A DNA stretch of 64,000 nucleotides, taken from contig CP070705.1 of NCBI GenBank assembly GCA_020349965.1, positions 340,936 through 404,935 of the forward strand, written 5' to 3'. Under the pieces are notes generated by a model that saw nothing but the letters and a program-made list of their open reading frames with translations, was not told where the DNA came from and did not search any database. This document shows positions 1 to 64,000 of the stretch, piece by piece (positions within the stretch are counted from its first letter, which is position 1; each line of letters begins with the position of its first letter). A program made the translations under genes and the position numbers. Source of the stretch: Caldifarciminota bacterium (GTDB lineage: Bacteria; Hydrothermota; Tepidihabitantia; SM23-42).

Positions 1-2198
1 TTGCCGAAAAATGGCTATTGACCGGGACACCGACGCTCCCCCGCGGTGCCGCTGGCTACTTTGCAACGACCACCGTAGGCGGCGGATTCATCACTTTCCT
101 GCGCAGTGCCATATGCCGCGGCTTCTTCAATGCATTGTTTGCCGACGGCAAGCAGACCTTTGGCCAGGCCTGCGAAGGCGGAAGGAGGCACGTCTACGCA
201 CTGTACAACAGCGCGAGTGAGTACAGAGGATTTACCACACTCGGCGATCCTGAAATGAACATCTGGACCGACACACCATGCCTGTTGACCGTTATCCACC
301 CGCAGGCTGCCCAGGTGGGTGCCGCCGAATTTGTGGTTAACGTCAGAAAGGCAGCAGGCTTATCCCCGGTCAGCGGAGCAATGGTATGCATCACTGCCAA
401 GTCTGACACTACACTCTACGCAGTAAACCCCACGGATGCAACGGGCAACGCGTATTTTAACATCACCCCACAGATTGTGGCAGATACGCTGTATGTTACG
501 GTGACCGGCAGGAATCTCAAACCCTACGAAGGATCGATGATCACATTCACGGCAGGCGCGTATGTCGTCCATCTGAAATCTTCGATCGACGATCTGACCG
601 GAGGAAATAACGACGGCACGATTAACCCCGGCGAGCATATAAATCTCCCCTTGTGGGTAAAGAATTACGGAGATAGCATTGCCCATGATGTTACCGGCAC
701 TCTTCGCTCGACCGATCCTCTCGTCACAGTTACCGATTCGGTGATATCATTTGGTTCACCCGGCCCCGGTGATTCGGCATTCACCGGCAGGGATGGCTAT
801 AATTTCGAAGTTTCACAGGATGCTCCTGACCTGCATCCCATATCATTCGGACTCGAGTGCCGTGATCTTAACGATTCGACATGGACATCGTCTTTTACCA
901 AAGTCGTCCACGCACCCAACCTGATGTTCAGTTCCGCAACGATACAAGGCGGTAACGGCAACACCATATTCGAACCGGGTGAGACCGTAACCGTCGTTGT
1001 CACCTTGAGAAACGAAGGAACTGCCGGGATAGAAACGTTCACGGCATACCTGCACTGTTCCTCACCATATGTCGGTATCATCGATTCGATGAGCTCATAT
1101 GCTCCGCTTCCGCCAGAAAGCATCTCGACGAACATTGCAGATCCATTCTCGGCGTTTTCCGCGCCAGAGACTCCTACCGGTACTGCTGTCGGTTTCCAAG
1201 TAATCGTCACCGGTGAATCGTACAACGACACACTCGAATTCTCATTGTCCATCGGCGGTAAGCAATACTACATATGGAATCATGATGTGACACCGGCACC
1301 GGGAGCGAATATGCACAGTATTTTGACCAACCTGGGCTATGTCGGTGATCACGGCACGACCCTGACCGCGGAGATCGACCTATACGGATCACTCTGGGTG
1401 TGTCTAGGCGTGTGGCCGAACAACCAGACCATCTCAATTAACAGTCCTGAAGCAACAGCGTTGGTCGACTACATGCAGGACGGCGGCTGTGTTTACATGG
1501 AAGGTGGAGATGTCTGGTATTATGACCCGATGGGAGGCGGACACAACTTCTGCCCGCTCTTCGGCATTGAAGCGACGGATGACGGCTCTGACAATCTCGG
1601 GCCGGTGGCAGGACTAACCAACACGTTCACTACCGGAATGAACTTCAATTATGGTGGCGAGAACAATTTCATGGATCACATAAGCCCGGTAAGCGCAAAT
1701 GCCTTCTTAATATTTCGTGACAGCAACGACAATTATGACTGCGCAGTAGCATATGACGCCGGCAGTTATCGTACTGTCGGCAGTGCCTTCGAACTCGGGC
1801 TGTTGTACGACGGCTCTCCTCCAACCACACGAAGCGCGCTCCTCGATTCGATCATGCATTTCTTCGGCATCGCGACCGGCATCGAGGAGGTAAAAGATCT
1901 TGAAGCGAGAATGATCTCCCTTCGAGTCTCACCGAATCCGTCCTCGAATCTGACGAACATACGATTCACGATTCACGATCCAGGATACACGATAGAACAT
2001 CCAAAAATCCAAATCTATGACGCTTCAGGCCGTCTGGTGAAGTCTTTCAATCTTGAATCATGGATCATGGATCGTTCATCTTCGATTAGTTGGGACGGTC
2101 GTGACGACCAGCACAGAAGAGTAAGCAGCGGCGTCTATTTTGTGCAACTGATCGCGGGAGGGACCGAGCAAACGGTCAAGGTGATTCTGCTACAGTAG
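1..2198 (+). CDS. 3' part of secreted gingipain-like (peptidase C25 family) protein with C-terminal sorting domain
   Basis: The reading frame is open to the left edge (first full codon at 3), so the true start and any signal peptide lie outside the window. The visible N-terminal part (GGGFITF, then GDPEMNIWT near codon 90) resembles the end of a C25 gingipain-type catalytic domain. After it come two or three Ig/CARDB-like beta domains and a ThuA/glutaminase-like segment (about residues 415-600 from the TTG at 18). The last 80 residues (SPNPSSNLTNIRF, YDASGRLV, WDGRD, SGVYFVQL) are a typical type IX secretion/FlgD-like sorting domain, which predicts cell-surface delivery. The catalytic Cys/His are not in the visible part, so protease activity cannot be confirmed. 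Low-complexity insertions interrupt the sorting domain. Confidence 0.75.
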   Translation, partial: AEKWLLTGTPTLPRGAAGYFATTTVGGGFITFLRSAICRGFFNALFADGKQTFGQACEGGRRHVYALYNSASEYRGFTTLGDPEMNIWTDTPCLLTVIHPQAAQVGAAEFVVNVRKAAGLSPVSGAMVCITAKSDTTLYAVNPTDATGNAYFNITPQIVADTLYVTVTGRNLKPYEGSMITFTAGAYVVHLKSSIDDLTGGNNDGTINPGEHINLPLWVKNYGDSIAHDVTGTLRSTDPLVTVTDSVISFGSPGPGDSAFTGRDGYNFEVSQDAPDLHPISFGLECRDLNDSTWTSSFTKVVHAPNLMFSSATIQGGNGNTIFEPGETVTVVVTLRNEGTAGIETFTAYLHCSSPYVGIIDSMSSYAPLPPESISTNIADPFSAFSAPETPTGTAVGFQVIVTGESYNDTLEFSLSIGGKQYYIWNHDVTPAPGANMHSILTNLGYVGDHGTTLTAEIDLYGSLWVCLGVWPNNQTISINSPEATALVDYMQDGGCVYMEGGDVWYYDPMGGGHNFCPLFGIEATDDGSDNLGPVAGLTNTFTTGMNFNYGGENNFMDHISPVSANAFLIFRDSNDNYDCAVAYDAGSYRTVGSAFELGLLYDGSPPTTRSALLDSIMHFFGIATGIEEVKDLEARMISLRVSPNPSSNLTNIRFTIHDPGYTIEHPKIQIYDASGRLVKSFNLESWIMDRSSSISWDGRDDQHRRVSSGVYFVQLIAGGTEQTVKVILLQ
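1961..2085 (+). repeat. Iterated short motifs inside the sorting-domain coding sequence
   Basis: Two short iterated stretches lie in frame in the C-terminal domain. One is at about 1961-1997 with units like ATTCACG and ACACGAT. The other is at about 2053-2085 with units like ATCATGG. They encode extra loop residues between otherwise canonical strands. Their repeat-like DNA suggests local insertion or expansion in surface loops. Confidence 0.5.
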
Positions 2199-2231
2199 AT
2201 GCCCGTACTCTATCACGGATTCATGCATTGT

Positions 2232-2948
2232 TCATATTTTGAATTTCCAGCCCAGATATAGCTCCCTCGCCTTCGGATCTTCAATCAGAGTCTGGGCACT
2301 CCCGGACAGCAAAACCCGGGCATCATATATCAAATAAGCCCGGTCTGTTATTTCAAGTGTTTCCCTTACATTGTGATCGGATATGAGCACGCCTATTCCT
2401 TGCCGCTTCAACCTCAGGATGACATCTTGTAATTCGGCGCGCGCAATGGGATCGATGCCGGTGAACGGTTCGTCGAGGAGCAGGAACTTCGGGCTATTTA
2501 TCAGAGACCGTGCGATCTCAACACGCCGACGCTCACCACCGGAAAGCGTATATGCCTTCTGATTTTGAACTTGTTCGAGATTGAATTCTTTCAGCAGTGC
2601 CGCCGCCTTTTCATTGGCAGTAGAACCTTTGATCCCTACGATCTCGTAAACGGCGATCAGGTTCTCGATCACCGTTAGTTTCCTGAATACGCTAGGTTCC
2701 TGACAGAGAAAGGAAATACCCATTCTCGCACGCTGATACATGGGAATGTCGGTGATCGCTTTGTCATCGAGGAAAATATCGCCGCTCTTCGGTCTAAGAA
2801 GACCCACGATCATATTGAACGTGGTCGTCTTACCAGCACCGTTGGGGCCAAGCAGACCGACGATCTCTCCCCGGTTTATCTGAAGGCTTACCCTATCTAC
2901 GACAACGCGTCGGCCGAAAACCTTTGTCAGATCCTCAGTCACCAGCAC
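2232..2948 (-). CDS. lptB: LPS export ABC transporter ATP-binding protein LptB
   Basis: LptB is the cytoplasmic ATPase that powers lipopolysaccharide extraction through LptFG to the Lpt bridge. The 238-residue length is normal. Walker A GPNGAGKTT is at residues 34-42, the Q-loop is near 82, the ABC signature LSGGE at 134-138, Walker B FLLLDEP at 154-160, and the switch His is in SDHN near 192. The start overlaps the end of the lptA-like gene by 14 bp, which indicates translational coupling. It is the last gene of the pyrG-lpxL-lptC-lptA-lptB series; LptF and LptG are not in the window. Confidence 0.95.
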   Translation of the reverse strand: MLVTEDLTKVFGRRVVVDRVSLQINRGEIVGLLGPNGAGKTTTFNMIVGLLRPKSGDIFLDDKAITDIPMYQRARMGISFLCQEPSVFRKLTVIENLIAVYEIVGIKGSTANEKAAALLKEFNLEQVQNQKAYTLSGGERRRVEIARSLINSPKFLLLDEPFTGIDPIARAELQDVILRLKRQGIGVLISDHNVRETLEITDRAYLIYDARVLLSGSAQTLIEDPKARELYLGWKFKI

Positions 2949-3828
2949 TATCCTGACTCCTTTTCATCGACAGTACGCCCCTGGGCATACCATCCACCCG
3001 GATCGACACTGCCTTACCTTCACGGAAAGTTATTGTAATCCTCTCACCGTCGACGACGTTTTTCGATCCCTCCTCAGTGTAGTAGACAGAATGCCCATTG
3101 GCCACGTTCAACATATCTATTTCCTTACTTCTCATACTGAATTCACCGATAGTTCCTATCAGCTCGTTGTTGCCCTCCCGAATGGTCGGACGGGTCATCG
3201 TTCCCTTTTCTGAATCGAGGTCGTAGGAAAATGTGTCACAACGAACCTTGATACTATCGATGACTGCAAGTACCGAATCGTAACCGTGGAACAAATTGTC
3301 ATTTGTCAGCAATCTGAAGGACCGTGCGTAAACAACGATCGGCGTTTTTTCGCGGCGTCCGATGCGTAGTTCCGGAGTCCCAAACAGTGAACCTTCATCC
3401 GTGGCGAGATTGTACCACCCTCTCTGACCCGATACTACCATATTGTTCCTGGCGTCTTCAACGACGACATTCCCGTACATTTCGACGGAATCTCTACTGC
3501 CATCGTAGTATAGCGAATCGGAGAACATGCGCTCGTTTGTCGTTATCACGGTAACACTATCACTCATGTACCCACGTCCCTCATTGAAATAATACACGGC
3601 TGACCGTGCACGCACTTCCCCGTTTTCATCTGCAAGTCTAACCATGCCGGAGAGATCGATCCGACCATTCGCTTCATTGATCGCCGCCTCGTCACAGGTT
3701 ATCACGGCATCTCCGCCTTCAATGAGGACATTCCCGATGAGATGAACGATCCTCTCATCCCCTTCCTTCGAGATCTCGACTTTGTCGGCCCGGAACGGCG
3801 TCAATGTCATCAAGAGAAAGATAATCAT
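2935..3828 (-). CDS. lptA: LptA/OstA-like periplasmic LPS transport protein
   Basis: This is a 297-residue exported protein with a short hydrophobic leader ending near TPFRA. The body is a long run of OstA/LptA beta-jellyroll repeats (for example VEISKEGDERIVHLIGNVLIEGGDAV cut into short strands, and further VRLAD, MYGNVVVED, VRCDTFSYD units). At about 300 residues it is longer than E. coli LptA (about 185), so it probably carries extra jellyroll turns. It lies between lptC and lptB. The role as a periplasmic bridge for lipopolysaccharide is inferred from family and neighbours. The weak point is exact orthology, since OstA-domain proteins are diverse. Confidence 0.85.
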   Translation of the reverse strand: MIIFLLMTLTPFRADKVEISKEGDERIVHLIGNVLIEGGDAVITCDEAAINEANGRIDLSGMVRLADENGEVRARSAVYYFNEGRGYMSDSVTVITTNERMFSDSLYYDGSRDSVEMYGNVVVEDARNNMVVSGQRGWYNLATDEGSLFGTPELRIGRREKTPIVVYARSFRLLTNDNLFHGYDSVLAVIDSIKVRCDTFSYDLDSEKGTMTRPTIREGNNELIGTIGEFSMRSKEIDMLNVANGHSVYYTEEGSKNVVDGERITITFREGKAVSIRVDGMPRGVLSMKRSQDSAGD

Positions 3829-3882
3829 ATCGCTTTCCCATGTGCAGGATAGTACCGCATATTCAAATCACCTCATAGGGCG

Positions 3883-4428
3883 CTATTTGCGGATATCGGG
3901 TATTTTTATGGGGGAGACACCCTTTGTCTCGCCTATTATCTCAATCCTCGTAAGGCGCGGATCGGTTCTCAGTCCCCGTCCCTCAATGACGGTACCGTCC
4001 CCTTTGAATATTTTCACATAAGCGTCCGTTAATATCTTTGCCGAATCATTGAGCCAGAAGAGCGAATCGGTGTACAACTTCGTGGAATCACTGGTTATGA
4101 CCACCACACTATCAGCAACGAATATATTGTGGGTTCGCGTGTTCAGTTCTCCCCGCGGCGCCTTCAGAATAGATGATTCCTTTTCATGTTCATCATAGAA
4201 AAGCACCGTAACCGAATCGGCCTTGATGATTTCGTCGTAAACACCTGCTCGGTCGGCATTGAGTGTCCAAAGTTTTTGTCCACTCTTGGTCTCGGTAAGA
4301 CACAATTTCTCGAGAACGATTTTCGGTATATCCTTTGGCAGACGCTCTTCGATTTCCTTCTCTTCACATGCAGCTGAGAGAAGGATCAGAGCAAACGTAA
4401 TGATAGCCGGGCGGATCGTCCTCTTCAT
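3883..4428 (-). CDS. lptC: LptC-like LPS export lipoprotein
   Basis: This 181-residue protein starts with a lipoprotein signal peptide whose lipobox LSAAC places the lipidated Cys at residue 21. The rest is one LptC-type beta-jellyroll (SGQKLWTLNADRAGVY, LKAPRGELNTRT, VIEGRGLRTDP). Classical LptC is an inner-membrane anchored protein. Here a lipid anchor replaces the transmembrane helix, as in several non-proteobacterial LptC homologues. The start overlaps the stop of the upstream acyltransferase by 4 bp. Product identity is well supported by domain and by the lptA-lptB neighbours. Confidence 0.88.
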   Translation of the reverse strand: MKRTIRPAIITFALILLSAACEEKEIEERLPKDIPKIVLEKLCLTETKSGQKLWTLNADRAGVYDEIIKADSVTVLFYDEHEKESSILKAPRGELNTRTHNIFVADSVVVITSDSTKLYTDSLFWLNDSAKILTDAYVKIFKGDGTVIEGRGLRTDPRLTRIEIIGETKGVSPIKIPDIRK

Positions 4429-5060
4429 CGCGACTTATAAGCCCAAACGTAATCGAGCGGTCTGGCCATGACCATTACCTTCAAATCACAGCCGATGTGC
4501 AAGATCCCCTCATGGCGATGGCGGTACGCCGCAAAAGGAACGAGAGGTACACCACAGATCTCCGACAGCTTCCTCGCTTTTTCGTGCTTCTGAAAAAAAG
4601 TGTTGCCGTCGATAAGAATGCCGAATACTCCTCCCGATTTTATGAATTTCACGATCTCCAGTAAGTTGTCCGCGTAGAACACCCTCGCTCCGGCCGCAGT
4701 GCGCCATCGAAGTAGCAGATGGTCAAAAAGACGGGCAAACACCGAGGCGCTCGACCTCCCATATCTGTTGACGATGACGCCGATCCTGTAGCCAAGTTGT
4801 CTAAGCGTGTAGGGCATTGACTCCCAAACACCGTAGTGAAAGGAATACAGGACACACCCGCCATTCAGAATGCCCGTATTTCCTCGCAACATTAATTCTT
4901 TACGGCTCAGCATGAAGGAGATATTACGGGTGACCTGGAATACATTTCTGAATGCATTCCGGCCAATTCGTTGCTTGAGGTAGCGCCGCCGATCACGACA
5001 CAACCAGTATAGACACCATGCCAGGCAAAGAAAAACCCCCTCGGCGACAATCGATATCAT
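4425..5060 (-). CDS. LpxL/HtrB-like lipid A acyltransferase (short)
   Basis: This is a membrane-bound acyltransferase of the lysophospholipid/lipid A biosynthesis family. It has an N-terminal hydrophobic segment (residues 3-21) and the catalytic HX4E motif as HYGVWE near residue 75. A glycine-rich block, FGILIDGN, follows near residue 150. It is 211 residues against about 300 for LpxL, so it appears compact. The context between pyrG and lptC argues for acylation of lipid A or a related envelope lipid. The substrate cannot be told from sequence. It overlaps pyrG and lptC by 4 bp each, a sign of tight coupling. Confidence 0.75.
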
Positions 5061-6661
5061 GTCTTTTTGAGTGCAGCGCTAATGAAATGGTAAAAAATGG
5101 GATTTGGCGCAAGGGGCCTTGAGGTGAATTCGGGATGAAACTGCGTTCCGAGGAAAAAGGGATGGCCGTTCACTTCAGCTACCTCCATGAGTTTCTTGTT
5201 CGGCGATCGCCCCGAGAACAGCAGACCCTTTTCACTCAATGCTTTTACGTATTTAGGATTCACCTCATACCGATGCCTGTGCCTCTCTTCTATCAGATCT
5301 TTTCCATAGATCTTGCGGGCAAGGGTCTTGGGCTCAAGCTGGCAAGGCCAGTTACCCAACCTCATTGTGCCTCCTAGATCCTTGATCTTCTTCTGCTCTG
5401 GCAGCAGGTCAATCACCGGATACGAAGTACTGTCATCGAACTCTGTCGAATTCGCACCCTTCATACCACAGACATTACGTGCATACTCGATGACCATGCA
5501 TTGCAAGCCTAAGCATATGCCAAGGAACGGTTTCTTGTTTTCACGCGCGTATCTTACAATCTTTATCTTACCCTCGACGCCGCGCATTCCGAAACCACCG
5601 GGTATCAATATGCCGTCCGAATACGCCAGCGTATTGCTCAGTTGAATCTCATCCTCCATTCTATCCGTATCGATCCACTTGATCTTCAGACGCGCATCGT
5701 TAGCCACAGCCGCATGGGACAGTGACTCTATTATGCTCTTGTAAGAATCCCTCAGTTCCACGTATTTGCCGCAAACGGCAATCTCTACGGTTTTCGTAGG
5801 AGACTTGGCTCTTTCTACAAAGAGTCGCCACTCTTCCAGATCAGGCTCTTTCACATCAAGGCCCAAATAATCCAGAATCAATCTATCAAGTTTCTGTTTG
5901 TGAAAAACGAGCGGTATCTCATAAATGCACTCGACATCGACTGCATCTATTACAGCTTCGGTCGGAACGTTGCAAAACAGAGATATTTTTCGACGCTCAT
6001 CATCGGTCAACCATGAATCGCTGCGGCAGACGAGTACATCCGGCTGAATGCCGATCGCCCTTAATTCACGAACCGAATGCTGTGTCGGCTTTGTTTTAAA
6101 CTCACGGGCCGCCTTGATATAAGGAACGAGTGTGAGATGAACATACATTGTATTTCCGCGGCCGCGATCCAGCCTCATCTGCCTCGCAGCCTCAAGGAAC
6201 GGCTGTCCTTCTATGTCACCGACCGTACCGCCGATTTCGGTAATTACGACATCCACCTTGTTCGAATTTGCCAATTTCATGATGCACGACCTTATTTCAT
6301 CGGTAATATGAGGAATGACCTGAACCGTCTTGCCAAGATACTCACCGCGCCTTTCTTTCGTTATAACTGAATAGTATATCTGACCTGTCGTAATGTTGTT
6401 GTCGCGCGTCAGTGCACTGTTCAGGAACCGTTCATAATGGCCAAGATCCAGATCGCATTCTGCACCATCTTCAGTGACGAAGACTTCACCATGTTGGTAC
6501 GGATTCATTGTACCGGGGTCGACGTTTATGTATGGATCGATCTTCTGTAGCGTTACTTTGAGACCATATGATTTGAGAAGAAGCCCGATCGACGCGGTCG
6601 CAACTCCTTTTCCTAATGACGAAACAACACCCCCCGTGACGAAAATATATTTTGTCTCCAT
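5057..6661 (-). CDS. pyrG: CTP synthase
   Basis: PyrG aminates UTP to CTP using glutamine and ATP. The 534 residues cover both domains. The N-terminal synthetase starts with the P-loop-like [10 protein letters not shown] and has [11 protein letters not shown]. The C-terminal class I glutaminase has the nucleophile Cys in GICLGLQ and the catalytic His-Glu in [10 protein letters not shown]. It is the first gene of an operon running into lipid A and Lpt genes. The link may be the CTP demand of CMP-Kdo synthesis, which is an inference. No Shine-Dalgarno sequence precedes the ATG; the -10 box is 7 nt upstream, so the mRNA is predicted to be leaderless. Confidence 0.97.
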
Positions 6662-6668
6662 GGATTAG

Positions 6669-6696
6669 AGTATAGCTATATACACGTTGATGTCAA
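6669..6696 (-). promoter_or_regulatory. Sigma-70 promoter for pyrG operon, predicted leaderless
   Basis: On the minus strand TTGACA (6696-6691) is followed after 16 nt by TATACT (6674-6669). Only 7 nt separate the -10 box from the pyrG ATG at 6661, so transcription should start at or next to the start codon. Confidence 0.7.
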
Positions 6697-6818
6697 GAAA
6701 ACAGAAAGAAGCTACATTCCACCAATACGGGCACCGGTACGGCACGAATCCAAGAGAAAAGTTTCGTCGAAAGCCGAATGAGGTACAATCCGTTCACTTC
6801 CTACTGATAGACATGCCG

Positions 6819-8156
6819 TTAGCGGGTGTTCCTTTCTATTCGATATTCTCTTATCTTGGTCCTCAAAGTATTGCGATGTATTCCCAACCGGCCGGCCGCC
6901 TCTGACAGATTCCAGTCTGTCTGCTTGAGTACTGCCATAATATGGTTCCGTTCAACATCCGCAAGCGAACCGCCTCCACGATCACTGAGTACCGGTCCAG
7001 TTTCGAGGGGCAAATCACCAACGTCAACGTATGATCCCCGGCATAGGACAACCGCCCGTTCCATCACATTCTCCAGCTCACGTACGTTGCCCGGCCATTC
7101 ATAACGCATCAGCTTGTCAAGCGCTATACCAGAAATCCCTTTGATTTCCCGTGAGCATTTCTTGCCGAATTTTTCCACGAAATGATCGGCAAGAGGTTTG
7201 ATATCTTCTTTTCTTTCCCTGAGCGGTGGTAATGTCAATGTGATGACATTCAATCGGTAATACAGATCCTCGCGAAAAGCACCGCCGGCGATCTTCTTTT
7301 TCAAGTCCTGGTTGGTCGCGGTTACCAACCGCACGTCGACTCTTATTGGAACATTACCACCCAGCCTCTCGAACGAAAATTCCTGCAATACCCGAAGGAG
7401 CTTAACTTGAGTGCTGATCGGTATATCACCCACTTCATCGAGAAAGATCGTACCGCCATGCGCTAATTCGAACTTACCGATTCTCCTCTTCTCAGCACCG
7501 GAAAATGCGCCGCGTTCATAGCCAAAGAGCTCACTCTCGAGTAATGTCTCGGGCAATGCCGCGCAGGAGATGGCAATAAAACGACCCTTCTTTCTGAGGC
7601 TGGCACTGTGTATCAAACGGGCCACCATATCCTTCCCCGTGCCAGATTCACCAAGGATTAATATATTCGAATCGGATCGGGCGACCCTTGAAATGAGGCT
7701 CATAATTTCCTGCATCTTTGGACTCTCAGCAATGAAGGAGTCGAACTTGAATTTCTCTTCGACCTGGTCGCGCAGTAATTGAATTTCCTCGTGCATATCC
7801 TTTTCATTTTGTATGCGCCCGATTATCAGTTCAAGCTCATCGAGATTGACCGGCTTGCTCAGATAATCATAAGCACCTAGCTTCATCGCCTGGACCGCTG
7901 ACTCGACCGTGCCGTACCCAGTGAGGATCACAAAATAAGTCTCCGGGTCGATCTCTTTCATTCTTTGAATCGTTTCTATTCCGTCCAGCTCGGGCATTTT
8001 CAGATCCAGAATAGCGAGGTCGAATCCCGTGTTTGCGTTTACCTCGATCGCATCCTTACCAGAAGCAGCGGTTCTGACGGTAAAACCCTTCTTACCTAAA
8101 AATCCTGCAAGCAGATCGCGCTGCGATTCTTCGTCGTCAACGACCAGAATGTGCAT
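6819..8156 (-). CDS. NtrC-family sigma-54-dependent response regulator
   Basis: This 445-residue transcription activator has three domains. The receiver domain (residues 1-120) has acidic residues D7-D8, phosphoacceptor D51 and the KP motif in YLSKPVN. The AAA+ domain (about 140-375) has Walker A GESGTGKD, the sigma-54 contact loop as GAFSGA (a conservative variant of GAFTGA) and Walker B FLDEVGD. The Fis-type helix-turn-helix is at the end (AAGRLGIHRNTLRTKI). It should activate sigma-54 promoters after phosphorylation. No histidine kinase is adjacent, so the signal is unknown. The bactofilin-like gene sits 6 bp upstream in the same direction, suggesting co-transcription. Confidence 0.93.
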   Translation of the reverse strand: MHILVVDDEESQRDLLAGFLGKKGFTVRTAASGKDAIEVNANTGFDLAILDLKMPELDGIETIQRMKEIDPETYFVILTGYGTVESAVQAMKLGAYDYLSKPVNLDELELIIGRIQNEKDMHEEIQLLRDQVEEKFKFDSFIAESPKMQEIMSLISRVARSDSNILILGESGTGKDMVARLIHSASLRKKGRFIAISCAALPETLLESELFGYERGAFSGAEKRRIGKFELAHGGTIFLDEVGDIPISTQVKLLRVLQEFSFERLGGNVPIRVDVRLVTATNQDLKKKIAGGAFREDLYYRLNVITLTLPPLRERKEDIKPLADHFVEKFGKKCSREIKGISGIALDKLMRYEWPGNVRELENVMERAVVLCRGSYVDVGDLPLETGPVLSDRGGGSLADVERNHIMAVLKQTDWNLSEAAGRLGIHRNTLRTKIREYRIERNTR

Positions 8157-8162
8157 ACTCTG

Positions 8163-9323
8163 TTACAGTAATTCCTTCTTGCGCATTTCTTGTGCGAGAT
8201 TCCACGTAGCGACCATCGTCGCACCGAAACCGAAGAGAGTCACAAAGACACGTACGAAAAAGTTCAGTATCGGTATGAGACAGACAAGGAAGAGTATGAG
8301 CATACCGATGATGAAGGAGAAGTATACAGAAACATCTCCTTCTTTCTTGAATAATCTAATCACCTTTTCGCCGACTACGGCCGCAACAAATATCGAAGAA
8401 ACATAAATCAGTATCGCGTAAACAAAGAGAGCGAGAATGCCAAGCGGATACCCTATCAGTGTTGCAAAAAGAATAACCGCAATAATGGGGATGACTATGA
8501 TACCAAGAAAACCGAAGCCAAGGGATTTCCATACTGCTTTGCAGAGAGTATCCATTACCCTGCGCACATAGGCGTGGCATAGCGCAATGAGGAGAATACC
8601 TACAATTATCTTGCCCACCAATGCTATCACCTTGGCCACTGCATATATAAAGGCGAGCATCGGCGCAAAGGCAAAGAAAAAGGGTTCCTTTTTGTCTGGT
8701 TCTATCTCACGCACGGAGATCTCACCCGTGATCGTCGCACCTTCATCAATCTGGGGCTCACTCTTGCCCGTCAGGAGGAAGTCACCCGCGATCACCGCCG
8801 TCGATTTGATCCGTGTCCTATCTGCCTTGATCTTAACGCGCCCGCTCTTTCCGGCCATAACAAATGAACCGACACCGCCCTTTATGCTGCCACCAACCTC
8901 ACCGTCAACTTCGAGATTACCCCCGTATGCCGCGAGATCCTTGCCGATGTAGGCGTCCGTGTCGATATCGAGAGCACCGCCGGCGAGAATGACGTTCCTC
9001 CGCACATTACCCGAGACCCTCAGATTACCGCCCATGGCCAGAACGGTTTGCACACTCTTTCCATTGATATTCGAGTTGGCCGCGCCCGTGCACAATAATC
9101 CACCGATATCGCCGGATACATCGACTCTCTGCGCGAAGGCAAATACATTGCCGGTCACCGTTCCTTTTATATCGACGCTGCTGCCAAAGGCGATCAGGTC
9201 ATCATCTATTACCTCATCCGCGGTAACCTCAATCGACTCACCCCGTCTGAAGACCAAGGCACTTGAGGGAACAACCAGCGCGAGGATGATGAATACACAG
9301 ATACTACTACTGAAATGTTTCAT
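8163..9323 (-). CDS. Polymer-forming (bactofilin-like) membrane protein
   Basis: The ATG at 9323 is chosen because AAGGAGGT lies 5 nt upstream. The longer frame to GTG 9347 would include that ribosome site. The 386-residue product has a signal peptide (ends near SSAL), then a right-handed beta-helix of short glycine-rich turns (VDIKGTVTGNV, LRVSGNVRRNV, DIDTDAYIGKDL) as in bactofilins. A hydrophobic C-terminal half follows with about four to five transmembrane helices. This exported beta-helix plus membrane-domain layout is common in uncultured lineages. Its function is not established; an envelope scaffold is the likeliest role. It lies directly upstream of the sigma-54 regulator. Confidence 0.75.
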   Translation of the reverse strand: MKHFSSSICVFIILALVVPSSALVFRRGESIEVTADEVIDDDLIAFGSSVDIKGTVTGNVFAFAQRVDVSGDIGGLLCTGAANSNINGKSVQTVLAMGGNLRVSGNVRRNVILAGGALDIDTDAYIGKDLAAYGGNLEVDGEVGGSIKGGVGSFVMAGKSGRVKIKADRTRIKSTAVIAGDFLLTGKSEPQIDEGATITGEISVREIEPDKKEPFFFAFAPMLAFIYAVAKVIALVGKIIVGILLIALCHAYVRRVMDTLCKAVWKSLGFGFLGIIVIPIIAVILFATLIGYPLGILALFVYAILIYVSSIFVAAVVGEKVIRLFKKEGDVSVYFSFIIGMLILFLVCLIPILNFFVRVFVTLFGFGATMVATWNLAQEMRKKELL

Positions 9324-9634
9324 AACCACCTCCTTACTAGAGGGCACTCATTACTCAATAGAGTTCAAAGAATTCTATTAATTGTCCTGAACATGCAACT
9401 CGCGAGATTTCTTGAACCCTTTACACTATTTTATCCACGGTGTTCTATAAATCAACACCCAAAAAGATCGTAGGGCATTGGCCTGGCTCGAACGGTGAAC
9501 ATCTCAGGATAAGCACTGAGCACTGAAATCAAAATGCGCTGCAAATACAAATGACCAACACCGGGTTAAAATTTCGTTCATTTGATATTGGATATTCGTA
9601 TTTAGGATTTTGGTCGCGAACGGGTATGCGGATA
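9324..9634. other. Intergenic region with degenerate repeats
   Basis: About 310 bp separate the bactofilin-like gene from the end of aspS. I see no credible gene. There are short iterated stretches (GCACTGAGCACTGA near 9515 and TTGATATTGGATATTCG near 9580) of the same kind as those in the first gene. No strong terminator was seen. Confidence 0.5.
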
Positions 9635-11275
9635 TCAATCGTACTTGATGTGGAGGTCTTTCAGCTGTTCCGGTGATACCGTATCCGGAATACCTTCGAG
9701 CAATCCCTGTGCCGTTGTCGTCTTTGGAAAAGCGATGACATCCCTGAGCGACTTCACTCCGGCGAGAATCATGACTATGCGGTCAATACCCGGAGCAATG
9801 CCTCCATGCGGCGGCGCACCATAGTGGAGTGCGTCGAGCAGCATAGTATATTTGGCTGGGTCCATACCAGCTATGGCGAACAATTTCTCCTGTAATCGGC
9901 GGTCATGATTCCTTATGCTGCCTGAAGCGAGTTCATTACCGTTGCAGACGAGATCGTAAAGTCGGCCGTGAACACGCAGCGGATGAGAATCAAGATACTG
10001 AATGTCACCTTCTTGGGGCTGCGTGAATATATGATGGCTGGCTACTATCCTGCCCGTTTTTTCATCGAGTTCAAATATCGGAAAATCGGTCACCCACAGG
10101 AATCTGAAGCCGGATTCGGCAAGATTGAGTTCCTCAGCAAGATCAATCCTGAGTTGACCGAGAAATCTGAATACTTCAGCTCCTCCTGCAGCAACAATAA
10201 GCAAATTACCCTTACGCAGCGACAATGCATCGATGATCTTTCTATCTATCAGTTTCCCCATACTGCCGGTACAACTTTCATCTACCCTCGTCCAGAATAT
10301 TCCGGTTAGACCGGCCTTCTTAGCCCTTTCGTCGATCGCGTCGAGTTTCTTCCGCGACAATGCACTGCCCTCTTCAACAATCAGTCCGCGAATGTATTGC
10401 TTTCCTCTAAATGGGGCGAATTCCTTCTCTTTGAACGTGTCGCCGAGATCAATGATTTCCATGCCGAAACGCAAATCCGGTTTGTCAGTACCGTATCGCT
10501 CCATCGCTTTCGCATACGTCATTCGCGGGAACGGTGTCGTGAGAACCTGCTCCATCACGCTCTTGAAGATATGCTCGAACATCCCTTCAGCGATGCCGAA
10601 CACGTCGTCCTCTTCGACGAACGACATCTCTATGTCTATTTGGGTGTGCTCAGGCTGACGATCATGCCTCGGATCTTCATCACGCATGCAGCGGGCAATC
10701 TGATAATACCGCTCAAACCCAGCAACCATCAACAATTGTTTGTACATCTGCGGTGACTGGGCTAACGCATAGAATTTCTCAGGATATAACCTTGAAGGGA
10801 CGAGGTAATCTCTTGCCCCTTCAGGCATGCTCCGGGTCAGGACCGGTGTTTCGATTTCCATAAAATCATGCTTGTTCAGATATTCTCGCATTGCAGTAAT
10901 GACATTGTGGCGGAATATTAGGTTGCGCTGCATCGGCGCCCTCCTCAGGTCGAGGTAGCGATAACGCAAACGCAGCTCTTCGCTGGCCTTGACATCACTC
11001 TCCACGACGAATGGCGGGGTCCTGGATTTATTGAGTACTGTAAATTCCTCAACGCGCAGTTCGACATCTCCTGTATCTATTTTAGGGTTCTTTTGCTTCT
11101 CGGGGCGCTCGCGTACCTCCCCTTTTGCGCGAATACAATCCTGCATGCTGAGACTTTTTGCGCCGGTCATCGTCGGTTCTATTACGAGCTGCAGCACACC
11201 ACTTCGATCCCTCAGATCCGCGAATATCGTTCCGCCGAGATTTCTGATACGGTCAATCCAACCGTAGACTGTCAC
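9635..11275 (-). CDS. aspS: Aspartyl-tRNA synthetase
   Basis: AspS charges tRNA-Asp. The 546-residue frame has the OB-fold anticodon-binding domain (GWIDRIRNLGG, FADLRDRSG), class II motif 2 (RDEDPRHDRQPEHTQ) of the bacterial type with an inserted GAD-like region, and motif 3 (GIAPGIDRIVM). The annotated GTG start removes about 18 residues that look like part of the OB fold. The frame stays open upstream past the glyS stop, but no ATG, GTG or TTG is available there. Identity is certain; the start is not. It follows glyS in the same operon. Whether it is discriminating or charges tRNA-Asn too cannot be decided here. Confidence 0.95.
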   Translation of the reverse strand: MTVYGWIDRIRNLGGTIFADLRDRSGVLQLVIEPTMTGAKSLSMQDCIRAKGEVRERPEKQKNPKIDTGDVELRVEEFTVLNKSRTPPFVVESDVKASEELRLRYRYLDLRRAPMQRNLIFRHNVITAMREYLNKHDFMEIETPVLTRSMPEGARDYLVPSRLYPEKFYALAQSPQMYKQLLMVAGFERYYQIARCMRDEDPRHDRQPEHTQIDIEMSFVEEDDVFGIAEGMFEHIFKSVMEQVLTTPFPRMTYAKAMERYGTDKPDLRFGMEIIDLGDTFKEKEFAPFRGKQYIRGLIVEEGSALSRKKLDAIDERAKKAGLTGIFWTRVDESCTGSMGKLIDRKIIDALSLRKGNLLIVAAGGAEVFRFLGQLRIDLAEELNLAESGFRFLWVTDFPIFELDEKTGRIVASHHIFTQPQEGDIQYLDSHPLRVHGRLYDLVCNGNELASGSIRNHDRRLQEKLFAIAGMDPAKYTMLLDALHYGAPPHGGIAPGIDRIVMILAGVKSLRDVIAFPKTTTAQGLLEGIPDTVSPEQLKDLHIKYD

Positions 11276-11328
11276 ATGATTGCCGATCTTATCTTTCTGA
11301 ATTTGATTGTTGAATATCTTTTTGATCG

Positions 11329-13407
11329 TTACCTCTGAGTTTTTTCTCCCTCAATGACGATCTGCGAGAAATCGGCATATTGAGAGAACAGATCATTGAT
11401 GGAACTGACTATTGCAAGACGATTTGCACGCAACTTCTCATCATCACACATGACGAGTACGTCGTCAAAGAATTTGTCGATCGCCGGCCTCATCTCGAGC
11501 AGCATCTTCAGCACCTCAGCATAATTCTCCCTTTCGATCATCGCCTCGAGGTTAGGTTTAACCTTCTCGCGAACATGGACAAGAGCCTTCTCTGCTGGTT
11601 CCCTGACGAGTGCACCGTCGACGACCCCTGCCGTTCTGAGGTTCTTCAATATATTTCTGACCCGTTTCTGTCCGATTACCAGTTTGACGAATTCACGGCT
11701 ACCCCTGAACGATTTGAGCGCATCACAGCGCTTCTTTGTGTCAGGAACGTTACCATTCCATGTTGCCAGGACCGCCTTGATTTCATCGTACCGATAGCCA
11801 TTGTCCTGTAAATAACGTGTCATCCTTTCATCGAAGAATTCGCGCAGCACACCTCCATCCAATCTCTTCGTATGCAATTCCAATATCTTAGTACCTGCCT
11901 CGAATAACGACAACTCAATCCCAAAGATATCGAGAAGATTGATGACACCATATCCATTCCGTCTCACCGCAAACGGGTCATACGAACCACTCGGTCGATT
12001 ACCGCTCAGGTACGCTCCGACAACACCATCAAGTTTATCGGCAATCGACAGAAGCGCGCCGTTCAAGGACCTTGGCACACTATCACCGACATACCTGGGC
12101 AGATAATGCTCGCCAATCGCGCTGGCCACCGCTTCATCTTCACCGCTTGCCAGCGCATAGTAACCACCCATGATTCCCTGCAATGAAGTGAATTCCTTTT
12201 CTCTGACCATCTCTGAAAGCAGATCGGCTTTGCACAAGAGCGCGGCGCGTTTCAGTACATCCAAATCCACGCCAGGTACAGCTCTGTAAACATCGGAAAA
12301 ATTCTGTAGCCGCAGCGATTTCTGATACAGACTGCCCAGACCCTCCAGCCAGGTCATATTCTTGGTCTGCATCAACATATTCTGCAAACCATTCTTCATG
12401 TCATTCTGATAATAGAAGTATGCGTCATTCAGACGCGACTCGATCACTCTCTCGTAACCGGTCTTTACGTTCTGCAATGCTTTCTTCTTGGCACTGAAGA
12501 CGTAGATATACTCGTTCGTATCGCGGATCCAGATCACGTTTCCATGCGCGCGCAGCACGGTCATCAAAACCTCTCTGGGAAGTGTCATATAATGCTCATC
12601 AAAGGTGCCGGTGACAACCTCAGGATATTCGGTTGTGCAGTTGATCTCTTCTATCATATCATCGCTATAGACAGATTTGCCTTTGCTCTTGTCTGCCGCC
12701 TGTTTTATTCTTGTCATGATGATCTTCTTGCGTTCGTTCGGGTCTACGATCACTCCGCCATGACGTAGGAAATTCATATATTCTCGTGGTTTCTCAAGGC
12801 GTATCGGTTTGAAAGAGAAATGCTGGTTTGGCCATGAATAGCGGTTAGCCTGGACACCTGCATAATCGAACCGTAACGGCTTACGATCCAGAAGAGCAAT
12901 GATCCATCGTATCGGTCTGGGAAAGCGAACTTTCCCTTCATTCCAAACCATAGTTTTTTCGAATTCCAACCCCCGAATTATGAGAGGAATGTTGGATCGC
13001 AAAATGCTCTCTGTCGTCGCTCCTGCTATTTCTGTCTTGCCACATACATAATCACCCTTCTTCGTCCGTTTGCATATGATCTCACTGGCTTTTAGGTTAT
13101 TCGTCTTCATGAAGCCGATCATCTTTTCGGTCGGCTTTCCCTTCTCATCGTACGCAAACCGCTTGGGCGGTCCTTGTATCTCGATCACTTGCGACTTCTG
13201 CCTTCGGCTCAAACCCAAGACAATCGTACCCATGCGCCGTGGGGTGTATATCGTCCGGATCGAACGGAAGAATACCTTCTTCTCCTTGAGTAATGCCTGT
13301 ATTCTCTTGGTAAGATCCTCGGCCGCCGGTCTTAAAAGACGCGGCGGGAATTCTTCGAAGCCGATTTCCAAAAGGAAATCAATCATTTGAAATGCCCGCT
13401 TGCTCAT
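11329..13407 (-). CDS. glyS: Glycyl-tRNA synthetase beta subunit
   Basis: This is the large subunit of the alpha2-beta2 bacterial glycyl-tRNA synthetase, which binds and positions tRNA-Gly. At 692 residues it matches the family (about 690). Landmarks are [14 protein letters not shown] at the start, the central block with [20 protein letters not shown] typical of GlyS, and a C-terminal DALR-like anticodon domain ([20 protein letters not shown] cut at its ends). It overlaps the end of glyQ by 29 bp, and a start at the internal Met (MIDFLLEIG, residue 8) is equally possible. Confidence 0.96.
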
Positions 13408-14257
13408 TCTCTTTATTTAGATACAGTAACGCAGCCTGATTGGCCAACGCCCGCACCCTCCCAATATATTTAGCCCTTTCCGAAATGCTGATCGCTCCGC
13501 GCGCTTCCAACAAGTTGAACATGTGTGAGCATTTTATCGTGTGGTCATAACCGGGATAGACAAGTCCCTCATCAAATAACCTCTTGGCTTCTTTTTCGTA
13601 TGTTTCGAACAAGGTCGAGAGCATATCGGTTGGAGCCGATTCGAAATTGTACTTCGAATATTCAATTTCACTGAGGCGGTATACATCACCCCAAGTAAGT
13701 GTGTTGTTCCACTTGACATCAAAGACCGAGGATACGCCCTGCAGGATCATGGTTATCCTTTCAAGTCCATACGTGATTTCAACGGGCACTATCTGAAGAT
13801 CCATACCTCCAGCCTGCTGAAAATAGGTGAATTGCGTAACCTCGAGGCCATCAAGCCAAACCTCCCAACCCATACCCCAAGCTCCAAGGGTCGGTGATTC
13901 CCAGTCGTCTTCGACGAACCTGACTTCGTGCTCTTTCAGTTTCACACCAAGCCCCTCAAGGGATTCCAGATAGATCTGCTGGATATCTGATGGTGATGGC
14001 TTCATTATCACCTGGCACTGATAGAATTGCTGGAAACGAAGCGGATTCTTCGCATACCTTCCGTCCCGCGGCCGTTTCGAAATTTCCAGATAGCAAACAT
14101 TCCAGGGTTTGCGGTCAAGGATCCTCAGGAAGGTAGCGGGATTGAACGTGCCGGCACCGACCTCTGAATTGTAGGGTTCAAAAATAAGGCATCCTCTTTT
14201 CTGCCAGAAATGCTTGAGATTAATTATAACGTTCTCAAAAGTATGTACCTTCTTCAC
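13379..14257 (-). CDS. glyQ: Glycyl-tRNA synthetase alpha subunit
   Basis: This is the catalytic class II subunit of heterotetrameric glycyl-tRNA synthetase. The 292 residues match the family. Typical blocks are [20 protein letters not shown] (at the limit of what can be quoted), [19 protein letters not shown], and [13 protein letters not shown]. Its start overlaps the stop of the HD-domain gene by 4 bp and its end overlaps glyS, so the three genes are translationally coupled. Confidence 0.97.
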
Positions 14258-14799
14258 AAGCCGAGTTCTCCAGAAATGCCTTGCATTGCCTGTAAGCAGA
14301 TCTCAATGAATTGCTCCAGGTCCAATCCCAGGTTCTTGCACAGAGCAATCTGCTCCCTGTTTGCACCGGCAGCGAATCGTTTCTCTTTGAACCGCCGCAC
14401 GACGAATTCAACATCAAGGGAATCCAGTTTTTTTTCCGGATGCATGAGTGCACTCGCGACAATGAGTCCGGTCAGGGGATCCGCGCTGAAAAGCGCCCAA
14501 TCGAGTTTCGACTCAGGCGCTGCGTGACCCGAATGTGCCTTTACGGCCCGGACCAGCGATTCATCAAAACCGGATTCATGTAGAAAAAGAGCCCCCTCCA
14601 GACCGTGACGAGCGGGATCGGCATTGGTCTCCTCGTAATCGATGTCGTGAAGCAATCCGGTCAGACCCCAGATTTCTTCATCCTCGCCGAACTTCTGCGC
14701 CATTTTCTTCAGACAGGCCTCAACCGCGAGGCTGTGTTTGAACAGGTTCTTATTCTTTAGCCTTTCCCTGAGCAACCTGTACGCATCCTCTCTGTTCAT
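14254..14799 (-). CDS. HD-domain hydrolase of unknown substrate
   Basis: This 181-residue protein has the HD fold: His at [10 protein letters not shown], the paired HD in LLHDIDYEE, and a downstream His in KAHSG. Such small HD proteins are usually metal-dependent phosphohydrolases. The substrate is not known. The ATG at 14799 is preferred over the TTG at 14805 because the -10 box ends 6 nt before the ATG, which predicts a leaderless transcript. It heads the operon HD-glyQ-glyS-aspS. Confidence 0.8.
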
Positions 14800-14805
14800 A
14801 GACAA

Positions 14806-14835
14806 ATATTATGTATATATTTCAAAAAAAGTCAA
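14806..14835 (-). promoter_or_regulatory. Promoter for HD-glyQ-glyS-aspS operon, predicted leaderless
   Basis: TTGACT (14835-14830), 18 nt spacer, TAATAT (14811-14806), then 6 nt to the ATG at 14799. No Shine-Dalgarno sequence is possible in the remaining leader. Confidence 0.6.
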
Positions 14836-14960
14836 GATAAAACGCCTTTTTCTTCCTGAACATCTAAAAATCAATGTAATATAGAGAGTTTCTGCAGTGC
14901 AGCACAGATGTCCCCCAAGAGCAGCTTTTCGCTCTCCTGCTCCATCAACCAGCGTTGATG

Positions 14961-14989
14961 TTGACTTTGCTACCGTTTTCGGGTATAAT
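14961..14989 (+). promoter_or_regulatory. Promoter for the cyclic-2,3-DPG synthetase-like gene
   Basis: TTGACT (14961-14966) is followed after 17 nt by TATAAT (14984-14989). A normal leader follows, with AAGGAGGA 7 nt before the ATG at 15014. Confidence 0.75.
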
Positions 14990-15013
14990 TCCAGCTGAGA
15001 AGGAGGATTTCGT

Positions 15014-16336
15014 ATGCGGCGTGTCATTATCATGGGTGCAGCTGGAAGGGATTTTCACAATTTCAACGTTTTCTTTAGAAATAACGCTGATTTCAGGGTA
15101 GTTTGTTTCACTGCCACTCAAATACCCAATATTGCGCACAGGCTCTATCCAAAGGAGCTTGCTGGCAAGGGTTATCCAAAGGGAATACCCATAATGCCTG
15201 AGAAGCAATTGTCACAACTCATTACCGAGTACAAGATCGATGTGGTCGTTTTCGCCTATTCGGACATTTCACACAATTACGTGATGAACAAGGCATCAGA
15301 AGCATTGGCTGCGGGTGCTGATTTCTGGCTGCTTGGACCCAAATCATCCACGATAAAGTCCAAGCGAAAAGTTGTATCCATATGTGCGGCGAGGACGGGA
15401 TCGGGCAAGAGTCAGACAACACGCCGTGTATGTGAGATACTCCACCAGCACGGCTTGAAGACTTCGGTCATTCGCCACCCGATGCCCTATGGCGATCTGA
15501 AAGTACAGATCGTTCAGAAATTCTCGACACTCGATGATCTGGACAAGCACAGTTGTACAATCGAGGAGCGGGAAGAATACGAACCCCATATTCTGAGAGG
15601 TAATACGGTCTTTGCCGGTGTCGACTACGGTCTGATATTGAGGGAAGCCGAGAAGATCAGTGACATTATTGTCTGGGACGGAGGCAATAATGACCTCTCC
15701 TTCTATGAATCGGACCTACACATTGTCGTCGTCGATCCGTTCCGCACAGGAGATGAAACGACCTACCATCCGGGTGAAACGAATGTCAGAATGGCCGATG
15801 TGGTCTTGATCAATAAGATCGACACGGCGCCGCGCAAGAGCATCGAGAATCTTAAGAAAAACATCAAGATATTGAATGCTAACGCCATTATTCTGGAAGC
15901 AGCCTCGCCCACATCGGTCGACAGACCGGAATTGATCAGAAATAAGAGAGTTGTCGTGATTGAAGACGGCCCGACCCTTACCCATGGTGGAATGTCCTTC
16001 GGTGCAGGTGTCGTCGCTGCCCGCAAGTACAACGCGAAGAAGATAATTGACCCACGACCGTTTGCCATCGGTTCGATAAAGGAAGCGTACACCAAATATC
16101 CGCAGATCGGAGATGTCATCCCTGCACTCGGTTACGATAAGAAACAAATCAGAGAACTCGAGTCAAGCATCAACAATACCCCTGCGGATTCGATTGTCAT
16201 GGCGACGCCGGTAGACCTCACAAAATTCACGAAGTTAAACAAACCGGCTGCAAAGATCGATTATGAACTCGAAGAAAGATCAGGCCCAGGCCTGGATGGC
16301 ATTTTAAAGAAATACCTTAAGATCTCTTCGAGATAA
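15014..16336 (+). CDS. Cyclic 2,3-diphosphoglycerate synthetase-like P-loop protein
   Basis: The 440 residues match the family annotated as cyclic 2,3-diphosphoglycerate synthase (cpgS-like), first known from methanogens and widespread in bacteria as a GTPase of uncertain role. The N-terminal part (IIMGAAGRDFHNFN) is followed by a P-loop, ARTGSGKS, at residues 126-133 and GTPase-like blocks (VVDPF, LINKID). In methanogens the enzyme closes 2,3-diphosphoglycerate into an intramolecular anhydride. Whether the bacterial protein does this is not established. It precedes pyruvate phosphate dikinase on the same strand, which supports a link to triose or PEP metabolism. Confidence 0.75.
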   Translation: MRRVIIMGAAGRDFHNFNVFFRNNADFRVVCFTATQIPNIAHRLYPKELAGKGYPKGIPIMPEKQLSQLITEYKIDVVVFAYSDISHNYVMNKASEALAAGADFWLLGPKSSTIKSKRKVVSICAARTGSGKSQTTRRVCEILHQHGLKTSVIRHPMPYGDLKVQIVQKFSTLDDLDKHSCTIEEREEYEPHILRGNTVFAGVDYGLILREAEKISDIIVWDGGNNDLSFYESDLHIVVVDPFRTGDETTYHPGETNVRMADVVLINKIDTAPRKSIENLKKNIKILNANAIILEAASPTSVDRPELIRNKRVVVIEDGPTLTHGGMSFGAGVVAARKYNAKKIIDPRPFAIGSIKEAYTKYPQIGDVIPALGYDKKQIRELESSINNTPADSIVMATPVDLTKFTKLNKPAAKIDYELEERSGPGLDGILKKYLKISSR

Positions 16337-16375
16337 GCAGCCGACGTCTGAAGGATAGGAATGAAAGGAGTAAGC

Positions 16376-19144
16376 ATGGCACGAAGATTCGTATATGAGT
16401 TTGGTGGAAAGCGAGCTCGAGGCAATGCACGAATGAAGAACCTGCTCGGAGGTAAAGGTGCAAATCTTGCCGAAATGACTAACCTAGGCATACCAGTACC
16501 TCCCGGTTTTACCATTACAACAGAAGTATGCAGCATATACTACAAACGAGGAAAGCAACTGCCGATGGAATTGAGGAAACAGGCAGCAGCGGCTCTGCGG
16601 CAAGTGGAAAAGTCAATCGGCAGAAAGTTCGGTGATAGTAAGAACCCCCTCCTTGTTTCGGTCAGGTCGGGCGCACGGCGCTCGATGCCCGGAATGATGG
16701 AGACTGTGCTGAACATCGGCCTGACAAAGAGAACGATCCCTGGGTTGATCAAACAAAGCGGTGACGAAAGGTTTGTCTACGACGCCTACCGGAGGCTGAT
16801 CATGATGTACTCCGATGTCGTGATGGAAAAAGGCGCAGGCATTGAGCCCAAAGATGACGAATCCGGAATACGCAAGCAGCTTGAAGCGATCATGGATCAG
16901 ATGAAGAAGAAGAAAAGCTACAAAAGTGATGTAGATCTTAAAGCAGGAGACCTTACAGAACTGTGTGCAAGATTCAAAAGGAAAATCAAAGAAGTACTCG
17001 GCACTGAATTTCCTGACGACCATAATATGCAGTTATGGGGTGGTATCGGTGCGGTCTTCGCATCGTGGAACGGAAAACGGGCGGTCAGCTACCGTCGTAT
17101 CGAAGGCATCCCGGATGACTGGGGTACTGCGGTCAATGTCCAGGCTATGGTCTTCGGCAACATGGGCAAGAATTCGGCTACCGGAGTCGGCTTCACCCGA
17201 AACCCTGGCAACGGTGAGAATAAATTCTATGGTGAATATTTGATGAATGCTCAGGGTGAAGACGTTGTTGCTGGCATCAGAACACCGGCACCGATCAACG
17301 AATATTCAAAATCCGAACAGAATAAAGGTCTGGTGACCCTCGAAAAGGCAATGCCGGCAATCTATAAGAAACTCGATTCCTTCCAGCGACGTCTCGAGCA
17401 CCACTACAAAGACATGCAGGACATCGAGTTCACGATCGAGAACGGCACGCTTTACATGCTCCAAACAAGGGTCGGCAAAAGAAACGGGCCGGCAGCAGTA
17501 CGTATGGCCAACGACATGCTCAAACAGAAACTCATACCCAAAGAGACGGCCGTAATGCGTGTTACACCCGGCCAGCTCGACGAATTACTACATCCTATGG
17601 TCGACCCAAGAGCAGAAATAGCCGTTAAACCGTTTGCCAAAGGCCTGCCAGCGGGCCCCGGGGGTGCAACCGGCCAGATTGTATTCTCATCGAACGATGC
17701 CGTATCGTGGTTAAAAGCCGGTAAGCGCGTGATTCTCGTCCGTGAAGAGACAAATCCGGAAGATGTGGAGGGCATGCGGGCAGCCCAGGCGATCCTGACG
17801 GCACGAGGCGGCATGACATCGCACGCCGCACTCGTCGCTCGAGGGTGGGGCAAGTGCTGCATAGTAGGCTGCAGCGATCTGCACATCAACTACACGAAGA
17901 AGGAAATGGTCGCCGCCGGAAAGACATTCCATGAAGGTGATTGGATAACCCTGAATGGCACCAAGGGCAATGTCTATGAAGGACAGCTACCCATGATGGA
18001 AGCGGCCGAGGAGAATGTGCTGCTGCAGCAATTCCTCAATGTCTGTGACTCGGTCCGCAGACTGGGTGTCCGTGCAAATGCCGACACGCCTGACGATGCA
18101 CAAAGGGCAAGGAAATTCGGCGCACAAGGCATTGGATTAATGCGTACAGAGCACATGTTCTACGGTAAGAGCTCTGAGGAGCCTCTGTTCAGGCTGCGCA
18201 AAATGATAATGTCCAAGACTCAGGAAGAAAGGCGCAAGGCGCTTGAAGAGCTTTACCCCTACGTGAAGAAAGATATAAAAGGCGTACTCGAAGCGATGGA
18301 TGGTATGCCGGTCGTCATGCGCCTGCTTGATCCGCCATTACATGAATTCGTACCGCGTGAAAAAGGACAACTCGAGAAACTAGCCCGTGACCTCAATATT
18401 TCAGCAGAAGAACTGAGCCAGCGCGCAGATGCACTACACGAATCCAACCCTATGATGGGACATCGCGGAGTACGGCTCGGTGTGACCTATCCAGAAATCA
18501 CTACCATGCAGGTTCGGGCGATATTCGAAGCCGCCGCAGAGCTCGTGAAAGCGGGCAAAGATCCCTACCCTGAAATCATGGTGCCCGTAGTCGCCGAAGC
18601 AAAAGAACTTCTCAGCCAGAAGGAAATCGTCTACAGAATTTACGGAGAAGTACTGGCCAAGTATAATCTTAAGAAGATCAGGCATCTATATGGCACAATG
18701 ATCGAAATACCGAGGGCATGCCTCGTCGCCGACAGAATCGCTCAGACCGTGGAATTCTTCTCATACGGAACGAATGACCTGACTCAGATGGGTTTCGGTT
18801 TCTCACGTGACGACATTGGCGGTTTCCTTGCGGATTATATAAAGAAAGGCATCCTTCCTGAAGATCCTTTCCAAAGCATTGACCAATCAGGTATCGGTGA
18901 ACTGATAAGGATCGGTATCCAACAGGGACGTAAAGCCAATCCTCGACTGGAGATCGGCATATGCGGTGAACATGGCGGTGATCCGCGCTCCGTACACTTC
19001 TGCCATCAGGTCAGCATGAATTATGTGTCGTGTTCGCCATTTCGCGTGCCCATCGCGCGGCTTGCAGCAGCCCAGGCAGCGGTGATGTACGGAAACGGCG
19101 AGAAAAAAAGTAAGAAAAAAAAGAGCAAAAAGACGAAGAAGTAG
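16376..19144 (+). CDS. ppdK: Pyruvate, phosphate dikinase
   Basis: PPDK interconverts pyruvate, ATP and phosphate with PEP, AMP and diphosphate. The ATG at 16376 is preferred over 16361 because AAAGGAG lies 5 nt before it and the product then begins MARRFVYEFGG as in the family. The 922 residues contain the N-terminal nucleotide-binding domain (GGKGANLAEM), the swivelling phosphohistidine domain with GGMTSHAA (catalytic His) and the TIM-barrel PEP/pyruvate domain ending in GICGEHGGDP. Unusual is a tail after MYGNGE made almost only of Lys and Ser. It probably forms a unit with the upstream cpgS-like gene. Confidence 0.97.
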   Translation: MARRFVYEFGGKRARGNARMKNLLGGKGANLAEMTNLGIPVPPGFTITTEVCSIYYKRGKQLPMELRKQAAAALRQVEKSIGRKFGDSKNPLLVSVRSGARRSMPGMMETVLNIGLTKRTIPGLIKQSGDERFVYDAYRRLIMMYSDVVMEKGAGIEPKDDESGIRKQLEAIMDQMKKKKSYKSDVDLKAGDLTELCARFKRKIKEVLGTEFPDDHNMQLWGGIGAVFASWNGKRAVSYRRIEGIPDDWGTAVNVQAMVFGNMGKNSATGVGFTRNPGNGENKFYGEYLMNAQGEDVVAGIRTPAPINEYSKSEQNKGLVTLEKAMPAIYKKLDSFQRRLEHHYKDMQDIEFTIENGTLYMLQTRVGKRNGPAAVRMANDMLKQKLIPKETAVMRVTPGQLDELLHPMVDPRAEIAVKPFAKGLPAGPGGATGQIVFSSNDAVSWLKAGKRVILVREETNPEDVEGMRAAQAILTARGGMTSHAALVARGWGKCCIVGCSDLHINYTKKEMVAAGKTFHEGDWITLNGTKGNVYEGQLPMMEAAEENVLLQQFLNVCDSVRRLGVRANADTPDDAQRARKFGAQGIGLMRTEHMFYGKSSEEPLFRLRKMIMSKTQEERRKALEELYPYVKKDIKGVLEAMDGMPVVMRLLDPPLHEFVPREKGQLEKLARDLNISAEELSQRADALHESNPMMGHRGVRLGVTYPEITTMQVRAIFEAAAELVKAGKDPYPEIMVPVVAEAKELLSQKEIVYRIYGEVLAKYNLKKIRHLYGTMIEIPRACLVADRIAQTVEFFSYGTNDLTQMGFGFSRDDIGGFLADYIKKGILPEDPFQSIDQSGIGELIRIGIQQGRKANPRLEIGICGEHGGDPRSVHFCHQVSMNYVSCSPFRVPIARLAAAQAAVMYGNGEKKSKKKKSKKTKK

Positions 19145-19202
19145 TTCAACACTCAGGGAACCTGCTGAGCGATGAGCATACAGCGGCGGACATCGAGCGT
19201 AG

Positions 19203-19634
19203 TCAGATTTCGGCGCCGGGTCCCCCTGGAGGCGAAGGGCCGCCATCTACCTTGGGCCCTTCTAAAAGTTTGACTCTCAACTCCTTAAGTAAATCAATCG
19301 CTTCATCTATGGTGCCCTTATCGATGAGGTGAACGAGCCTTGCCTTGTACTCAGCCTTCAGCGCTCCTTGACCGGAAATACCGAGGCTGTCGATATCGAA
19401 TTCATGCATACCTTCGGTCCTGAATTCTCTAATCGGTTTTTGCTCCTCTTCACCGGGTTCGACGCCTGCCTGTTCCGGCTGAGGGGCCGCCGCTGGTGCC
19501 GTTGGCTCGAGCTCACGCACTTCGATATCTGGTGATTTGCCAGGTTCTTCGGCCTTTGTTTCCTTACCTTTCAAAATGATGTCGAACACCGAACGCTTTT
19601 TTTTCTCTTTCCTCAATCTCTCAATGATATCCAT
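19203..19634 (-). CDS. Small acidic/proline-rich protein of unknown function
   Basis: I do not recognise this 143-residue protein. It starts with a basic segment (ERLRKEKKKRS), continues with a Pro/Glu/Ala-rich linker (residues about 28-68), has a short helical module (about 88-125, KARLVHLIDKGTIDEAIDLL) and ends in a Pro/Gly-rich tail. No signal peptide is seen. It is the last gene of the TPR cluster, 15 bp after the coiled-coil protein, and may be a partner of it. Confidence 0.65.
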   Translation of the reverse strand: MDIIERLRKEKKKRSVFDIILKGKETKAEEPGKSPDIEVRELEPTAPAAAPQPEQAGVEPGEEEQKPIREFRTEGMHEFDIDSLGISGQGALKAEYKARLVHLIDKGTIDEAIDLLKELRVKLLEGPKVDGGPSPPGGPGAEI

Positions 19635-19649
19635 GACATGACTCCATGC

Positions 19650-21443
19650 CTACGTTTCGATCTTCCCTTCCTTGTACAACTGAACCGCTTCCTTCGCTTC
19701 TTTGCTTGAGGGATCGATCTGCAGGGCTTGGTTGTATGCGGCAAGGGCCTCATCAAACTTTTCCATCTCGATCAACGCTTTGCCAAGATTCACATATGCC
19801 AATGCATTGTTAACATTCTTCTTGACCGATTCTCGGAATGAGATAATGGCTTCGTCAGTTTTCTTCATTTTCAAGTAGAGCAAACCCAGATTATTGTGCA
19901 GCTCTGAAAATTCGGGTTCGAGCTTGATCGCAGATTTGAATGCCTTCTTCGAATCATCGTACCTGCCCAGCTCTGAAAGGATCAACCCTTTAAGGTTCAA
20001 ATATTCCGCTGTCTTATCGATCTCTAGTGCTCTGTCTATTTCACTCTGCGCCAGCTCATAATTTCCTCGATAGTAGTATAGCGTCGCCCTGTCAAAGTGG
20101 TCAAGTGCGGCTTTTTTCTTACTGAATTCCTCTTCCTTATCGAATCGTTCGGCCTCTCTTTGGAGAAAATCCTTCATGTTTTGGAGAATACCCTTGGTAT
20201 CGTCCGAAAGATTTGTCTGTTGATCGAGCGATTCCTTGAATTGCTGCGTCATTGTCACCGCCATTTCACCGATGCGCTTGTTGAGGCCGTCAAAAATCCC
20301 GGCGAACTCCGCCACCGTATCGAATGTCTTTTCATACTGTTTGGCAACAGAACCAAGCTGATCGCCCGTTTTGTTCGTCATATCGCGCAGCGATTCATTG
20401 ATGGTTTCGCCTATGTCAGCCACGCCTTTCCTCATACCTTCGGCAAGGGCTGCGATCTTACCAAGGGATTCGAGATAGTTCCTGTTTAGTTTGTCCATCA
20501 TTTCCGACATCGATTCCAGGCTTCCCGTTGCTTTCGTAAAAAGGTTCCTCAATTCGGTAAATTCGCCGTGCAGCTGCCCGATCGAGGCCGATTGACCGTT
20601 CTTCAAACTTGTGATTTCATCCTTGAGGCTTGCTATGCTGACGCCGATTTCCTCCTTGAAACGATCAGTCGTAGAAGATATATCGAAACGCAACTCGTTC
20701 ATCACGATCTTCATCGCATCATCGATCGCCGTCAACTTTTCGATTAACTCCTGGCTGCGGCCGCCCGCAGTTTCCGACATCTCTTTGAAAACTCCACCGA
20801 GGTTGTCGAATTTGGAAGTGATGTTGGCCAGGGCTTCGGCATTCTGTGACTTGAGGCCCGTCATCTCTTCCTTCAGGTGGTCGCCAATGCCTGTGACACC
20901 GGCTAGCAGATCACCGAACAGCCGCATGTTGGCGGTGCTTATCTCGGTCAATCTCTCCTGCATGGACTGAACGGCCGACTTCAATCCCTCGACACCCTTA
21001 TCCGCCGTATCACCCAACGCAACCACCTTGCTGCCAATAGAATCATTCAAACCTAGTAGACTGGCGTTCAATTCCTCAAACTTGCTGCTGAACGCTTCTT
21101 GTAATTTGTCGAAACCTAATATCATCACCTCTATCTGTTTCTTCTGCACGTCCAGGCGACCATACATACCCTCCCTGAATTTCTCGACAATCGTCGAAAA
21201 ATCACCTCTCAAGTCTTCGAAACTGCGGGATAAACCCTCCGTGATTTCTTTGACGCCCTTTTTGTAATCATCAATAAGCACACCCGTTTTCATATTCGAG
21301 GAGAGTAGTGAACATAGTTTTGTCGCGCTGTCGTAAACCATGCATTCATTCTTCATGCACGGCAGCAGCTCGACTTCTTCATCTATCTTCTTTCCGGCCT
21401 CATCATACACGTCTCTTCTCTTGATTAAAAAAGGGCATCTCAT
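19650..21443 (-). CDS. Four-Cys N-terminus, long coiled coil and TPR protein
   Basis: The 597 residues fall in three parts. Cys3, Cys29, Cys34 and Cys44 make a possible metal or Fe-S site. Residues about 55-430 are a long amphipathic helical region with heptad-like repeats resembling apolipoprotein or chemoreceptor coiled coils (KEITEGLSRSFEDL, VKQMTQ-like blocks). Residues about 440-597 are at least four TPR units (ALDHFDRATLYYYRGNYELA, EYLNLKGLILSELGRYDD and others). No transmembrane helix or signal peptide is visible, so it is probably cytoplasmic. The start ATG overlaps the upstream stop as TGATG and is preceded by GGGAGG. Function is unknown. Confidence 0.7.
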   Translation of the reverse strand: MRCPFLIKRRDVYDEAGKKIDEEVELLPCMKNECMVYDSATKLCSLLSSNMKTGVLIDDYKKGVKEITEGLSRSFEDLRGDFSTIVEKFREGMYGRLDVQKKQIEVMILGFDKLQEAFSSKFEELNASLLGLNDSIGSKVVALGDTADKGVEGLKSAVQSMQERLTEISTANMRLFGDLLAGVTGIGDHLKEEMTGLKSQNAEALANITSKFDNLGGVFKEMSETAGGRSQELIEKLTAIDDAMKIVMNELRFDISSTTDRFKEEIGVSIASLKDEITSLKNGQSASIGQLHGEFTELRNLFTKATGSLESMSEMMDKLNRNYLESLGKIAALAEGMRKGVADIGETINESLRDMTNKTGDQLGSVAKQYEKTFDTVAEFAGIFDGLNKRIGEMAVTMTQQFKESLDQQTNLSDDTKGILQNMKDFLQREAERFDKEEEFSKKKAALDHFDRATLYYYRGNYELAQSEIDRALEIDKTAEYLNLKGLILSELGRYDDSKKAFKSAIKLEPEFSELHNNLGLLYLKMKKTDEAIISFRESVKKNVNNALAYVNLGKALIEMEKFDEALAAYNQALQIDPSSKEAKEAVQLYKEGKIET

Positions 21444-24400
21444 CAGGTCCTCCCTTCGACAAAATATTTGCCCTTTGTCGCCCTCTTGGTTTGTGCAAGT
21501 CTTTCAAAAGTATTTATGCGCTGTTCCATTCCATCGACCCCTGCCTGCCTCAAGGCCAGCGCGGCAGCGGCGAACGAACCCATTGCCTCGTAAATATCAG
21601 CATATGTCTCCGCGGTTTCTTTGTCGAGCGACAACGTCTGCATGATCTCGAGTGCATCTATAGGACGTTTCTTCTTCAGAAAGAGCCTCGCTCTCAATAT
21701 CGTCTGCCGTTTGAGAATCTCAGCTTGGCCGGACTCGAACTTCAATTCGCGTTCTGCTTCCTTTATTTTGTCCATCGTCAGATAGACATACGCCCTTTCC
21801 AGTCTCGTATTTTCATCCTCACCCTGTAACATAACTATCTTCTCTTTGTAATAATCTTCTCGTGCTGTCCTTATCATACGATAAACCGTGTTACGGTCCT
21901 TTGTACTTTGCAGAAGTTCCGTAAATATCCCTATCGCCTTCCCTGTCTCTCCCGCCTCGTGCAAAAGCTGCCCCAACCTGATAACAATATCCTCTCGTCC
22001 AGGCATCAACTGCAGAGCTCGTTCAATGGACCGGACGGCATTGTTGAAATCACCGCGCATGCTACATACCCGGCTCCGCAGCAAATACGCCCCGCCAATA
22101 TCAGGGTACTTCTGGATGATTAGATCCAATCGGCTGGCTATTGCCTCGGCATAAGAGGAGTCTCTTGATAGCAGTTCATCGATGATCTCGATGGATTCCT
22201 TTCCGTATCCGCTATCTATATACAAATCTCCAAGATATAACAACATCTCGGGCGACTTGTGGCGGTGTGCGCTGAGCGTATTCATGACGTTGAGAGCCTC
22301 AGTCGGTGCCATGTCGACCATTTTTTTATAAACCTCAATCGCTTTTTCGTACGCTCCTTCGTCGACGAAGATACGCGCGAGGAAATAATAAGAAGGAAAC
22401 GAGTGGACATCGACCTGTAAAATCCTTCCAATGAAATCTTTGATCCACACACTCTCTTTTTTGTCAATGTTATAGATCTCTTCGAAAAGCACCAGAATAT
22501 CTTCCCAATTGTGGTTCTCAAAATATATCGCCGAAAGGTGCTTTCGGCACTCCACATCTTCAGGATTATCCGTGCATATCCTCTTCATCTCGGCCACAAC
22601 GGGCTCACGATACTTTGTATCCTGTTCCTGTGCCTGGCTGAACAATTCTACTGCTGAAGTCCTAAGTCCTGCAAGACTATAAAGTTTTGCTAGCGAGAAA
22701 CTCAATAGTGGAGTCGACGCCTTCTTATGAAGACGCTCCAGGACAGGAATGACTTTATGCACCAGAGATGAATCAAGCTCGGACGCCTTTGTCAGATCGT
22801 CGATAGCATTATCATACCTCTTCTGCCCTAACTCAATGATACCTAAAGCAAACATTATTTTCGGGTGAGCCATCGCCCTTGATGCAAGCACTTTCAGCTC
22901 CGCGAGTACATGACCCGCGCGCGTCGGCAAAGTCCTTGCCGTCAACATATACTCATCGACCGCTTCGTCAATGCGGCCGGCCTTGCTGAGTGCCCGACCT
23001 CGAGCGAAATGCGCAGGTACGTTACTCTTATCGGTCTTTAGAATCCTGTCTAAACCTTCGATGACTTCATTCGAATAATCCTCCTCACCGTCCAAGGAAA
23101 TCATCAAGGGCCTTACTGCATCGCTCAGCTTGCCTGTTTCGACCAACGCCTGGCCAAGTTTAAGGTTAAAGTACTGGGCGTCTTTATCGAAAACCTCAAT
23201 CGCTCGCCGGGATTCCTCGATCACCTTATCCCACATCCCGCGGCTATAGAACGTTTCGACGAGAAGAGTCCTTGCCTCACGGTCCTTCGGAAATGACTTT
23301 ATTGCGTCATAGAACTCATTGATGATCTCGAAGAAAGCCTGTGGATCGACCATCTGGGCGGTCTTGAAGAATTGGGTAGCGATTTCAACCTCTCCTTCGG
23401 TAATGAAGATCCGTGCAGCGGCCAGCAATAACGGTACTGCCTTCGGTTTCTCCTTGATCACTTCGATAAGGGCTCGTTTCGTAGTTTCTCTTTGCTCTTC
23501 TTCTTTCAAACATTTTTCAAAACTGCTCACGGACTTTCTATAGGCACCGGTGTATGCGTAGGCTCTTGCCATTGCCAACTCAGCAATATAGGCATCCGTC
23601 CGTCGGTACCGCTTATAAAATGGCTCGACCTTCGCGAACAAAACTGGATCCTTACTCACAATCAGATCGAACGCTGGGAAAAGCCGGACGGCCCCCTCTG
23701 GCTCGGCCTCAAGGTAATCCATGCACACCTGCATCGCCTCCTCTGTCTTACCCAACAGGACGAGGCTGAATGCCCGAAGACTCACATATTCCACATCCTC
23801 GGGATAGAGTTCACAGATTTCGGTAGCCGCCTTATTTGCATACGCATGCTCGCCTTGATCCATTAGCTTATGGAATACAAGCAAGGCGCTTTCGCGATCG
23901 CCTTTGCGCGCATAGCATTGCCCAATCAGATACAATGCCTTTACATTTTCAGAATCTTTCTCGAGGATAGCATTAAGATTCAATATATATTCGTTCAGCA
24001 ATCCCGGGTCCAGATTGTACACTAATTCAATGGTATCGACAGCGGCATCTATATCGCCGCGCTTAAGATACAGAGCGACCAGACTCTGGATGACGAAAGG
24101 ATCGTTCTGCTTTGTTTCAAAGGCATGCCTGTATCTCTTGAGCACCTCATCATATTGGCTCTCGTCAATATCATATATCTTGTCGAGTTCATTGATAGCC
24201 AACGGGATTCTCTTGGCTCGCATGTATGCATCAGCCAGAGTATAGAGTATCTTTATATCCTTCGGGTTGACGACTTCGAGCTTTCTCAAATCCTTTATGA
24301 TCGTGTCGATATCCTTAGTATTTTCCTCCAGCATCTGCTGTAATTGCTCGATCGAAGTGTCAAGGTCGCCTTTGGTAATATACAAGTCTGTCAGCATTTG

Positions 24401-25171
24401 GGTATACGAAGGCTGGAGAGCAGGCGGCGGCTGCACAGAAGACAGCACATCAATGAGTGCATCGGAGACCTCGGGGAATTTTTCGAAGATACGCTGTGTC
24501 TGCGTCAACGCTGCCTCGAAATCGTCATTCGCCAATAACACCTTAAGCAGAAGGAGCACAGCGAACGAATCATTGTAACGTTCTCTGCCAACAACGCGCG
24601 CCCAACTCAGAAGGTGTTTCTTAAAAACATCTATCGCCATCAGCGGGTCGACAAGGATAACTGCTTCCTCGCTGGCGCCCACATTGAATTTCAACGAAGA
24701 GAGGATGATTATACTTTCGAAATCGTTCTTGAGAATAACACTCTTCCCCTCGATACCTTGCTTTATTTTCTCGTACTTTCTAATCAGCAAATCTATCTCA
24801 TGCTCGGTCAGGGCCAATAGGATCTTACTGATCTCGTCATATTTATGTTGAGAGATGTACAATCGCATTAGGAATTCTCCGGCATCGATCGATGTGTGGC
24901 GGTAGAACAGATCAGATAGTTGGGCTATAACCTCATCGGTCCTTGATGGAACCATTCCCTGAACCTTGCGCAACAGTTCGACTGCCCGCCCTCGCTGGTC
25001 AATGTCATAGTAGAGGCGGGCAAGCTCCTGGCAGAGTTCAAATGATTCACTATCGTCGGTCAGGTTGTTCTCGAGCACCTGAATTGCAGCATTCGCTTTA
25101 CCTTCACGGATAAGTTCGTGCGCTTTTTGAAGCGCCTTTTGCGGATCTCTTACGTTGAATATATCAAACAC
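21443..25171 (-). CDS. Giant tetratricopeptide-repeat protein
   Basis: This 1242-residue protein is almost entirely TPR or TPR-like helical repeats from residue 10 to about 1200, with typical A/G/Y/A spacing (ALQKAHELIREGKANAAIQV, ALYLIGQCYARKGDRESALL). There is no signal peptide or enzymatic domain. It starts with GTG at 25171 after a modest AAGGG site. A protein-scaffold role is inferred. The nearby LysM, cyclic-nucleotide-binding and coiled-coil genes suggest that it organises an envelope-linked assembly, but the target is unknown. Confidence 0.75.
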   Translation of the reverse strand: MFDIFNVRDPQKALQKAHELIREGKANAAIQVLENNLTDDSESFELCQELARLYYDIDQRGRAVELLRKVQGMVPSRTDEVIAQLSDLFYRHTSIDAGEFLMRLYISQHKYDEISKILLALTEHEIDLLIRKYEKIKQGIEGKSVILKNDFESIIILSSLKFNVGASEEAVILVDPLMAIDVFKKHLLSWARVVGRERYNDSFAVLLLLKVLLANDDFEAALTQTQRIFEKFPEVSDALIDVLSSVQPPPALQPSYTQMLTDLYITKGDLDTSIEQLQQMLEENTKDIDTIIKDLRKLEVVNPKDIKILYTLADAYMRAKRIPLAINELDKIYDIDESQYDEVLKRYRHAFETKQNDPFVIQSLVALYLKRGDIDAAVDTIELVYNLDPGLLNEYILNLNAILEKDSENVKALYLIGQCYARKGDRESALLVFHKLMDQGEHAYANKAATEICELYPEDVEYVSLRAFSLVLLGKTEEAMQVCMDYLEAEPEGAVRLFPAFDLIVSKDPVLFAKVEPFYKRYRRTDAYIAELAMARAYAYTGAYRKSVSSFEKCLKEEEQRETTKRALIEVIKEKPKAVPLLLAAARIFITEGEVEIATQFFKTAQMVDPQAFFEIINEFYDAIKSFPKDREARTLLVETFYSRGMWDKVIEESRRAIEVFDKDAQYFNLKLGQALVETGKLSDAVRPLMISLDGEEDYSNEVIEGLDRILKTDKSNVPAHFARGRALSKAGRIDEAVDEYMLTARTLPTRAGHVLAELKVLASRAMAHPKIMFALGIIELGQKRYDNAIDDLTKASELDSSLVHKVIPVLERLHKKASTPLLSFSLAKLYSLAGLRTSAVELFSQAQEQDTKYREPVVAEMKRICTDNPEDVECRKHLSAIYFENHNWEDILVLFEEIYNIDKKESVWIKDFIGRILQVDVHSFPSYYFLARIFVDEGAYEKAIEVYKKMVDMAPTEALNVMNTLSAHRHKSPEMLLYLGDLYIDSGYGKESIEIIDELLSRDSSYAEAIASRLDLIIQKYPDIGGAYLLRSRVCSMRGDFNNAVRSIERALQLMPGREDIVIRLGQLLHEAGETGKAIGIFTELLQSTKDRNTVYRMIRTAREDYYKEKIVMLQGEDENTRLERAYVYLTMDKIKEAERELKFESGQAEILKRQTILRARLFLKKKRPIDALEIMQTLSLDKETAETYADIYEAMGSFAAAALALRQAGVDGMEQRINTFERLAQTKRATKGKYFVEGRT

Positions 25172-25283
25172 GAGTCACCCTTTCCCGTAACTCCACCTTA
25201 TCAGCCGCGTCCACCGCAACCATTGTCTTTCCCATGAACCCTCCGTCTTCCCGGTCGGTCTACAGAATCAAGGCGCTAAATGA

Positions 25284-25748
25284 TCAGAATGTCTTTGCTA
25301 TAGAAAAGATACTCTTCAACTGTTCGTCGGTTTTCCTCAGGCGCGCGGAAAGAGTCTTGGTGAAGATCCAAAGGAGTTTGTAGGCGATATCAGTCTGCCG
25401 CTCCAGCAGCTTGCGGAAATCGTCCTTTCCTATGTACAAGAGCATCGTATCATCGTTGGCAATCGCCGACGCAGACCGGGGCGCATCGTCGATCAACGCC
25501 ATCTCGCCGAAATATTCTCCTTCTCTCAGGATAGTCAATGCTTCCTCACCCACTCCCGGCACGAGAGTCGATATCCGGATGCTGCCGGTGACTATCAGAT
25601 AGAATGCATCACCGATATCACCTTCTCTGAAGACAAGTTCGTTCTTCTTTACCTTCCTCTCTTTGGAGATCGACAACAATCTCTCCATCTCGGCGGGTGT
25701 CAACTCGCGGAAAAGATATACCTGACTTAGTACATCCTTCTCTTTCAC
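25284..25748 (-). CDS. Cyclic-nucleotide-binding domain protein
   Basis: The GTG at 25748 is chosen because GGAGG lies 4 nt upstream and the stop of the LysM gene overlaps it (GTGA). The 154 residues are a single cNMP-binding beta roll (LVFREGDIGDAFYLIVTGSI, then the phosphate-binding cassette GEYFGEMALIDDAPRSAS with the expected Gly-Glu and Arg). A C-terminal helix follows. No DNA-binding helix-turn-helix is present, so it is not a Crp-type regulator. It probably acts as a sensor subunit of the surrounding TPR cluster. Confidence 0.8.
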   Translation of the reverse strand: MKEKDVLSQVYLFRELTPAEMERLLSISKERKVKKNELVFREGDIGDAFYLIVTGSIRISTLVPGVGEEALTILREGEYFGEMALIDDAPRSASAIANDDTMLLYIGKDDFRKLLERQTDIAYKLLWIFTKTLSARLRKTDEQLKSIFSIAKTF

Positions 25749-26755
25749 CTTGCCTCCGAGGCGAGCCTGCATCTCTCCCCTCTCTTGATCGGGACCGGTT
25801 CGCGGCTTGCGTAGATCAACCCGATGGAAGCTTGACTGAAAACACTGACCACCTGTATCTTCCCGATGGTCAACTCCGGCATCTTCAACCCATCGACGAC
25901 TTTTTCCTGGTACACTTCAAATACATCACCGACCGCGATGCCTGCGACCTCACCCTGATCTAGAAAAGCAAACACATGGGGAGGTGCAATCCTTTCCGTA
26001 GCCTTGACCTCGACGACGTAACCTTCAATTTGCTTATCGGTCGGTATCAATTCGACTTTTTCGGGAGCAAGTACCGGTTCATATGGTGTCACAAAATCGC
26101 CCTTCTTGATCACATCGTATGAAGCAGTAACCTTACAGCGCGAACCTTCATCGCCAACGGCTACGATGACTGCTTTACCCAACACGATGATTTCCTGACC
26201 CAACCTCGCACCCGTACGTGGATGCGTGATGACCTTTCCCGGACGGTAAATGGTTAATTCGTCATCAATTCCCACGTCCTGAGCACGATCGATGTATATG
26301 GTCATATACGCAGCGATCATCTTTCCTTCACGAGGTTCGGTACCTAAGATCTTACCCCAATAAGGGATATCCGTATCGACTATGAATCCCGCGCGATGGA
26401 TCAATTCTTCGCTAAACACTCTCTCCTCTGGTTTGACGACAGAAAAAACCTCAGCAGTCGGCTCGACCGCCGGTATCATCGTGATCTCTTCTTCTGGCAC
26501 ATAAACCGGAATCTCCTCGGTCACTTCTGCAATAGCTTCCTCGGGTGAAGGAGGTATGACAAACATCTGCTCTGGATAGATCCAATGCGGGTCGTTGATC
26601 TTCATCAGATTCGCCCGCCAGATATAAGGCCAGAGAAACGGATTCTGATAGTAGAAACCGGCGATATCCCACAACGTATCTCCATCCTTAACCGTGTGGG
26701 TCGTCTCCTGCGCAAAGACAGAGACAAATACAAGCAGTATTAACAATTTTTTCAT
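25745..26755 (-). CDS. Exported LysM-domain protein
   Basis: This 336-residue protein has a signal peptide (first 15 residues, cleaved near FAQE) and an N-terminal LysM domain (THTVKDGDTLWDIAGFYYQN, residues about 19-67) that binds peptidoglycan. A Pro/Glu-rich linker and a beta-rich domain (about 120-330) follow. The same layout is found in uncharacterised LysM proteins of several uncultured phyla. A strong AAGGAGG site precedes the ATG. It leads the LysM/cNMP/TPR cluster and is the only clearly periplasmic member. Confidence 0.82.
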   Translation of the reverse strand: MKKLLILLVFVSVFAQETTHTVKDGDTLWDIAGFYYQNPFLWPYIWRANLMKINDPHWIYPEQMFVIPPSPEEAIAEVTEEIPVYVPEEEITMIPAVEPTAEVFSVVKPEERVFSEELIHRAGFIVDTDIPYWGKILGTEPREGKMIAAYMTIYIDRAQDVGIDDELTIYRPGKVITHPRTGARLGQEIIVLGKAVIVAVGDEGSRCKVTASYDVIKKGDFVTPYEPVLAPEKVELIPTDKQIEGYVVEVKATERIAPPHVFAFLDQGEVAGIAVGDVFEVYQEKVVDGLKMPELTIGKIQVVSVFSQASIGLIYASREPVPIKRGERCRLASEAR

Positions 26756-26875
26756 GCATTCCTCCTTATCTTGAAAAAGTCTCCAAACGACGCAAACTCT
26801 TCAACACGAAAGCCAATCAGACAGCATATCCGCAGACTTTCTTTCGGGTTGCCGGAAAATTCCGCAACCGGACTA

Positions 26876-28048
26876 CTATTCTCCATTGCCCCACCGATGC
26901 AACAGAGTTCTGATCTTCACGATCTCACCGTCTACCTTGAATAGCCTCGCCACCCGCGGTCCAATACCAGAGGTGATTTCATAGACGATCGTGCTGGCCT
27001 TCGCAGCACACTCTTCTGCTGTGATTTCACAATCGCCGTCCTGCCCAAATATGGTCACAATATCGCCAATCTGTACATTCGGAACGTCGGTCACGTCGAC
27101 CATGATCAGATCCATGCAGACCGTCCCAACGATCGGCACTCTCCTCGAACGAATGAGCACCTCCCCTTTATTGGACAGCAGACGCGGATATCCATCGCCA
27201 TAGCCTATGCTGACCGTGGCGATCGTGCTTCGTCTCGCAGTCTGAAAAGTATGTCCGTAACTTATCGGCGTGCTGGTTTCCACGGTCCTGACGTTAACGA
27301 CCCTAGACTTGAGCGCCATTACCGGTTTGAAATCACCCTCATAGGTGACATCAGGCGATGACCTTAGACCGTACAACGCAATCCCAGGACGCACAAGATT
27401 GTAGTGCGAACCCGGCCACTTAAATATGCCCGAAGAGTTGGCCAGATGAATCGCTCCTGTATCGATTCCTGCCGCTCCAAGTCTATTAATCAAATCATTA
27501 AAAGCGGCTATCTGCTTTTTCGTGAACGCACCGTTGACGTCAGCCATCGGAAAGTGCGAGAAGATCCCGTCGATCTTGATGCGCGGCGAAGAGGCTATGA
27601 CACCCAGCGCTCTGTCGGCTTCATCGAACGGAAAGCCGGTCCTCGTCATACCAGTATCCACCTCGATATGTACGGAGCACGGCCCGCCGCGTTTTTCCAG
27701 CTTTTCATCAAGAGCTTTGAAAAAACGGAGTTCTGATATGGTTGGGATTATATCGTGGTCTAAAACGGCGTCTATCTGGTCATAGAGGATAGGACTTAAA
27801 ATGAGTATTTTTGATTTGATGCCTGCCTGCCTGAGCTCGATCCCCTCTTCGATGCCCGCAACTCCGAACATGTATATACCTTCATTTTGGAGAGTATATG
27901 CGACCTCGATCGCGCCGTGGCCGTAGGCATCAGCCTTGATTGCGGCCATTATTCTAGCACTACCCGCAGATTTCCTCACGATTCTGTAGTTATTTATCAA
28001 GCGATCGAGCGAAATCTCAGCCCAGACGCGGCCACCGGATGCGTTCAT
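26876..28048 (-). CDS. alr: Alanine racemase
   Basis: Alr makes D-alanine for peptidoglycan using PLP. Fold-type III signatures are present: the PLP Lys in AIKADAYGHG near residue 37, and the catalytic Tyr in SIGYGDGYPR in the C-terminal beta domain. The 390-residue length is normal. The ATG at 28048 is preferred over 28054 because the -10 box leaves exactly 7 nt before it; the earlier ATG would lie ahead of the predicted transcription start. It is a single gene between the LysM cluster and purA. Confidence 0.93.
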   Translation of the reverse strand: MNASGGRVWAEISLDRLINNYRIVRKSAGSARIMAAIKADAYGHGAIEVAYTLQNEGIYMFGVAGIEEGIELRQAGIKSKILILSPILYDQIDAVLDHDIIPTISELRFFKALDEKLEKRGGPCSVHIEVDTGMTRTGFPFDEADRALGVIASSPRIKIDGIFSHFPMADVNGAFTKKQIAAFNDLINRLGAAGIDTGAIHLANSSGIFKWPGSHYNLVRPGIALYGLRSSPDVTYEGDFKPVMALKSRVVNVRTVETSTPISYGHTFQTARRSTIATVSIGYGDGYPRLLSNKGEVLIRSRRVPIVGTVCMDLIMVDVTDVPNVQIGDIVTIFGQDGDCEITAEECAAKASTIVYEITSGIGPRVARLFKVDGEIVKIRTLLHRWGNGE

Positions 28049-28055
28049 TAACATA

Positions 28056-28083
28056 AATATATATATATATCTAAAAAAATCAA
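28056..28083 (-). promoter_or_regulatory. Promoter for alr, predicted leaderless
   Basis: TTGATT (28083-28078), 16 nt, TATATT (28061-28056), then 7 nt to the ATG at 28048. The spacer is an AT-alternating run, so the exact -10 register is uncertain. Confidence 0.45.
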
Positions 28084-28182
28084 GAGGAAAATCAGAAATC
28101 AGACCGCACGGACACGAGAGAGTGAGTCTACGGTTACCTTTAATGTACTGTCTCGGAGAAATCGGAAGAATGAAATGGCTAG

Positions 28183-29430
28183 TTACATTTTAACGATCGC
28201 TTCGCGCTCAGGTCCAACAGAGACATGACTGACCTTAAGCCCCGTATGTTCCTCCAACGTCTTTATATAATTAACGGCCTCAGCAGGGAAATCATCAGCC
28301 GAACGTACCTGAGAGACATCCTCTACGAACCCCGGTACTTCAATATACTTCGGCACCAATGTATCGGCTGCGAAAGGATCGAATTCATCGCCCGATTCAT
28401 AGCCCACGGCGATTTTGATCTTGTCGACACCGGACAAAACGTCCAATTTCGTTATGATCATCTCCTTTGCACCGTTTATGCGTGCCGTATATCTGATGAG
28501 GGCGGCATCGAAGGATCCACAACGCCTAGGCCTGCCAGTCGTCGAGCCGAATTCCGCACCAGACTCCCTGAGCCGGTCACCGAACAACCCTGTGTCCTCG
28601 GTCGGGAAAGGACCCAGACCGACCCTCGTTGTGTAGGCCTTTGCCACGCCGAGCACGCGCTCAACTGAGCACGGCGGTATACCCAGACCAATGCCTACAC
28701 TGCTCGTAATGGTATGCGATGAAGTTACATAGGGATATGTACCGTAATCGATGTCGAGCATTGCGCCCTGAGCGCCTTCGAACAGGACATTCTTGTTCTT
28801 GACCATCGCATCATACAATATGAGCGTGTCGTCCGCGACCATCGGCTTCATTCTCTCAGCATATTCCATGTAAAGATCGAATATCTCTCTGTCCGACAGG
28901 GGCTCTGCATTGTACACATCCATCAGTATGTGATTCTTCCGTGAGATATTCAGGCGCAGTCTTTTCTCGAATGTTTCCGTATCATAGAGATCACCGACGC
29001 GTATTCCGATCCGACCGTACTTGTCTTCATAGGCTATTCCTATACCCTTCTTCGTCGTACCGATCGACTGTTTTGTACCCTCCCGGTACTCATCGATGAG
29101 AATATGGTAAGGCATGATGAGATTGCAGAACTTCGATATTCTAATGCGCGCTTCGATCGCTGCATCATAGCGCTTCAGACCATCTATCTCGTCAAAGAAG
29201 ATCTTCGGATCGAGCACACAACCTCCGCCAATGACGCCGGTCACATTCTTGTTGAGAGTTCCGCAGGGTATCTGATGGAAGATCACCTTCTCACCTCCGC
29301 AGCGGACCGTGTGTCCCGCATTTGACCCGCCCTGGTACCTCGCGTTCACATCAAAATCTCTCGCGAGAAAATCGACGATCTTACCCTTTCCTTCATCACC
29401 CCACTGTAAACCTACAATTGCCAGATTCAT
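28183..29430 (-). CDS. purA: Adenylosuccinate synthase
   Basis: PurA joins IMP and aspartate with GTP in AMP synthesis. The GTP-binding P-loop GDEGKGK is at residues 12-18, followed by GGSNAGHTV, QSIGTTKKGIG and TGRPRRCGSFD. At 415 residues it is within family range. The start ATG follows the -10 box by 9 nt with no Shine-Dalgarno sequence. Confidence 0.96.
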   Translation of the reverse strand: MNLAIVGLQWGDEGKGKIVDFLARDFDVNARYQGGSNAGHTVRCGGEKVIFHQIPCGTLNKNVTGVIGGGCVLDPKIFFDEIDGLKRYDAAIEARIRISKFCNLIMPYHILIDEYREGTKQSIGTTKKGIGIAYEDKYGRIGIRVGDLYDTETFEKRLRLNISRKNHILMDVYNAEPLSDREIFDLYMEYAERMKPMVADDTLILYDAMVKNKNVLFEGAQGAMLDIDYGTYPYVTSSHTITSSVGIGLGIPPCSVERVLGVAKAYTTRVGLGPFPTEDTGLFGDRLRESGAEFGSTTGRPRRCGSFDAALIRYTARINGAKEMIITKLDVLSGVDKIKIAVGYESGDEFDPFAADTLVPKYIEVPGFVEDVSQVRSADDFPAEAVNYIKTLEEHTGLKVSHVSVGPEREAIVKM

Positions 29431-29439
29431 AGTCGATTA

Positions 29440-29467
29440 ATTTTACAAAATAATACCCAAAAGTCAA
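29440..29467 (-). promoter_or_regulatory. Promoter for purA, predicted (near-)leaderless
   Basis: TTGACT (29467-29462), 16 nt, TAAAAT (29445-29440), then 9 nt to the ATG at 29430. At most two or three leader bases are expected. Confidence 0.55.
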
Positions 29468-29495
29468 TAACAGGTCAGTTTACCCCCCCAATGTT

Positions 29496-29776
29496 TTCGG
29501 GTGCTATTACCCGCCAAATACAGATTTCATTCTTCATACCCAATGTCCATCGATCGAAACAGAGAGGATGTTGGATGAAATTGAGGTGCGGCCGGCTCAT
29601 CCTGAACCACGGCGCATGACTCCAGCCACCCTGCATCACCCGCAAGGGTGGCGCGTCTTGGGTGGCGACCGCTGGTTCGATACGAGAAATGCACTGCGCT
29701 ACGCACTCGATACTTCTTCTGTATCTCTCGGGTGAATATGAACCGCAAAACCCGATTTCATTCTTCATACCCAATT
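29496..29776. repeat. Pair of about 50-bp direct repeats in the purA-SHMT intergenic region
   Basis: The intergenic region 29431-29898 has no credible gene. It contains two similar copies, at about 29496-29545 and 29727-29776, that share TCGGGTG and then GATTTCATTCTTCATACCC followed by AAT. Between them is a hairpin-capable segment with GCCACCC and GGGTGGC arms near 29624-29652. It may be a degenerate mobile or duplicated element. Confidence 0.5.
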
Positions 29777-29822
29777 ACTCTGCTCTTCACCTAAATATGC
29801 AGAGAACCCCGTAGGCCAACCC

Positions 29823-29851
29823 TTGACACATAATATTCTTGCGAATATCAT
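29823..29851 (+). promoter_or_regulatory. Promoter for the SHMT-like gene
   Basis: TTGACA (29823-29828), 17 nt, TATCAT (29846-29851). A leader of about 40 nt follows, with GGAGG 5 nt before the GTG at 29899. Confidence 0.6.
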
Positions 29852-29898
29852 AGATTCTAACGCGTTTCCAAAGAAGCGCGCTGCGATTGGAGGTAGCA

Positions 29899-31335
29899 GT
29901 GCAAGAACTCACCAAAAAGATCGTTAATTTGGCAGAAAGAATAGAAAAGAATAATGTCTGGCGCCAGAGAGATTGCATCAACCTCATTCCATCGGAAACG
30001 ACACCGAGCGCCCTGGTGAAAATATGTGAGATTTCCGATCCTTCGGGAAGGTATGCCGAACACCGGACGATGAAAGGCAAGGAGGTCTATTTTTATCAGG
30101 GGATAGATTTCATCAGGGAAGTCGAAGAAGAATTACGTAACCAAATGGCCGGATATTTCGGATGTCCACGCGTCGAACTCAGGCCGGTCAGTGGTCAAAT
30201 GGCCAACGAGGTCATATTCAAAGCAATGGTCAAATTCATTAACCGTAACCGTAAAGAAGGACAGCCATTCCGCAAAATGAAATTAGTGATGAACAACGAA
30301 TTGACGAAAGGAGGTCACCTTAGTTCACAGCCAATGGGTGCACTCTTCAATTATGTAGAAGAAGATCCGAACACTGGGAAGGAAAATGTCATCAATTTTC
30401 CGGTCCGCGGGGACTGCCTTTATAAAACAGACACCAACAAACTGGCCGAGCAATTGGAGAACCACAAACCTGAACTGATCGTTTTCGGGAAGAGCATGTT
30501 CCTCCATAGGGAACCAGTAGCATTCGTACACGACATCGTCAAGGACTGGGAACCGCGGCCTGTCATCATGTATGACATGGCCCACGTGCTCGGTCTCTAC
30601 GGCGTGTTACAGGAACCTTTTAAGGAAGGGGCGGATGTCGTTACGGGCAGCACACATAAGACATTCTTTGGGCCCCAGCGGGGTATAATTGCATCGACGA
30701 TATCCAAAGAAAGTCCGATTTCACATTTATGGATTGACATCAAGGGCCGTGCATTCCCGGGATCTACGAGCAACCATCATCTCGGCACTCTTCTGGCCCT
30801 CTTGATGGCCACCTATGAAATGAATGCTTTCAAAGACGATTACCAGATGCAGATCCGCAAGAACGCCCGCGCATTTGCTGCCGCGCTCAAAGATGCAGGG
30901 ATCGATGTTGAGGGTGATGAAAAAGAGGGTTTTACGGAAACACACCAAGTAGTCATCCGTGTGAAAAAGCAAGGTACCGGAAACGAACTTTCCCATAGAT
31001 TGGAACAGAACAACATCGTTACAAACTACCAGGCACTACCTGACGACGAGAGTTTTCTCGAAGCCAGCGGCATCAGAATGGGTGTTCAGGAAATGACACG
31101 GTATGGTATGAAGGAAGACGACTTCAGATCTCTTGCCGGATACATCGCCGATGTGATTATACGGAATACAAACGTTAAAGATAAAATCGCAACATTTCGC
31201 AGAAGATTCATTCAGATGCTGTATTGTCTCCCGGCGCAAGATTCTGCGCTGCTTGTGGCGCGTATTTTCACGAGTATCTTTCCGGATGGAAAATTCTTCG
31301 ATAACTTGCTGGAACATCTCCATCATTCAGCATAG
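29899..31335 (+). CDS. Divergent serine hydroxymethyltransferase-like PLP enzyme
   Basis: The GTG at 29899 is chosen because TTGGAGGTAGCA puts GGAGG 5 nt before it. The TTG at 29887 lies inside this site. The 478-residue product has fold-type I SHMT features: INLIPSET near the N-terminus, the substrate block SGRYAEHR, and the PLP-lysine block TGSTHKTFFGPQRG (compare TTTTHKTLRGP in GlyA). It is longer and more diverged than standard GlyA (about 415), with an added C-terminal helical part. Serine/glycine cleavage is the likely chemistry; the preferred substrate is uncertain. A glycerate kinase follows, which hints at a serine-glycerate route. Confidence 0.7.
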   Translation: MQELTKKIVNLAERIEKNNVWRQRDCINLIPSETTPSALVKICEISDPSGRYAEHRTMKGKEVYFYQGIDFIREVEEELRNQMAGYFGCPRVELRPVSGQMANEVIFKAMVKFINRNRKEGQPFRKMKLVMNNELTKGGHLSSQPMGALFNYVEEDPNTGKENVINFPVRGDCLYKTDTNKLAEQLENHKPELIVFGKSMFLHREPVAFVHDIVKDWEPRPVIMYDMAHVLGLYGVLQEPFKEGADVVTGSTHKTFFGPQRGIIASTISKESPISHLWIDIKGRAFPGSTSNHHLGTLLALLMATYEMNAFKDDYQMQIRKNARAFAAALKDAGIDVEGDEKEGFTETHQVVIRVKKQGTGNELSHRLEQNNIVTNYQALPDDESFLEASGIRMGVQEMTRYGMKEDDFRSLAGYIADVIIRNTNVKDKIATFRRRFIQMLYCLPAQDSALLVARIFTSIFPDGKFFDNLLEHLHHSA

Positions 31336-31400
31336 CGGTGATAGATCTCTGGACGGAGGAGAAAACGCAATTCTGAATCTTACATAGTAGTGCGCAAAGG

Positions 31401-32789
31401 ATGGCGCCGGATCTTGACGACCGCATGGCACCGCGTTTGACAATGAAATCGGATAAAGAACTACGTGCAGATGCAGAGATGCTTTTTCTCAGCGGTATCG
31501 AAGCAGCAGATGCAGGTAATGTCACTGCACAACGTGTTACACTCGACGGTGAATCGCTGGCCATACGGGACGTGCTGGGACATCAGGAGGTTTACGACCT
31601 TCTCAAATACAACCGCATCTTTGTCGTGGGCTTTGGCAAGGCGGTCTGTCCGATGGCCGAGTCCATATCTGAAATACTCAAGGAAAGGATAGACAGTGGA
31701 GTCATCATCACGACATACGGTACGGCTGCGGACCTCGAGAGAATGGAGGTAATCGAAGCAAGCCATCCTCTACCCGATGCCAATGGGCTTCAAGGCGCAA
31801 TGCGGGTGATGAGCCTACTGACTGCTTCGGACGACAACGACCTCATTATTGCGTTGATATCAGGCGGCGGTTCCGCGCTCTTCACCATGCCTTCTCCCGG
31901 AATAACGCTCAATGACATCCAAGCGCTCACCACGCAACTGTTGAAGTGCGGGGCATCTATACACGAAGTCAATGCAGTACGCAAACACATATCACAGGTC
32001 AAAGGCGGACTCCTGGCACGGATCGCATATCCCTCAAGCGTGATATCGTTGATGATCTCGGACGTAACCGAGGATCGCGTCGATGCGATCGCCTCCGGCC
32101 CCACGGCACCAGATCCCTCGACCTATGTAGATGCTCACAATATTCTCAAGAAATATCACCTTCTACATGACACGGCCCCGGCGATACGCAGCCATATCGA
32201 ATCAGGATGCCGCGGTGTAATCCCGGACACTCCGAAAAAAGGCGACGCCGTTTTCTCCAAGGTCAAGAATATGATCATGGCAAACAACATGACTGCACTT
32301 CGCGCCATTGCCAGGAAAGCCCGTAACATTGGCTATTTACCTTTTATCCTTTCTTCGCGAATGGACGGGGACACGAGGCGCTCAGCGAAACTCTTCGCGT
32401 CAATGCTCAAAGAGTTGATCGGACCACCGAGATGCCTGCCTCGACATACCTGTATCATCTCGGGTGGCGAAATGACCGCGCGCATCTCCGGACGGGGCAA
32501 AGGAGGACGCAATCAGGATTTTTGTCTTGCTCTCGTTCCTCTGATTGACGGACTCGATCGAGTCGCCATCCTCAGCGCCGGCACCGATGGCGTTGATGGC
32601 CACACAGATGCTGCCGGTGCTTTCATTAACCAGGGGACGAATGCTCTTGCAAAGAAAAAAGGGTTCGATCTTTCTACGACGCTCCATAATTACGATTCAC
32701 ACTCTCTATTCAAGCAAACCAAAAGCCTCGTTGTCACCGGACGCACGAGAACGAATGTCATGGACATACAGATCGTATTGGCCGACTAA
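31401..32789 (+). CDS. Glycerate 2-kinase (GckA/MOFRL family)
   Basis: This 462-residue kinase converts glycerate to 2-phosphoglycerate. It has the GckA N-terminal domain (VVGFGKAVCPMAESI, EASHPLPDANG, ISGGGSALF) and the C-terminal MOFRL domain (SGGEMTARISGRGKGGRNQD, SAGTDGVDGHTDAAGAF). The start could be ATG 31401, 31425 or 31443; none has an ideal ribosome site. It lies 65 bp after the SHMT-like gene on the same strand, so serine or glycine carbon may be fed into glycolysis. Confidence 0.9.
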   Translation: MAPDLDDRMAPRLTMKSDKELRADAEMLFLSGIEAADAGNVTAQRVTLDGESLAIRDVLGHQEVYDLLKYNRIFVVGFGKAVCPMAESISEILKERIDSGVIITTYGTAADLERMEVIEASHPLPDANGLQGAMRVMSLLTASDDNDLIIALISGGGSALFTMPSPGITLNDIQALTTQLLKCGASIHEVNAVRKHISQVKGGLLARIAYPSSVISLMISDVTEDRVDAIASGPTAPDPSTYVDAHNILKKYHLLHDTAPAIRSHIESGCRGVIPDTPKKGDAVFSKVKNMIMANNMTALRAIARKARNIGYLPFILSSRMDGDTRRSAKLFASMLKELIGPPRCLPRHTCIISGGEMTARISGRGKGGRNQDFCLALVPLIDGLDRVAILSAGTDGVDGHTDAAGAFINQGTNALAKKKGFDLSTTLHNYDSHSLFKQTKSLVVTGRTRTNVMDIQIVLAD

Positions 32790-32803
32790 CACACTGCCGC
32801 GGC

Positions 32804-34120
32804 ATGAACAGACATGTCACGAGACCCAGGGCATTGCTCGTCAATCCGTGGATCTATGATTTCAAGGCTTTCGACTTCTGGAACAAACCGGTCGGGCTGC
32901 TCATCCTTTCAAGTCTGCTAAGAAAGTTCGGATTTGAATTAGATTTCATTGACTGCATGGACCGCCTGAGTCCGCACTATACCACTAACACAAGAACAGA
33001 TATGTGGGGACGCGGCAAGTATCACTCCGAAGAAGTCGACAGACCGAAGATCCTCAAGGTTGTTCCCCGACGGTACAAGCGGTACGGCATACCACGTGAA
33101 ATATTTGCCCATGCCGTTCGAGATCTCACAATACCTGATTTCATTTTCATTACGTCATCGATGACATATTGGTACCAGGGCGTATTCGAGGCGATAAGAA
33201 TACTGCGCCAAACATTCCCCCACGCGCACATAGTACTCGGCGGCATCTATGCCACGCTCTGCAAAAGACATGCAAGAAAATTTTCAGGAGCCGATACGAT
33301 AATTGCAGGTGCGGTCGAAGAACACATTCCTGAATTGACCGCGGCACTTGGACTGTTGCCAGGACCGCACACTATGCCATATGCATTTGCATCCGATTAT
33401 TCACTCTATGAAAAACTGCGATACGCTGTTACTCTCACGTCGCGCGGTTGTCCTCTTAACTGCACCTACTGTGCAACAAAAGTACTGTGCGGCGGATTTA
33501 CCACTGCTTCGGTTGACACTGTCATCTCACAGATAGATACTATTCAGAGAAAAACCAATAACATCGCTTTCTTCGACGATGCTTTGCTATACAATGAATC
33601 ATTCCCCGAATTGCTGAGAACAATCATCGACAAGAAATACCATCTTGACCTCCATGCGTCGAACGGTTTACATTGCAGGTACATCACGGAAGAAATCGCC
33701 CGGCTCATGTTTGAGGCGAACTTCAAGACCATTTACCTCAGCCTGGAAACGACCAATCCTGTTGTTCAACAGCAGACAGGCGGCAAGGTGAACACCGACG
33801 AATTCAGAAAAGCCGTCAAACTCCTCACCAAGACTGGCTTCACCCCGAATCAAATACATGCGTACATACTCTATGGCATGCCCGGACAGGGGTATGATGA
33901 GATCATCGATTCGATCAAGCTGTGCCGCGACCTCAGGGTAAACCCGCACCTATGCGAATTTTCACCGATCCCGCATACCGTTGAATATCACAAGACCGGT
34001 TTCGACGAAGACACAGACCCTTTACACCATAACAACCTTTTCTATACATGGTATTATCCTGAACCGAAAACCGACCTGTACAAGAGAATCAAGGGCTATC
34101 TTTCTCAGGCGCACCGTTGA
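32804..34120 (+). CDS. B12-binding-domain radical SAM protein
   Basis: The 438-residue protein has an N-terminal cobalamin-binding-like Rossmann domain (LLILSSLLRKFGFELDFIDC, IVLGGIYATL) followed by a radical SAM barrel. The Fe-S motif CxxxCxxC is at Cys216, Cys220 and Cys223 (RGCPLNCTYC). The arrangement is that of the large family of B12-type radical SAM enzymes (methylases and related). The substrate cannot be predicted. The gene starts 14 bp after the glycerate kinase stop and converges on the Cys-repeat operon, so a role with that operon is only a possibility. Confidence 0.82.
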   Translation: MNRHVTRPRALLVNPWIYDFKAFDFWNKPVGLLILSSLLRKFGFELDFIDCMDRLSPHYTTNTRTDMWGRGKYHSEEVDRPKILKVVPRRYKRYGIPREIFAHAVRDLTIPDFIFITSSMTYWYQGVFEAIRILRQTFPHAHIVLGGIYATLCKRHARKFSGADTIIAGAVEEHIPELTAALGLLPGPHTMPYAFASDYSLYEKLRYAVTLTSRGCPLNCTYCATKVLCGGFTTASVDTVISQIDTIQRKTNNIAFFDDALLYNESFPELLRTIIDKKYHLDLHASNGLHCRYITEEIARLMFEANFKTIYLSLETTNPVVQQQTGGKVNTDEFRKAVKLLTKTGFTPNQIHAYILYGMPGQGYDEIIDSIKLCRDLRVNPHLCEFSPIPHTVEYHKTGFDEDTDPLHHNNLFYTWYYPEPKTDLYKRIKGYLSQAHR

Positions 34121-34157
34121 CTTGTTCTATTATTGATTCCTGGAGATCGACGGGCGA

Positions 34158-35066
34158 TCAGCGTAGGTTCTTGGCTATCCTGATGCCCTGTCTCAGTATA
34201 TACTCCCGCATTTTCTCGTCCGTATGATACCCGGAAGTCTTCGTTGTTGTTTGGCGGAGCACAATAACATCAACTTCCTTTGTCTTCTTCTGTTCCACTG
34301 TCAGCTTGTCCAGGTCCGACTTCAGTCCTTTGAATTTCTTGAATAGACCGAATTCAGGACGGGCGATGATAACAACATAGAAATACGGAAAACTGCGGGA
34401 TTTGACCGTATTGATCGAAATTTGCCCCTGCAATCCAATGAATGCGTCGGGTGCGTCCCTGAATTTGATCAGAACCCTCGCATCGTTGGGAAAAGTTCCC
34501 TGTGCTGCACTGCCCATCTCGAGAAATGGCATCGCTTGCAGGCCAGGATCACCTTTTATCATATCTGAATCGAGTATATTCATCGTTATCTCTGCTTTGA
34601 TGTCGAGGGAGTTGGGCATCCAAGCGCTCTTTCGGCCGCTCAAGATCAATCCCCCAAAAAGAACAAACGCATTCACTATCGTTGCTATGAGAGGAAAGGG
34701 CAGCGAAATCTCCTCGAAAATCGGGAAGAGGAAACCCCCGAAAAAGATGACCGCGATCACCAATGCGATAAAACAACCGATATTCTGTTTACGGAATTTC
34801 TTTATTCTTTCACAGTGCTCCAATACGTGTTTGATCTTCTGCGGGGTCACATCTTGCCACTGCAGATCGGCGGCGGCCACCCTCTTGACCGAAATGCCTC
34901 TTATTAGATTCAGCAATACGCAAAGAATGATGAAAGGCATGCCCGCAAGAATATTGTGCGTGCTGAGCTGAAGCAGGAATCCGGAAACGATCAGCACCGC
35001 CGATACGGCGCTTCGCACCCTGGACCCGATCTTATCGAGTATCAAATAAGCACGAAAATCTTCCAT
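34158..35066 (-). CDS. Four-helix membrane protein of the Cys-repeat operon
   Basis: I do not recognise this 302-residue protein. It has two pairs of hydrophobic segments (about residues 20-37, 41-58, 97-116 and 121-142) and a soluble C-terminal half (150-302) with beta strands, ending in a Lys-rich amphipathic stretch. GAGGGGAAATAG precedes its ATG. The first 35 nt overlap the end of the radical SAM/SPASM gene, so it is translationally linked to it. A role as membrane partner, transporter-like component or sensor is inference. Confidence 0.7.
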   Translation of the reverse strand: MEDFRAYLILDKIGSRVRSAVSAVLIVSGFLLQLSTHNILAGMPFIILCVLLNLIRGISVKRVAAADLQWQDVTPQKIKHVLEHCERIKKFRKQNIGCFIALVIAVIFFGGFLFPIFEEISLPFPLIATIVNAFVLFGGLILSGRKSAWMPNSLDIKAEITMNILDSDMIKGDPGLQAMPFLEMGSAAQGTFPNDARVLIKFRDAPDAFIGLQGQISINTVKSRSFPYFYVVIIARPEFGLFKKFKGLKSDLDKLTVEQKKTKEVDVIVLRQTTTKTSGYHTDEKMREYILRQGIRIAKNLR

Positions 35067-36462
35067 CTATTTCCCCTCTGCCGCAGGCTTGCCAATACAA
35101 TGGACAGGCACCCCGACACACAGTATAATCATCACATTGTAGACATTCGGTCGGTGCGTACTCTCCATGTTTGTAGTAATCTAACCCGTCTGACTGCCAG
35201 ATTTCATCGAAGTTGCTCTTCAAGAGAGAACCGACGGGCTGGCGCCATGAAGAACACGGAATTATATTTCCCGTTGGATCGATGCTCAGTAAGCCGGTTA
35301 TTGCAGCGCATGCCTTGTTGCCCAGACCACTGGCAATAGGATTGAACATACATAACGGCACAGGTGAATACCACAAAAACCTGACATCTTGCTCTTCGGC
35401 AAACCTTTTTATGTCAATAATATGGTCGCCGATCTCTGAATAAGATGTCCACAAATCTTCTCTACTGCCCGCGCGACCACACGGTATGAGTAAGTTCATT
35501 GATAACCGATTGAGCCCAAGACATTTAGCAAGCACGACGATCTCCTTCGCATACGCGATATTATGCCGTGACAGTGTTGTATTGGTATGAACGGGGATGC
35601 CGGCATCTCTCAATGACGCTATCCCCCGGGTCGACGCGTCAAAGGCCCCCTGTTTTCCAGTGATCATGTCGTGAATCTCGCTATTTGGACCTTCGATGCT
35701 TACCTGGGCGCTCGAGAGGCCGGCCTTCTTCAAGGACCGAACAGTGTCATCATAGAGCAGCGTCCCGTTTGTTATGAGATTCGTCCAAAGGCCGATCTGC
35801 GCCGCATATGAGATCAATTTTGCGATATCCTCACGCAATAGTGGTTCGCCACCAGTGAAGCTGACCGACGGAACCTTTGCTTCGTGATAGATCTTGAAGA
35901 GAATCTTCTTGAGATCGTTGGTGCTCAATTCTCTGCCGCAGTGGTCACCTACGTAACAAAACTCACACGCCAGATTACACCGGTAGGTCACTGCAACCTC
36001 TGATAGAATTGGGTATACGTTCAAATTGTCAGAGAACTCATGGTAATCGACCGCGTTGCGCTTTTCATTATCACGCAGGCAACCCTTCATTATCGCCCTC
36101 AGGTCACAGAAGAAATAGTGAATATCCCTGCGCTTATTCTCATCATTACCCACTCTTAAGAGCAGGTCAGTGATCGTATGGCCACTCAACAGATAACTCA
36201 TGATCTCGATTCCAGATTCGTTCAATCCGTATACTTGATTGGGAACGAGGATGAGGAGCCGGTCAATCTTCCTTACGCATACGTAGGGTCTGATCTTGCA
36301 GATAAAATCGTCCACCCACCCCAAATCAAACTCCCTCATTGAATCCATAGCCAGGTCAGTTAATCCGTAATTTTCCGTTTCCCAAATTACCTTATGTACC
36401 TTAAGTAATTTAGGAATCTTCTCTTTTAGAAGATTGCTCAGAATGGGCATTCGAATTTTCAT
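35032..36462 (-). CDS. Radical SAM/SPASM maturase with N-terminal PqqD-like domain
   Basis: The ATG at 36462 is preferred over longer upstream starts: GGAGG lies 7-8 nt upstream and it overlaps the previous stop as TGATG. The extra upstream residues are only a shadow of the Cys-repeat DNA. The 476 residues contain a PqqD/RRE-like domain (about 61-131: VPNQVYGLNESGIEIMSYLL). The radical SAM motif CNLACEFC follows (Cys162, Cys166, Cys169). The glycine loop is SFTGGEPLLR, and a SPASM domain has eight Cys from about residue 395 on. Such enzymes install thioethers, C-C links or epimers in ribosomal peptides. The natural substrate candidate is the Cys-rich tail encoded immediately upstream. Confidence 0.88.
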   Translation of the reverse strand: MKIRMPILSNLLKEKIPKLLKVHKVIWETENYGLTDLAMDSMREFDLGWVDDFICKIRPYVCVRKIDRLLILVPNQVYGLNESGIEIMSYLLSGHTITDLLLRVGNDENKRRDIHYFFCDLRAIMKGCLRDNEKRNAVDYHEFSDNLNVYPILSEVAVTYRCNLACEFCYVGDHCGRELSTNDLKKILFKIYHEAKVPSVSFTGGEPLLREDIAKLISYAAQIGLWTNLITNGTLLYDDTVRSLKKAGLSSAQVSIEGPNSEIHDMITGKQGAFDASTRGIASLRDAGIPVHTNTTLSRHNIAYAKEIVVLAKCLGLNRLSMNLLIPCGRAGSREDLWTSYSEIGDHIIDIKRFAEEQDVRFLWYSPVPLCMFNPIASGLGNKACAAITGLLSIDPTGNIIPCSSWRQPVGSLLKSNFDEIWQSDGLDYYKHGEYAPTECLQCDDYTVCRGACPLYWQACGRGEIDGRFSCLFDTR

Positions 36463-37973
36463 CAGTGCGCTCCTCCACTCACGCAAGCTGAATGACAAGC
36501 CGAGTGACAGGCCGAATGACACGCCGAATGACACGCCGAATGGCAGGCCGAATGGCAGGCGTCATGGCACGCGGTATGAACATAGCACGCACTATGGCAG
36601 GCATCAGACCGCACAAACGCGGCATAATTCCTTATCGGTCCACCATATGCAACAAATGCCCTCTCGGTCTGGGCATAGTATCTACGCCTCCCAAAATCGC
36701 GTCCCATGAGGTAGTCATAGTAGTCTTTCTTGTCGTACTCGGCATCGATCGCTTTGTCAGGCGACGGTGCACCGATCTTTTCGGTATAATAAGATCTTGT
36801 CGCATCCAGATCGCAATCCCACGCCTTCGCTGAAAGATTCTCGACCACCTGAGTAACGAGCGATTTCAATGCTGCCTCGTCCATCGAGCCATCCGGTCTA
36901 ATCGCATCACAGAAAGCGCTCTCGTAGTAGCGGAGGCCAGGTGGTCTCTGCAGTATCTTGATCCTCAAGGGCACTTGCGACGTAATCTCGACTATTCCAT
37001 TCTCAGAGAGATTGGTGGCCAGTATCGTTAAGATCTTGTTGACCGGATAGTCAAGGAGCAGGGCTGCTTCGATCAAATCCAGTTTGGCAACCTTGCCTGA
37101 TTTCCGAAACGTGGCAACTTCTATCTTCGGCGGCACCCAATCATTCCTCAGCCACTGGAGACCTGCAACATCACTATACGCGCCTTTTATGTTGCGTGCT
37201 TTGCGATTAGAGTAGAAAAGATAGGGAATGACGTACAGCACCATATAAAGCAATTCATAAGGAAACGAAAATCCTTTCCCTTCTTCAGGGGTTGTCCGAA
37301 TCTTGCCGAACCGGTCCGTCCTGAAATATCCCGCTGGCACATACTGTTGCATCAACATCTTCTCGCGGGTCGCCAGGTCATTCCGGTGAAGGCGTACCGC
37401 AAAGTAATATTCACCCGCGTACTCCTGGCCAAAGTAGGAAATCAAATACCTTTCGTTCATGAACCTTTCTGTCCGGAATCCATAATCATCCGGATTCACG
37501 ATCTCTCCGGGTACCTGTATCGGATAGTAGACCAGCACGGTGTAGTGTTCAAGTGGCTCGTCCCACTGAGGCGGCGACCAGTGTAGCACCACTAAGTCGC
37601 CATATTCACTGGGCGTCGTTTCCAGATTTCTGCTTCTCGCAAGGTCTCCGCCATAATGCAAAACATACGTGATCTCACCCGGACCAAACGCTTGACCCCT
37701 TGCCAGGAGGATGTCGTATTTATCGCCGAGGTCCTTTATCTCTAATGAATATCGCTCGCCATACGCATCGACTGCATAAGATTCCTCATAGTCAAAATAG
37801 GGTTCGACCGAAATACCCTGGAGGTAGAAACCATGCATAGAACCTGATAGTACTTCATACCTTATTTTGTACACAAAATCTGCGCGACCATCCTGCCACA
37901 ATGATACATCGACTTCCACCCAGCGCAGGTCAGCCGACACTGCCAACAACGCCATCAGAATCAAATCAACCAT
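36462..37973 (-). CDS. Membrane protein with tandem His-Ser-Ala-Cys repeat tail
   Basis: This 503-residue protein has a signal peptide (first 14 residues), a beta-rich exported domain (about 15-230), one clear membrane helix (about 235-254), a cytoplasmic domain (about 275-455) and a 48-residue tail with ten Cys. In the tail six consecutive units read His-Ser-Ala-Cys, preceded by three looser units. The exported domain plus helix plus cytoplasmic domain with a low-complexity tail resembles DUF2207-type membrane proteins. Only two other Cys occur outside the tail. The stop overlaps the start of the radical SAM/SPASM gene. I infer that the tail is a modification substrate or metal-binding element; function is unknown. 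Confidence 0.85.
   Translation of the reverse strand: MVDLILMALLAVSADLRWVEVDVSLWQDGRADFVYKIRYEVLSGSMHGFYLQGISVEPYFDYEESYAVDAYGERYSLEIKDLGDKYDILLARGQAFGPGEITYVLHYGGDLARSRNLETTPSEYGDLVVLHWSPPQWDEPLEHYTVLVYYPIQVPGEIVNPDDYGFRTERFMNERYLISYFGQEYAGEYYFAVRLHRNDLATREKMLMQQYVPAGYFRTDRFGKIRTTPEEGKGFSFPYELLYMVLYVIPYLFYSNRKARNIKGAYSDVAGLQWLRNDWVPPKIEVATFRKSGKVAKLDLIEAALLLDYPVNKILTILATNLSENGIVEITSQVPLRIKILQRPPGLRYYESAFCDAIRPDGSMDEAALKSLVTQVVENLSAKAWDCDLDATRSYYTEKIGAPSPDKAIDAEYDKKDYYDYLMGRDFGRRRYYAQTERAFVAYGGPIRNYAAFVRSDACHSACYVHTACHDACHSACHSACHSACHSACHSACHSACVSGGAH
36477..36605 (-). repeat. 12-bp tandem repeat coding for the Cys/His tail
   Basis: Units of 12 bp (Cys-His-Ser-Ala in frame) run from the codons for Asp-Ala-Cys near 36605 to Val-Ser-Gly near 36477. 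Third positions vary between units (tgc/tgt, gcc/gcg/gct, tcg/tca/agt, cat/cac) while the amino acids stay fixed. That pattern points to selection on the protein rather than to recent slippage alone. Confidence 0.9.
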
Positions 37974-38018
37974 TCTCTTCTATGGAAGACCTGAGGGATT
38001 CTTATTATTCCGCAAGTA

Positions 38019-38408
38019 CTATTCTCTCGACGCTTCTGCTCTTGCCCTGAGAAGATCGGCCTGGGCAGCAATGAAAGCTGCATACGCCTCTTTGGCATCG
38101 GCCCAGCATGTCTCGTCCGGGAACGATGCCACGATCCCCTGCCAGACGATCTTGTAGACCTTCTCGAGTACCTCTTTTGAAGGTCCCTTCCCCGTCTGCT
38201 CGAACTGGGCCACAACAGGCACCGGCTGAAAGACCGGCGCGGGTCCGGCAACGATATCGGTCTGTGCACCAAGAAAAACGACACCCATATTCTCGATGAC
38301 ATCGATATGTATCTTAATAGCATTCAAGACTGAAGCGATCGAGAAATCTGCTGTCGAAAACTTCATGAGCAGAGTATTACCTTTAATCTCCCCATAGGGT
38401 AAATTCAT
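38019..38408 (-). CDS. Small protein leading the Cys-repeat operon
   Basis: The frame can begin at 38411 or 38408 (tandem ATG after AGGAGGT); the second gives normal spacing and a 129-residue product. I do not recognise it. The N-terminal part is beta/alpha (LPYGEIKGNTLLMKFS), the middle is Pro/Val-rich (VAGPAPVFQPVPVV) and the C-terminal third is a long helix rich in Ala (AKEAYAAFIAAQADLLRARA). No signal peptide. It is 45 bp upstream of the Cys-repeat gene and downstream of a good promoter. Confidence 0.65.
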   Translation of the reverse strand: MNLPYGEIKGNTLLMKFSTADFSIASVLNAIKIHIDVIENMGVVFLGAQTDIVAGPAPVFQPVPVVAQFEQTGKGPSKEVLEKVYKIVWQGIVASFPDETCWADAKEAYAAFIAAQADLLRARAEASRE

Positions 38409-38425
38409 CATACCTCCTTTTTCTG

Positions 38426-38453
38426 ATTGTATACAGATTGGCACTTGTGTCAA
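38426..38453 (-). promoter_or_regulatory. Promoter for the Cys-repeat/radical SAM operon
   Basis: TTGACA (38453-38448), 16 nt, TACAAT (38431-38426), followed by AGGAGG ahead of the 129-residue gene. Four same-strand genes follow with small gaps or overlaps. The same TTGACA-16-TACAAT arrangement precedes the barrel gene at 51368. Confidence 0.65.
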
Positions 38454-38461
38454 TTTCCAGC

Positions 38462-38496
38462 AAAAAAGGGGGCAGGAATATTCCTGCCCCCTTTTC
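38462..38496 (-). terminator. Bidirectional intrinsic terminator
   Basis: A perfect palindrome at 38468-38491 (arms GGGGGCAGGAAT and ATTCCTGCCCCC) has A6 on one side and T4 on the other. On the minus strand it follows the porin-like gene stop by about 20 bp and is trailed by a U tract. Confidence 0.85.
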
Positions 38497-38509
38497 CAAC
38501 GATGAGATA

Positions 38510-39883
38510 CTAGAAGCTGAGATAGGCAAATAGATAGCCGCCGATCATGGGATCGACATCGGTGCCGAAATAGTCACCGGGTGTCCAGTAACCTACCGTG
38601 CCGCCGAGCGTAAGAGTTTTTCTGAATGTATACGTAGTAAGCAGCGCAATTTCATACCCCATATCACTCTCATCACCGGAAGCGACCCAGTTCCTTGAAT
38701 ACTTGAAGAAATCAGCCCGCACGGTCAACGGACCCTGGTAGAACCCGACGTTGGCATTGATCACGTTCAGGTTGTTTGCCAGCGTTTCATCTGAAGTCAG
38801 CAATGAAAATCCGAACGGTGTTTTCTGCACATGCGCTGGCCCAAAGCCTGGCCACCACTTGTAGAACCCGAACGTGTACGGACCCCAGATCGGAGATTCG
38901 TACAGTTCATTCTCGGTGTCGGGCAGAGGGTTGCCAAGGGTGTCATACTCTATCTCGTTGCCGCTGAATGCTACATACCCCACACCAAAAAAGACCGGAA
39001 GTGTTAAAGGAGCAAACGAGAACCTGCCCATGTAGTGCATACCCGCATAATCGAAGGACTCATCAGTGAACAGCGTGTCCTCCCAATCCCTTTGCCAATC
39101 TCCCATCATCATGGTGAATTCGCCGGCGAGCGTGAGGCCGGCGAGCGGGCCGACGTCCAGTCTGCCGCCGAGCCACATCGGGTTATCTTTCTCGGTATAT
39201 TCTCCGTACTCAACATCATAGTAGCTGTACGTCCTGTAGAACCAGTACGGAGCAACGCGCACAAAGCCTTCCACGAATTTGCCGGTCAACCACAGGCCGA
39301 ACAGATCAATATCATCAGGTACCTCGGGGAAAAAATACTCCCAGCCCGTGCCCTCATACCAGCGGCCGCCGCCTTCGTATAACCTGTACCAGGACAGGTC
39401 AACCTCAAAACCTTCCGTATTGGCGTAGAACTTCGCGCCCATGGCTCCATCTTCACCGCCGTCATAGATACCGTCACCGTAAAGAACGTGCATCTTTCCG
39501 GCTCTGAAGCATATCGGCGAATCGAAAAGATTGGCAATATCCAGGTATGCCTCGCGTACTGCAACATCCTCCCCCGGCTTATCAGTTGTGAGAAGGTGCC
39601 CCCACGACCCCTCACCGGTAACAGGGTGCAGTCCAAACGTACCCCAACCGCCGACCGTCACCTTGGTGGATATGCCTGAACCGAAGTCCGCATTGATTCC
39701 CAGATCAGCGTGCATATAGAAGAATTGATCCCCATCAGCAGTGGCACCGGTATCGAAATCAGCGTTGTGCCAGAAAAAACTGTAGATGTAGAACGTGCCG
39801 CTGCTGGTTATTTCTGGCTTTCCTGCAAATGCCAGCGAACCCACAAACACGGCTAACATAACACATAGTACTCTATGATGCAT
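38510..39883 (-). CDS. Outer-membrane porin-like beta-barrel protein
   Basis: This 457-residue protein has a signal peptide (cleaved near LAFA-GK) and alternating hydrophobic/aromatic strands throughout. It ends in FAYLSF, a C-terminal aromatic signal expected of outer-membrane barrels. It is rich in Tyr, Trp, Asp and Gly. The layout resembles alginate-export or phosphate-type porins without a clear subfamily match. AGGAGGAAAG precedes the ATG and a strong terminator follows the stop, so it is probably a monocistronic, well-expressed gene. Confidence 0.8.
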   Translation of the reverse strand: MHHRVLCVMLAVFVGSLAFAGKPEITSSGTFYIYSFFWHNADFDTGATADGDQFFYMHADLGINADFGSGISTKVTVGGWGTFGLHPVTGEGSWGHLLTTDKPGEDVAVREAYLDIANLFDSPICFRAGKMHVLYGDGIYDGGEDGAMGAKFYANTEGFEVDLSWYRLYEGGGRWYEGTGWEYFFPEVPDDIDLFGLWLTGKFVEGFVRVAPYWFYRTYSYYDVEYGEYTEKDNPMWLGGRLDVGPLAGLTLAGEFTMMMGDWQRDWEDTLFTDESFDYAGMHYMGRFSFAPLTLPVFFGVGYVAFSGNEIEYDTLGNPLPDTENELYESPIWGPYTFGFYKWWPGFGPAHVQKTPFGFSLLTSDETLANNLNVINANVGFYQGPLTVRADFFKYSRNWVASGDESDMGYEIALLTTYTFRKTLTLGGTVGYWTPGDYFGTDVDPMIGGYLFAYLSF

Positions 39884-40401
39884 CTTTCCTCCTTCGTTCC
39901 AACGTTTTTTTCGTTCTATACGCCATTTTCACCACTCTATGGAGGCCCGGCTCTCTTCCACAACTGTGAAACGGAGAGTCGAAGCAATCACTGTATTGAC
40001 TGATCAGGATCCGATATGACACCGCAACAATCCAACTATAGTTGTGCTCTTTGAAATCAGAATGAGTACTCCGCCCTTATGCTGCCCACGGCCACAGGTA
40101 ATGTTGTCGATATACTCCGCTTCACGTCCCACCTCCGTGTAGACTACAAATACCTATCAATGTCCTTTGCACCACCTCCTTCCGTGATTTTTTCTCTCCT
40201 GCAAATCCGGGAAAACAACAAGCCAGTCCGCTGCATAATTTTCAGCAATCAAGCTTCGACATGATTACTGCGCGCACTGGCACTGCCTCCTCCCATCCAT
40301 TACTTGGCAATTATACTACCCGATGATCTAAAGTCAAGTGCTGCCAGAGCGATCTTGCGCCGGTTCAGTGCCAACCTATGTAGCAGCCGCCTCAATTGAG
40401 A
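39884..40401. other. Intergenic region, possible barrel-gene remnant
   Basis: No intact gene is seen in these 518 bp. On the minus strand near 40129-40057 a short frame ends in GSIRAEYSF and a stop. That resembles the last strand of an outer-membrane barrel, and an AAGGAGGTGGTG motif lies upstream near 40180. This may be a decayed relative of the neighbouring porin gene, but the evidence is thin. Confidence 0.3.
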
Positions 40402-41439
40402 TCACCGCTTGCTGAAAGCACGATGGAGACCGAGGAAATCGACGAGCAACGAAAACCCCGTCTCTAACCTACCTGCACCGGGTCCCACAATCGTCACTTT
40501 GTTCAGTGCATCGGTCACAAAAGTTAGAGCATTCGTCACGCCATTGACATGATAAAGAAAGTCATCGGCACCGACAAGCACCGGCGAGACCTTCGCCTTC
40601 ACCTCGCTCCCTTCTTTCCAGGCATGACCGATCAGTTTGAATCTCTTTCCATCGGTCCGCGCCTTTTCGATATCATCCTGCGTTATCTCGGTTATGCCTT
40701 GGGTCGGAACGTCTTTGGGTTTGAGATGACCACCCATGACCACATTCGCCAAAATCACTATCTTCGCCTGGGCGTCCCACCCCTTCACATCTGCATCCGG
40801 CTTCGTTTCGGCATAGCCAAGCCGCTGAGCTTCCTTGAGCACTGTTTCGTAACTCTGACCGTCGGCCATCTTCGTCAACATGTAATTCGTCGTACCGTTC
40901 ATTATCCCTTTGATCTCACGCACCACGGCACCAGCAAGAGTATCGAGCGACAGATTGATCGCAGGTGTTCCACTGAGCACAGTACCTTCGAACTTCAATG
41001 CTACACCATTCCTTCGTGCGAGCTCGGCGAGCTCCCTGTAAAACAATGCAATTGGACCTTTGTTTGTCGTAATGACATGCTTCTTCTTACCCAATGCAGC
41101 ACGAATGTGTGAGATACCTGGCTCTCCATTCTCGATATTCGTTGGACTCACCTCAACGATAACGTCTGCATCGGCTTCGTTGATCGTTCTGAGACTATCC
41201 CAACCCTTCACGCCCCTGTCATATCCTTTTACATTGCCATCTTTTTCAGTCAGGGACAGAATCTGTGTCAGATCAAGACCTTCCTCCTGATAGATCGATC
41301 CTTTGGCTGGATCAGAGATAGCTGTCACCGTGTATTCCAGACCAAAACCGGTTCTGAGAAGATTCTTCTTCTCCTCGAGCAGTTGCGCAAAACCCTGCCC
41401 AACGACACCGAAACCTATGAATGCCAATTTATAACTCAT
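40402..41439 (-). CDS. hom: Homoserine dehydrogenase (short form)
   Basis: Hom reduces aspartate semialdehyde to homoserine. The 345 residues contain the Rossmann motif GFGVVGQGF at 9-17, the family block IMNGTTNYMLTKM, and GWDAQAKIVILAN with the catalytic Lys/Asp region. There is no C-terminal ACT domain, so feedback inhibition by threonine through ACT is not expected. GGGGGA precedes the ATG. It is followed upstream in transcription by no gene and downstream terminates before the porin region; thrB and dapA are the operon neighbours. Confidence 0.93.
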   Translation of the reverse strand: MSYKLAFIGFGVVGQGFAQLLEEKKNLLRTGFGLEYTVTAISDPAKGSIYQEEGLDLTQILSLTEKDGNVKGYDRGVKGWDSLRTINEADADVIVEVSPTNIENGEPGISHIRAALGKKKHVITTNKGPIALFYRELAELARRNGVALKFEGTVLSGTPAINLSLDTLAGAVVREIKGIMNGTTNYMLTKMADGQSYETVLKEAQRLGYAETKPDADVKGWDAQAKIVILANVVMGGHLKPKDVPTQGITEITQDDIEKARTDGKRFKLIGHAWKEGSEVKAKVSPVLVGADDFLYHVNGVTNALTFVTDALNKVTIVGPGAGRLETGFSLLVDFLGLHRAFSKR

Positions 41440-41504
41440 TATTCCCCCTCTGAACAGTCACACATGCGACAGCCCATTTCCGGTTATTATGGCAACAGTT
41501 CACG

Positions 41505-42428
41505 TCAATCGCTTGCGACTACCTGCGCTCCTTGATTACTCGACCGGGTAATTATTACCTCGGGATCTATACCTTGGTCAGCGAAACCATCTTTCATCAC
41601 TTCGGCAACATCCTGTACACGATTCTGGTCACAGATAGCGAAAATCGAAAGCCCGCCACCGCTCACATTACAGCCGAGAGCACCACCATCGAGCAACTTC
41701 TTCTTTATCTTTACATAGCCCGGAATTGACTGCGATCGGACCGGTTCGGAAATATGATCCTTGCTGATCGCCTTCCCCAATTCTTCAACATCACCGCTCA
41801 GGATCGCGTGGATGACCAGAGAACACATTGAGAGTTGTTCTTTTACCAGCGACAGGTCCATGGCCTTCGGAATGAATGACCTCGTCGTGCGTTGTGTCTT
41901 TCGCATTATGCCTATAACTATCGGCACATCCGGCACATCCATTCTCAAGACGCTGATCGGATTGTAACTCTTGACTATCACGAATCCACCGAGCATTGCA
42001 CCCGCCACGTTATCGGCGTGTGCCACGCTGCCTGATGCGATCTCACCCTGGCTGGCGATCTCGATCATTTGATCACTGCCCAGATTCAGTTGGAGAAGCC
42101 TGTTCAATCCGTAGACTGACGCCGAGGCACATGCACCGGACGAACCAAGACCGGCACCTACCCTAATCGTCTTAAGCGGCTCGACAAGCACGCCCGTGTT
42201 GCTATTTATTCTCTTGAGCATATCCATCAATGCCAATCCGGCACAATTCTTCTCAGGATCATCGGGCATATCCTCGCGGCACCCATCCAGTCTGATTGCG
42301 ATCGACCGTGTCTCGGTCAGTTCCATCTTCAATTCTATATATGGATGTTCAAGAGCAAGAGCAAAGATATCAAAGCCCGGACCGAAGTTGGCGATTGTAC
42401 TGGGTGCACGAATCGTAACTGACTTCAA
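41505..42428 (-). CDS. thrB: Homoserine kinase
   Basis: ThrB phosphorylates homoserine for threonine synthesis. The 307 residues show the GHMP kinase motif GAGLGSSGACA near residue 95, the N-terminal block TIANFGPGFDIFALAL and a C-terminal glycine block (GCNVSGGGLSIFAI). Its start overlaps the dapA stop by 4 bp, so the aspartate-family genes dapA, thrB and hom form one transcription unit. Threonine synthase is not in the window. Confidence 0.94.
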   Translation of the reverse strand: MKSVTIRAPSTIANFGPGFDIFALALEHPYIELKMELTETRSIAIRLDGCREDMPDDPEKNCAGLALMDMLKRINSNTGVLVEPLKTIRVGAGLGSSGACASASVYGLNRLLQLNLGSDQMIEIASQGEIASGSVAHADNVAGAMLGGFVIVKSYNPISVLRMDVPDVPIVIGIMRKTQRTTRSFIPKAMDLSLVKEQLSMCSLVIHAILSGDVEELGKAISKDHISEPVRSQSIPGYVKIKKKLLDGGALGCNVSGGGLSIFAICDQNRVQDVAEVMKDGFADQGIDPEVIITRSSNQGAQVVASD

Positions 42429-43309
42429 ATCAATCCTTTCTCTTTCATCGTCTTCGCCAGAATCGCCTTCTTGGCGTCGCTCAATTCAGTGAGTGGTAGC
42501 CGCAACCTACCGCCCGGTAACCCCATCAAATTCAACGCCTCCTTCACCGCAATAGGATTTGCCTCGGCTCTGAGTATTTCGAAAACACTGTAATACTTGT
42601 AATGTAGTTGCTGCGCCTTATCCCTTTCGCCGCGCTCAAAGTAATTATAGATATCCCTCATTACTTCGGGTATTACATTCCCGGCAACAGCAAAATTACC
42701 GTGACCCCCGAAACATAAAAGTGGATACAAAGTAGTGTCTTTGCCGGTAAACACACCGAAATCCTCATCTCGCGCTAGGTATACGATCTTTGCCAGGTGA
42801 TCGAGAAGTTTGACTCCCTCTTTGATACCAATGATATTGCGATGCCGCGAAAGGCGCGCAGTACCATCTGGAGACAAGTTGACAACAACTCGACCCGGTG
42901 AATTATGGATGAGTATCGGAACCTTCGATGAATCTGCAACCTGCTCATAGAACTTGACGATGCCTTCTTCTTTGGGCAGCGCGAGATAGGGGACGAAGAC
43001 CGATACATAATTGCAGCCTATCTTTTCGAAGAGCCGTATTCTCTCGAGTGTTGCGTCTATGCCGCTCGTACACGTATCAGGTATCACCGGACATCTTCCA
43101 TTTACTTCATCGACGACGATCTCGACTACACGCGCGATCTCTTTTCCTGACATCAATGAATTCTCGCCAGTCACCCCCAATGGTGCGATGCCGTGTACGC
43201 CGGCCTCAACCTGCCTCTTCACCAGTGTTCTCAAACCCTTTTCGTCCAGACTGCAATCTTGTTTGAACGGCGTAATGAGAAGTGTATATGCACCTTTAAA
43301 CATATTCAA
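42425..43309 (-). CDS. dapA: 4-Hydroxy-tetrahydrodipicolinate synthase (DapA family)
   Basis: This 294-residue TIM-barrel lyase condenses pyruvate with aspartate semialdehyde in lysine/DAP synthesis. Family motifs are GVTGENSLM (the usual GTTGE loop with Val replacing Thr), the catalytic Tyr region YVSVFVPYLA and the Schiff-base Lys in IGIKEGVK. The first Thr of the GTTGE loop is replaced, so another member of the DHDPS/N-acetylneuraminate-lyase family cannot be fully excluded. The thrB-hom context favours DapA. Confidence 0.85.
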   Translation of the reverse strand: MNMFKGAYTLLITPFKQDCSLDEKGLRTLVKRQVEAGVHGIAPLGVTGENSLMSGKEIARVVEIVVDEVNGRCPVIPDTCTSGIDATLERIRLFEKIGCNYVSVFVPYLALPKEEGIVKFYEQVADSSKVPILIHNSPGRVVVNLSPDGTARLSRHRNIIGIKEGVKLLDHLAKIVYLARDEDFGVFTGKDTTLYPLLCFGGHGNFAVAGNVIPEVMRDIYNYFERGERDKAQQLHYKYYSVFEILRAEANPIAVKEALNLMGLPGGRLRLPLTELSDAKKAILAKTMKEKGLI

Positions 43310-43375
43310 CTCCTATTCAATGTTATCCAAAAGCAGCGCAGCACAATATCTGCTGATTCAATGAACTCAGCCCGT

Positions 43376-44788
43376 TTATAGATTAAAACAGACAACCTTT
43401 GGCTCGGTCTGCTCGAGTAACGAGAACTTGATGCCTTCTCGGCCAAGGCCGCTGTTTTTAACTCCACCAAAAGGCATCTGGTCCAAGCGGTAATCTGTCG
43501 AATCATTGACGATCACGCTGCCGAAATCCAACTCATATACAGCCTTGAAAGCCTTGTTCACATCCTGGGTAAAGATCGCAGCGTGCAAACCATAGTTCAC
43601 GCTGTTTGACCGTTTTATTGCATCATCCAGATCGCTGTATTTATACATCAACACGACCGGACCGAAGACTTCCTCGACTGCCAGCTTGGCGGTCTCCGGA
43701 ACATCGACCATTACCGTAGGGTCAAAAAAGTTGCCGTTCCTCTTACCGCCGGTCAGAACTTTGCCGCCATTCTTAATGGCATCGTTCACCCATTCTTCGA
43801 CGCGTTTGGCTTCGCGCTCGTTGATCATCGCACCCATGTCCGTCGATTCATCCAGCTGATCTCCGACCTTCATCTTCTTCGTCTTCTCGACGAACCTCTT
43901 CACATAGTAATCAAAAATCTTCTCGTGGATGAACATTCGCTGCACGCCGATGCAGTTCTGTCCAACCGCCCAGAAAGCTCCGGAAACTGATAGATCAACC
44001 GCCTTACTCATATCAGCATCCTCGCAGACTATTACGGGGCAATTCGAACCGAGCTCCATGGAGATCTTCTTCAGACCTGATATCTTAAGGATCTGCACTC
44101 CGGCTTCAACACCACCGGTCAGCGTTATCAAGCGCACCGCAGGGTGAGAAACCAGCACGTCACCGATCTCCGACCCACGGCCGGTCACTATATTGAGCAC
44201 CTTGGGTGGCAGACCCGCCGCCATGAACGCTTCACCCAGTTTCAATGCCGACAGCGGAGTGTCGGTAGCCGGTTTGAGAACCATGGAATTCCCCGCTGCG
44301 ATCGCCGGTCCCATCTTGTGTGCAACAAGGTTCAAAGGATCGTTGAACGGCGTGATCGCAACGATGACGCCGATCGGAAATCTGTAGTAATAGCCAACAC
44401 GGTTTTCTCCACCGGGAAAACTGTCAAAGGGTATTGTTTCACCGAGCGTTCGACGTGCCTCCTCAGCCGATATGCTGATCGTATTTATGCATCGCGCAGT
44501 CTCTTTTCGGGCTTCGCGAATCGTCTTGCTACCCTCAGAAGCGATCGTCCGCGCAAAATCTTCGAAATTCTTCCTCACGTAATCGACGACGCCCCACAGT
44601 ATCTCCATCCTTTTGTGGATCGGCATCTTCTTGCTTATCCCAAAGCCCTCTGCCGCGGATTCAATTGCCCTCAATACGTCTTCTTTTGTTCCAGCAGGCA
44701 CGTGATCGATGACTTCGCCGTCGTACGGTCTGTATACTGGAATCGTTTCTTTCTTATCGACCCACTCACCACCGATGAGCATCTTCAT
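43376..44788 (-). CDS. NAD(P)-dependent aldehyde dehydrogenase
   Basis: The 470 residues cover a full aldehyde dehydrogenase: Asn in TPFNDPLNLV, the cofactor loop LTGGVEAG, catalytic Glu in MELGSNCP, catalytic Cys in GQNCIGVQR, and the C-terminal PFGGVKNSGLGREG. The sequence is closest in feel to lactaldehyde or non-phosphorylating glyceraldehyde-3-phosphate dehydrogenases (GapN-like). The substrate cannot be fixed by eye. AAGGAGGAGGT precedes the ATG. It is upstream of dapA and may be co-transcribed with it. Confidence 0.88.
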   Translation of the reverse strand: MKMLIGGEWVDKKETIPVYRPYDGEVIDHVPAGTKEDVLRAIESAAEGFGISKKMPIHKRMEILWGVVDYVRKNFEDFARTIASEGSKTIREARKETARCINTISISAEEARRTLGETIPFDSFPGGENRVGYYYRFPIGVIVAITPFNDPLNLVAHKMGPAIAAGNSMVLKPATDTPLSALKLGEAFMAAGLPPKVLNIVTGRGSEIGDVLVSHPAVRLITLTGGVEAGVQILKISGLKKISMELGSNCPVIVCEDADMSKAVDLSVSGAFWAVGQNCIGVQRMFIHEKIFDYYVKRFVEKTKKMKVGDQLDESTDMGAMINEREAKRVEEWVNDAIKNGGKVLTGGKRNGNFFDPTVMVDVPETAKLAVEEVFGPVVLMYKYSDLDDAIKRSNSVNYGLHAAIFTQDVNKAFKAVYELDFGSVIVNDSTDYRLDQMPFGGVKNSGLGREGIKFSLLEQTEPKVVCFNL

Positions 44789-44919
44789 AGACCTCCTCCT
44801 TGATATGGTAAGTATTGCTGTTCCGCAATTAGCCCTGTAATCGAGTATGTTCGCTTATTACACACCCCAGACACCATAGTATAGCGATAGCATGAGCCGT
44901 GTCAAGTTAGCCACACCCC

Positions 44920-45035
44920 GGGGACAGGCATAACATTTTAACTTTTGGTCACCACCCCTGTCAATTCTCTCCAAATGTCTAACTTATGTGAAAAAAGGAT
45001 GAAAGTGCAAAAGTTAAAATGTTATGCCTGTCCCC
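44920..45035. repeat. Inverted-repeat (REP/MITE-like) element, copy 1
   Basis: The 116-bp element has perfect 28-bp terminal inverted repeats, 44920-44947 and 45008-45035. The outer end reads GGGGACAGGCATAAC and the inner end reads TTTTAACTTTTG. It abuts the stop of the QueG-like gene by 8 bp. No transposase is inside, so it would have to be moved in trans. Confidence 0.85.
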
Positions 45036-45043
45036 ATCTATTA

Positions 45044-45742
45044 TCATATGCGTTTGCCGATAGGACAAACCGACACACAAATCCCACAAAGACGAGCGCC
45101 TTTGCCTATACGCTGCTCGCCGAATTCTCGACATTTTTCCCGACACTTGAATGCATCGAAGATCATTTCTCGTGTCGTGTCGATATCCCACATCGCTCCG
45201 GACAGCGCATGTGCCGGACAACTCTGCACACACAGATCGCAACTCCCGCACTCGCTCTTCACCACCGGTTCATGGCATTCAACCGGAGCGTCAAGCAGGA
45301 CGCTTACCAACCTGACTCTCGGGCCGAATTCACGAGTGATGAGCAGATCACTCTTGCCTATCCACCCAAGACCGGCTCGCGTCCCAGTCATCTTATGTGA
45401 GAAGTCGAGGCTCAAAGTCCGATCGAACGTTTCTCCACGGTCTGTGTTCGTCAATGTCGGTGCAATACCTAATGCTTTGATCCCATTGCTCCGTAGTTCG
45501 GTTTCGATGCCGGTCGCAATCTCAGCGAGTTCACGATTCACCTCCTGATATAATCGGTAATAGCCCAAATTCGGCCCGGTTTCAATCGAATCGATTATCT
45601 TATCATCCAGTCTGCGGCCAATGACGGTTCCGTAGGCATATTGTCTGTACTTCACCGGCAAGAGATCTTTCAGATCCGCGTAGCCGACTATATACTCTCG
45701 TGCCTCAGGTAGATGCTTCTTAACGATACCGCTAACATTCAT
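45044..45742 (-). CDS. QueG-like double 4Fe-4S cluster protein
   Basis: The ATG at 45742 is chosen because the upstream frame to 45802 covers the -35 and -10 boxes of its own promoter. The 232 residues resemble the C-terminal two thirds of epoxyqueuosine reductase QueG: GLGWIGKSDLLIT, then two ferredoxin-type clusters (CGSCDLCVQSCP and CREKC ... CGICVSVCP). It is clearly shorter than QueG (about 370) and lacks the HEAT tail, so it is probably a QueG-related reductase of unknown substrate rather than QueG itself. Confidence 0.72.
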   Translation of the reverse strand: MNVSGIVKKHLPEAREYIVGYADLKDLLPVKYRQYAYGTVIGRRLDDKIIDSIETGPNLGYYRLYQEVNRELAEIATGIETELRSNGIKALGIAPTLTNTDRGETFDRTLSLDFSHKMTGTRAGLGWIGKSDLLITREFGPRVRLVSVLLDAPVECHEPVVKSECGSCDLCVQSCPAHALSGAMWDIDTTREMIFDAFKCREKCREFGEQRIGKGARLCGICVSVCPIGKRI

Positions 45743-45774
45743 ATGATTCCCCCTACGTGTAGCAATCTTCGGTA

Positions 45775-45802
45775 ATTCTAACTGATAATGTCCCATTGTC
45801 AA
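45775..45802 (-). promoter_or_regulatory. Promoter for the QueG-like gene
   Basis: TTGACA (45802-45797), 16 nt, TAGAAT (45780-45775). The -35 box lies 5-6 bp from inverted-repeat element copy 2. Confidence 0.6.
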
Positions 45803-45807
45803 CCTAC

Positions 45808-45928
45808 CGGGACAGGCATAAATTTTGTTACTTTTCTCTTCCTAAAATGATACCACCGACGTAGAGATAGATTATCCTGCATAGCGGAACAGTAGTAACA
45901 ATAAGTGCAAAAGTTTATGCCTGTCCCC
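45808..45928. repeat. Inverted-repeat (REP/MITE-like) element, copy 2
   Basis: About 120 bp with 14-bp perfect terminal repeats (45809-45822 and 45914-45927, outer end GGGACAGGCATAAA) and imperfect extension inward. The right end AAGTGCAAAAGTT is shared with copy 1 (GAAAGTGCAAAAGTT). The two copies flank the QueG-like gene. Confidence 0.75.
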
Positions 45929-45987
45929 ACATCCACATCCTTGACTTAAGCTCGCTCAGCCGTAATATGTACGATAGCGAGGAAGTT

Positions 45988-46494
45988 ATGAAATACAAAA
46001 TAACCGGGAAACAACCCAATTCAAAGATGTGTTTGGTGTGTGGTATGAAGAACCCCTTCGGCCTTAAGACATTTTTCTACGAAACCGAAACCAAGGAACT
46101 GATCGCTGTATTCAAACCATGCGAGGAACACCAGAGTTATCCAAACCGGTTGCACGGCGGCATTGCCACGGCTATCCTCGATGAAACGATCGGCCGGGCA
46201 ATACTGATGCACCACTCAGAGGAAGTCTGGGGCGTCACGATCGAGATCAAGACCCGCTTCAAGAGGCCGATGCCGCTCGATGGTGAAATAAGAGTCATCG
46301 GACGGATCACGAAAGAAGTCAATAGGTTCTTCGAAGGTGCGGGTGAATTGATATTGAGCAACGGTGAAGTGGCCGCGACCGCCGAAGGTAAGTACATGAA
46401 ACTGCAGCTCGATCAGATCGCCGACTTTGACCGCGAAGAGAATGAGTGGCGCGTCATTCATTCAGACGACGATCCGGAAAATATGGAGATATGA
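45988..46494 (+). CDS. PaaI-type hotdog thioesterase
   Basis: The ATG at 45988 has GAGGAAG 3-5 nt upstream. The ATG at 45967 overlaps a predicted -10 box (TTGACT at 45941-45946, 16 nt, TAATAT at 45963-45968). The 168-residue protein has the hotdog core with LHGGIATAILDETIG, the catalytic-loop pattern of PaaI thioesterases, and an N-terminal Cys pair in MCLVCGMKNPFGLK. It probably hydrolyses an acyl-CoA; the acyl chain is unknown. Confidence 0.82.
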   Translation: MKYKITGKQPNSKMCLVCGMKNPFGLKTFFYETETKELIAVFKPCEEHQSYPNRLHGGIATAILDETIGRAILMHHSEEVWGVTIEIKTRFKRPMPLDGEIRVIGRITKEVNRFFEGAGELILSNGEVAATAEGKYMKLQLDQIADFDREENEWRVIHSDDDPENMEI

Positions 46495-46504
46495 GGGAGG
46501 CAAA

Positions 46505-46576
46505 CTCCTCGGGCAAGACTCGAACTTGCAACCCTCCGGTTAACAGCCGGATGCTCTACCATTGAGCTACCGAGGA
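46505..46576 (-). tRNA. tRNA-Asn (GTT)
   Basis: A full cloverleaf reads on the minus strand: acceptor TCCTCGG/CCGAGGA, D-arm GCTC/GAGC, anticodon stem TCCGG/CCGGA with loop CTGTTAA (anticodon GTT), and T-arm GCAAG/CTTGC. The CCA end is not encoded. Confidence 0.97.
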
Positions 46577-46585
46577 ATTGTCCTA

Positions 46586-46613
46586 ATTATAGTAATATAA
46601 AGGACATTGTCAA
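46586..46613 (-). promoter_or_regulatory. Promoter for tRNA-Asn
   Basis: TTGACA (46613-46608), 16 nt, TATAAT (46591-46586), about 9 bp before the tRNA 5' end. Confidence 0.75.
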
Positions 46614-46646
46614 TCAGTCGGCATAAGCGACCGTCAATGCCATATC

Positions 46647-47168
46647 CTACCTTCCCACCAGCACCTTCAGCCGGGATACTTCGGCATGCAGTGCGTCTTT
46701 CCGGGCCTCGCCCGGTGAATCAGGCACAACAGGCAGCACATCGAGTATGCCGCCGGCATAGTCGAGCAACGTGATCGCCTCGTCGACGTGTGTCTTCGCT
46801 GTGATCTTCTTTTCTGCCTGGGCAATGACGACCTCAAGGTCGCTGACCGAGAAAGGAATGAGCATACGCGGGTATATGCTCAGTTCATATAGGTACAGAT
46901 GCCCCTCTCTGTCGTCGACAGTGCCATCTTCGTACACAACATAGAAACCAACGATCCTCGCATCTAGTGGTGTTTTTATCGTTGCATCGATGAATCGCCC
47001 TCTCTTCTGTACGACCATCGAACCCCAGACGTCCCCGCTAAAGCTGTACTTGAGAGTCACTTGATCCACCACCTGCTCAGGGACCATTCTCACGAGCAGG
47101 TCAGGAGAATCCTTAAGAAAATAAACATCCAGCCCGCAAAATACGACTAACGCTATTAATAGATTCAT
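46647..47168 (-). CDS. Exported protein of unknown function
   Basis: I do not recognise this 173-residue protein. The first 15 residues form a weak signal peptide (LLIALVVFCGLDVYF). The middle is beta-rich (MVVQKRGRFIDATI, VYEDGTVDDREGHLYLY) and the C-terminal third is helical. It starts 4 bp inside the end of rimI, so it is the last gene of the birA-coaX-tsaE-tsaB-rimI operon. Confidence 0.6.
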   Translation of the reverse strand: MNLLIALVVFCGLDVYFLKDSPDLLVRMVPEQVVDQVTLKYSFSGDVWGSMVVQKRGRFIDATIKTPLDARIVGFYVVYEDGTVDDREGHLYLYELSIYPRMLIPFSVSDLEVVIAQAEKKITAKTHVDEAITLLDYAGGILDVLPVVPDSPGEARKDALHAEVSRLKVLVGR

Positions 47169-47611
47169 CTTAACTCCTTGTGCATGACATATGCATCATT
47201 GCCATCTATATAGTATCTCTTCCTCGTATAAAGAATATCGTATCCATTCTTTCTATACATGCTCACGGCCGCATCATTCGTCGTTCTCACCTCGAGGTAA
47301 GCAAAACCGCAACCGCGCGTCCTGGCCACGCCCTCCATTTCGTGAAGCATTCTTGTAGCTAGGCCATGCCGCTGGCGGTCTTCGGCGACCGCAATGTTCG
47401 TTATGTGCAATTCAACGTCGATACAAGAACCGAGCACATATCCAACTAACCTGCAATCATTCTCCGCGACAAATGCTACCGTATTACCCGACTCAAGATC
47501 TTTCTCAAAGAAGAACCTGGGCCAGGGATTCGGAAAGGATCGCTTCTCGATTTCGACGACAGCGTCCAGATCCTCAAGGCGCATTACCCTTATCATAGTT
47601 TCTTTCGGCAT
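47165..47611 (-). CDS. rimI: Ribosomal-protein-alanine N-acetyltransferase RimI
   Basis: This is a 148-residue GNAT acetyltransferase. The acetyl-CoA site reads IAVAEDRQRHGLATRM (residues about 75-92), and the catalytic-region motif is YRKNGYDILYTRKRYY. RimI acetylates the N-terminus of ribosomal protein S18 in E. coli. The usual neighbours tsaB and tsaE lie directly upstream, which supports the name. The start at 47611 overlaps tsaB by 38 bp; internal Met codons at 47596 and 47584 are alternatives. Confidence 0.87.
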   Translation of the reverse strand: MPKETMIRVMRLEDLDAVVEIEKRSFPNPWPRFFFEKDLESGNTVAFVAENDCRLVGYVLGSCIDVELHITNIAVAEDRQRHGLATRMLHEMEGVARTRGCGFAYLEVRTTNDAAVSMYRKNGYDILYTRKRYYIDGNDAYVMHKELR

Positions 47612-48251
47612 CGGTCTTCTTGATATAGAATGGCTCTAGAAATTCAATGTTATCGAAATCTCTATTCCGAATGCGCGGCAGGCCAGCGGATACTACTCTT
47701 GAAGCGCGAGGTAGATACCTTTCGTCTTTATTGAATACAATACCGCTCGGGCGCGGTTGGATATCAGCAATGATGTCAATGCCGGGACCGACTATAACGA
47801 CACCATCAGCCATCATTTGCATTAGCTCAGCCGCCGTCGTGAGGAGATAGTCGCTGACACGCTTGCCACTATCATAAACCGCAGCATATATCTCACCCCT
47901 GTAGGCATTCACGACTGCAACCATGTGCAAATCGGGCAATGACGAGATCAGGCCGATCACATCGAGACTGTTGACTGCGACGACCGGTGTCTCTTTGACG
48001 AGGGCGAGACCTTTTGCCAAACTCAATCCAATTCGCAGCGACGTGAAATTGCCTGGGCCAATACTAACGGCGATCGCACCGAGTTCACCGTCCGCAACTG
48101 AATCAAGAATCTTTCTCGCCTCATTGAATATTTCCACATCACCGTACCCGTCCACCTCACGGCGCCTGCTGTACTCGTGCAATACGGTCTCGTCATCATT
48201 CAGGCAGAGCGAGAATACGGGTGATGAGGTTTCAATCCCCAAGATCTTCAA
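47574..48251 (-). CDS. tsaB: tRNA threonylcarbamoyladenosine complex protein TsaB
   Basis: TsaB is the regulatory scaffold of the TsaBDE complex that makes t6A37 in tRNA. The 225-residue ASKHA-fold protein starts ILGIETSSPVFSLCL and contains VSIGPGNFTSLRIGLSLAKG, the hallmark block. It overlaps tsaE and rimI, so all three are coupled. TsaD is not in the window. Confidence 0.93.
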   Translation of the reverse strand: MKILGIETSSPVFSLCLNDDETVLHEYSRRREVDGYGDVEIFNEARKILDSVADGELGAIAVSIGPGNFTSLRIGLSLAKGLALVKETPVVAVNSLDVIGLISSLPDLHMVAVVNAYRGEIYAAVYDSGKRVSDYLLTTAAELMQMMADGVVIVGPGIDIIADIQPRPSGIVFNKDERYLPRASRVVSAGLPRIRNRDFDNIEFLEPFYIKKTDAERNYDKGNAP

Positions 48252-48663
48252 TCTCGATCACCCTCTTCTGGTGATTTGCTATGCTGATCTTCACCTTAAT
48301 ACCTTTCGTGATCGAACCCAAGCGGTCTGCCCATTCGATCACGGTAATACCTTTTTCGAGAATGTACTCTTCAATCGGCAAATCAGTAGATGCGGCAGAG
48401 TCCAGGCGGTAAAGGTCGACGTGTGCCACCGGATACCTACCGTGGTACGCAGTAGCAATGACGAAACTTGGGCTCGTCACATTCTCCTCCACCCCCAATC
48501 CCTGACATAACCCTTTCGCAAAAACGGTCTTGCCGCTACCCAGCTCACCGAAAAGATACAGGACATCGCCAGCATTCAGTTTCTGCGCAAAATCCGCTGC
48601 TATTCCTTGTGTTTCTGCGGGCGAATTGGTTATAAATCTCTTATTTCTTGAGGCTTGAGACAT
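48232..48663 (-). CDS. tsaE: tRNA threonylcarbamoyladenosine complex ATPase TsaE
   Basis: TsaE is the ATPase of the t6A system. The 143 residues contain Walker A GELGSGKTVFAKGL (about 37-50), the block VTSPSFVIATAYHGR, VAHVDLYRL and the C-terminal IEWADRL motif. It overlaps tsaB by 20 bp and coaX by 23 bp. Confidence 0.94.
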   Translation of the reverse strand: MSQASRNKRFITNSPAETQGIAADFAQKLNAGDVLYLFGELGSGKTVFAKGLCQGLGVEENVTSPSFVIATAYHGRYPVAHVDLYRLDSAASTDLPIEEYILEKGITVIEWADRLGSITKGIKVKISIANHQKRVIEIEDLGD

Positions 48664-49390
48664 TTCTATAGTAAATGATTAGCGCACCGTACATACAAAG
48701 GTCTGCGTCGAACCTCTCGACATCCTCAACATGTCTGGAGACCAATTCACCTCCCCCTCCAGTGGCGACGCAGAAGAAATCCCGGCCGTGCCGCCTCCTG
48801 ATCTCTCTGACCAGACCGCTCAGCATGAACATTGTTCCGTTGAATATCCCAGATTGCAGGCACTCCTCGGTGCTCCTGCCTACCAGGGTCCTCGTCTTCT
48901 TCACGACCACCCGTGGCAGCAACGCCGTCTTATCATGCATCATTTCGGAAAGGATATGCATTCCAGGGCATATCACACCACCCAGATAATCACCCGTACT
49001 CAGTGCGACATCAATCGTGATTGCCGTACCTGCATCCACGACGATCACGTCACGCGCGTACCGGGTCAAAGCGCCAACAACCGCCGCGATCCGATCTGCG
49101 CCCAGCGTCTTAGGATCATGGTATTTAAACTCAAGGCCGCAGTCGACTTTTGTGGACACTACATTTACCGGCAAACCCAATTTCCTGCCGTGGATTCTCA
49201 CCAATCTGGTGAGACGAGGCACAACTGAAGCGACCGCCATTCCTTCCACTCGTTTGTCAGCGAGGATTGCTTTGACCTTCCTTACCGGCATGTTCTTCTT
49301 GGTCGGAAAAGACCACTGCTTCTTCAAGGTGTGGCCTTTGTATGATCCAATATGGATGTTTGTATTGCCGATGTCAAAAACAACTACCAT
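48641..49390 (-). CDS. coaX: Type III pantothenate kinase
   Basis: CoaX phosphorylates pantothenate in the first step of coenzyme A synthesis and needs a monovalent cation. The 249 residues start VVFDIGNTNIHIG and contain GADRIAAVVGA and VDAGTAITID, the three ASKHA motifs of the family. It follows birA with an overlap of 7 bp. Confidence 0.95.
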   Translation of the reverse strand: MVVVFDIGNTNIHIGSYKGHTLKKQWSFPTKKNMPVRKVKAILADKRVEGMAVASVVPRLTRLVRIHGRKLGLPVNVVSTKVDCGLEFKYHDPKTLGADRIAAVVGALTRYARDVIVVDAGTAITIDVALSTGDYLGGVICPGMHILSEMMHDKTALLPRVVVKKTRTLVGRSTEECLQSGIFNGTMFMLSGLVREIRRRHGRDFFCVATGGGGELVSRHVEDVERFDADLCMYGALIIYYRNVSSLKK

Positions 49391-50079
49391 TCCAATCGTC
49401 TGACATCTCCATAGTAAAACTTCTTGATGATACCTGACTCATCTCTGAGTAGCAGCGCCCAGTCGTCATCTATGTCAGAGACCGTGCCGCGGACCACGCC
49501 CTGGGCCGTGAGAACCTCCACCGATTCCCCTAAACCAGAGATGTAATTCAATACTTCTTTAACCTTCAGTCCACGTTCCTGCAACTCATCATAGAGTCCG
49601 CTGAATCTCTTCAAAAAAACGGCCAGAATTTCATCTATATCGTACTCCCTACTAGATTCGATTCTCAGACTGGTCGCGCCGCCGAGGCGTGGGGCGAATT
49701 TATCTATGTTTACGTTGAGCCCCACCCCACATATTACCGAATCCCGATAACGCTCGCATACCACGCCGCAAACTTTCTTGTTGTTCAAGAGTACATCATT
49801 TGGCCAGTGAATGGCAAGGCTGGAGAATCCGTATTCTTCCAGTGTTCTGATAATGCTCAGCGAACCGAGCAAGGGGATCGATGTCACGCGTTCTTCCGGG
49901 AATAACAATAGCGAGACGTACAAGCCACCTTTCGGAGAATACCACGTTCTTCCCTGTCTACCCCTTCCTTTGTCCTGAGACAACGCGGTTACCGCTAGAG
50001 TACGTCTTTCGTCGATGAATTCCTTGGCGCTATCCTGAGTCGAGTCTACCCTGTCGAACCTGACGACTTTGTCGATCAT
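49384..50079 (-). CDS. birA: Biotin-[acetyl-CoA-carboxylase] ligase
   Basis: This 231-residue ligase attaches biotin to carrier proteins. The catalytic domain has DSTQDSAKEF, the biotin loop KGRGRQGRTWYSP, and IHWPNDVLLNNKKVCGVV. There is no N-terminal helix-turn-helix, so it is a group I enzyme and not a repressor. It overlaps the upstream lipoprotein gene by 4 bp. Confidence 0.94.
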   Translation of the reverse strand: MIDKVVRFDRVDSTQDSAKEFIDERRTLAVTALSQDKGRGRQGRTWYSPKGGLYVSLLLFPEERVTSIPLLGSLSIIRTLEEYGFSSLAIHWPNDVLLNNKKVCGVVCERYRDSVICGVGLNVNIDKFAPRLGGATSLRIESSREYDIDEILAVFLKRFSGLYDELQERGLKVKEVLNYISGLGESVEVLTAQGVVRGTVSDIDDDWALLLRDESGIIKKFYYGDVRRLEW

Positions 50080-50588
50080 TGATAATCGTAATATATGCGC
50101 AGTGCGGCATCTTCAAACGGATCATGCCCCTGTATGATCTGACCTGTACTTTCATTGAACCAGGTCTCCGCATTGATGACTATGACCAGTCGAATTTCAT
50201 CATCCTCACCTATGACGATCGGGGAAAAAGCCTGGGCGATGAAAGAATAGGCAGGTTCGATTACAAGCGTTGAGCTGGTCTGCTGTACATGTATCAATGA
50301 ATCGACAGTGACGCGTACTCTGGAAATTGTTCTGGGCTCGACATCCATATAGCCATTGGTAATTGAAGTGAAACCGGATGCTTTGAGCTCAACCGGGACA
50401 TACTCCGGACCTTCCCACAAGGTCGCATAAGTGTCGCCGTCCGGAACCTCGATACTTAAAACCCTCATCGCCAGGTCACCGGCTTCTCCATCAAAGAGTG
50501 CTTCATCATTCATACCGAATTCAACTGATGCATTGCTACCGCAACCGACAATAGCAACAATGATCAATAGTGCATAAAAAATCCTCAT
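50076..50588 (-). CDS. Lipoprotein, possibly DUF4382-like
   Basis: The start at the second Met of a tandem pair (50588) gives normal spacing from AAGGAGG. The 170-residue protein has a lipoprotein signal with VGC, Cys at residue 16. A beta-sandwich-like body follows (VPVELKASGFTSITNGYM, SRVRVTVDSL) that resembles DUF4382 domains, a tentative match. It heads the birA-coaX-tsaE-tsaB-rimI series. Confidence 0.65.
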   Translation of the reverse strand: MRIFYALLIIVAIVGCGSNASVEFGMNDEALFDGEAGDLAMRVLSIEVPDGDTYATLWEGPEYVPVELKASGFTSITNGYMDVEPRTISRVRVTVDSLIHVQQTSSTLVIEPAYSFIAQAFSPIVIGEDDEIRLVIVINAETWFNESTGQIIQGHDPFEDAALRIYYDYQ

Positions 50589-50738
50589 CATTCCTCCTTG
50601 GGATAAGTCTATTCTATAATAGAGATGTGTCAAGACAGGGGAATTTGCATAAGAATAGATGGGAGTGGTTCTCACGACCCACTCCCGTGCAATCTAAAAC
50701 ACCTCTAACCGTAAGGCTTTAAGGATTAATAACGTAAA

Positions 50739-51368
50739 CTAAAAGGAATAACCAATCAAGAACGAAAATGCCCCGTTCTTAACATCCTCCGTTCCTGTTT
50801 CATCAAGCGTTGTCAATCCCAGTCCGTATCGAAAATCAAGCACGATCTTGCCCTTTCCCAGGCCGAAATCAACACCACCACCGAAGACCACACCAAAGTC
50901 AATTTCTGCTACATCATTAAGATCAGCCTCCATCGACACGCCGTCAACTTCGATTTTGCCTCGTGGCGTCGTAATCATCATCGCAAAGTAAGGCCCGACG
51001 AAGAAATTCGGCTTCACCTTTCCCTGTATCGGCAAGACCATTTTGAAGGACAACGGTATTTCGAGGTAGCTGAACTTATAGGTCAATGTCCACGTTTCGT
51101 CGAGCACGGTTTCTTCTGCTTTCAATCCCTTCTGCGAAAACAGAAATTCCGGCTGGATGACAACTATATCACCCAGAGCGAAAGCCGCAAAGCCTCCTCC
51201 ACAGAATCCCATTCTGTACCCTACATCTTCTCCCAGTTCATCCTCAAAACCAGAAACGGTGGCGAGGTTCATACCCGCCTTCAATCCGCCGGTTATTTTC
51301 TGCGCGGGCGCTAGAGCAAGAGCGGCAAACAAAAGTACAACTAGCGGTGCTGTTACCCTACTGTTCAT
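50739..51368 (-). CDS. Outer-membrane beta-barrel protein (PorT-like)
   Basis: The 209-residue protein has a signal peptide (cleaved near APAQ) and about eight amphipathic strands beginning KITGGLKAGMNLATVSG, a common start of PorT/outer-membrane barrel family 2 proteins. It ends in FLIGYSF. GAGGAGG precedes the ATG. Confidence 0.8.
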   Translation of the reverse strand: MNSRVTAPLVVLLFAALALAPAQKITGGLKAGMNLATVSGFEDELGEDVGYRMGFCGGGFAAFALGDIVVIQPEFLFSQKGLKAEETVLDETWTLTYKFSYLEIPLSFKMVLPIQGKVKPNFFVGPYFAMMITTPRGKIEVDGVSMEADLNDVAEIDFGVVFGGGVDFGLGKGKIVLDFRYGLGLTTLDETGTEDVKNGAFSFLIGYSF

Positions 51369-51451
51369 CGTATACCTCCTCTTCTACATATGTTATTGCA
51401 TACCCATCACTAAATCAAACGAAAGAGCTGTATCAGGTTGATAAACATAGC

Positions 51452-51479
51452 ATTGTATAAGATATAAGTATCCTGTCAA
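51452..51479 (-). promoter_or_regulatory. Promoter for the barrel gene at 50739-51368
   Basis: TTGACA (51479-51474), 16 nt, TACAAT (51457-51452). A leader of about 80 nt precedes the start codon. Confidence 0.65.
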
Positions 51480-51514
51480 GATTTGGGATCCAGGGAATAA
51501 GCACGTCGTGTATG

Positions 51515-51542
51515 TTGACTCCTGAGCGTTATTTGCTATAAT
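51515..51542 (+). promoter_or_regulatory. Promoter for a structured RNA and tRNA-Arg
   Basis: TTGACT (51515-51520), 16 nt, TATAAT (51537-51542). Transcription should start near 51549, about 180 nt before tRNA-Arg. Confidence 0.75.
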
Positions 51543-51548
51543 GAATGA

Positions 51549-51725
51549 CGATAGCGGTACTGCATACGATCTTGTCGAGCAAGGAAATACCGTATGTGCA
51601 GTGCACCGACCACGGCGTAGTGAGTATGAGAATATGCTGGGGATCGTCGGTGGTAGGGGTTCGAGGTCTCCGTGAGGTTTTTTCCGTTTAAAAACCGAAT
51701 GGAGAACAGGGGGAGAATCCCCATG
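51549..51725 (+). ncRNA. Putative structured leader RNA upstream of tRNA-Arg
   Basis: No open reading frame is convincing between the promoter and the tRNA. The transcript can form several helices. ACTGCATACG (51559-51568) pairs with CGTATGTGCAGT (51591-51602, 2-nt bulge). CACCGAC (51604-51610) pairs with GTCGGTG (51646-51652). TCTCCGT (51667-51673) pairs with ATGGAGA (51699-51705), enclosing GGTTTTT/AAAAACC (51676-51682, 51690-51696). A GGGG/CCCC hairpin ends it at 51709-51722. I do not see the signatures of SRP RNA, RNase P RNA, tmRNA or a T-box. Confidence 0.5.
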
Positions 51726-51727
51726 TT

Positions 51728-51801
51728 GCGCCCGTAGCTCAATTGGACAGAGCGGCGGACTACGGATCCGCAGGTTAGGCGTTCAACTCGCCTCGGGCGC
51801 G
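51728..51801 (+). tRNA. tRNA-Arg (ACG)
   Basis: Acceptor GCGCCCG/CGGGCGC, D-arm GCTC/GAGC, anticodon stem GCGGA/TCCGC with loop CTACGGA (anticodon ACG), T-arm AGGCG/CGCCT with loop TTCAACT. No encoded CCA. A34 implies editing to inosine by TadA, whose gene lies 315 bp downstream on the same strand. Confidence 0.97.
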
Positions 51802-51804
51802 CTC

Positions 51805-51841
51805 CAATTTTCCCCAAATCTTTGATTTGGCTGGAAAATTG
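51805..51841 (+). terminator. Long hairpin after tRNA-Arg
   Basis: CAATTTTCC (51805-51813) pairs with GGAAAATTG (51833-51841), and inside it CCAAATC pairs with GATTTGG around a TTT loop. There is no U tract, so it may be a processing or rho-stalling structure rather than a classical terminator. Confidence 0.55.
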
Positions 51842-51934
51842 AGAGTCCCGAGTCTGGTTTGTTCAGACGAGGGGATCCAATTTCTTCCACGTTCTGAGCA
51901 GCGCCAAGGGGAGTGTGAACGAGGAATAATATTG

Positions 51935-52088
51935 AGGAGATTGCTTCATCGCTGCGCTCCTCGCAATGACAACCTCCTCCGTCGTTGCGAGCGGAGCGAA
52001 ACAAACCAAGGAGATGGCGTGAAGCATCATGCGTTGTTCGGAGATTGCCGCATCGTCCCTCGACATACTCGGAATCCTCGTAATGACG
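51935..52088. repeat. Dispersed palindromic repeat, copy 1
   Basis: About 154 bp with the pattern AGATTGCTTCATCG, CTCCTCGCAATGACAACC, an inverted GAGCGGAGCGAAACAAACC, then TTGTTCGGAGATTGCCGC and CCTCGTAATGAC. It lies between tRNA-Arg and tadA and is strongly similar to the copy at 52822. Confidence 0.85.
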
Positions 52089-52116
52089 AGTGGACAGTAA
52101 CGGAATTGAGCATACA

Positions 52117-52587
52117 ATGAATTACGAATTCTTCATGAAAGAAGCGCTCAGGGAAGCGCAAAAAGCCTTCCAAAAAGACGAGGTGCCCATAGGCGCAGTC
52201 GCCGTCTACAAGAACCAGATAATCGGACGCGGGCATAATCAAACCGAGGGACTCAAAGACCCGACTGCACATGCCGAGATCCTCGCGATCACTGCGGCGG
52301 CAAATGCCTTGAGTTCCTGGCGACTCAATGACGTCCAAATGTTCACCACCGTGGAGCCGTGCATAATGTGCGCCGGCGCACTTGTATTGGCACGCATTAA
52401 GCGTATAATATTCGGCGCCAAGGATGAAAAATTCGGCGGCTGTGGTTCTGTTTTCAATATCGTGAATGAACCGAGACTAAACCACCGGATCGAAATAACC
52501 GAGGGGGTCCTGAAGGACCAAGCCACCTCCTTGATGAAGAGTTTTTTTGAGAAAAAAAGAAAAGAGAACAAGAGCCGCGAAAATTAG
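52117..52587 (+). CDS. tadA: tRNA adenosine deaminase TadA
   Basis: TadA converts A34 to inosine in tRNA-Arg(ACG). The ATG at 52117 is preferred over GTG 52090, which lies at the edge of repeat copy 1 and gives non-family residues. The 156-residue deaminase has the zinc and proton-shuttle motif HAE (TAHAEILA) and PCIMCAGAL, plus the C-terminal helix FFEKKRKENK. The substrate tRNA-Arg(ACG) is encoded just upstream, which fits this role well. Confidence 0.94.
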   Translation: MNYEFFMKEALREAQKAFQKDEVPIGAVAVYKNQIIGRGHNQTEGLKDPTAHAEILAITAAANALSSWRLNDVQMFTTVEPCIMCAGALVLARIKRIIFGAKDEKFGGCGSVFNIVNEPRLNHRIEITEGVLKDQATSLMKSFFEKKRKENKSREN

Positions 52588-52589
52588 GA

Positions 52590-52615
52590 TTAGTCCCTGG
52601 TGAACCAGGGACTAA
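52590..52615 (+). terminator. Hairpin after tadA
   Basis: TTAGTCCCTGGT (52590-52601) and ACCAGGGACTAA (52604-52615) form a perfect 12-bp stem three bases after the tadA stop. No U tract follows. Confidence 0.6.
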
Positions 52616-52670
52616 CGATACTTGACATGGCAATACGCCATAAGCCGGGCCACGCCGGCGCGTGGCGCAC

Positions 52671-52755
52671 GGAGAGATGGCCGAGTGGACGAAGGCGCGC
52701 GACTCGAAATCGCGTATCCCGCAAGGGGTCGGGGGTTCAAATCCCTCTCTCTCCG
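52671..52755 (+). tRNA. tRNA-Ser (CGA)
   Basis: A class II tRNA of 85 nt: acceptor GGAGAGA/TCTCTCC, anticodon loop CTCGAAA (anticodon CGA), a long variable arm (around TCCCGCAAGGGGTCG) and a T-arm with loop TTCAAAT. The CCA end is not encoded. Confidence 0.95.
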
Positions 52756-52756
52756 T

Positions 52757-52775
52757 TTGCCGCTTTAAGCGGCAA
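52757..52775 (+). terminator. Hairpin after tRNA-Ser
   Basis: TTGCCGC pairs with GCGGCAA around a TTTAA loop, starting 2 nt after the tRNA. No U tract; it may serve in 3' processing. Confidence 0.5.
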
Positions 52776-52821
52776 CATAGTCGCATCAATCACAGCCTTG
52801 TTACTGCCCGAAAGGTGCGGG

Positions 52822-52972
52822 ATAGATTGCTTCGTCACTCCCTTCCTCGCAATGACAACCTCGTGCGTCGCTCCGAGCGGAGCGAAGCAAGCCAAGGAGA
52901 TGCTGCGAACCATCAAGCGTTGTTCGGAGATTGCTTCGTCGCCGCCTACCGCAAGATTCCTCGCAATGACAA
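52822..52972. repeat. Dispersed palindromic repeat, copy 2
   Basis: About 150 bp closely matching copy 1: AGATTGCTTCGTCAC, CCTCGCAATGACAACC, then GAGCGGAGCGAAGCAAGCC, AAGCGTTGTTCGGAGATTG and CCTCGCAATGAC. It follows tRNA-Ser and is next to the terminator of the convergent barrel gene. Confidence 0.85.
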
Positions 52973-52986
52973 GGTTATGTAAATAA

Positions 52987-53015
52987 AAAAACGGCGGGCA
53001 GCGCCCGCCGTTTTT
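52987..53015 (-). terminator. Bidirectional intrinsic terminator
   Basis: ACGGCGGGC (52991-52999) pairs with GCCCGCCGT (53003-53011), with A runs on one side and T5 on the other. It ends the minus-strand barrel gene at 53030 and can also stop plus-strand transcripts from tRNA-Ser. Confidence 0.9.
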
Positions 53016-53029
53016 CAGCACACATTTGC

Positions 53030-53554
53030 TTACATCTTGGGAATATGCACTCTAACGCCACCTTGAACGTAGAAGAATGTCACTGCATCAACATCAACGC
53101 CTTCAGGTGAGTACGTCGCATAATTGATGCCACCTTCCAAGTAGCCACTGACACCACCAAAATCCATCATGCCACCGACACCGCCCTTCAGGTGCAATTC
53201 CGAATAATCGGTCATCCCTGCGTATACAAAGCCAATTGGTATATATGGCTTAAGCGGCATTTGCATCGGTATCATGAAGCAGATATCGCCGTACACGCCG
53301 GTACCGAACTTGTAGTTGGCGCCGCCATCATCTTCACTGATGATGTTGTATTCAACTAAGCCCATGCGCGCGGCAAGCACCGGAATGATCGGTACCATAA
53401 CATCCACCACTACAGAAGGATAGGATGTCTTCAACGTATCAGCTAGAGGGTTGAGATTCTCGCTGATCGTATATTGTATGCCGAGGCCGATCGAGGCAGC
53501 ATAGAGACCACTAAACAACGAAGCAGCTACTGCTATAGCAAAAAGCTTCTTCAT
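53030..53554 (-). CDS. Small outer-membrane beta-barrel-like protein
   Basis: A 174-residue protein with a signal peptide (KKLFAIAVAASLFSGLYA) and about six to eight amphipathic, glycine-rich strands (SIGLGIQYTI, GVGGMMDFGGVSGYLEGG). The second Met of the ATGATG pair (53554) is taken as start after AGGAGGT. Function unknown; it is probably an abundant surface protein, given the perfect promoter and terminator. Confidence 0.72.
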   Translation of the reverse strand: MKKLFAIAVAASLFSGLYAASIGLGIQYTISENLNPLADTLKTSYPSVVVDVMVPIIPVLAARMGLVEYNIISEDDGGANYKFGTGVYGDICFMIPMQMPLKPYIPIGFVYAGMTDYSELHLKGGVGGMMDFGGVSGYLEGGINYATYSPEGVDVDAVTFFYVQGGVRVHIPKM

Positions 53555-53578
53555 CATACCTCCTTTTTCACTGTGGCT

Positions 53579-53607
53579 ATTATAGTCAACAACTCATGTT
53601 TTGTCAA
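53579..53607 (-). promoter_or_regulatory. Consensus promoter for the small barrel gene
   Basis: TTGACA (53607-53602), 17 nt, TATAAT (53584-53579). Both hexamers match the sigma-70 consensus exactly. Confidence 0.8.
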
Positions 53608-53688
53608 GGGCTTTGATTAATGGCACAAAGAGCTGGAGAATACCGATCCTCTAGAATAATTGTCGGCCAAGCCATACCCAATAAGGAT

Positions 53689-54858
53689 TTAATCAAACCG
53701 CCTTTTTCTTATCTGCGAAACGATGAAATCGGGTGATACGGGTTCAGTCACGTTAACCACGTGTAGCGCCCACCTCTGCTTGGTCCTGCGGGCAAGCATT
53801 AAAAGACTTCCATCCTGGGAAACCCTAGGATTCCAATCGGGCAAATCGTTGTTGGTCAACCGTACCAGTTGCCGATTCCTGACGTTGTAGCGGTACACTT
53901 CCCACTCACCGTCCATCTCTGATTTGAAAAAGAGATGCTCCTGTACAAGAGTAGGGTCATTATCATCAGCAGGGCTCGAGAAGAGCACCTCGAGTCCGCC
54001 TCCGTCAAGCCTCATCACATAGATGTCCTCGCTCTTACCCCTTTTTGATGAGAAGACAATTGACTGGCCATTCGCCGTGAATTTCGGGAAACCATCCCAG
54101 TAGTTGTTGTCGGTGAGCCTCGCTATCTTACCATTCTGGATACTGACAACATAGATCTCCCATTTGTTCGGATCGTCCATATTCGAAACGAATGCCAATT
54201 TTTCACCATCCGGGGAAAAAGCAGGCGCAAAATCCTGTGCAGAGTTATCCGTTAGTTTCTTGAGTTCAGTAGTCAGAAGATCATACAGGTATAGATCTTC
54301 ATCACCGTCGCGGTCCGACACAAAAGCGATCGCATTCCCATCGGGCGAGAAAACCGGGTCGGTATTCATCCCACCCGATACTACACGCCTTACATCGCTG
54401 CCATCAAGAGTGGATATGTATAGATCTGCCCGGTCACGCCTGGACGCGGCAATGGCGATCACATCACCCTTTGGACTGAAGGCTCCCTTGAACTGATTCA
54501 TTCGCTGCATCGGAATGATACTTGACGGATAAGATTCAATACCAAGCAGTGTTGCCATCAGACCCCTCAATTCTCTGTCTTTGCTCAACTCAGAGCCCAA
54601 CTCGACGATCCTTGAATAATGCGTGAGTGACATTTCATTTGAATCAAGCGCTGCATACACAAGGCACAGGTAATAGTGAACCTCAGGATTGAGAGAATCT
54701 TTCTTCAAGGCACGGCTAAGTGATTGAAACGCTTGAACATATTCACCCTTAGCCATTGCATCCTTACCGCGCTCGAGATCACCTTTATCTGCGCAACCAG
54801 AGAGCCAGACTACACACAGGCCAAACATAACAATAACAAAACATAACATTCTAACCAT
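53689..54858 (-). CDS. TolB-like beta-propeller lipoprotein with TPR
   Basis: The 389-residue protein has a lipoprotein signal with LSGC (Cys at residue 22), a pair of TPR units (about 27-95) and then a six-bladed-type propeller of PD40 repeats (FSPDGNAIAFVSDRDGDEDL, FSPDGEKLAFVSN, FTANGQSIVFSSKRGKSEDI). It resembles TolB and Pal-associated sensors but lacks the TolB N-terminal domain. It starts 8 bp inside the pdxA end, so it is co-transcribed with pdxA and the S4 gene. Confidence 0.8.
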   Translation of the reverse strand: MVRMLCFVIVMFGLCVVWLSGCADKGDLERGKDAMAKGEYVQAFQSLSRALKKDSLNPEVHYYLCLVYAALDSNEMSLTHYSRIVELGSELSKDRELRGLMATLLGIESYPSSIIPMQRMNQFKGAFSPKGDVIAIAASRRDRADLYISTLDGSDVRRVVSGGMNTDPVFSPDGNAIAFVSDRDGDEDLYLYDLLTTELKKLTDNSAQDFAPAFSPDGEKLAFVSNMDDPNKWEIYVVSIQNGKIARLTDNNYWDGFPKFTANGQSIVFSSKRGKSEDIYVMRLDGGGLEVLFSSPADDNDPTLVQEHLFFKSEMDGEWEVYRYNVRNRQLVRLTNNDLPDWNPRVSQDGSLLMLARRTKQRWALHVVNVTEPVSPDFIVSQIRKRRFD

Positions 54859-55792
54859 TTGTCATCCTTTGTTGATATCTCTTCATATTTGAATAAATCT
54901 TCTTGCCAGCGCTAAAGGCGGCAACGAACCCCGACGCATCAGCGCAGCCTTTACCTGCTATGTCTGAGGCTACACCGCAGAGCGGGGAGAGTCTGACGAC
55001 AGGTAGTCCGAGCGTGAAATTCAAACCATCTCGCTTGGATTTCAAGTATACCATCGCCTGATCATGATACATAGCAATGAAACCATCGAACTTCCGTCCA
55101 AAAAGTGTGTCGCCCGGGTAGGGCCCGCTGACCCGTATTCGTCTTCTCGCCGCCGCTTTGATCCCGGCTCTGATTTCTTCATCCTCACCAACACTGAACT
55201 CAAAGGAATGGGGATTGATTGCCGAAACACCGATCTCTGGGTCATCGACACCAAAGTACCTTACTAGGCCATCTCTGAAAAAGCGTATCCTTTCGGCAAT
55301 CCTGCCGGCACTGATCTTCTTGAACACCCTCCTCAACGGCATGTGCGCTGTGAACAGCATGATCCTCTTATCGCGCCAGATACCGGTCATGGCATGGTCG
55401 CGCACTCCAAAATGGTTCGCCAAATACTCAGTGTGTCCAATAAAACCGGGTACTATCATACGGATGGTCGCTTTGACAATCGGTGCCGTTATGATTATGT
55501 CTGAACCTGACCCGAGAGCCGCTTCGATGGACAACATAGCGGCCCGCGCCGTCCTTTTGGTTGACCGGCCGTACTCAAAATTCACCCTCCCGATAACATC
55601 GACGATATATGGCTCAATAGAACGGTAGTTTGAAACGAGCCGCAAGTCCCGAGCGGTCTTTTCGAGGATCATCCTGCTGCCGAATATAGAACATTCTCCA
55701 GGGTTTCGTAGTTTCGAAATTGCTCTCAGGATTATCTCCGGACCTATGCCAGATGGATCGCCCATTGTCACTGCAATTTGTGCAATTTGCAT
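54851..55792 (-). CDS. pdxA: 4-Hydroxythreonine-4-phosphate dehydrogenase
   Basis: PdxA oxidises 4-phosphohydroxythreonine in the DXP-dependent vitamin B6 route. The ATG at 55792 gives QIAQIAVTMGDPSGIGPEI, the family's standard start. A TTG at 55822 would overlap the S4 gene. The 313 residues include metal-ligand His in GFIGHTEYLA and the block MYHDQAMVYLK. Family members also act on related substrates, but the length and motifs fit PdxA. Confidence 0.92.
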   Translation of the reverse strand: MQIAQIAVTMGDPSGIGPEIILRAISKLRNPGECSIFGSRMILEKTARDLRLVSNYRSIEPYIVDVIGRVNFEYGRSTKRTARAAMLSIEAALGSGSDIIITAPIVKATIRMIVPGFIGHTEYLANHFGVRDHAMTGIWRDKRIMLFTAHMPLRRVFKKISAGRIAERIRFFRDGLVRYFGVDDPEIGVSAINPHSFEFSVGEDEEIRAGIKAAARRRIRVSGPYPGDTLFGRKFDGFIAMYHDQAMVYLKSKRDGLNFTLGLPVVRLSPLCGVASDIAGKGCADASGFVAAFSAGKKIYSNMKRYQQRMTNG

Positions 55793-55800
55793 GGATCTTC

Positions 55801-56049
55801 TTAATCCTTTACTTCTTCCCAATATAGTATATGTTCCTTCTTCTTCACGTTGCCGACCGGGATCGAAACGACCCGGTATTTTCTGTGTTCGTTCATCGTT
55901 TCAATCTCAATGAGGTCACCGACCGATACGTGCTTTGATGGTTTGACATTGTGGCCGTTCAACCTGATATAACCCTTGTCACATAACTTCTTCGCGATCT
56001 CACGTTGTTTGATAATCATTGTTTTCCTCAAATATTGATCGACACGCAC
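55801..56049 (-). CDS. Small S4-domain RNA-binding protein (RlbA/Hsp15-like)
   Basis: The 82-residue protein is one S4 domain: RVDQYLRKTMIIKQREIAKK, then GYIRLNGHNVKPSKHVSVGD. Proteins of this size bind rRNA or stalled 50S particles. The GTG start at 56049 lies 5 nt after a TATAAT box and has no Shine-Dalgarno sequence, so it is predicted to be leaderless. Confidence 0.85.
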   Translation of the reverse strand: MRVDQYLRKTMIIKQREIAKKLCDKGYIRLNGHNVKPSKHVSVGDLIEIETMNEHRKYRVVSIPVGNVKKKEHILYWEEVKD

Positions 56050-56054
56050 ATACG

Positions 56055-56082
56055 ATTATAGAAATCAGCGCCTCGAAGTCAA
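56055..56082 (-). promoter_or_regulatory. Promoter for S4-pdxA operon, predicted leaderless
   Basis: TTGACT (56082-56077), 16 nt, TATAAT (56060-56055), then 5 nt to GTG at 56049. Confidence 0.65.
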
Positions 56083-56142
56083 TATTGACTAGTCCTGGAT
56101 GGAACCCTATCACTGCCTCCAGAATATGGTGAAAATTAGGGC

Positions 56143-56171
56143 TTGACAACTCTCAGGATATTGCATATAAT
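56143..56171 (+). promoter_or_regulatory. Consensus promoter for the sugar transferase
   Basis: TTGACA (56143-56148), 17 nt, TATAAT (56166-56171). About 70 nt of leader follow. Confidence 0.8.
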
Positions 56172-56179
56172 GTTAAACT

Positions 56180-56248
56180 CAAAAGGAGGTCGTAGCGGTA
56201 TCTTAGACGTTGGTCAAAGGAGGACCTTAACGACACCTTAGACGTTCG
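56180..56248 (+). repeat. Duplicated leader segment with two GGAGG sites
   Basis: Two similar units of about 34 nt (AAAGGAGGTCG ... CTTAGACGTT at about 56181-56214 and AAAGGAGGACC ... CTTAGACGTT at about 56216-56246) lie between promoter and start codon. The second GGAGG (56219-56223) is 25 nt before the ATG, too far for direct use. Confidence 0.6.
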
Positions 56249-57553
56249 ATGTCCCGTAAATATGAGTTGATGATAACGCTGTTGGGAGATGCGTTCCTGC
56301 TGACAACAGCATTCCTCGTCAGTTGGAAAGCATCGGCCATCGAAGATCCGGTGATAGGTCCCCGTGCCCTCCTCGGTGGTTTGCTGCTCCTCATTTACTG
56401 GCTTGCTCTCTTTCAAAGTGCCAACCTTTATTTGACCCGTTCCAGGATACAATTGATGAACGAACTGCTTCGGATGTTTCAACTCATTGTCGTCGGACTC
56501 GTCGTCTTCATTGCCGCTGCACTCGTCATGAATATCGATTTCATCAGAGTGCGGGGCTTCATTCCGGCATATACAATTGCCATGTCATCTCTTCTCATAT
56601 GGCGTTTCTTTTGGAGGGGCCTGGTTGGTGAGTACATTAGGCCCAAACGTCAAAAAGTTGTTATATTTCACAATGGAGATATCACACGAGACCCAGGTGA
56701 GTTCGACATTGTACAACGAATCAGTCTAAAAGATTACCGCCACGCACCGAGAAAAATCCTGAAGAATAATGATATTGACGGCATCCTCATCGATAGTAAT
56801 GGAATACATACCGAAGAGGTTCTCAAAGTAATCTCCAGCTTTGCCGAAACGCATTACGAGATCTATGTATCGCCGAAACTATATCCCGTTATTTACAACT
56901 ATTCCTTGTTCCAAAGGATTGACACCTCCCCGTTTCTGAAGGTTATCTTCCACCCATTGTCACGGTGGGATCGATTTCTCAAGAGAGTGATCGATATCTT
57001 CATATCGGTCGCTGCTTTACTCGTATTGTCGCCGCTCCTCTCTGTGCTAGCCATCTTCATCAAGCTCGACACGCCAGGCCCCGTCTTCCACAAGCAAGAT
57101 AGAACTGGATTGCGTGGCAAGAGATTCACCCTGGTGAAGTTCCGCTCCATGGTGAGTGATGCCGAGAAACACACCGGACCGGTATGGGCGGAGAAGAATG
57201 ATAAGAGGATAACAAGGGTGGGAAGTATAATGCGACCATTCCGCCTCGATGAACTTCCACAGATCGTCAATGTATTGAGAGGCGAAATGAGTTTCGTCGG
57301 GCCAAGACCTGAACGGCCCGCGTTCGTCGAACATTTCAGGAAAGAAATACCATTCTATGGTCTGAGATTGACGGTTCATCCCGGCATTACCGGCTGGGCG
57401 CAAGTTAGACACACTTATGATCAATCTTTCGACGATGTAAAGAAAAAATTGCAGTTTGATCTTGAATATATTCATAATATGTCCCTCCAACTTGACTTGA
57501 AGATATTTCTGAAAACGGTACTGACCGTCATAAAGAAAGAGGGAGCACATTAG
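56249..57553 (+). CDS. Polyprenyl-phosphate sugar-1-phosphate transferase
   Basis: The 434-residue protein has four to five N-terminal membrane helices (residues about 5-115), a central Rossmann-like segment, and a C-terminal bacterial sugar transferase domain starting KRVIDIFISVAALLVLSPLL. Catalytic blocks are KFRSMVSDAE, RPFRLDELPQIVNVLRG and FVGPRPERP. WcaJ/PssY-type enzymes load the first sugar phosphate on undecaprenyl phosphate for capsule or exopolysaccharide. The sugar is not predictable. The start has no close Shine-Dalgarno sequence. Confidence 0.9.
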   Translation: MSRKYELMITLLGDAFLLTTAFLVSWKASAIEDPVIGPRALLGGLLLLIYWLALFQSANLYLTRSRIQLMNELLRMFQLIVVGLVVFIAAALVMNIDFIRVRGFIPAYTIAMSSLLIWRFFWRGLVGEYIRPKRQKVVIFHNGDITRDPGEFDIVQRISLKDYRHAPRKILKNNDIDGILIDSNGIHTEEVLKVISSFAETHYEIYVSPKLYPVIYNYSLFQRIDTSPFLKVIFHPLSRWDRFLKRVIDIFISVAALLVLSPLLSVLAIFIKLDTPGPVFHKQDRTGLRGKRFTLVKFRSMVSDAEKHTGPVWAEKNDKRITRVGSIMRPFRLDELPQIVNVLRGEMSFVGPRPERPAFVEHFRKEIPFYGLRLTVHPGITGWAQVRHTYDQSFDDVKKKLQFDLEYIHNMSLQLDLKIFLKTVLTVIKKEGAH

Positions 57554-57620
57554 CAGCAGATCAAGAGAAATATAGCATGTCCGGGCTCCAAAGAAATTCC
57601 CCCTTGACAAGAACGATAAT

Positions 57621-58613
57621 ATGTTTAGACTTAAGTATATGAAGTATCTATTATGCTTTTTGCTCATAATTACGACAGCTTCGGCAAACGGCCTCGAGGA
57701 ATATCTTGCAGATCGGATATTGAGCATCAACGAGGAACTGCTCCAGTCATACATTCAACCTTTGATAAACGCTTTCGGGACCGGCGTTTCGTCCGGCCTG
57801 TTTCATTCTGCATACAGCCATGATTTCCTCGGCTTTGATATCGGTGTACGCTTCATGTCCATACACATTCCTGAAGCCGCCAAGTATTATGACGGCATTG
57901 CCTTAATCTGCTCACTGGCGCTCGACTCGCTTGTCTACTACGAAGTCCCCCTTGAGAGCGTGAGCACGGTCTTTGGTCCAAACCAGGAAATAACCATCCC
58001 TGTCCAAGGCTACGCAGTAAGCATTCCTTCGACCATGCCAACTGGCTTCGAGCTTTCCAGTGCACCACTGATCATGCCCCAAATCAACATCGGACTCGCA
58101 TTCGGCGCCGAACTGGCGATCCGCTATGTACCATTCACATTCGAAGGAACTCGCATGAATTTTATCGGAATAGGAGCCAAACAGGAGTTAAATAGATTTC
58201 CTTTATTCAAAGCGATCCCGCTGCCGGTCGGGGTTGCCATAGGCGCCGCTTACCAAAGATTTGACATTGAGAATAGAGACAGGATGGTCATTGCAAAAAC
58301 GAGTACCTGGAATGTACAGACCATCGTTTCAAAAAGAATCGGACCGTTAGAACCTATGCTGGCTATCGGCGTGGAACGAACCAAGGCATACTTCAATTAT
58401 GTATTCGAATACGAAATACCAGATACTACAAGTGGAATCCCCTATGAACGCATTACGGTTCAGCAAGAGGTTTCTCTTCATCTTGAAAGCCAAAGCCGCT
58501 ACCGCGCAATCGCAGGATGCACACTCAGATTAGGATCCTTCTTCATCCACTATGACTACAATTTCACGCCATACTCAACTCATAATGTGTCGATCGGAAT
58601 AGGCTTTCGGTAA
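57621..58613 (+). CDS. Exported outer-membrane protein, possibly DUF6588-like
   Basis: The 330-residue protein has a signal peptide (LLCFLLIITTASANG). It then shows a pattern of YIQPLINAFGTGVSSGLF, HDFLGFDIGV and VPFTFEGTRM that recalls DUF6588-type barrel proteins; this match is tentative. It ends with alternating strands and GIGFR. Start at 57621 or the Met at 57639 are both possible. It follows the sugar transferase by 67 bp. Confidence 0.65.
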   Translation: MFRLKYMKYLLCFLLIITTASANGLEEYLADRILSINEELLQSYIQPLINAFGTGVSSGLFHSAYSHDFLGFDIGVRFMSIHIPEAAKYYDGIALICSLALDSLVYYEVPLESVSTVFGPNQEITIPVQGYAVSIPSTMPTGFELSSAPLIMPQINIGLAFGAELAIRYVPFTFEGTRMNFIGIGAKQELNRFPLFKAIPLPVGVAIGAAYQRFDIENRDRMVIAKTSTWNVQTIVSKRIGPLEPMLAIGVERTKAYFNYVFEYEIPDTTSGIPYERITVQQEVSLHLESQSRYRAIAGCTLRLGSFFIHYDYNFTPYSTHNVSIGIGFR

Positions 58614-58620
58614 TCAGAGC

Positions 58621-60453
58621 CTAGCGTAGCAGAATCAATCCGAGCTCAGTCAAGATAGATACCAAGGCGAGAATCAGGAAGAAACTCGAGAGATCGCTCC
58701 CCCCCAAGTCTTGATAGGGATCTACTTCCTTTATATTAAGGATCTCGGCACGCTCAGCGCTCAACGCCTCTAGATTTCCTTCTTCGGACACGACGTTGAC
58801 GCACACCGTATCGCCGTTGGATGAGTGAAATCCTGGCGAAGTGAACTCCTCGCCCGCGCGCATAAATTCGCCGGTTGGTGCCTTCACCAATCCCTCCTGA
58901 ATAACTTCTTCACCCACATAAAACTCCGTCCGCTGCTGCTCTTGAACCACACTCATCAACAATCGCAGCACGACAGGCACGAAAGCACGGCTGTACACGA
59001 AGTTCGTGCTCTGTTCGTTCAATGCCGCGGTTATCACGGCCACGTTATCTCGCACCACGATGAATGGATCATCGCCTGAAAACCGAGCGATCACTCCGCT
59101 CTGGGCTTCAGTCTTTGTGTAACCATAACACTGAACATCTCGCAGTGCGCCACTACTCTCAAATATCCTGAAAACAGGATGGTTTTGATCGATCCAATCC
59201 ACGATCACGTATCCCTTTGGTACCAATGGCTCGCGGACCATACAATATTCCGACAGGAAATCAATGAGGTTCGACCCAAAACCCTCACCCAGTATCGCAA
59301 CAAGGCCCGATCCCGGGTTGCGCAGGTGATCTATCAACCTGATCCTTTCACTCTCCGAAATATCCCGCATACCATCAAACACAACGACATCATACCTCCT
59401 CAGATCGACCGTACCCAACTGCTTCGCCGTTTGAACCAGAAAGGTTGAGCGGGGTCCCGATTCCGAACCAAGAGCCTGCACGAGATAGGGACTTTCACCC
59501 AGAACCAGCACCTTAACACTCCGCGGAAATCGCTTGTGGAAATAGTATACATTATCAATGGACAGACTATCGTCAAAGATCATCACCTTTCCCGTCTGGG
59601 CATTCAGTGGCAATCGAAAATCGAATCTACCCTCTGCATCGGGCTGTAACGTAACTCCCTGTTCATCGTAGTAAGATCCACTTGCTACGCCGATCTTTCC
59701 CGACCAGTGCCTCCTCCAGTGATTGACTAAAGCCACCTCAACTACATAATCCTCCATCGGAACTGCAACGGGATCCTTCAAACGGACACTCACGACACCA
59801 ACATTACCGCCCGTAGAAACCCGAATCCAGTATAGTATGCGTTGCTCAATCGCCTCCCTGCGATAATCCATGAAATTCGCGACCTGACCGTCTCCGATAT
59901 AGACATAGTCGATATCGTACTTCGCGTCCGCCTTCGGAGCACCTGAAAGGGCGGCTCCGATACCGGCTTGTCCGTACGCCAGATGAACTTTGTCCAGGGC
60001 ATGCTTTGCCGATGCAACTGTCGTCCAGAATGAGCCGTCATTATTCAATGATGCACATAACGGGACCACACAGAATTCCGAATTGGAGGAGTACATCGAT
60101 ATGACCTGCAACGCAAGGTCTTTCATACGCTCAAAATTATCTCCATAAGCCATGCTATAGGAATTATCGACTATCAGGAACACGGATGAGCGCCGGCCGA
60201 TGCCAAATACGCGGCTTTTCAAGTTGGGACGTGCAAGGCTCAAGAAAAGAAATACAATGAACAAGCAACGTGCAGCGAGGATGAACCACTCGCGTAATCT
60301 GAGCCAACCGAAACGACGCGCTTCGATGATCTTCAGGAATCGTACCGCAGAAAAAGGGATCCTCTTAAGCCGTTTCCGGAACCAGAGATGGATCAAAATC
60401 GGAAGAGCTACAAGTAGCGTTCCGAAGAGAAAGAATGGGTTAAGGAAAGTCAT
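58621..60453 (-). CDS. BatA-like membrane protein with VWA domain
   Basis: The 610-residue protein begins with the BatA aerotolerance module (FLNPFFLFGTLLVALPILIH, then a second helix near residues 55-78). A von Willebrand A domain follows with the MIDAS motif DNSYS near residue 95. The C-terminal half is extracytoplasmic beta-rich with a final helix (LSSFFLILALVSILTELGLILL). It overlaps the DUF58 gene by 4 bp. These proteins normally work with a MoxR ATPase, which is not visible here. Confidence 0.85.
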   Translation of the reverse strand: MTFLNPFFLFGTLLVALPILIHLWFRKRLKRIPFSAVRFLKIIEARRFGWLRLREWFILAARCLFIVFLFLSLARPNLKSRVFGIGRRSSVFLIVDNSYSMAYGDNFERMKDLALQVISMYSSNSEFCVVPLCASLNNDGSFWTTVASAKHALDKVHLAYGQAGIGAALSGAPKADAKYDIDYVYIGDGQVANFMDYRREAIEQRILYWIRVSTGGNVGVVSVRLKDPVAVPMEDYVVEVALVNHWRRHWSGKIGVASGSYYDEQGVTLQPDAEGRFDFRLPLNAQTGKVMIFDDSLSIDNVYYFHKRFPRSVKVLVLGESPYLVQALGSESGPRSTFLVQTAKQLGTVDLRRYDVVVFDGMRDISESERIRLIDHLRNPGSGLVAILGEGFGSNLIDFLSEYCMVREPLVPKGYVIVDWIDQNHPVFRIFESSGALRDVQCYGYTKTEAQSGVIARFSGDDPFIVVRDNVAVITAALNEQSTNFVYSRAFVPVVLRLLMSVVQEQQRTEFYVGEEVIQEGLVKAPTGEFMRAGEEFTSPGFHSSNGDTVCVNVVSEEGNLEALSAERAEILNIKEVDPYQDLGGSDLSSFFLILALVSILTELGLILLR

Positions 60454-61340
60454 ACCAAGCGGGCACGTTTGTGCAAATATGCAAATAGCGCTTTGTCATA
60501 AGGCATCGCCGTGTGTAATACCGTATGGTCGATATGGGATTGCAGCAATTCTTGATGATAGTAATTAAGGAACGCACTGAAGCGCTGTCGGTATCGGTCG
60601 CGAATTAATCCGGGTGTAACGACCATTTCCGAATCACTCTCAAGGTCTGAGAAGATCGCCGATTCTTCAAATGGAAACTCTGACTCATCTTTATCAAGGA
60701 TTTGCAACACTAATATCTCATGTTTACGGTATCGGAACGAACGTAGCGCCTTCAATGTCTCGTCAGGATCATCGAACATATCCGAAAGCACGATAACTAG
60801 ACCCCGCCTCTTGATCTTCTGCGCAAGGCTGTATAAGACATTGTGCAGACTCGTTTCGCCAGCCGGCATAGCTTTTTCGATCGTCCGCAACAGCATCATG
60901 AAGTTGGTTCGTCGTGCCGAGGGTGGAATGATTTCATCAATTACGCGATCAAATGTGGCGATACCGACGCTATCTTTCTGCCTGAAGAGCATATACGCAA
61001 GACACGCAGCCAGGTGTTTTGCGTATTCCAATTTGCTCATCTTCTTTCCGTAACCCATAGAACCGCTTTTATCGAGAAGAATATAGGCCCTGAGATTAGT
61101 TTCTTCCTGAAATTCCTTAACATAAAAACGGTCACTTCGACCGTACACCTTCCAGTCAATCATCTTCACTTCATCACCGGGCATGTACTGGCGGTAGTCG
61201 GCGAATTCCTGCGAAAAACCCTTGAACGGACTTGCATGAAGACCGCTCAGAAAGCCTTCAACGACCAGACGGGCTTTGATATCCAACCGTGAAAGTCGGG
61301 CTAATACTTCAGGATCGAGATACTTTTTTGAAGTATTCAA
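60450..61340 (-). CDS. DUF58-family VWA-like protein
   Basis: The 296 residues carry the DUF58 core: FSQEFADYRQYMPGDEVKMI, IDWKVYGRSDRFYVKEF, and a MIDAS-like LLDKSGSMGYG. A VWA fold follows. The start is TTG 61340, which lies 32 bp inside the epimerase end, with no ribosome site. Translation probably depends on coupling to the epimerase. DUF58 and BatA proteins belong to the MoxR-linked chaperone-like systems. Confidence 0.88.
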   Translation of the reverse strand: MNTSKKYLDPEVLARLSRLDIKARLVVEGFLSGLHASPFKGFSQEFADYRQYMPGDEVKMIDWKVYGRSDRFYVKEFQEETNLRAYILLDKSGSMGYGKKMSKLEYAKHLAACLAYMLFRQKDSVGIATFDRVIDEIIPPSARRTNFMMLLRTIEKAMPAGETSLHNVLYSLAQKIKRRGLVIVLSDMFDDPDETLKALRSFRYRKHEILVLQILDKDESEFPFEESAIFSDLESDSEMVVTPGLIRDRYRQRFSAFLNYYHQELLQSHIDHTVLHTAMPYDKALFAYLHKRARLV

Positions 61341-62226
61341 AGGTTTTCGCTATTCCATCTCTTATCCCCATTCGGGGTTGCCAATGAACCTGCGAGAACA
61401 CTCTCCTCATATCAAGGGCATTTCGGAGAACTTCACCCGGCCGTGGATCAATGTGACTATGCTTTACGTCTCTACCTAAAAGATCGGAGAAGATATTGAC
61501 CAGGTCGTTTACGCTGGTCTCGATGCCAGTACCAATGTTGAAGACGTCGCTGCCGCTTTTAAGTGCAAGAAGATTCGCCTGGACAACATCGTCCACGTAA
61601 ACATAATCCCGTGTTTGCTTCCCGTCTCCGAAGATCTTACACGTGTCGTCCTTAAGAATGCAATCGGTGAATATTGAAATTACACCGGCCTCGCTCTCGA
61701 CTATCTGTCTGGGCCCGTAGACATTGCTGTAACGAAGAATAACGTAATCCATCCCAGAGAAATGACCGTACATCCTGATGTAGGCCTCAGCAGTGACTTT
61801 TGAGATGCCGTAGGGCGACGAGGGATTTAACGGCGCAGATTCACTTATCGGATAATCACCAGGTTCACCGTACACGGCACAGCTCGATGCGAAGATGAAT
61901 TTCTTCACTCCGTGCGCGATGGCAGTCGTAAGAAGATTCAATGTACCGAGGATGTTGACTCTTGCATCGAATACGGGGTCATCGACCGATGTCCTGACGT
62001 TTATCTGAGCCGCATGATGATTAATGAGATCATACGTCGTTTCCGCGAGAAGCGGTTCAATATCGCCATTTACATCCATTTCATAAAACTTCGCTGCCGG
62101 ATTTAGATTGGCAATATTACCCGTCGAGAGGTCATCGACAACGCACACTTCATGTCCCTGTTCAACGTAGGCATCGACGATATGTGAGCCGATAAAACCA
62201 CAACCTCCGGTCACAAGTATCTTCAT
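61309..62226 (-). CDS. NAD-dependent epimerase (UDP-glucose 4-epimerase-like)
   Basis: This 305-residue extended SDR enzyme has the cofactor loop GGCGFIGSH, the Ser/Thr block SSCAVYG and the YxxxK motif in SPYGISKVTAEAY. It is most like GalE or related UDP-sugar epimerases. The ATG at 62226 is 8 nt after a TATAAT box; a GTG at 62232 is less likely to be transcribed in full. It is followed by the DUF58 and BatA-like genes. Confidence 0.87.
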   Translation of the reverse strand: MKILVTGGCGFIGSHIVDAYVEQGHEVCVVDDLSTGNIANLNPAAKFYEMDVNGDIEPLLAETTYDLINHHAAQINVRTSVDDPVFDARVNILGTLNLLTTAIAHGVKKFIFASSCAVYGEPGDYPISESAPLNPSSPYGISKVTAEAYIRMYGHFSGMDYVILRYSNVYGPRQIVESEAGVISIFTDCILKDDTCKIFGDGKQTRDYVYVDDVVQANLLALKSGSDVFNIGTGIETSVNDLVNIFSDLLGRDVKHSHIDPRPGEVLRNALDMRRVFSQVHWQPRMGIRDGIAKTFEYFKKVSRS

Positions 62227-62234
62227 CTTCACCG

Positions 62235-62262
62235 ATTATAGGCGACTCAGAGAAATAGTCAA
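62235..62262 (-). promoter_or_regulatory. Promoter for the epimerase operon, predicted leaderless
   Basis: TTGACT (62262-62257), 16 nt, TATAAT (62240-62235), then 8 nt to the ATG at 62226. Confidence 0.65.
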
Positions 62263-62269
62263 CAGGACG

Positions 62270-62287
62270 TGATACATTAATGTATCA
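62270..62287. promoter_or_regulatory. 18-bp perfect palindrome upstream of the epimerase promoter
   Basis: TGATACATTAATGTATCA is a perfect palindrome 7 bp upstream of the -35 box, centred near -50. It is a plausible activator operator. A second palindrome, GTCAGCGCTGAC, lies at 62335-62346. Confidence 0.45.
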
Positions 62288-62367
62288 GAGCGGCGTTAAG
62301 ACAACAAAATGGACGGGAGAATTACAGGCGTCAGGTCAGCGCTGACTCAGCAAACGTACGCGTACTC

Positions 62368-62598
62368 CTAACTTGTCTCTCCAGCCAGGGATCTGATCTT
62401 TTCCTCAAGCTCATCGATCTTGCTACGCAACTTCTCTTTTTCTGCTTTGGCGATCTTCACCCGGACTCTTATCAGAAGATAGACAATGACACCCAAAACC
62501 AGTAGTTGCGGTATGATTATCTGGATATATCCCCCCGCGACCCCAAACAACAGTGTTATGACCGAAAGGACAAGCACCAATCCCAGCCCCTGGCTCAT
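62368..62598 (-). CDS. Small membrane protein with coiled-coil tail
   Basis: The 76 residues have two short hydrophobic segments (about 5-24 and 27-43) and then a Lys/Glu-rich heptad region (KAEKEKLRSKIDELEEKIRS). AAAGGAGGAACC precedes the ATG. It follows V-ATPase subunit D by 33 bp. It may be a V-ATPase accessory protein, but that is only positional inference. Confidence 0.65.
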   Translation of the reverse strand: MSQGLGLVLVLSVITLLFGVAGGYIQIIIPQLLVLGVIVYLLIRVRVKIAKAEKEKLRSKIDELEEKIRSLAGETS

Positions 62599-62631
62599 GG
62601 TTCCTCCTTTGTATTATTTCACAGCAATATT

Positions 62632-63255
62632 CTACAACTTACTACGTACAATCTCCTTGACCCTCATGAGGCGGGTCAAGTCGCCCCTCTCGATTTCCGA
62701 GAGTTTGAGATTAATGAACTTTATCGTTTCATAGATAGCCGGGATAAGTATGTATTCCAAAGCATTTACCCGGCGTCTCGTTTTTTCGATCTCATTTGCG
62801 AGCAATTCGAGGGTCTTTTCCAATTCAGCCAATTCCAGCAGGCGCGAGATGAGCTGATCGATCTTCATCAGGGCGAGATCCAGATCTCCGGAAGTGGAAA
62901 GGAATCCATATCCGATGAGCTGACCCGAGATCTTCTTTGAGAATTTCGGAATCTTAAGGTTGAGTATGCGCTTTGCTTCATACTCGATGTCGATCTCCTT
63001 GGTGACCGCCAGCAATGCTTCGTCTGTCGCTTTCGGGGCCTGTTTGCTTGAAGCAAAATAGAAATATCCAAATGCACTTCTCAATTCATCCTCGATACGT
63101 AGCCGGAGTTCTCTGATGCGGTAGACGAACTCAAGGATCCGGCGCATGAGTTCATCCTGTTTATCTTTAAGAAGTTTGTGGCCGCGCCGCGCAACATTTC
63201 CCCTTCTCTTGAGATACAACAATTGCATTCTGGTCGGTGGTATGTCCAGTTTCAT
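62632..63255 (-). CDS. V-type ATP synthase subunit D
   Basis: Subunit D is the central stalk of V/A-type rotary ATPases. The 207 residues are a long antiparallel helical hairpin starting IPPTRMQLLYLKRR and ending with RVNALEYILIPAIYETIKFI, the family signature. It lies 45 bp after subunit B in the usual A-B-D order. Confidence 0.94.
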   Translation of the reverse strand: MKLDIPPTRMQLLYLKRRGNVARRGHKLLKDKQDELMRRILEFVYRIRELRLRIEDELRSAFGYFYFASSKQAPKATDEALLAVTKEIDIEYEAKRILNLKIPKFSKKISGQLIGYGFLSTSGDLDLALMKIDQLISRLLELAELEKTLELLANEIEKTRRRVNALEYILIPAIYETIKFINLKLSEIERGDLTRLMRVKEIVRSKL

Positions 63256-63300
63256 CTTACAATTACCCCTAATAGTAAAATCGCGCCTTGTGCCTCACGC

Positions 63301-64000
63301 TCATTCATTTCTGTTCGCTTGTTTTGTATCATAATATTTCTTCAGGTATTCATCACGTACCCTCTTCATCTCGTTACGGGGCACCATTCGCAGCAGCTCC
63401 CAGCCGAGATCGAGCGTCTGCTCAATCGTCCGGTCCTCATACTCTCCCTGGCTTATATAACGCTCCTCATACTCCGTCGCGAATTTCAAGTAGATCTTGT
63501 CGAGATCGGATAACGCTGCTTCGCCGAGGATGACTGCAAGTTCAGCAGCCTCTTTACCGCGAGCATAACACGCTATCAGCTGGTTAAAAAGATCTGCATG
63601 GTCTTCCCGCGTCTTGTCTTTGCCGATACCCTTGTCCTTCAACCTCGACAGAGATTGCTGTACGTCTACCGGCGGTGAGATTTTCTTTCGATAGAGCGGA
63701 CGCGAGAGAATGATCTGGCCTTCGGTGATATACCCCGTCAAGTCAGGGATGGGATGGGTCTTATCATCCTCAGGCATCGATAGAATAGGTATCAGAGTGA
63801 TCGAACCTTTCTTCCCCTTGATCCGCCCCGAGCGTTCGTAGATACTGGCCAAATCCGTGTAAAGATAACCTGGATAGCCGCGACGCCCCGGGATCTCTTT
63901 GCGCGCCGCAGAAATCTCGCGCAACGCCTCCGCGTAGTTCGTCATATCAGAAAGGACGACCAAAATGTGTAACCCCTTGGCAAAAGCCAGGTATTCGGCC
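63301..64000 (-). CDS. V-type ATP synthase subunit B (5' part beyond window)
   Basis: The frame continues to the right edge; the visible part holds the last 233 or so residues. It shows [35 protein letters not shown], and [13 protein letters not shown], all typical of the non-catalytic nucleotide-binding B subunit. The C-terminal helical part ends [19 protein letters not shown]. Operation as ATP synthase or proton/sodium pump cannot be told. Confidence 0.95.

Follow-up and report, generated by a model that had tools for sequence, protein, structure and literature searches.

The CXXX-repeat systems of NCBIfam, in which a radical SAM/SPASM maturase (TIGR04115) lies beside a target with Cys at every fourth residue (TIGR04117, Syntroph_Cxxx), resemble the locus described here from a 64,000-nt stretch of DNA placed in candidate division WOR-3 (the window), where a Cys repeat of the same spacing likewise stands beside a radical SAM/SPASM enzyme. 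Against TIGR04117 the window tail scores 17.1 bits (cut-off 50), aligning with the repeat in that model, and the enzyme scores 47 bits against TIGR04115 (cut-off 350). The target model, TIGR04117, has a length of only 98 positions, whereas the tail here sits on a membrane protein of 503 aa. Anaerobic sulfatase maturases act on whole enzymes, which already makes the statement in the preliminary description of this DNA, that known thioether-forming SPASM enzymes act on free precursors, too strong. The same holds for QhpD, which cross-links a subunit of quinohemoprotein amine dehydrogenase (PMC8326336). Both are, like the window enzyme, SPASM-type and act on proteins that then work in modified form; their substrates, however, are soluble or exported enzymes, whereas the substrate proposed here is a repeat at the end of a membrane protein.

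Synthases of ranthipeptides and sactipeptides (CteB, SkfB; PMC8326336) have a radical SAM core, as the window enzyme has, and an N-terminal RRE, auxiliary clusters and a Cys-rich substrate, which are predicted for the locus, but act on short free precursors rather than on a 503-aa membrane protein. A PqqD-like domain marks peptide-binding maturases (PMC8326336). For TIGR04222, it has already been proposed that membrane proteins with a Cys-rich tail at the C-terminus are encoded beside a RiPP-type maturase, an MNIO enzyme (PMC12452194). That maturase belongs to a different class and those tails are predicted to be periplasmic (PMC12452194), whereas here the enzyme is a radical SAM protein and the tail is predicted to be cytoplasmic; we found no TIGR04222 match above cut-off in six cassette genomes, and no MNIO (DUF692) match in the five locus proteins scanned. 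A Cys tail on a membrane protein had been called unusual in the preliminary description, and the TIGR04222/MNIO precedent (PMC12452194) weakens this, while its combination with the other features here is new. DUF2207 (PF09972) membrane proteins have an N-terminal domain similar to the outer beta-domain found here, at a score below cut-off. Literature searches for a CXXX repeat with a radical SAM enzyme, or for DUF2207 with one, found nothing, and those with tail sequence strings found nothing related. The novelty lies in bringing together a radical SAM/SPASM enzyme, a single-pass protein and a cytoplasmic tail; the precedents (QhpD, sulfatase maturases, CXXX-repeat targets and TIGR04222/MNIO) lower its novelty.

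A conserved operon in three phyla

The genes of the locus lie on the minus strand, as follows.

38019..38453 (−): 144-aa protein upstream of the tail gene, from cassette gene neighbourhoods
36462..37973 (−): tail protein gene, 503 aa, from its ORF, a DUF2207 match below cut-off, an AlphaFold model and homologs in three phyla
36460..36464 (−): TGATG stop/start overlap, translational coupling; overlaps are also present in several relatives
35032..36462 (−): radical SAM/SPASM enzyme with a PqqD-like N-terminal domain, 476 aa, from Pfam and predicted structure
34158..35066 (−): small membrane protein, 302 aa, third operon gene, from adjacency in relatives

The order of tail protein, enzyme and small membrane protein recurs in WOR-3, Planctomycetota and Verrucomicrobiota, and in all three the gene for the 302-aa protein adjoins the enzyme gene wherever the contig goes on. 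Where a WOR-3 cassette has enough sequence around it, the 144-aa upstream protein is nearly always present; one planctomycete has it as well. As had been noted earlier, the stop of the Cys-repeat gene and the start of the maturase share an A: the TGA of the tail gene occupies 36464–36462 and the ATG of the enzyme 36462–36460, so that base 36462 is common to both.

We searched about 680 genomes, and loci fetched by homology, with the tail protein, its alignment and a back-translated tail pattern, using the reversed pattern as a control. The tail pattern, of unit CHSA, was found in 22/147 WOR-3-phylum genomes, at one place per genome, and in 13/294 Planctomycetota genomes; a protein search added four Verrucomicrobiota, two among 241 sampled genomes and two as Opitutales loci. 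The reversed control was absent from all genomes scanned. Within the 147 WOR-3 and 294 planctomycete genomes the pattern occurred on no other protein and as no stand-alone tail gene, and we found no relatives in plasmids or viral contigs. One tail-like match (L028 in G059) was a chance frame of an unrelated repeat, and weak matches in G348 and G203 were likewise unrelated.

The preliminary description had named genomic co-occurrence of the two families as a check on its reading, and we found it in every one of the 39 tail-bearing genomes (22 WOR-3, 13 Planctomycetota and 4 Verrucomicrobiota): the enzyme gene adjoins the tail gene, or both lie at abutting contig or scaffold ends. In the single-contig assemblies G003 and G007 the operon seems to break, but the cause is a scaffold gap: the enzyme start comes after the tail and is followed by Ns. 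Of 100 relatives in the WOR-3 phylum, 28 have the tail, 28 have the enzyme (E<=1e-60) and 26 have both, a hypergeometric probability of 2e-19 that ignores shared ancestry. In the two genomes with the enzyme only (G014, G021) the contig ends at that place, and in the two with the tail only (G067, G080) a more distant enzyme is adjacent. Pairwise divergence of the tail-protein body, the enzyme and the third gene is correlated (Spearman 0.80–0.84), as expected for a co-inherited operon. Because co-occurrence extends to 39/39 genomes in three phyla, both modification of the tail and a membrane-anchored product are strongly supported.

The tail protein and its near-invariant repeat

The tail protein comprises, in order, a signal peptide, an outer beta-sandwich, one membrane helix, an inner winged-helix-like domain and the Cys-repeat tail.

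37335..37937 (−): outer domain, residues 13–213, a beta-sandwich in the model, pLDDT mostly 75–90
37188..37268 (−): membrane helix, about residues 236–262; helix 240–262 in the model
36774..37148 (−): winged-helix-like cytoplasmic domain, residues 276–400, common to a sister system; residues 300–400 in the model
36795..36827 (−): conserved motif KAWDCDLDATR, residues 383–393, from conservation across 24 genomes
36465..36608 (−): 48-residue tail, residues 456–503, with ten Cys and unit CHSA, the predicted substrate; from codon comparison and its tandem repeat

The AlphaFold model was built on an 8-row alignment with a mean pLDDT of 64, and the tail and its linker are of low confidence in it. 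In a Foldseek comparison the outer domain matches the M1 aminopeptidase N-terminal domain (ERAP1/aminopeptidase N, E about 1e-7). DUF2207 (PF09972) scores 20.4 bits against the window protein, below its cut-off of 24.4, and reaches a best E of 6e-5 among relatives. The membrane helix is weakly hydrophobic in the window protein and clear in homologs. Since basic residues come after this helix, the C-terminal part is predicted to be cytoplasmic, which would put the inner domain and the tail on the same side as the enzyme. No leader peptide could be identified for the tail protein. Just before the linker lies the stretch KAWDCDLDATR, in which W385, D386, D388 and T392 are invariant across the 24 genomes; this stretch could conceivably be a recognition site for the enzyme.

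The protein ends in 48 residues of a Cys-His-Ser-Ala repeat, SDACHSACYVHTACHDACHSACHSACHSACHSACHSACHSACVSGGAH, encoded by a 12-nt tandem repeat. Such DNA might suggest a low-complexity artefact or a chance ORF, the more so as one unrelated frame elsewhere gave a chance match (L028), but change in the tail is almost only silent across phyla, gene order is conserved, and the pattern occurs at a single place per genome in WOR-3 with a blank reversed control; an artefact is refuted, its probability being next to nil. Compared with the 48 tail codons of the window, WOR-3 genomes and one planctomycete show 14–30 silent and 0–1 replacement differences. Whole tail proteins are 36–92% identical among relatives, yet the tail is near-invariant, and in the full-length set 71% of tail columns are invariant vs 11% of those in the body. 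When the phyla are compared, the unit reads C-H-[SDNA]-A, with Cys, His and Ala constant and the third position varying (S, D, N, A); complete tails have 8–11 consecutive Cys-Xaa-Xaa-Xaa units and a GG-containing end.

The order of precursor then maturase, and the coupling of the two genes, resemble RiPP clusters, and the membrane protein could on these grounds be an outsized precursor that is cleaved to set its modified tail free as a peptide. We regard this as quite improbable: none of the genes in the conserved operon is recognisable as that of a peptidase or exporter, the tail is predicted to lie in the cytoplasm, and its sequence is nearly the same in distant groups, where a peptide product would be expected to diversify. 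Retention of the modified tail on the protein is the probable outcome.

The enzyme and a sister system

The enzyme matches Pfam Radical_SAM (PF04055) with 95.9 bits (cut-off 29.5) and SPASM (PF13186) with 29.6 bits, above cut-off.

36085..36327 (−): predicted PqqD-like (RRE) domain, residues 46–126, from its predicted fold and Pfam matches of sister enzymes
35956..35979 (−): CxxxCxxC cluster motif, C162/C166/C169, invariant
35104..35352 (−): auxiliary-cluster region, C371, C385, C403, C440, C443, C449 and C453, invariant in 24 CHSA-type enzymes

The PqqD-like N-terminal domain of the preliminary description finds support in a predicted winged-helix layout of residues 48–126, with three strands and then three helices, and by above-cut-off Pfam PqqD matches in two sister-system enzymes (E 2e-5 and 3.7e-5). 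Pfam makes no PqqD call in the window enzyme itself and gives a weak match in 3/6 close relatives. Residues 1 to ~45 form a variable, unconserved spacer, and homology starts at about residue 46. The broader claim that the enzyme has all parts of a RiPP maturase stands for the radical SAM domain and the CxxxCxxC motif and needs correcting at the SPASM cysteines, of which the canonical set is incomplete. In the pattern C-X9-15-G-X4-C ... C-X2-C-X5-C-X3-C ... C the first six are invariant and the last is not conserved, and an extra C371 lies upstream, giving seven conserved auxiliary-cluster cysteines. We considered reading the chemistry from a missing auxiliary-cluster ligand, as for CteB and SkfB (PMC8326336), and rejected it, as there is a C-terminal Cys in sister enzymes at a place where none is conserved in those of the window type. 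Because the canonical ligand set is neither conserved nor alike in the two systems, the chemistry is not readable from the cysteines. In the window strain the enzyme gene is 68–77% identical in DNA to that of the closest relative, vs 83–97% in neighbouring genes, and the tail is unchanged while the enzyme gene alone diverged.

The sister system is present in seven genomes, six of the WOR-3 phylum but of other families and one planctomycete, and was never found in one genome with the CHSA system. Its membrane protein, 30–78% identical to one reference member, resembles the window protein in the inner domain only and ends in another kind of Cys tail, with the sequence CACACACAGCACACAGGGR or one close to it, made up of Cys, Ala and Gly plus a final Arg. 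The sister enzyme is about 30–34% identical to the window enzyme (WOR-3 members), and its gene adjoins the tail gene in six genomes, both lying at contig ends in the seventh (G085). This tail, too, is frozen, with 9–14 silent and no replacement differences among WOR-3 members. Tail type and enzyme subfamily thus change together between the two systems.

This switch bears on whether the CHSA tail might stay unmodified as a Cys/His metal-binding or redox tail, with the enzyme acting on another part of the protein or on another pathway substrate. A stretch of about 45 residues that has ten Cys and at least nine His would bind soft metals even if left unmodified, both residues are invariant in CHSA units, and co-occurrence alone could come from another substrate. 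We nonetheless consider this unlikely, given that linkage to an enzyme of the peptide-maturase type is obligate in three phyla, that the enzyme subfamily switches with the tail type, and that the sister tail lacks His. The maturase parts, the obligate pairing and the frozen tail together make the tail as substrate the economical reading, and modification of the tail by the enzyme is very likely. The top near-full-length fold matches (SuiB and SkfB), and an enzyme gene that diverged next to an unchanged tail, speak for it too.

Proposed reaction and its meaning

Of the reactions that the enzyme could carry out on the tail, a thioether from Cys sulfur to a neighbouring carbon would be the likeliest, since Cys is the constant residue, and we put this forward with a little less than even confidence. 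A reaction without thioethers, such as Cα epimerisation, C–C cross-linking or some other radical chemistry at Ala, His or Cys, is somewhat unlikely but stays in view because the nearest sequence models of the enzyme are PqqE, AhbD/NirJ and GeoRSP rather than thioether synthases, and because, of its best near-full-length fold matches (SuiB and SkfB), the top one, SuiB, is a C–C cyclase. The two tails have no residues in common but Cys, Ala and Gly; if both systems share their chemistry, His and Ser would therefore not be required acceptors and the reaction would need Cys with Ala, Gly or backbone positions. The invariance of Cys in every tail variant, against a varying third position, fits S–C chemistry best.

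Taken as a whole, we think it rather probable that the locus encodes a membrane protein whose cytoplasmic Cys-repeat tail is modified by the neighbouring radical SAM/SPASM enzyme, most likely through thioethers, and is retained. The PqqD-like domain probably recognises part of the cytoplasmic region, for which KAWDCDLDATR is a candidate, and the radical domain would then work along the repeat. The tail would remain attached and serve the membrane protein itself; it might, as one speculative example, form a cytoplasmic part that is stiff or binds metal and is coupled with the outer domain.

These systems may, we propose tentatively, form a class in which a dedicated radical SAM enzyme permanently cross-links the cytoplasmic Cys tail of a membrane protein, with two alternative tail types on related scaffolds. 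They offer a clean experimental handle: a single enzyme is paired with a single repeat tail that hardly varies, each of the two tail types has its own enzyme, and the mass shift to be expected is clear. If true, RiPP-type chemistry here finishes a resident membrane protein instead of making a secreted peptide, which would extend radical SAM peptide chemistry beyond secreted and cofactor peptides, as has been proposed for MNIO enzymes.

Genes beside the operon and the sister system

One gene converges with the operon of tail protein, enzyme and small membrane protein:

window 32804-34120, convergent with the operon: B12-binding radical SAM gene

Its nearest models, far below cut-off, are PhpK-type P-methyltransferases, and it was found at this position only inside the genus. 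The sister-system loci L062, L063, L064 and L098, whose Cys tail is CACACACAGCACACAGGGR, have gene neighbours unlike those of the window operon. Nearby lie a zinc-ribbon membrane protein gene (L062 and L063), a methyltransferase (L062 and L098) and a protein assigned as SPFH-like by sequence reading (L062).

The start of the enzyme gene

From the tail stop to the conserved enzyme domain runs a low-complexity, A/T-rich spacer (window 36327-36462) containing CCTAAA/CAAATTCCAAA-like repeats; an equivalent repeat spacer occupies the corresponding site in the related loci L038, L041, L042, L045 and L047, and spacer length and frame differ among these loci and the window. The apparent operon breaks in L039 and L040 were rejected, being mimicked by N runs directly after the enzyme gene start, apart from which both assemblies are single-contig.

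Divergence of the enzyme gene

DNA identity to the closest relative, G002, is 68–77% in the enzyme gene (window 35032-36462, minus strand) and 83–97% in the genes neighbouring it, strong divergence being confined to the enzyme gene; despite this, the tail is the same in both genomes. By this pattern, the enzyme gene of the window looks to have been swapped for a divergent allele.

Follow-up and report, generated by a model that had tools for sequence, protein, structure and literature searches.

What is a membrane protein doing with a C-terminal tail made of regularly spaced cysteines and histidines? The window (the whole stretch of 64,000 nucleotides that was analysed) encodes a protein of 503 residues whose C-terminus, in the translation of the ORF 36462-37973, reads ...RSDACHSACYVHTACHDACHSACHSACHSACHSACHSACHSACVSGGAH. 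According to the original prediction such a tail is either a substrate of post-translational modification or a metal-binding polymer. The tail gene lies in a group of genes on the minus strand, with the following features.

38426..38453, minus strand: sigma-70-like promoter, TTGACA-N16-TACAAT (11/12), directly upstream of gene 1; called from the consensus match alone
38019..38411, minus strand: gene 1, small protein of about 130 aa
36462..37973, minus strand: Cys/His-tail protein, DUF2207-like membrane protein of 503 aa (ORF translation)
36462..36608, minus strand: tail, residues 456-503 and the stop, SDACHSACYVHTACHDAC(HSAC)6VSGGAH
36470..36476, minus strand: GGAGGAG inside the SGG codons of the tail, inferred from the sequence to be the Shine-Dalgarno-like site of the radical SAM gene
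35032..36462, minus strand: radical SAM/SPASM enzyme of 476 aa with an N-terminal PqqD-like RRE (about residues 48-126)
34158..35066, minus strand: gene 4, membrane protein of 302 aa, its start overlapping the end of the radical SAM gene

The tail and the protein that carries it

Recounting confirmed the claimed Cys, ten within the final 48 residues, mostly at every fourth position, and two in the rest of the protein; the HSAC unit occurs seven times in the protein, and six of these units are in tandem, in agreement with the six identical units described. The array is where it was first placed (36462-36605), but that span covers 47 residues and the stop and is therefore, trivially, one codon short. 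Over the full 64 kb three tandem-array rows were obtained, of which two are the HSAC array; its units match one another at only 84-89%.

DUF2207 is a widespread family of unknown function, and the 503-aa protein is probably a divergent member of it. The Pfam model PF09972 scored 20.4 bits against the protein, the gathering score being 24.4, while a homologue from the same genus (G003) scored 27.9 bits, which is above the cut-off. The structure model (mean pLDDT 64, with a confident N-terminal beta-sandwich and a low-confidence tail) has the layout of the DUF2207 type, i.e. a beta-sandwich (about residues 13-213), one TM helix (about 240-262), a winged-helix-like region (about 300-340), helices (349-400), a linker and the low-complexity tail. 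The modelled N-domain resembles the N-domains of Ost1 and of M1 aminopeptidase (best Z 15.7, rmsd 3.0, 183 residues aligned); no solved structure for the core was found by sequence search. The S. mutans protein SMU.243 (DUF2207, PF09972) is built alike, with an extracytoplasmic domain, a TM segment and a cytosolic low-complexity C-terminus (PMC10457818). Since an extracellular N-terminus and an intracellular Gly/Ser-rich C-terminus are predicted for DUF2207 proteins (PMC10457818), and since a positive cluster, RKARNIKG, follows the TM helix, the C-terminus including the tail probably lies on the cytosolic side. The tail had been described as attached to a membrane-embedded domain; the attachment to the membrane holds, but in the model a single TM helix separates extracytoplasmic and cytosolic domains, so that the word embedded goes too far.

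Ordinary DUF2207 tails are Gly/Ser-rich and free of Cys, in contrast to the Cys/His repeat found here. From the same phylum 17 ordinary DUF2207 ORFs were read: not a single Cys was present in their last 60 residues, and all finish in Gly-rich runs (e.g. SGGGGGGGGGGGW) but one, which is a partial read. None of the 17 genomes holding these ORFs contained the radical SAM/SPASM enzyme at the threshold used. Thus, a Cys tail appears to have replaced the Gly-rich one in a single branch of the DUF2207 family. One genome with the tail, G002, holds an additional DUF2207 protein. A link to 5-thiohistidine was also considered and dropped, as one paper has DUF2207 beside OvoA, yet reports no functional link.

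A second type of tail, CACACACAGCACACAGGGR, was found on distant DUF2207 relatives which also adjoin paralogous radical SAM/SPASM enzymes (type 2, the tail of the window being type 1). It has Cys at every second residue, no His and a GGGR end, and SSSGGGCACACACAGCACACAGGGR or a close variant forms the tail of these relatives, which come from six genomes of WOR-3 and one of Planctomycetota. The second-tail loci are L022, L044-L049, L063, L064, L066, L102, L106 and L107; at five type-2 loci a small membrane protein precedes, which carries a zinc-ribbon-like CxxC pair and ends in EEAPKW or EEEPKW.

The second type bears directly on the metal-binding alternative, in which the tail would mainly be a polymer binding Zn, Cu, Fe or Fe-S, and the enzyme would introduce a small change or help in cluster assembly. 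The ten Cys and ten His within 48 residues fit such a polymer. In a helix the Cys and His spaced i,i+4 would form stripes drifting by 40 degrees per repeat (at 100 degrees per residue), and the model, at low confidence, does show the tail as a helix. However, the type-2 tail lacks this spacing and has no His and still adjoins a paralogous enzyme, so the common feature of the two systems is Cys together with the enzyme, not the Cys/His spacing; furthermore, the cassette conserves neither a metal transporter nor a regulator (28 loci). We consider a mainly metal-binding tail unlikely, although a tail serving purely as an unmodified metal ligand could be invariant as well.

Conservation of the tail and of its gene cassette

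The 45-residue block ACHSACYVHTACHDAC(HSAC)6VSGGA is letter-identical in 22 WOR-3 genomes, and outside the tail the identity of the protein goes down to 36% among WOR-3 relatives. In the 29-codon repeat part 9-21 codons differ from those of the window across the other loci. Since the residues are identical while the codons vary, the amino acids of the tail are held by selection, and chance or DNA slippage as the origin of the tail was ruled out on the same grounds. Homologues with the tail were found in 13 of the 392 Planctomycetota genomes sampled (two of the 13 being rows of the query alignment) and in 3 of the 288 sampled from Verrucomicrobiota (one of the 3 being such a row); their tails consist of 6-9 CHxA units followed by C[VH]SGG, one tail being split across contigs. 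Contigs were scanned once, with core patterns, and further phyla may carry the system. By sequence, the Cys-His-Ser-Ala tail is thus near letter-for-letter alike in three bacterial phyla. Among family-level homologues the same domain was not seen at this locus without the tail, the exceptions being contig ends and broken frames.

Matches to the tail alone, in G059 (L050), G395 (L085) and the IMG/VR contigs L069-L072, had neither core nor enzyme and were judged frame coincidences in repetitive DNA. In L069 (4983-5267), L070 (4983-5180) and L071 (2546-2743) the open frame consists of SACHSAC repeats interrupted by SKHNAY and has no core domain, probably a repetitive-DNA coincidence. The short frames of CHFA repeats in L085 (1417-1776) and of CHDA/YDSA repeats in L050 (1372-1809) were assigned to repetitive DNA as well.

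All 28 loci with wider context have the tail protein and the enzyme side by side. The enzyme gene follows the tail gene, except at the type-2 locus L102, where the enzyme is upstream; at L095 a long fused reading frame obscures the order. Gene 4 comes next in every type-1 locus whose contig continues (21 loci). Its C-terminal motif RQxTTxxSGYHT is conserved, in the form RQxTTxTSGYHT in the window and at L029, L057, L091, L096, L103 and L105, and so is a second one, QGQxSINxVQG...YPYFY. Gene 1 (MNLPYGEI...FSTADFSIASVL...AQADLLRAR), with 53-82% identity between relatives (window, L057, L058, L093 and L108), lies upstream of the tail gene in WOR-3 relatives and at one Planctomycetota locus (L093). 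No Pfam or NCBIfam family matched gene 1, no recognised family was found for gene 4, and neither gave a significant match to solved structures by sequence. The promoter-like site upstream of gene 1 should be read with the background in mind, as such sites are no commoner in the region than in shuffles. A B12-binding radical SAM protein, weakly like PhpK-type P-methyltransferases, adjoins the cassette (32804-34120, plus strand); its gene is absent from the conserved neighbours.

Out of 147 genomes of the WOR-3 phylum, 29 hold both the tail protein and the enzyme (23 of type 1 and 6 of type 2) and none holds the tail protein without the enzyme. The enzyme alone was detected in two, both times at a contig end: in G021 the contig starts within the tail, and in G014 the enzyme is truncated at the contig edge. 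The co-occurrence is strong (Fisher p 1e-28, related genomes being non-independent), and core, enzyme and gene 4 are correlated in their pairwise distances (r 0.87-0.92). The enzyme seemed to be missing beside the tail in G003 and G007, but there an N-run assembly gap lies in the gene, pieces of which are present elsewhere in the assembly. In the complete WOR-3 MAG chromosomes CP070802 and CP070686 an N-run in the radical SAM gene right behind the tail is joined to unrelated sequence; the N-run gaps at L027 (about 9680-9800) and L028 (about 9660-9780) are likely scaffolding errors.

The neighbouring radical SAM/SPASM enzyme

The stop codon of the tail gene and the ATG of the enzyme gene overlap (TGATG), and the Shine-Dalgarno-like GGAGGA of the latter falls in the conserved SGG codons of the tail. 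This site as the sole cause of the conserved SGG is an insufficient explanation, since G318 uses GGCGGC and the type-2 tails end in GGGR. The Radical_SAM and SPASM models of Pfam both matched 20 of 20 enzyme relatives, and the PqqD model (PF05402) matched 7 of the 20. Invariant in these relatives are C162, C166 and C169 of the CxxxCxxC motif and the SPASM cysteines C385, C403, C440, C443, C449 and C453. The enzyme model (mean pLDDT 81.8) has an RRE-like N-domain of beta3-alpha3 fold and could be superposed, RRE included, on SkfB (Z 28.8, rmsd 3.9, 337 residues aligned) and SuiB (Z 27.0, rmsd 3.9, 377 aligned), and with its catalytic part on the sactipeptide enzyme 5why (Z 24.8, rmsd 3.2, 289 aligned). 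SkfB is also the closest solved relative by sequence, the alignment running through the RRE; matches of an RRE-only profile to the PqqD/TfuB1 structures were non-significant. Among the NCBIfam radical SAM equivalogs the best 25 of 93 weak matches were all far below their cut-offs (e.g. 155 of 500). The predicted architecture of the enzyme is RRE-rSAM-SPASM.

RRE-dependent radical SAM maturation is mostly known from free, diversifying peptides that are released. The architecture is shared with SkfB, CteB, PapB, the SCIFF maturases and SuiB, in whose systems a Cys-rich substrate gene likewise adjoins that of the enzyme. This resemblance to sactipeptide and ranthipeptide enzymes is what speaks for a secreted RiPP precursor, in which the tail would be the core, cleaved off and exported, and the DUF2207 protein an outsized leader. 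Here, however, the candidate substrate is the C-terminus of a membrane protein of about 500 residues, the core, far from being diversified, is invariant across phyla, and the predicted topology places it in the cytosol. Unlike in the sactipeptide and ranthipeptide systems, no protease and no exporter or transporter is conserved in the cassette (28 loci), although one acting in trans is possible. A secreted peptide is accordingly improbable in our judgement.

Other known systems offer partial parallels. QhpD, which introduces three thioethers from Cys to Asp/Glu in a protein subunit (PMC7876137), is a radical SAM enzyme stapling the Cys of a working subunit, QhpC, and not of a secreted peptide (PMC7876137); QhpC differs in its cleaved N-terminal leader and periplasmic location, and the tail here is C-terminal, on a membrane protein, and is accompanied by an enzyme of a different family. 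TvgB acts on the repeated TVGG motif of TvgA (PMC9062424) in poly-cyclopropylglycine formation and thus provides a case of a radical SAM enzyme iterating over a tandem tetrapeptide (PMC9062424), but with another motif, a free peptide and C-C bonds. TIGR04117 (Syntroph_Cxxx), a predicted radical SAM target, also has Cys at every fourth residue; its 98-position model has no DUF2207 domain, and it scored 17.1 bits against a cut-off of 50, through the repeat part (model positions 59-97 of 98). Literature on DUF2207 with radical SAM, on CXXX repeats with radical SAM or on TIGR04117 was not found in a search that covered mostly sources outside subscription journals.

Proposed modification of the tail and its meaning

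The tail is the likely substrate since it adjoins an RRE-bearing radical SAM/SPASM enzyme, has taken the place of a Cys-free Gly-rich tail and was never found without the enzyme; of the two alternatives in the original prediction, it is thus the modification substrate that gains support. That the enzyme acts on the tail appears highly probable to us. Another target could be imagined, either elsewhere in the DUF2207 protein, e.g. the conserved KAWDCDLDAT segment, whose WDCD (385-388) is invariant across the tail-protein family, or in a different protein, the tail then being independent of the enzyme. Such a target is very improbable, as the type-2 proteins read have no WDCD, yet keep both a Cys tail and a paralogous enzyme, and as the Cys-free DUF2207 tails occur in genomes without such an enzyme at the threshold used.

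With the tail as substrate, we propose that the conserved operon yields a membrane-anchored protein modified by the radical SAM enzyme. The DUF2207-like protein would be held by its one TM helix with the C-terminus in the cytosol, and the enzyme would dock through its RRE on the C-terminal region and work repeatedly along the CHSA array. The Cys sulfurs would most likely be joined to carbons of nearby residues, giving thioether staples of -2 Da each. SkfB-like enzymes, PapB and QhpD form thioethers from Cys, and by this analogy the likeliest chemistry is a serial formation of thioethers, with about even odds of being the right one. The acceptors would differ from those of PapB, which are Asp/Glu at +4 and are missing from the CHSA repeat; an acceptor of that kind is impossible, since the +4 residue in CHSA is Cys.

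Three points argue for a product working in place: the tail is invariant, neither a protease nor an exporter is conserved, and the protein is anchored in the membrane. We regard retention of the product at the membrane as somewhat favoured. At the inner face of the membrane the stiffened, sulfur-rich tail would then function as a fixed element, and our best guess is a role that is either structural or redox/cofactor-like; the gene 4 protein would probably be a partner in the membrane. To the proposal as a whole, i.e. a membrane-anchored protein with a tail serially modified by the radical SAM enzyme and a product that is retained, we assign a probability of roughly 0.6.

These results point to an undescribed membrane-anchored modified protein and not to a secreted peptide. 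A far-reaching and rather doubtful extension would see here a protein-derived cofactor or conductor of a new kind, in which an invariant Cys/His repeat, stapled by the enzyme in three phyla, forms a rod anchored in the membrane, with CACACACAGCACACAGGGR as a second version on related membrane proteins. The tandem array would offer a simple read-out for iterative radical chemistry. The DUF2207 family gains a branch that is predicted to be chemically modified, with a testable pair of enzyme and substrate, and the fixed, invariant tail of a membrane protein as the likely target in three phyla suggests a housekeeping, structural or redox role.
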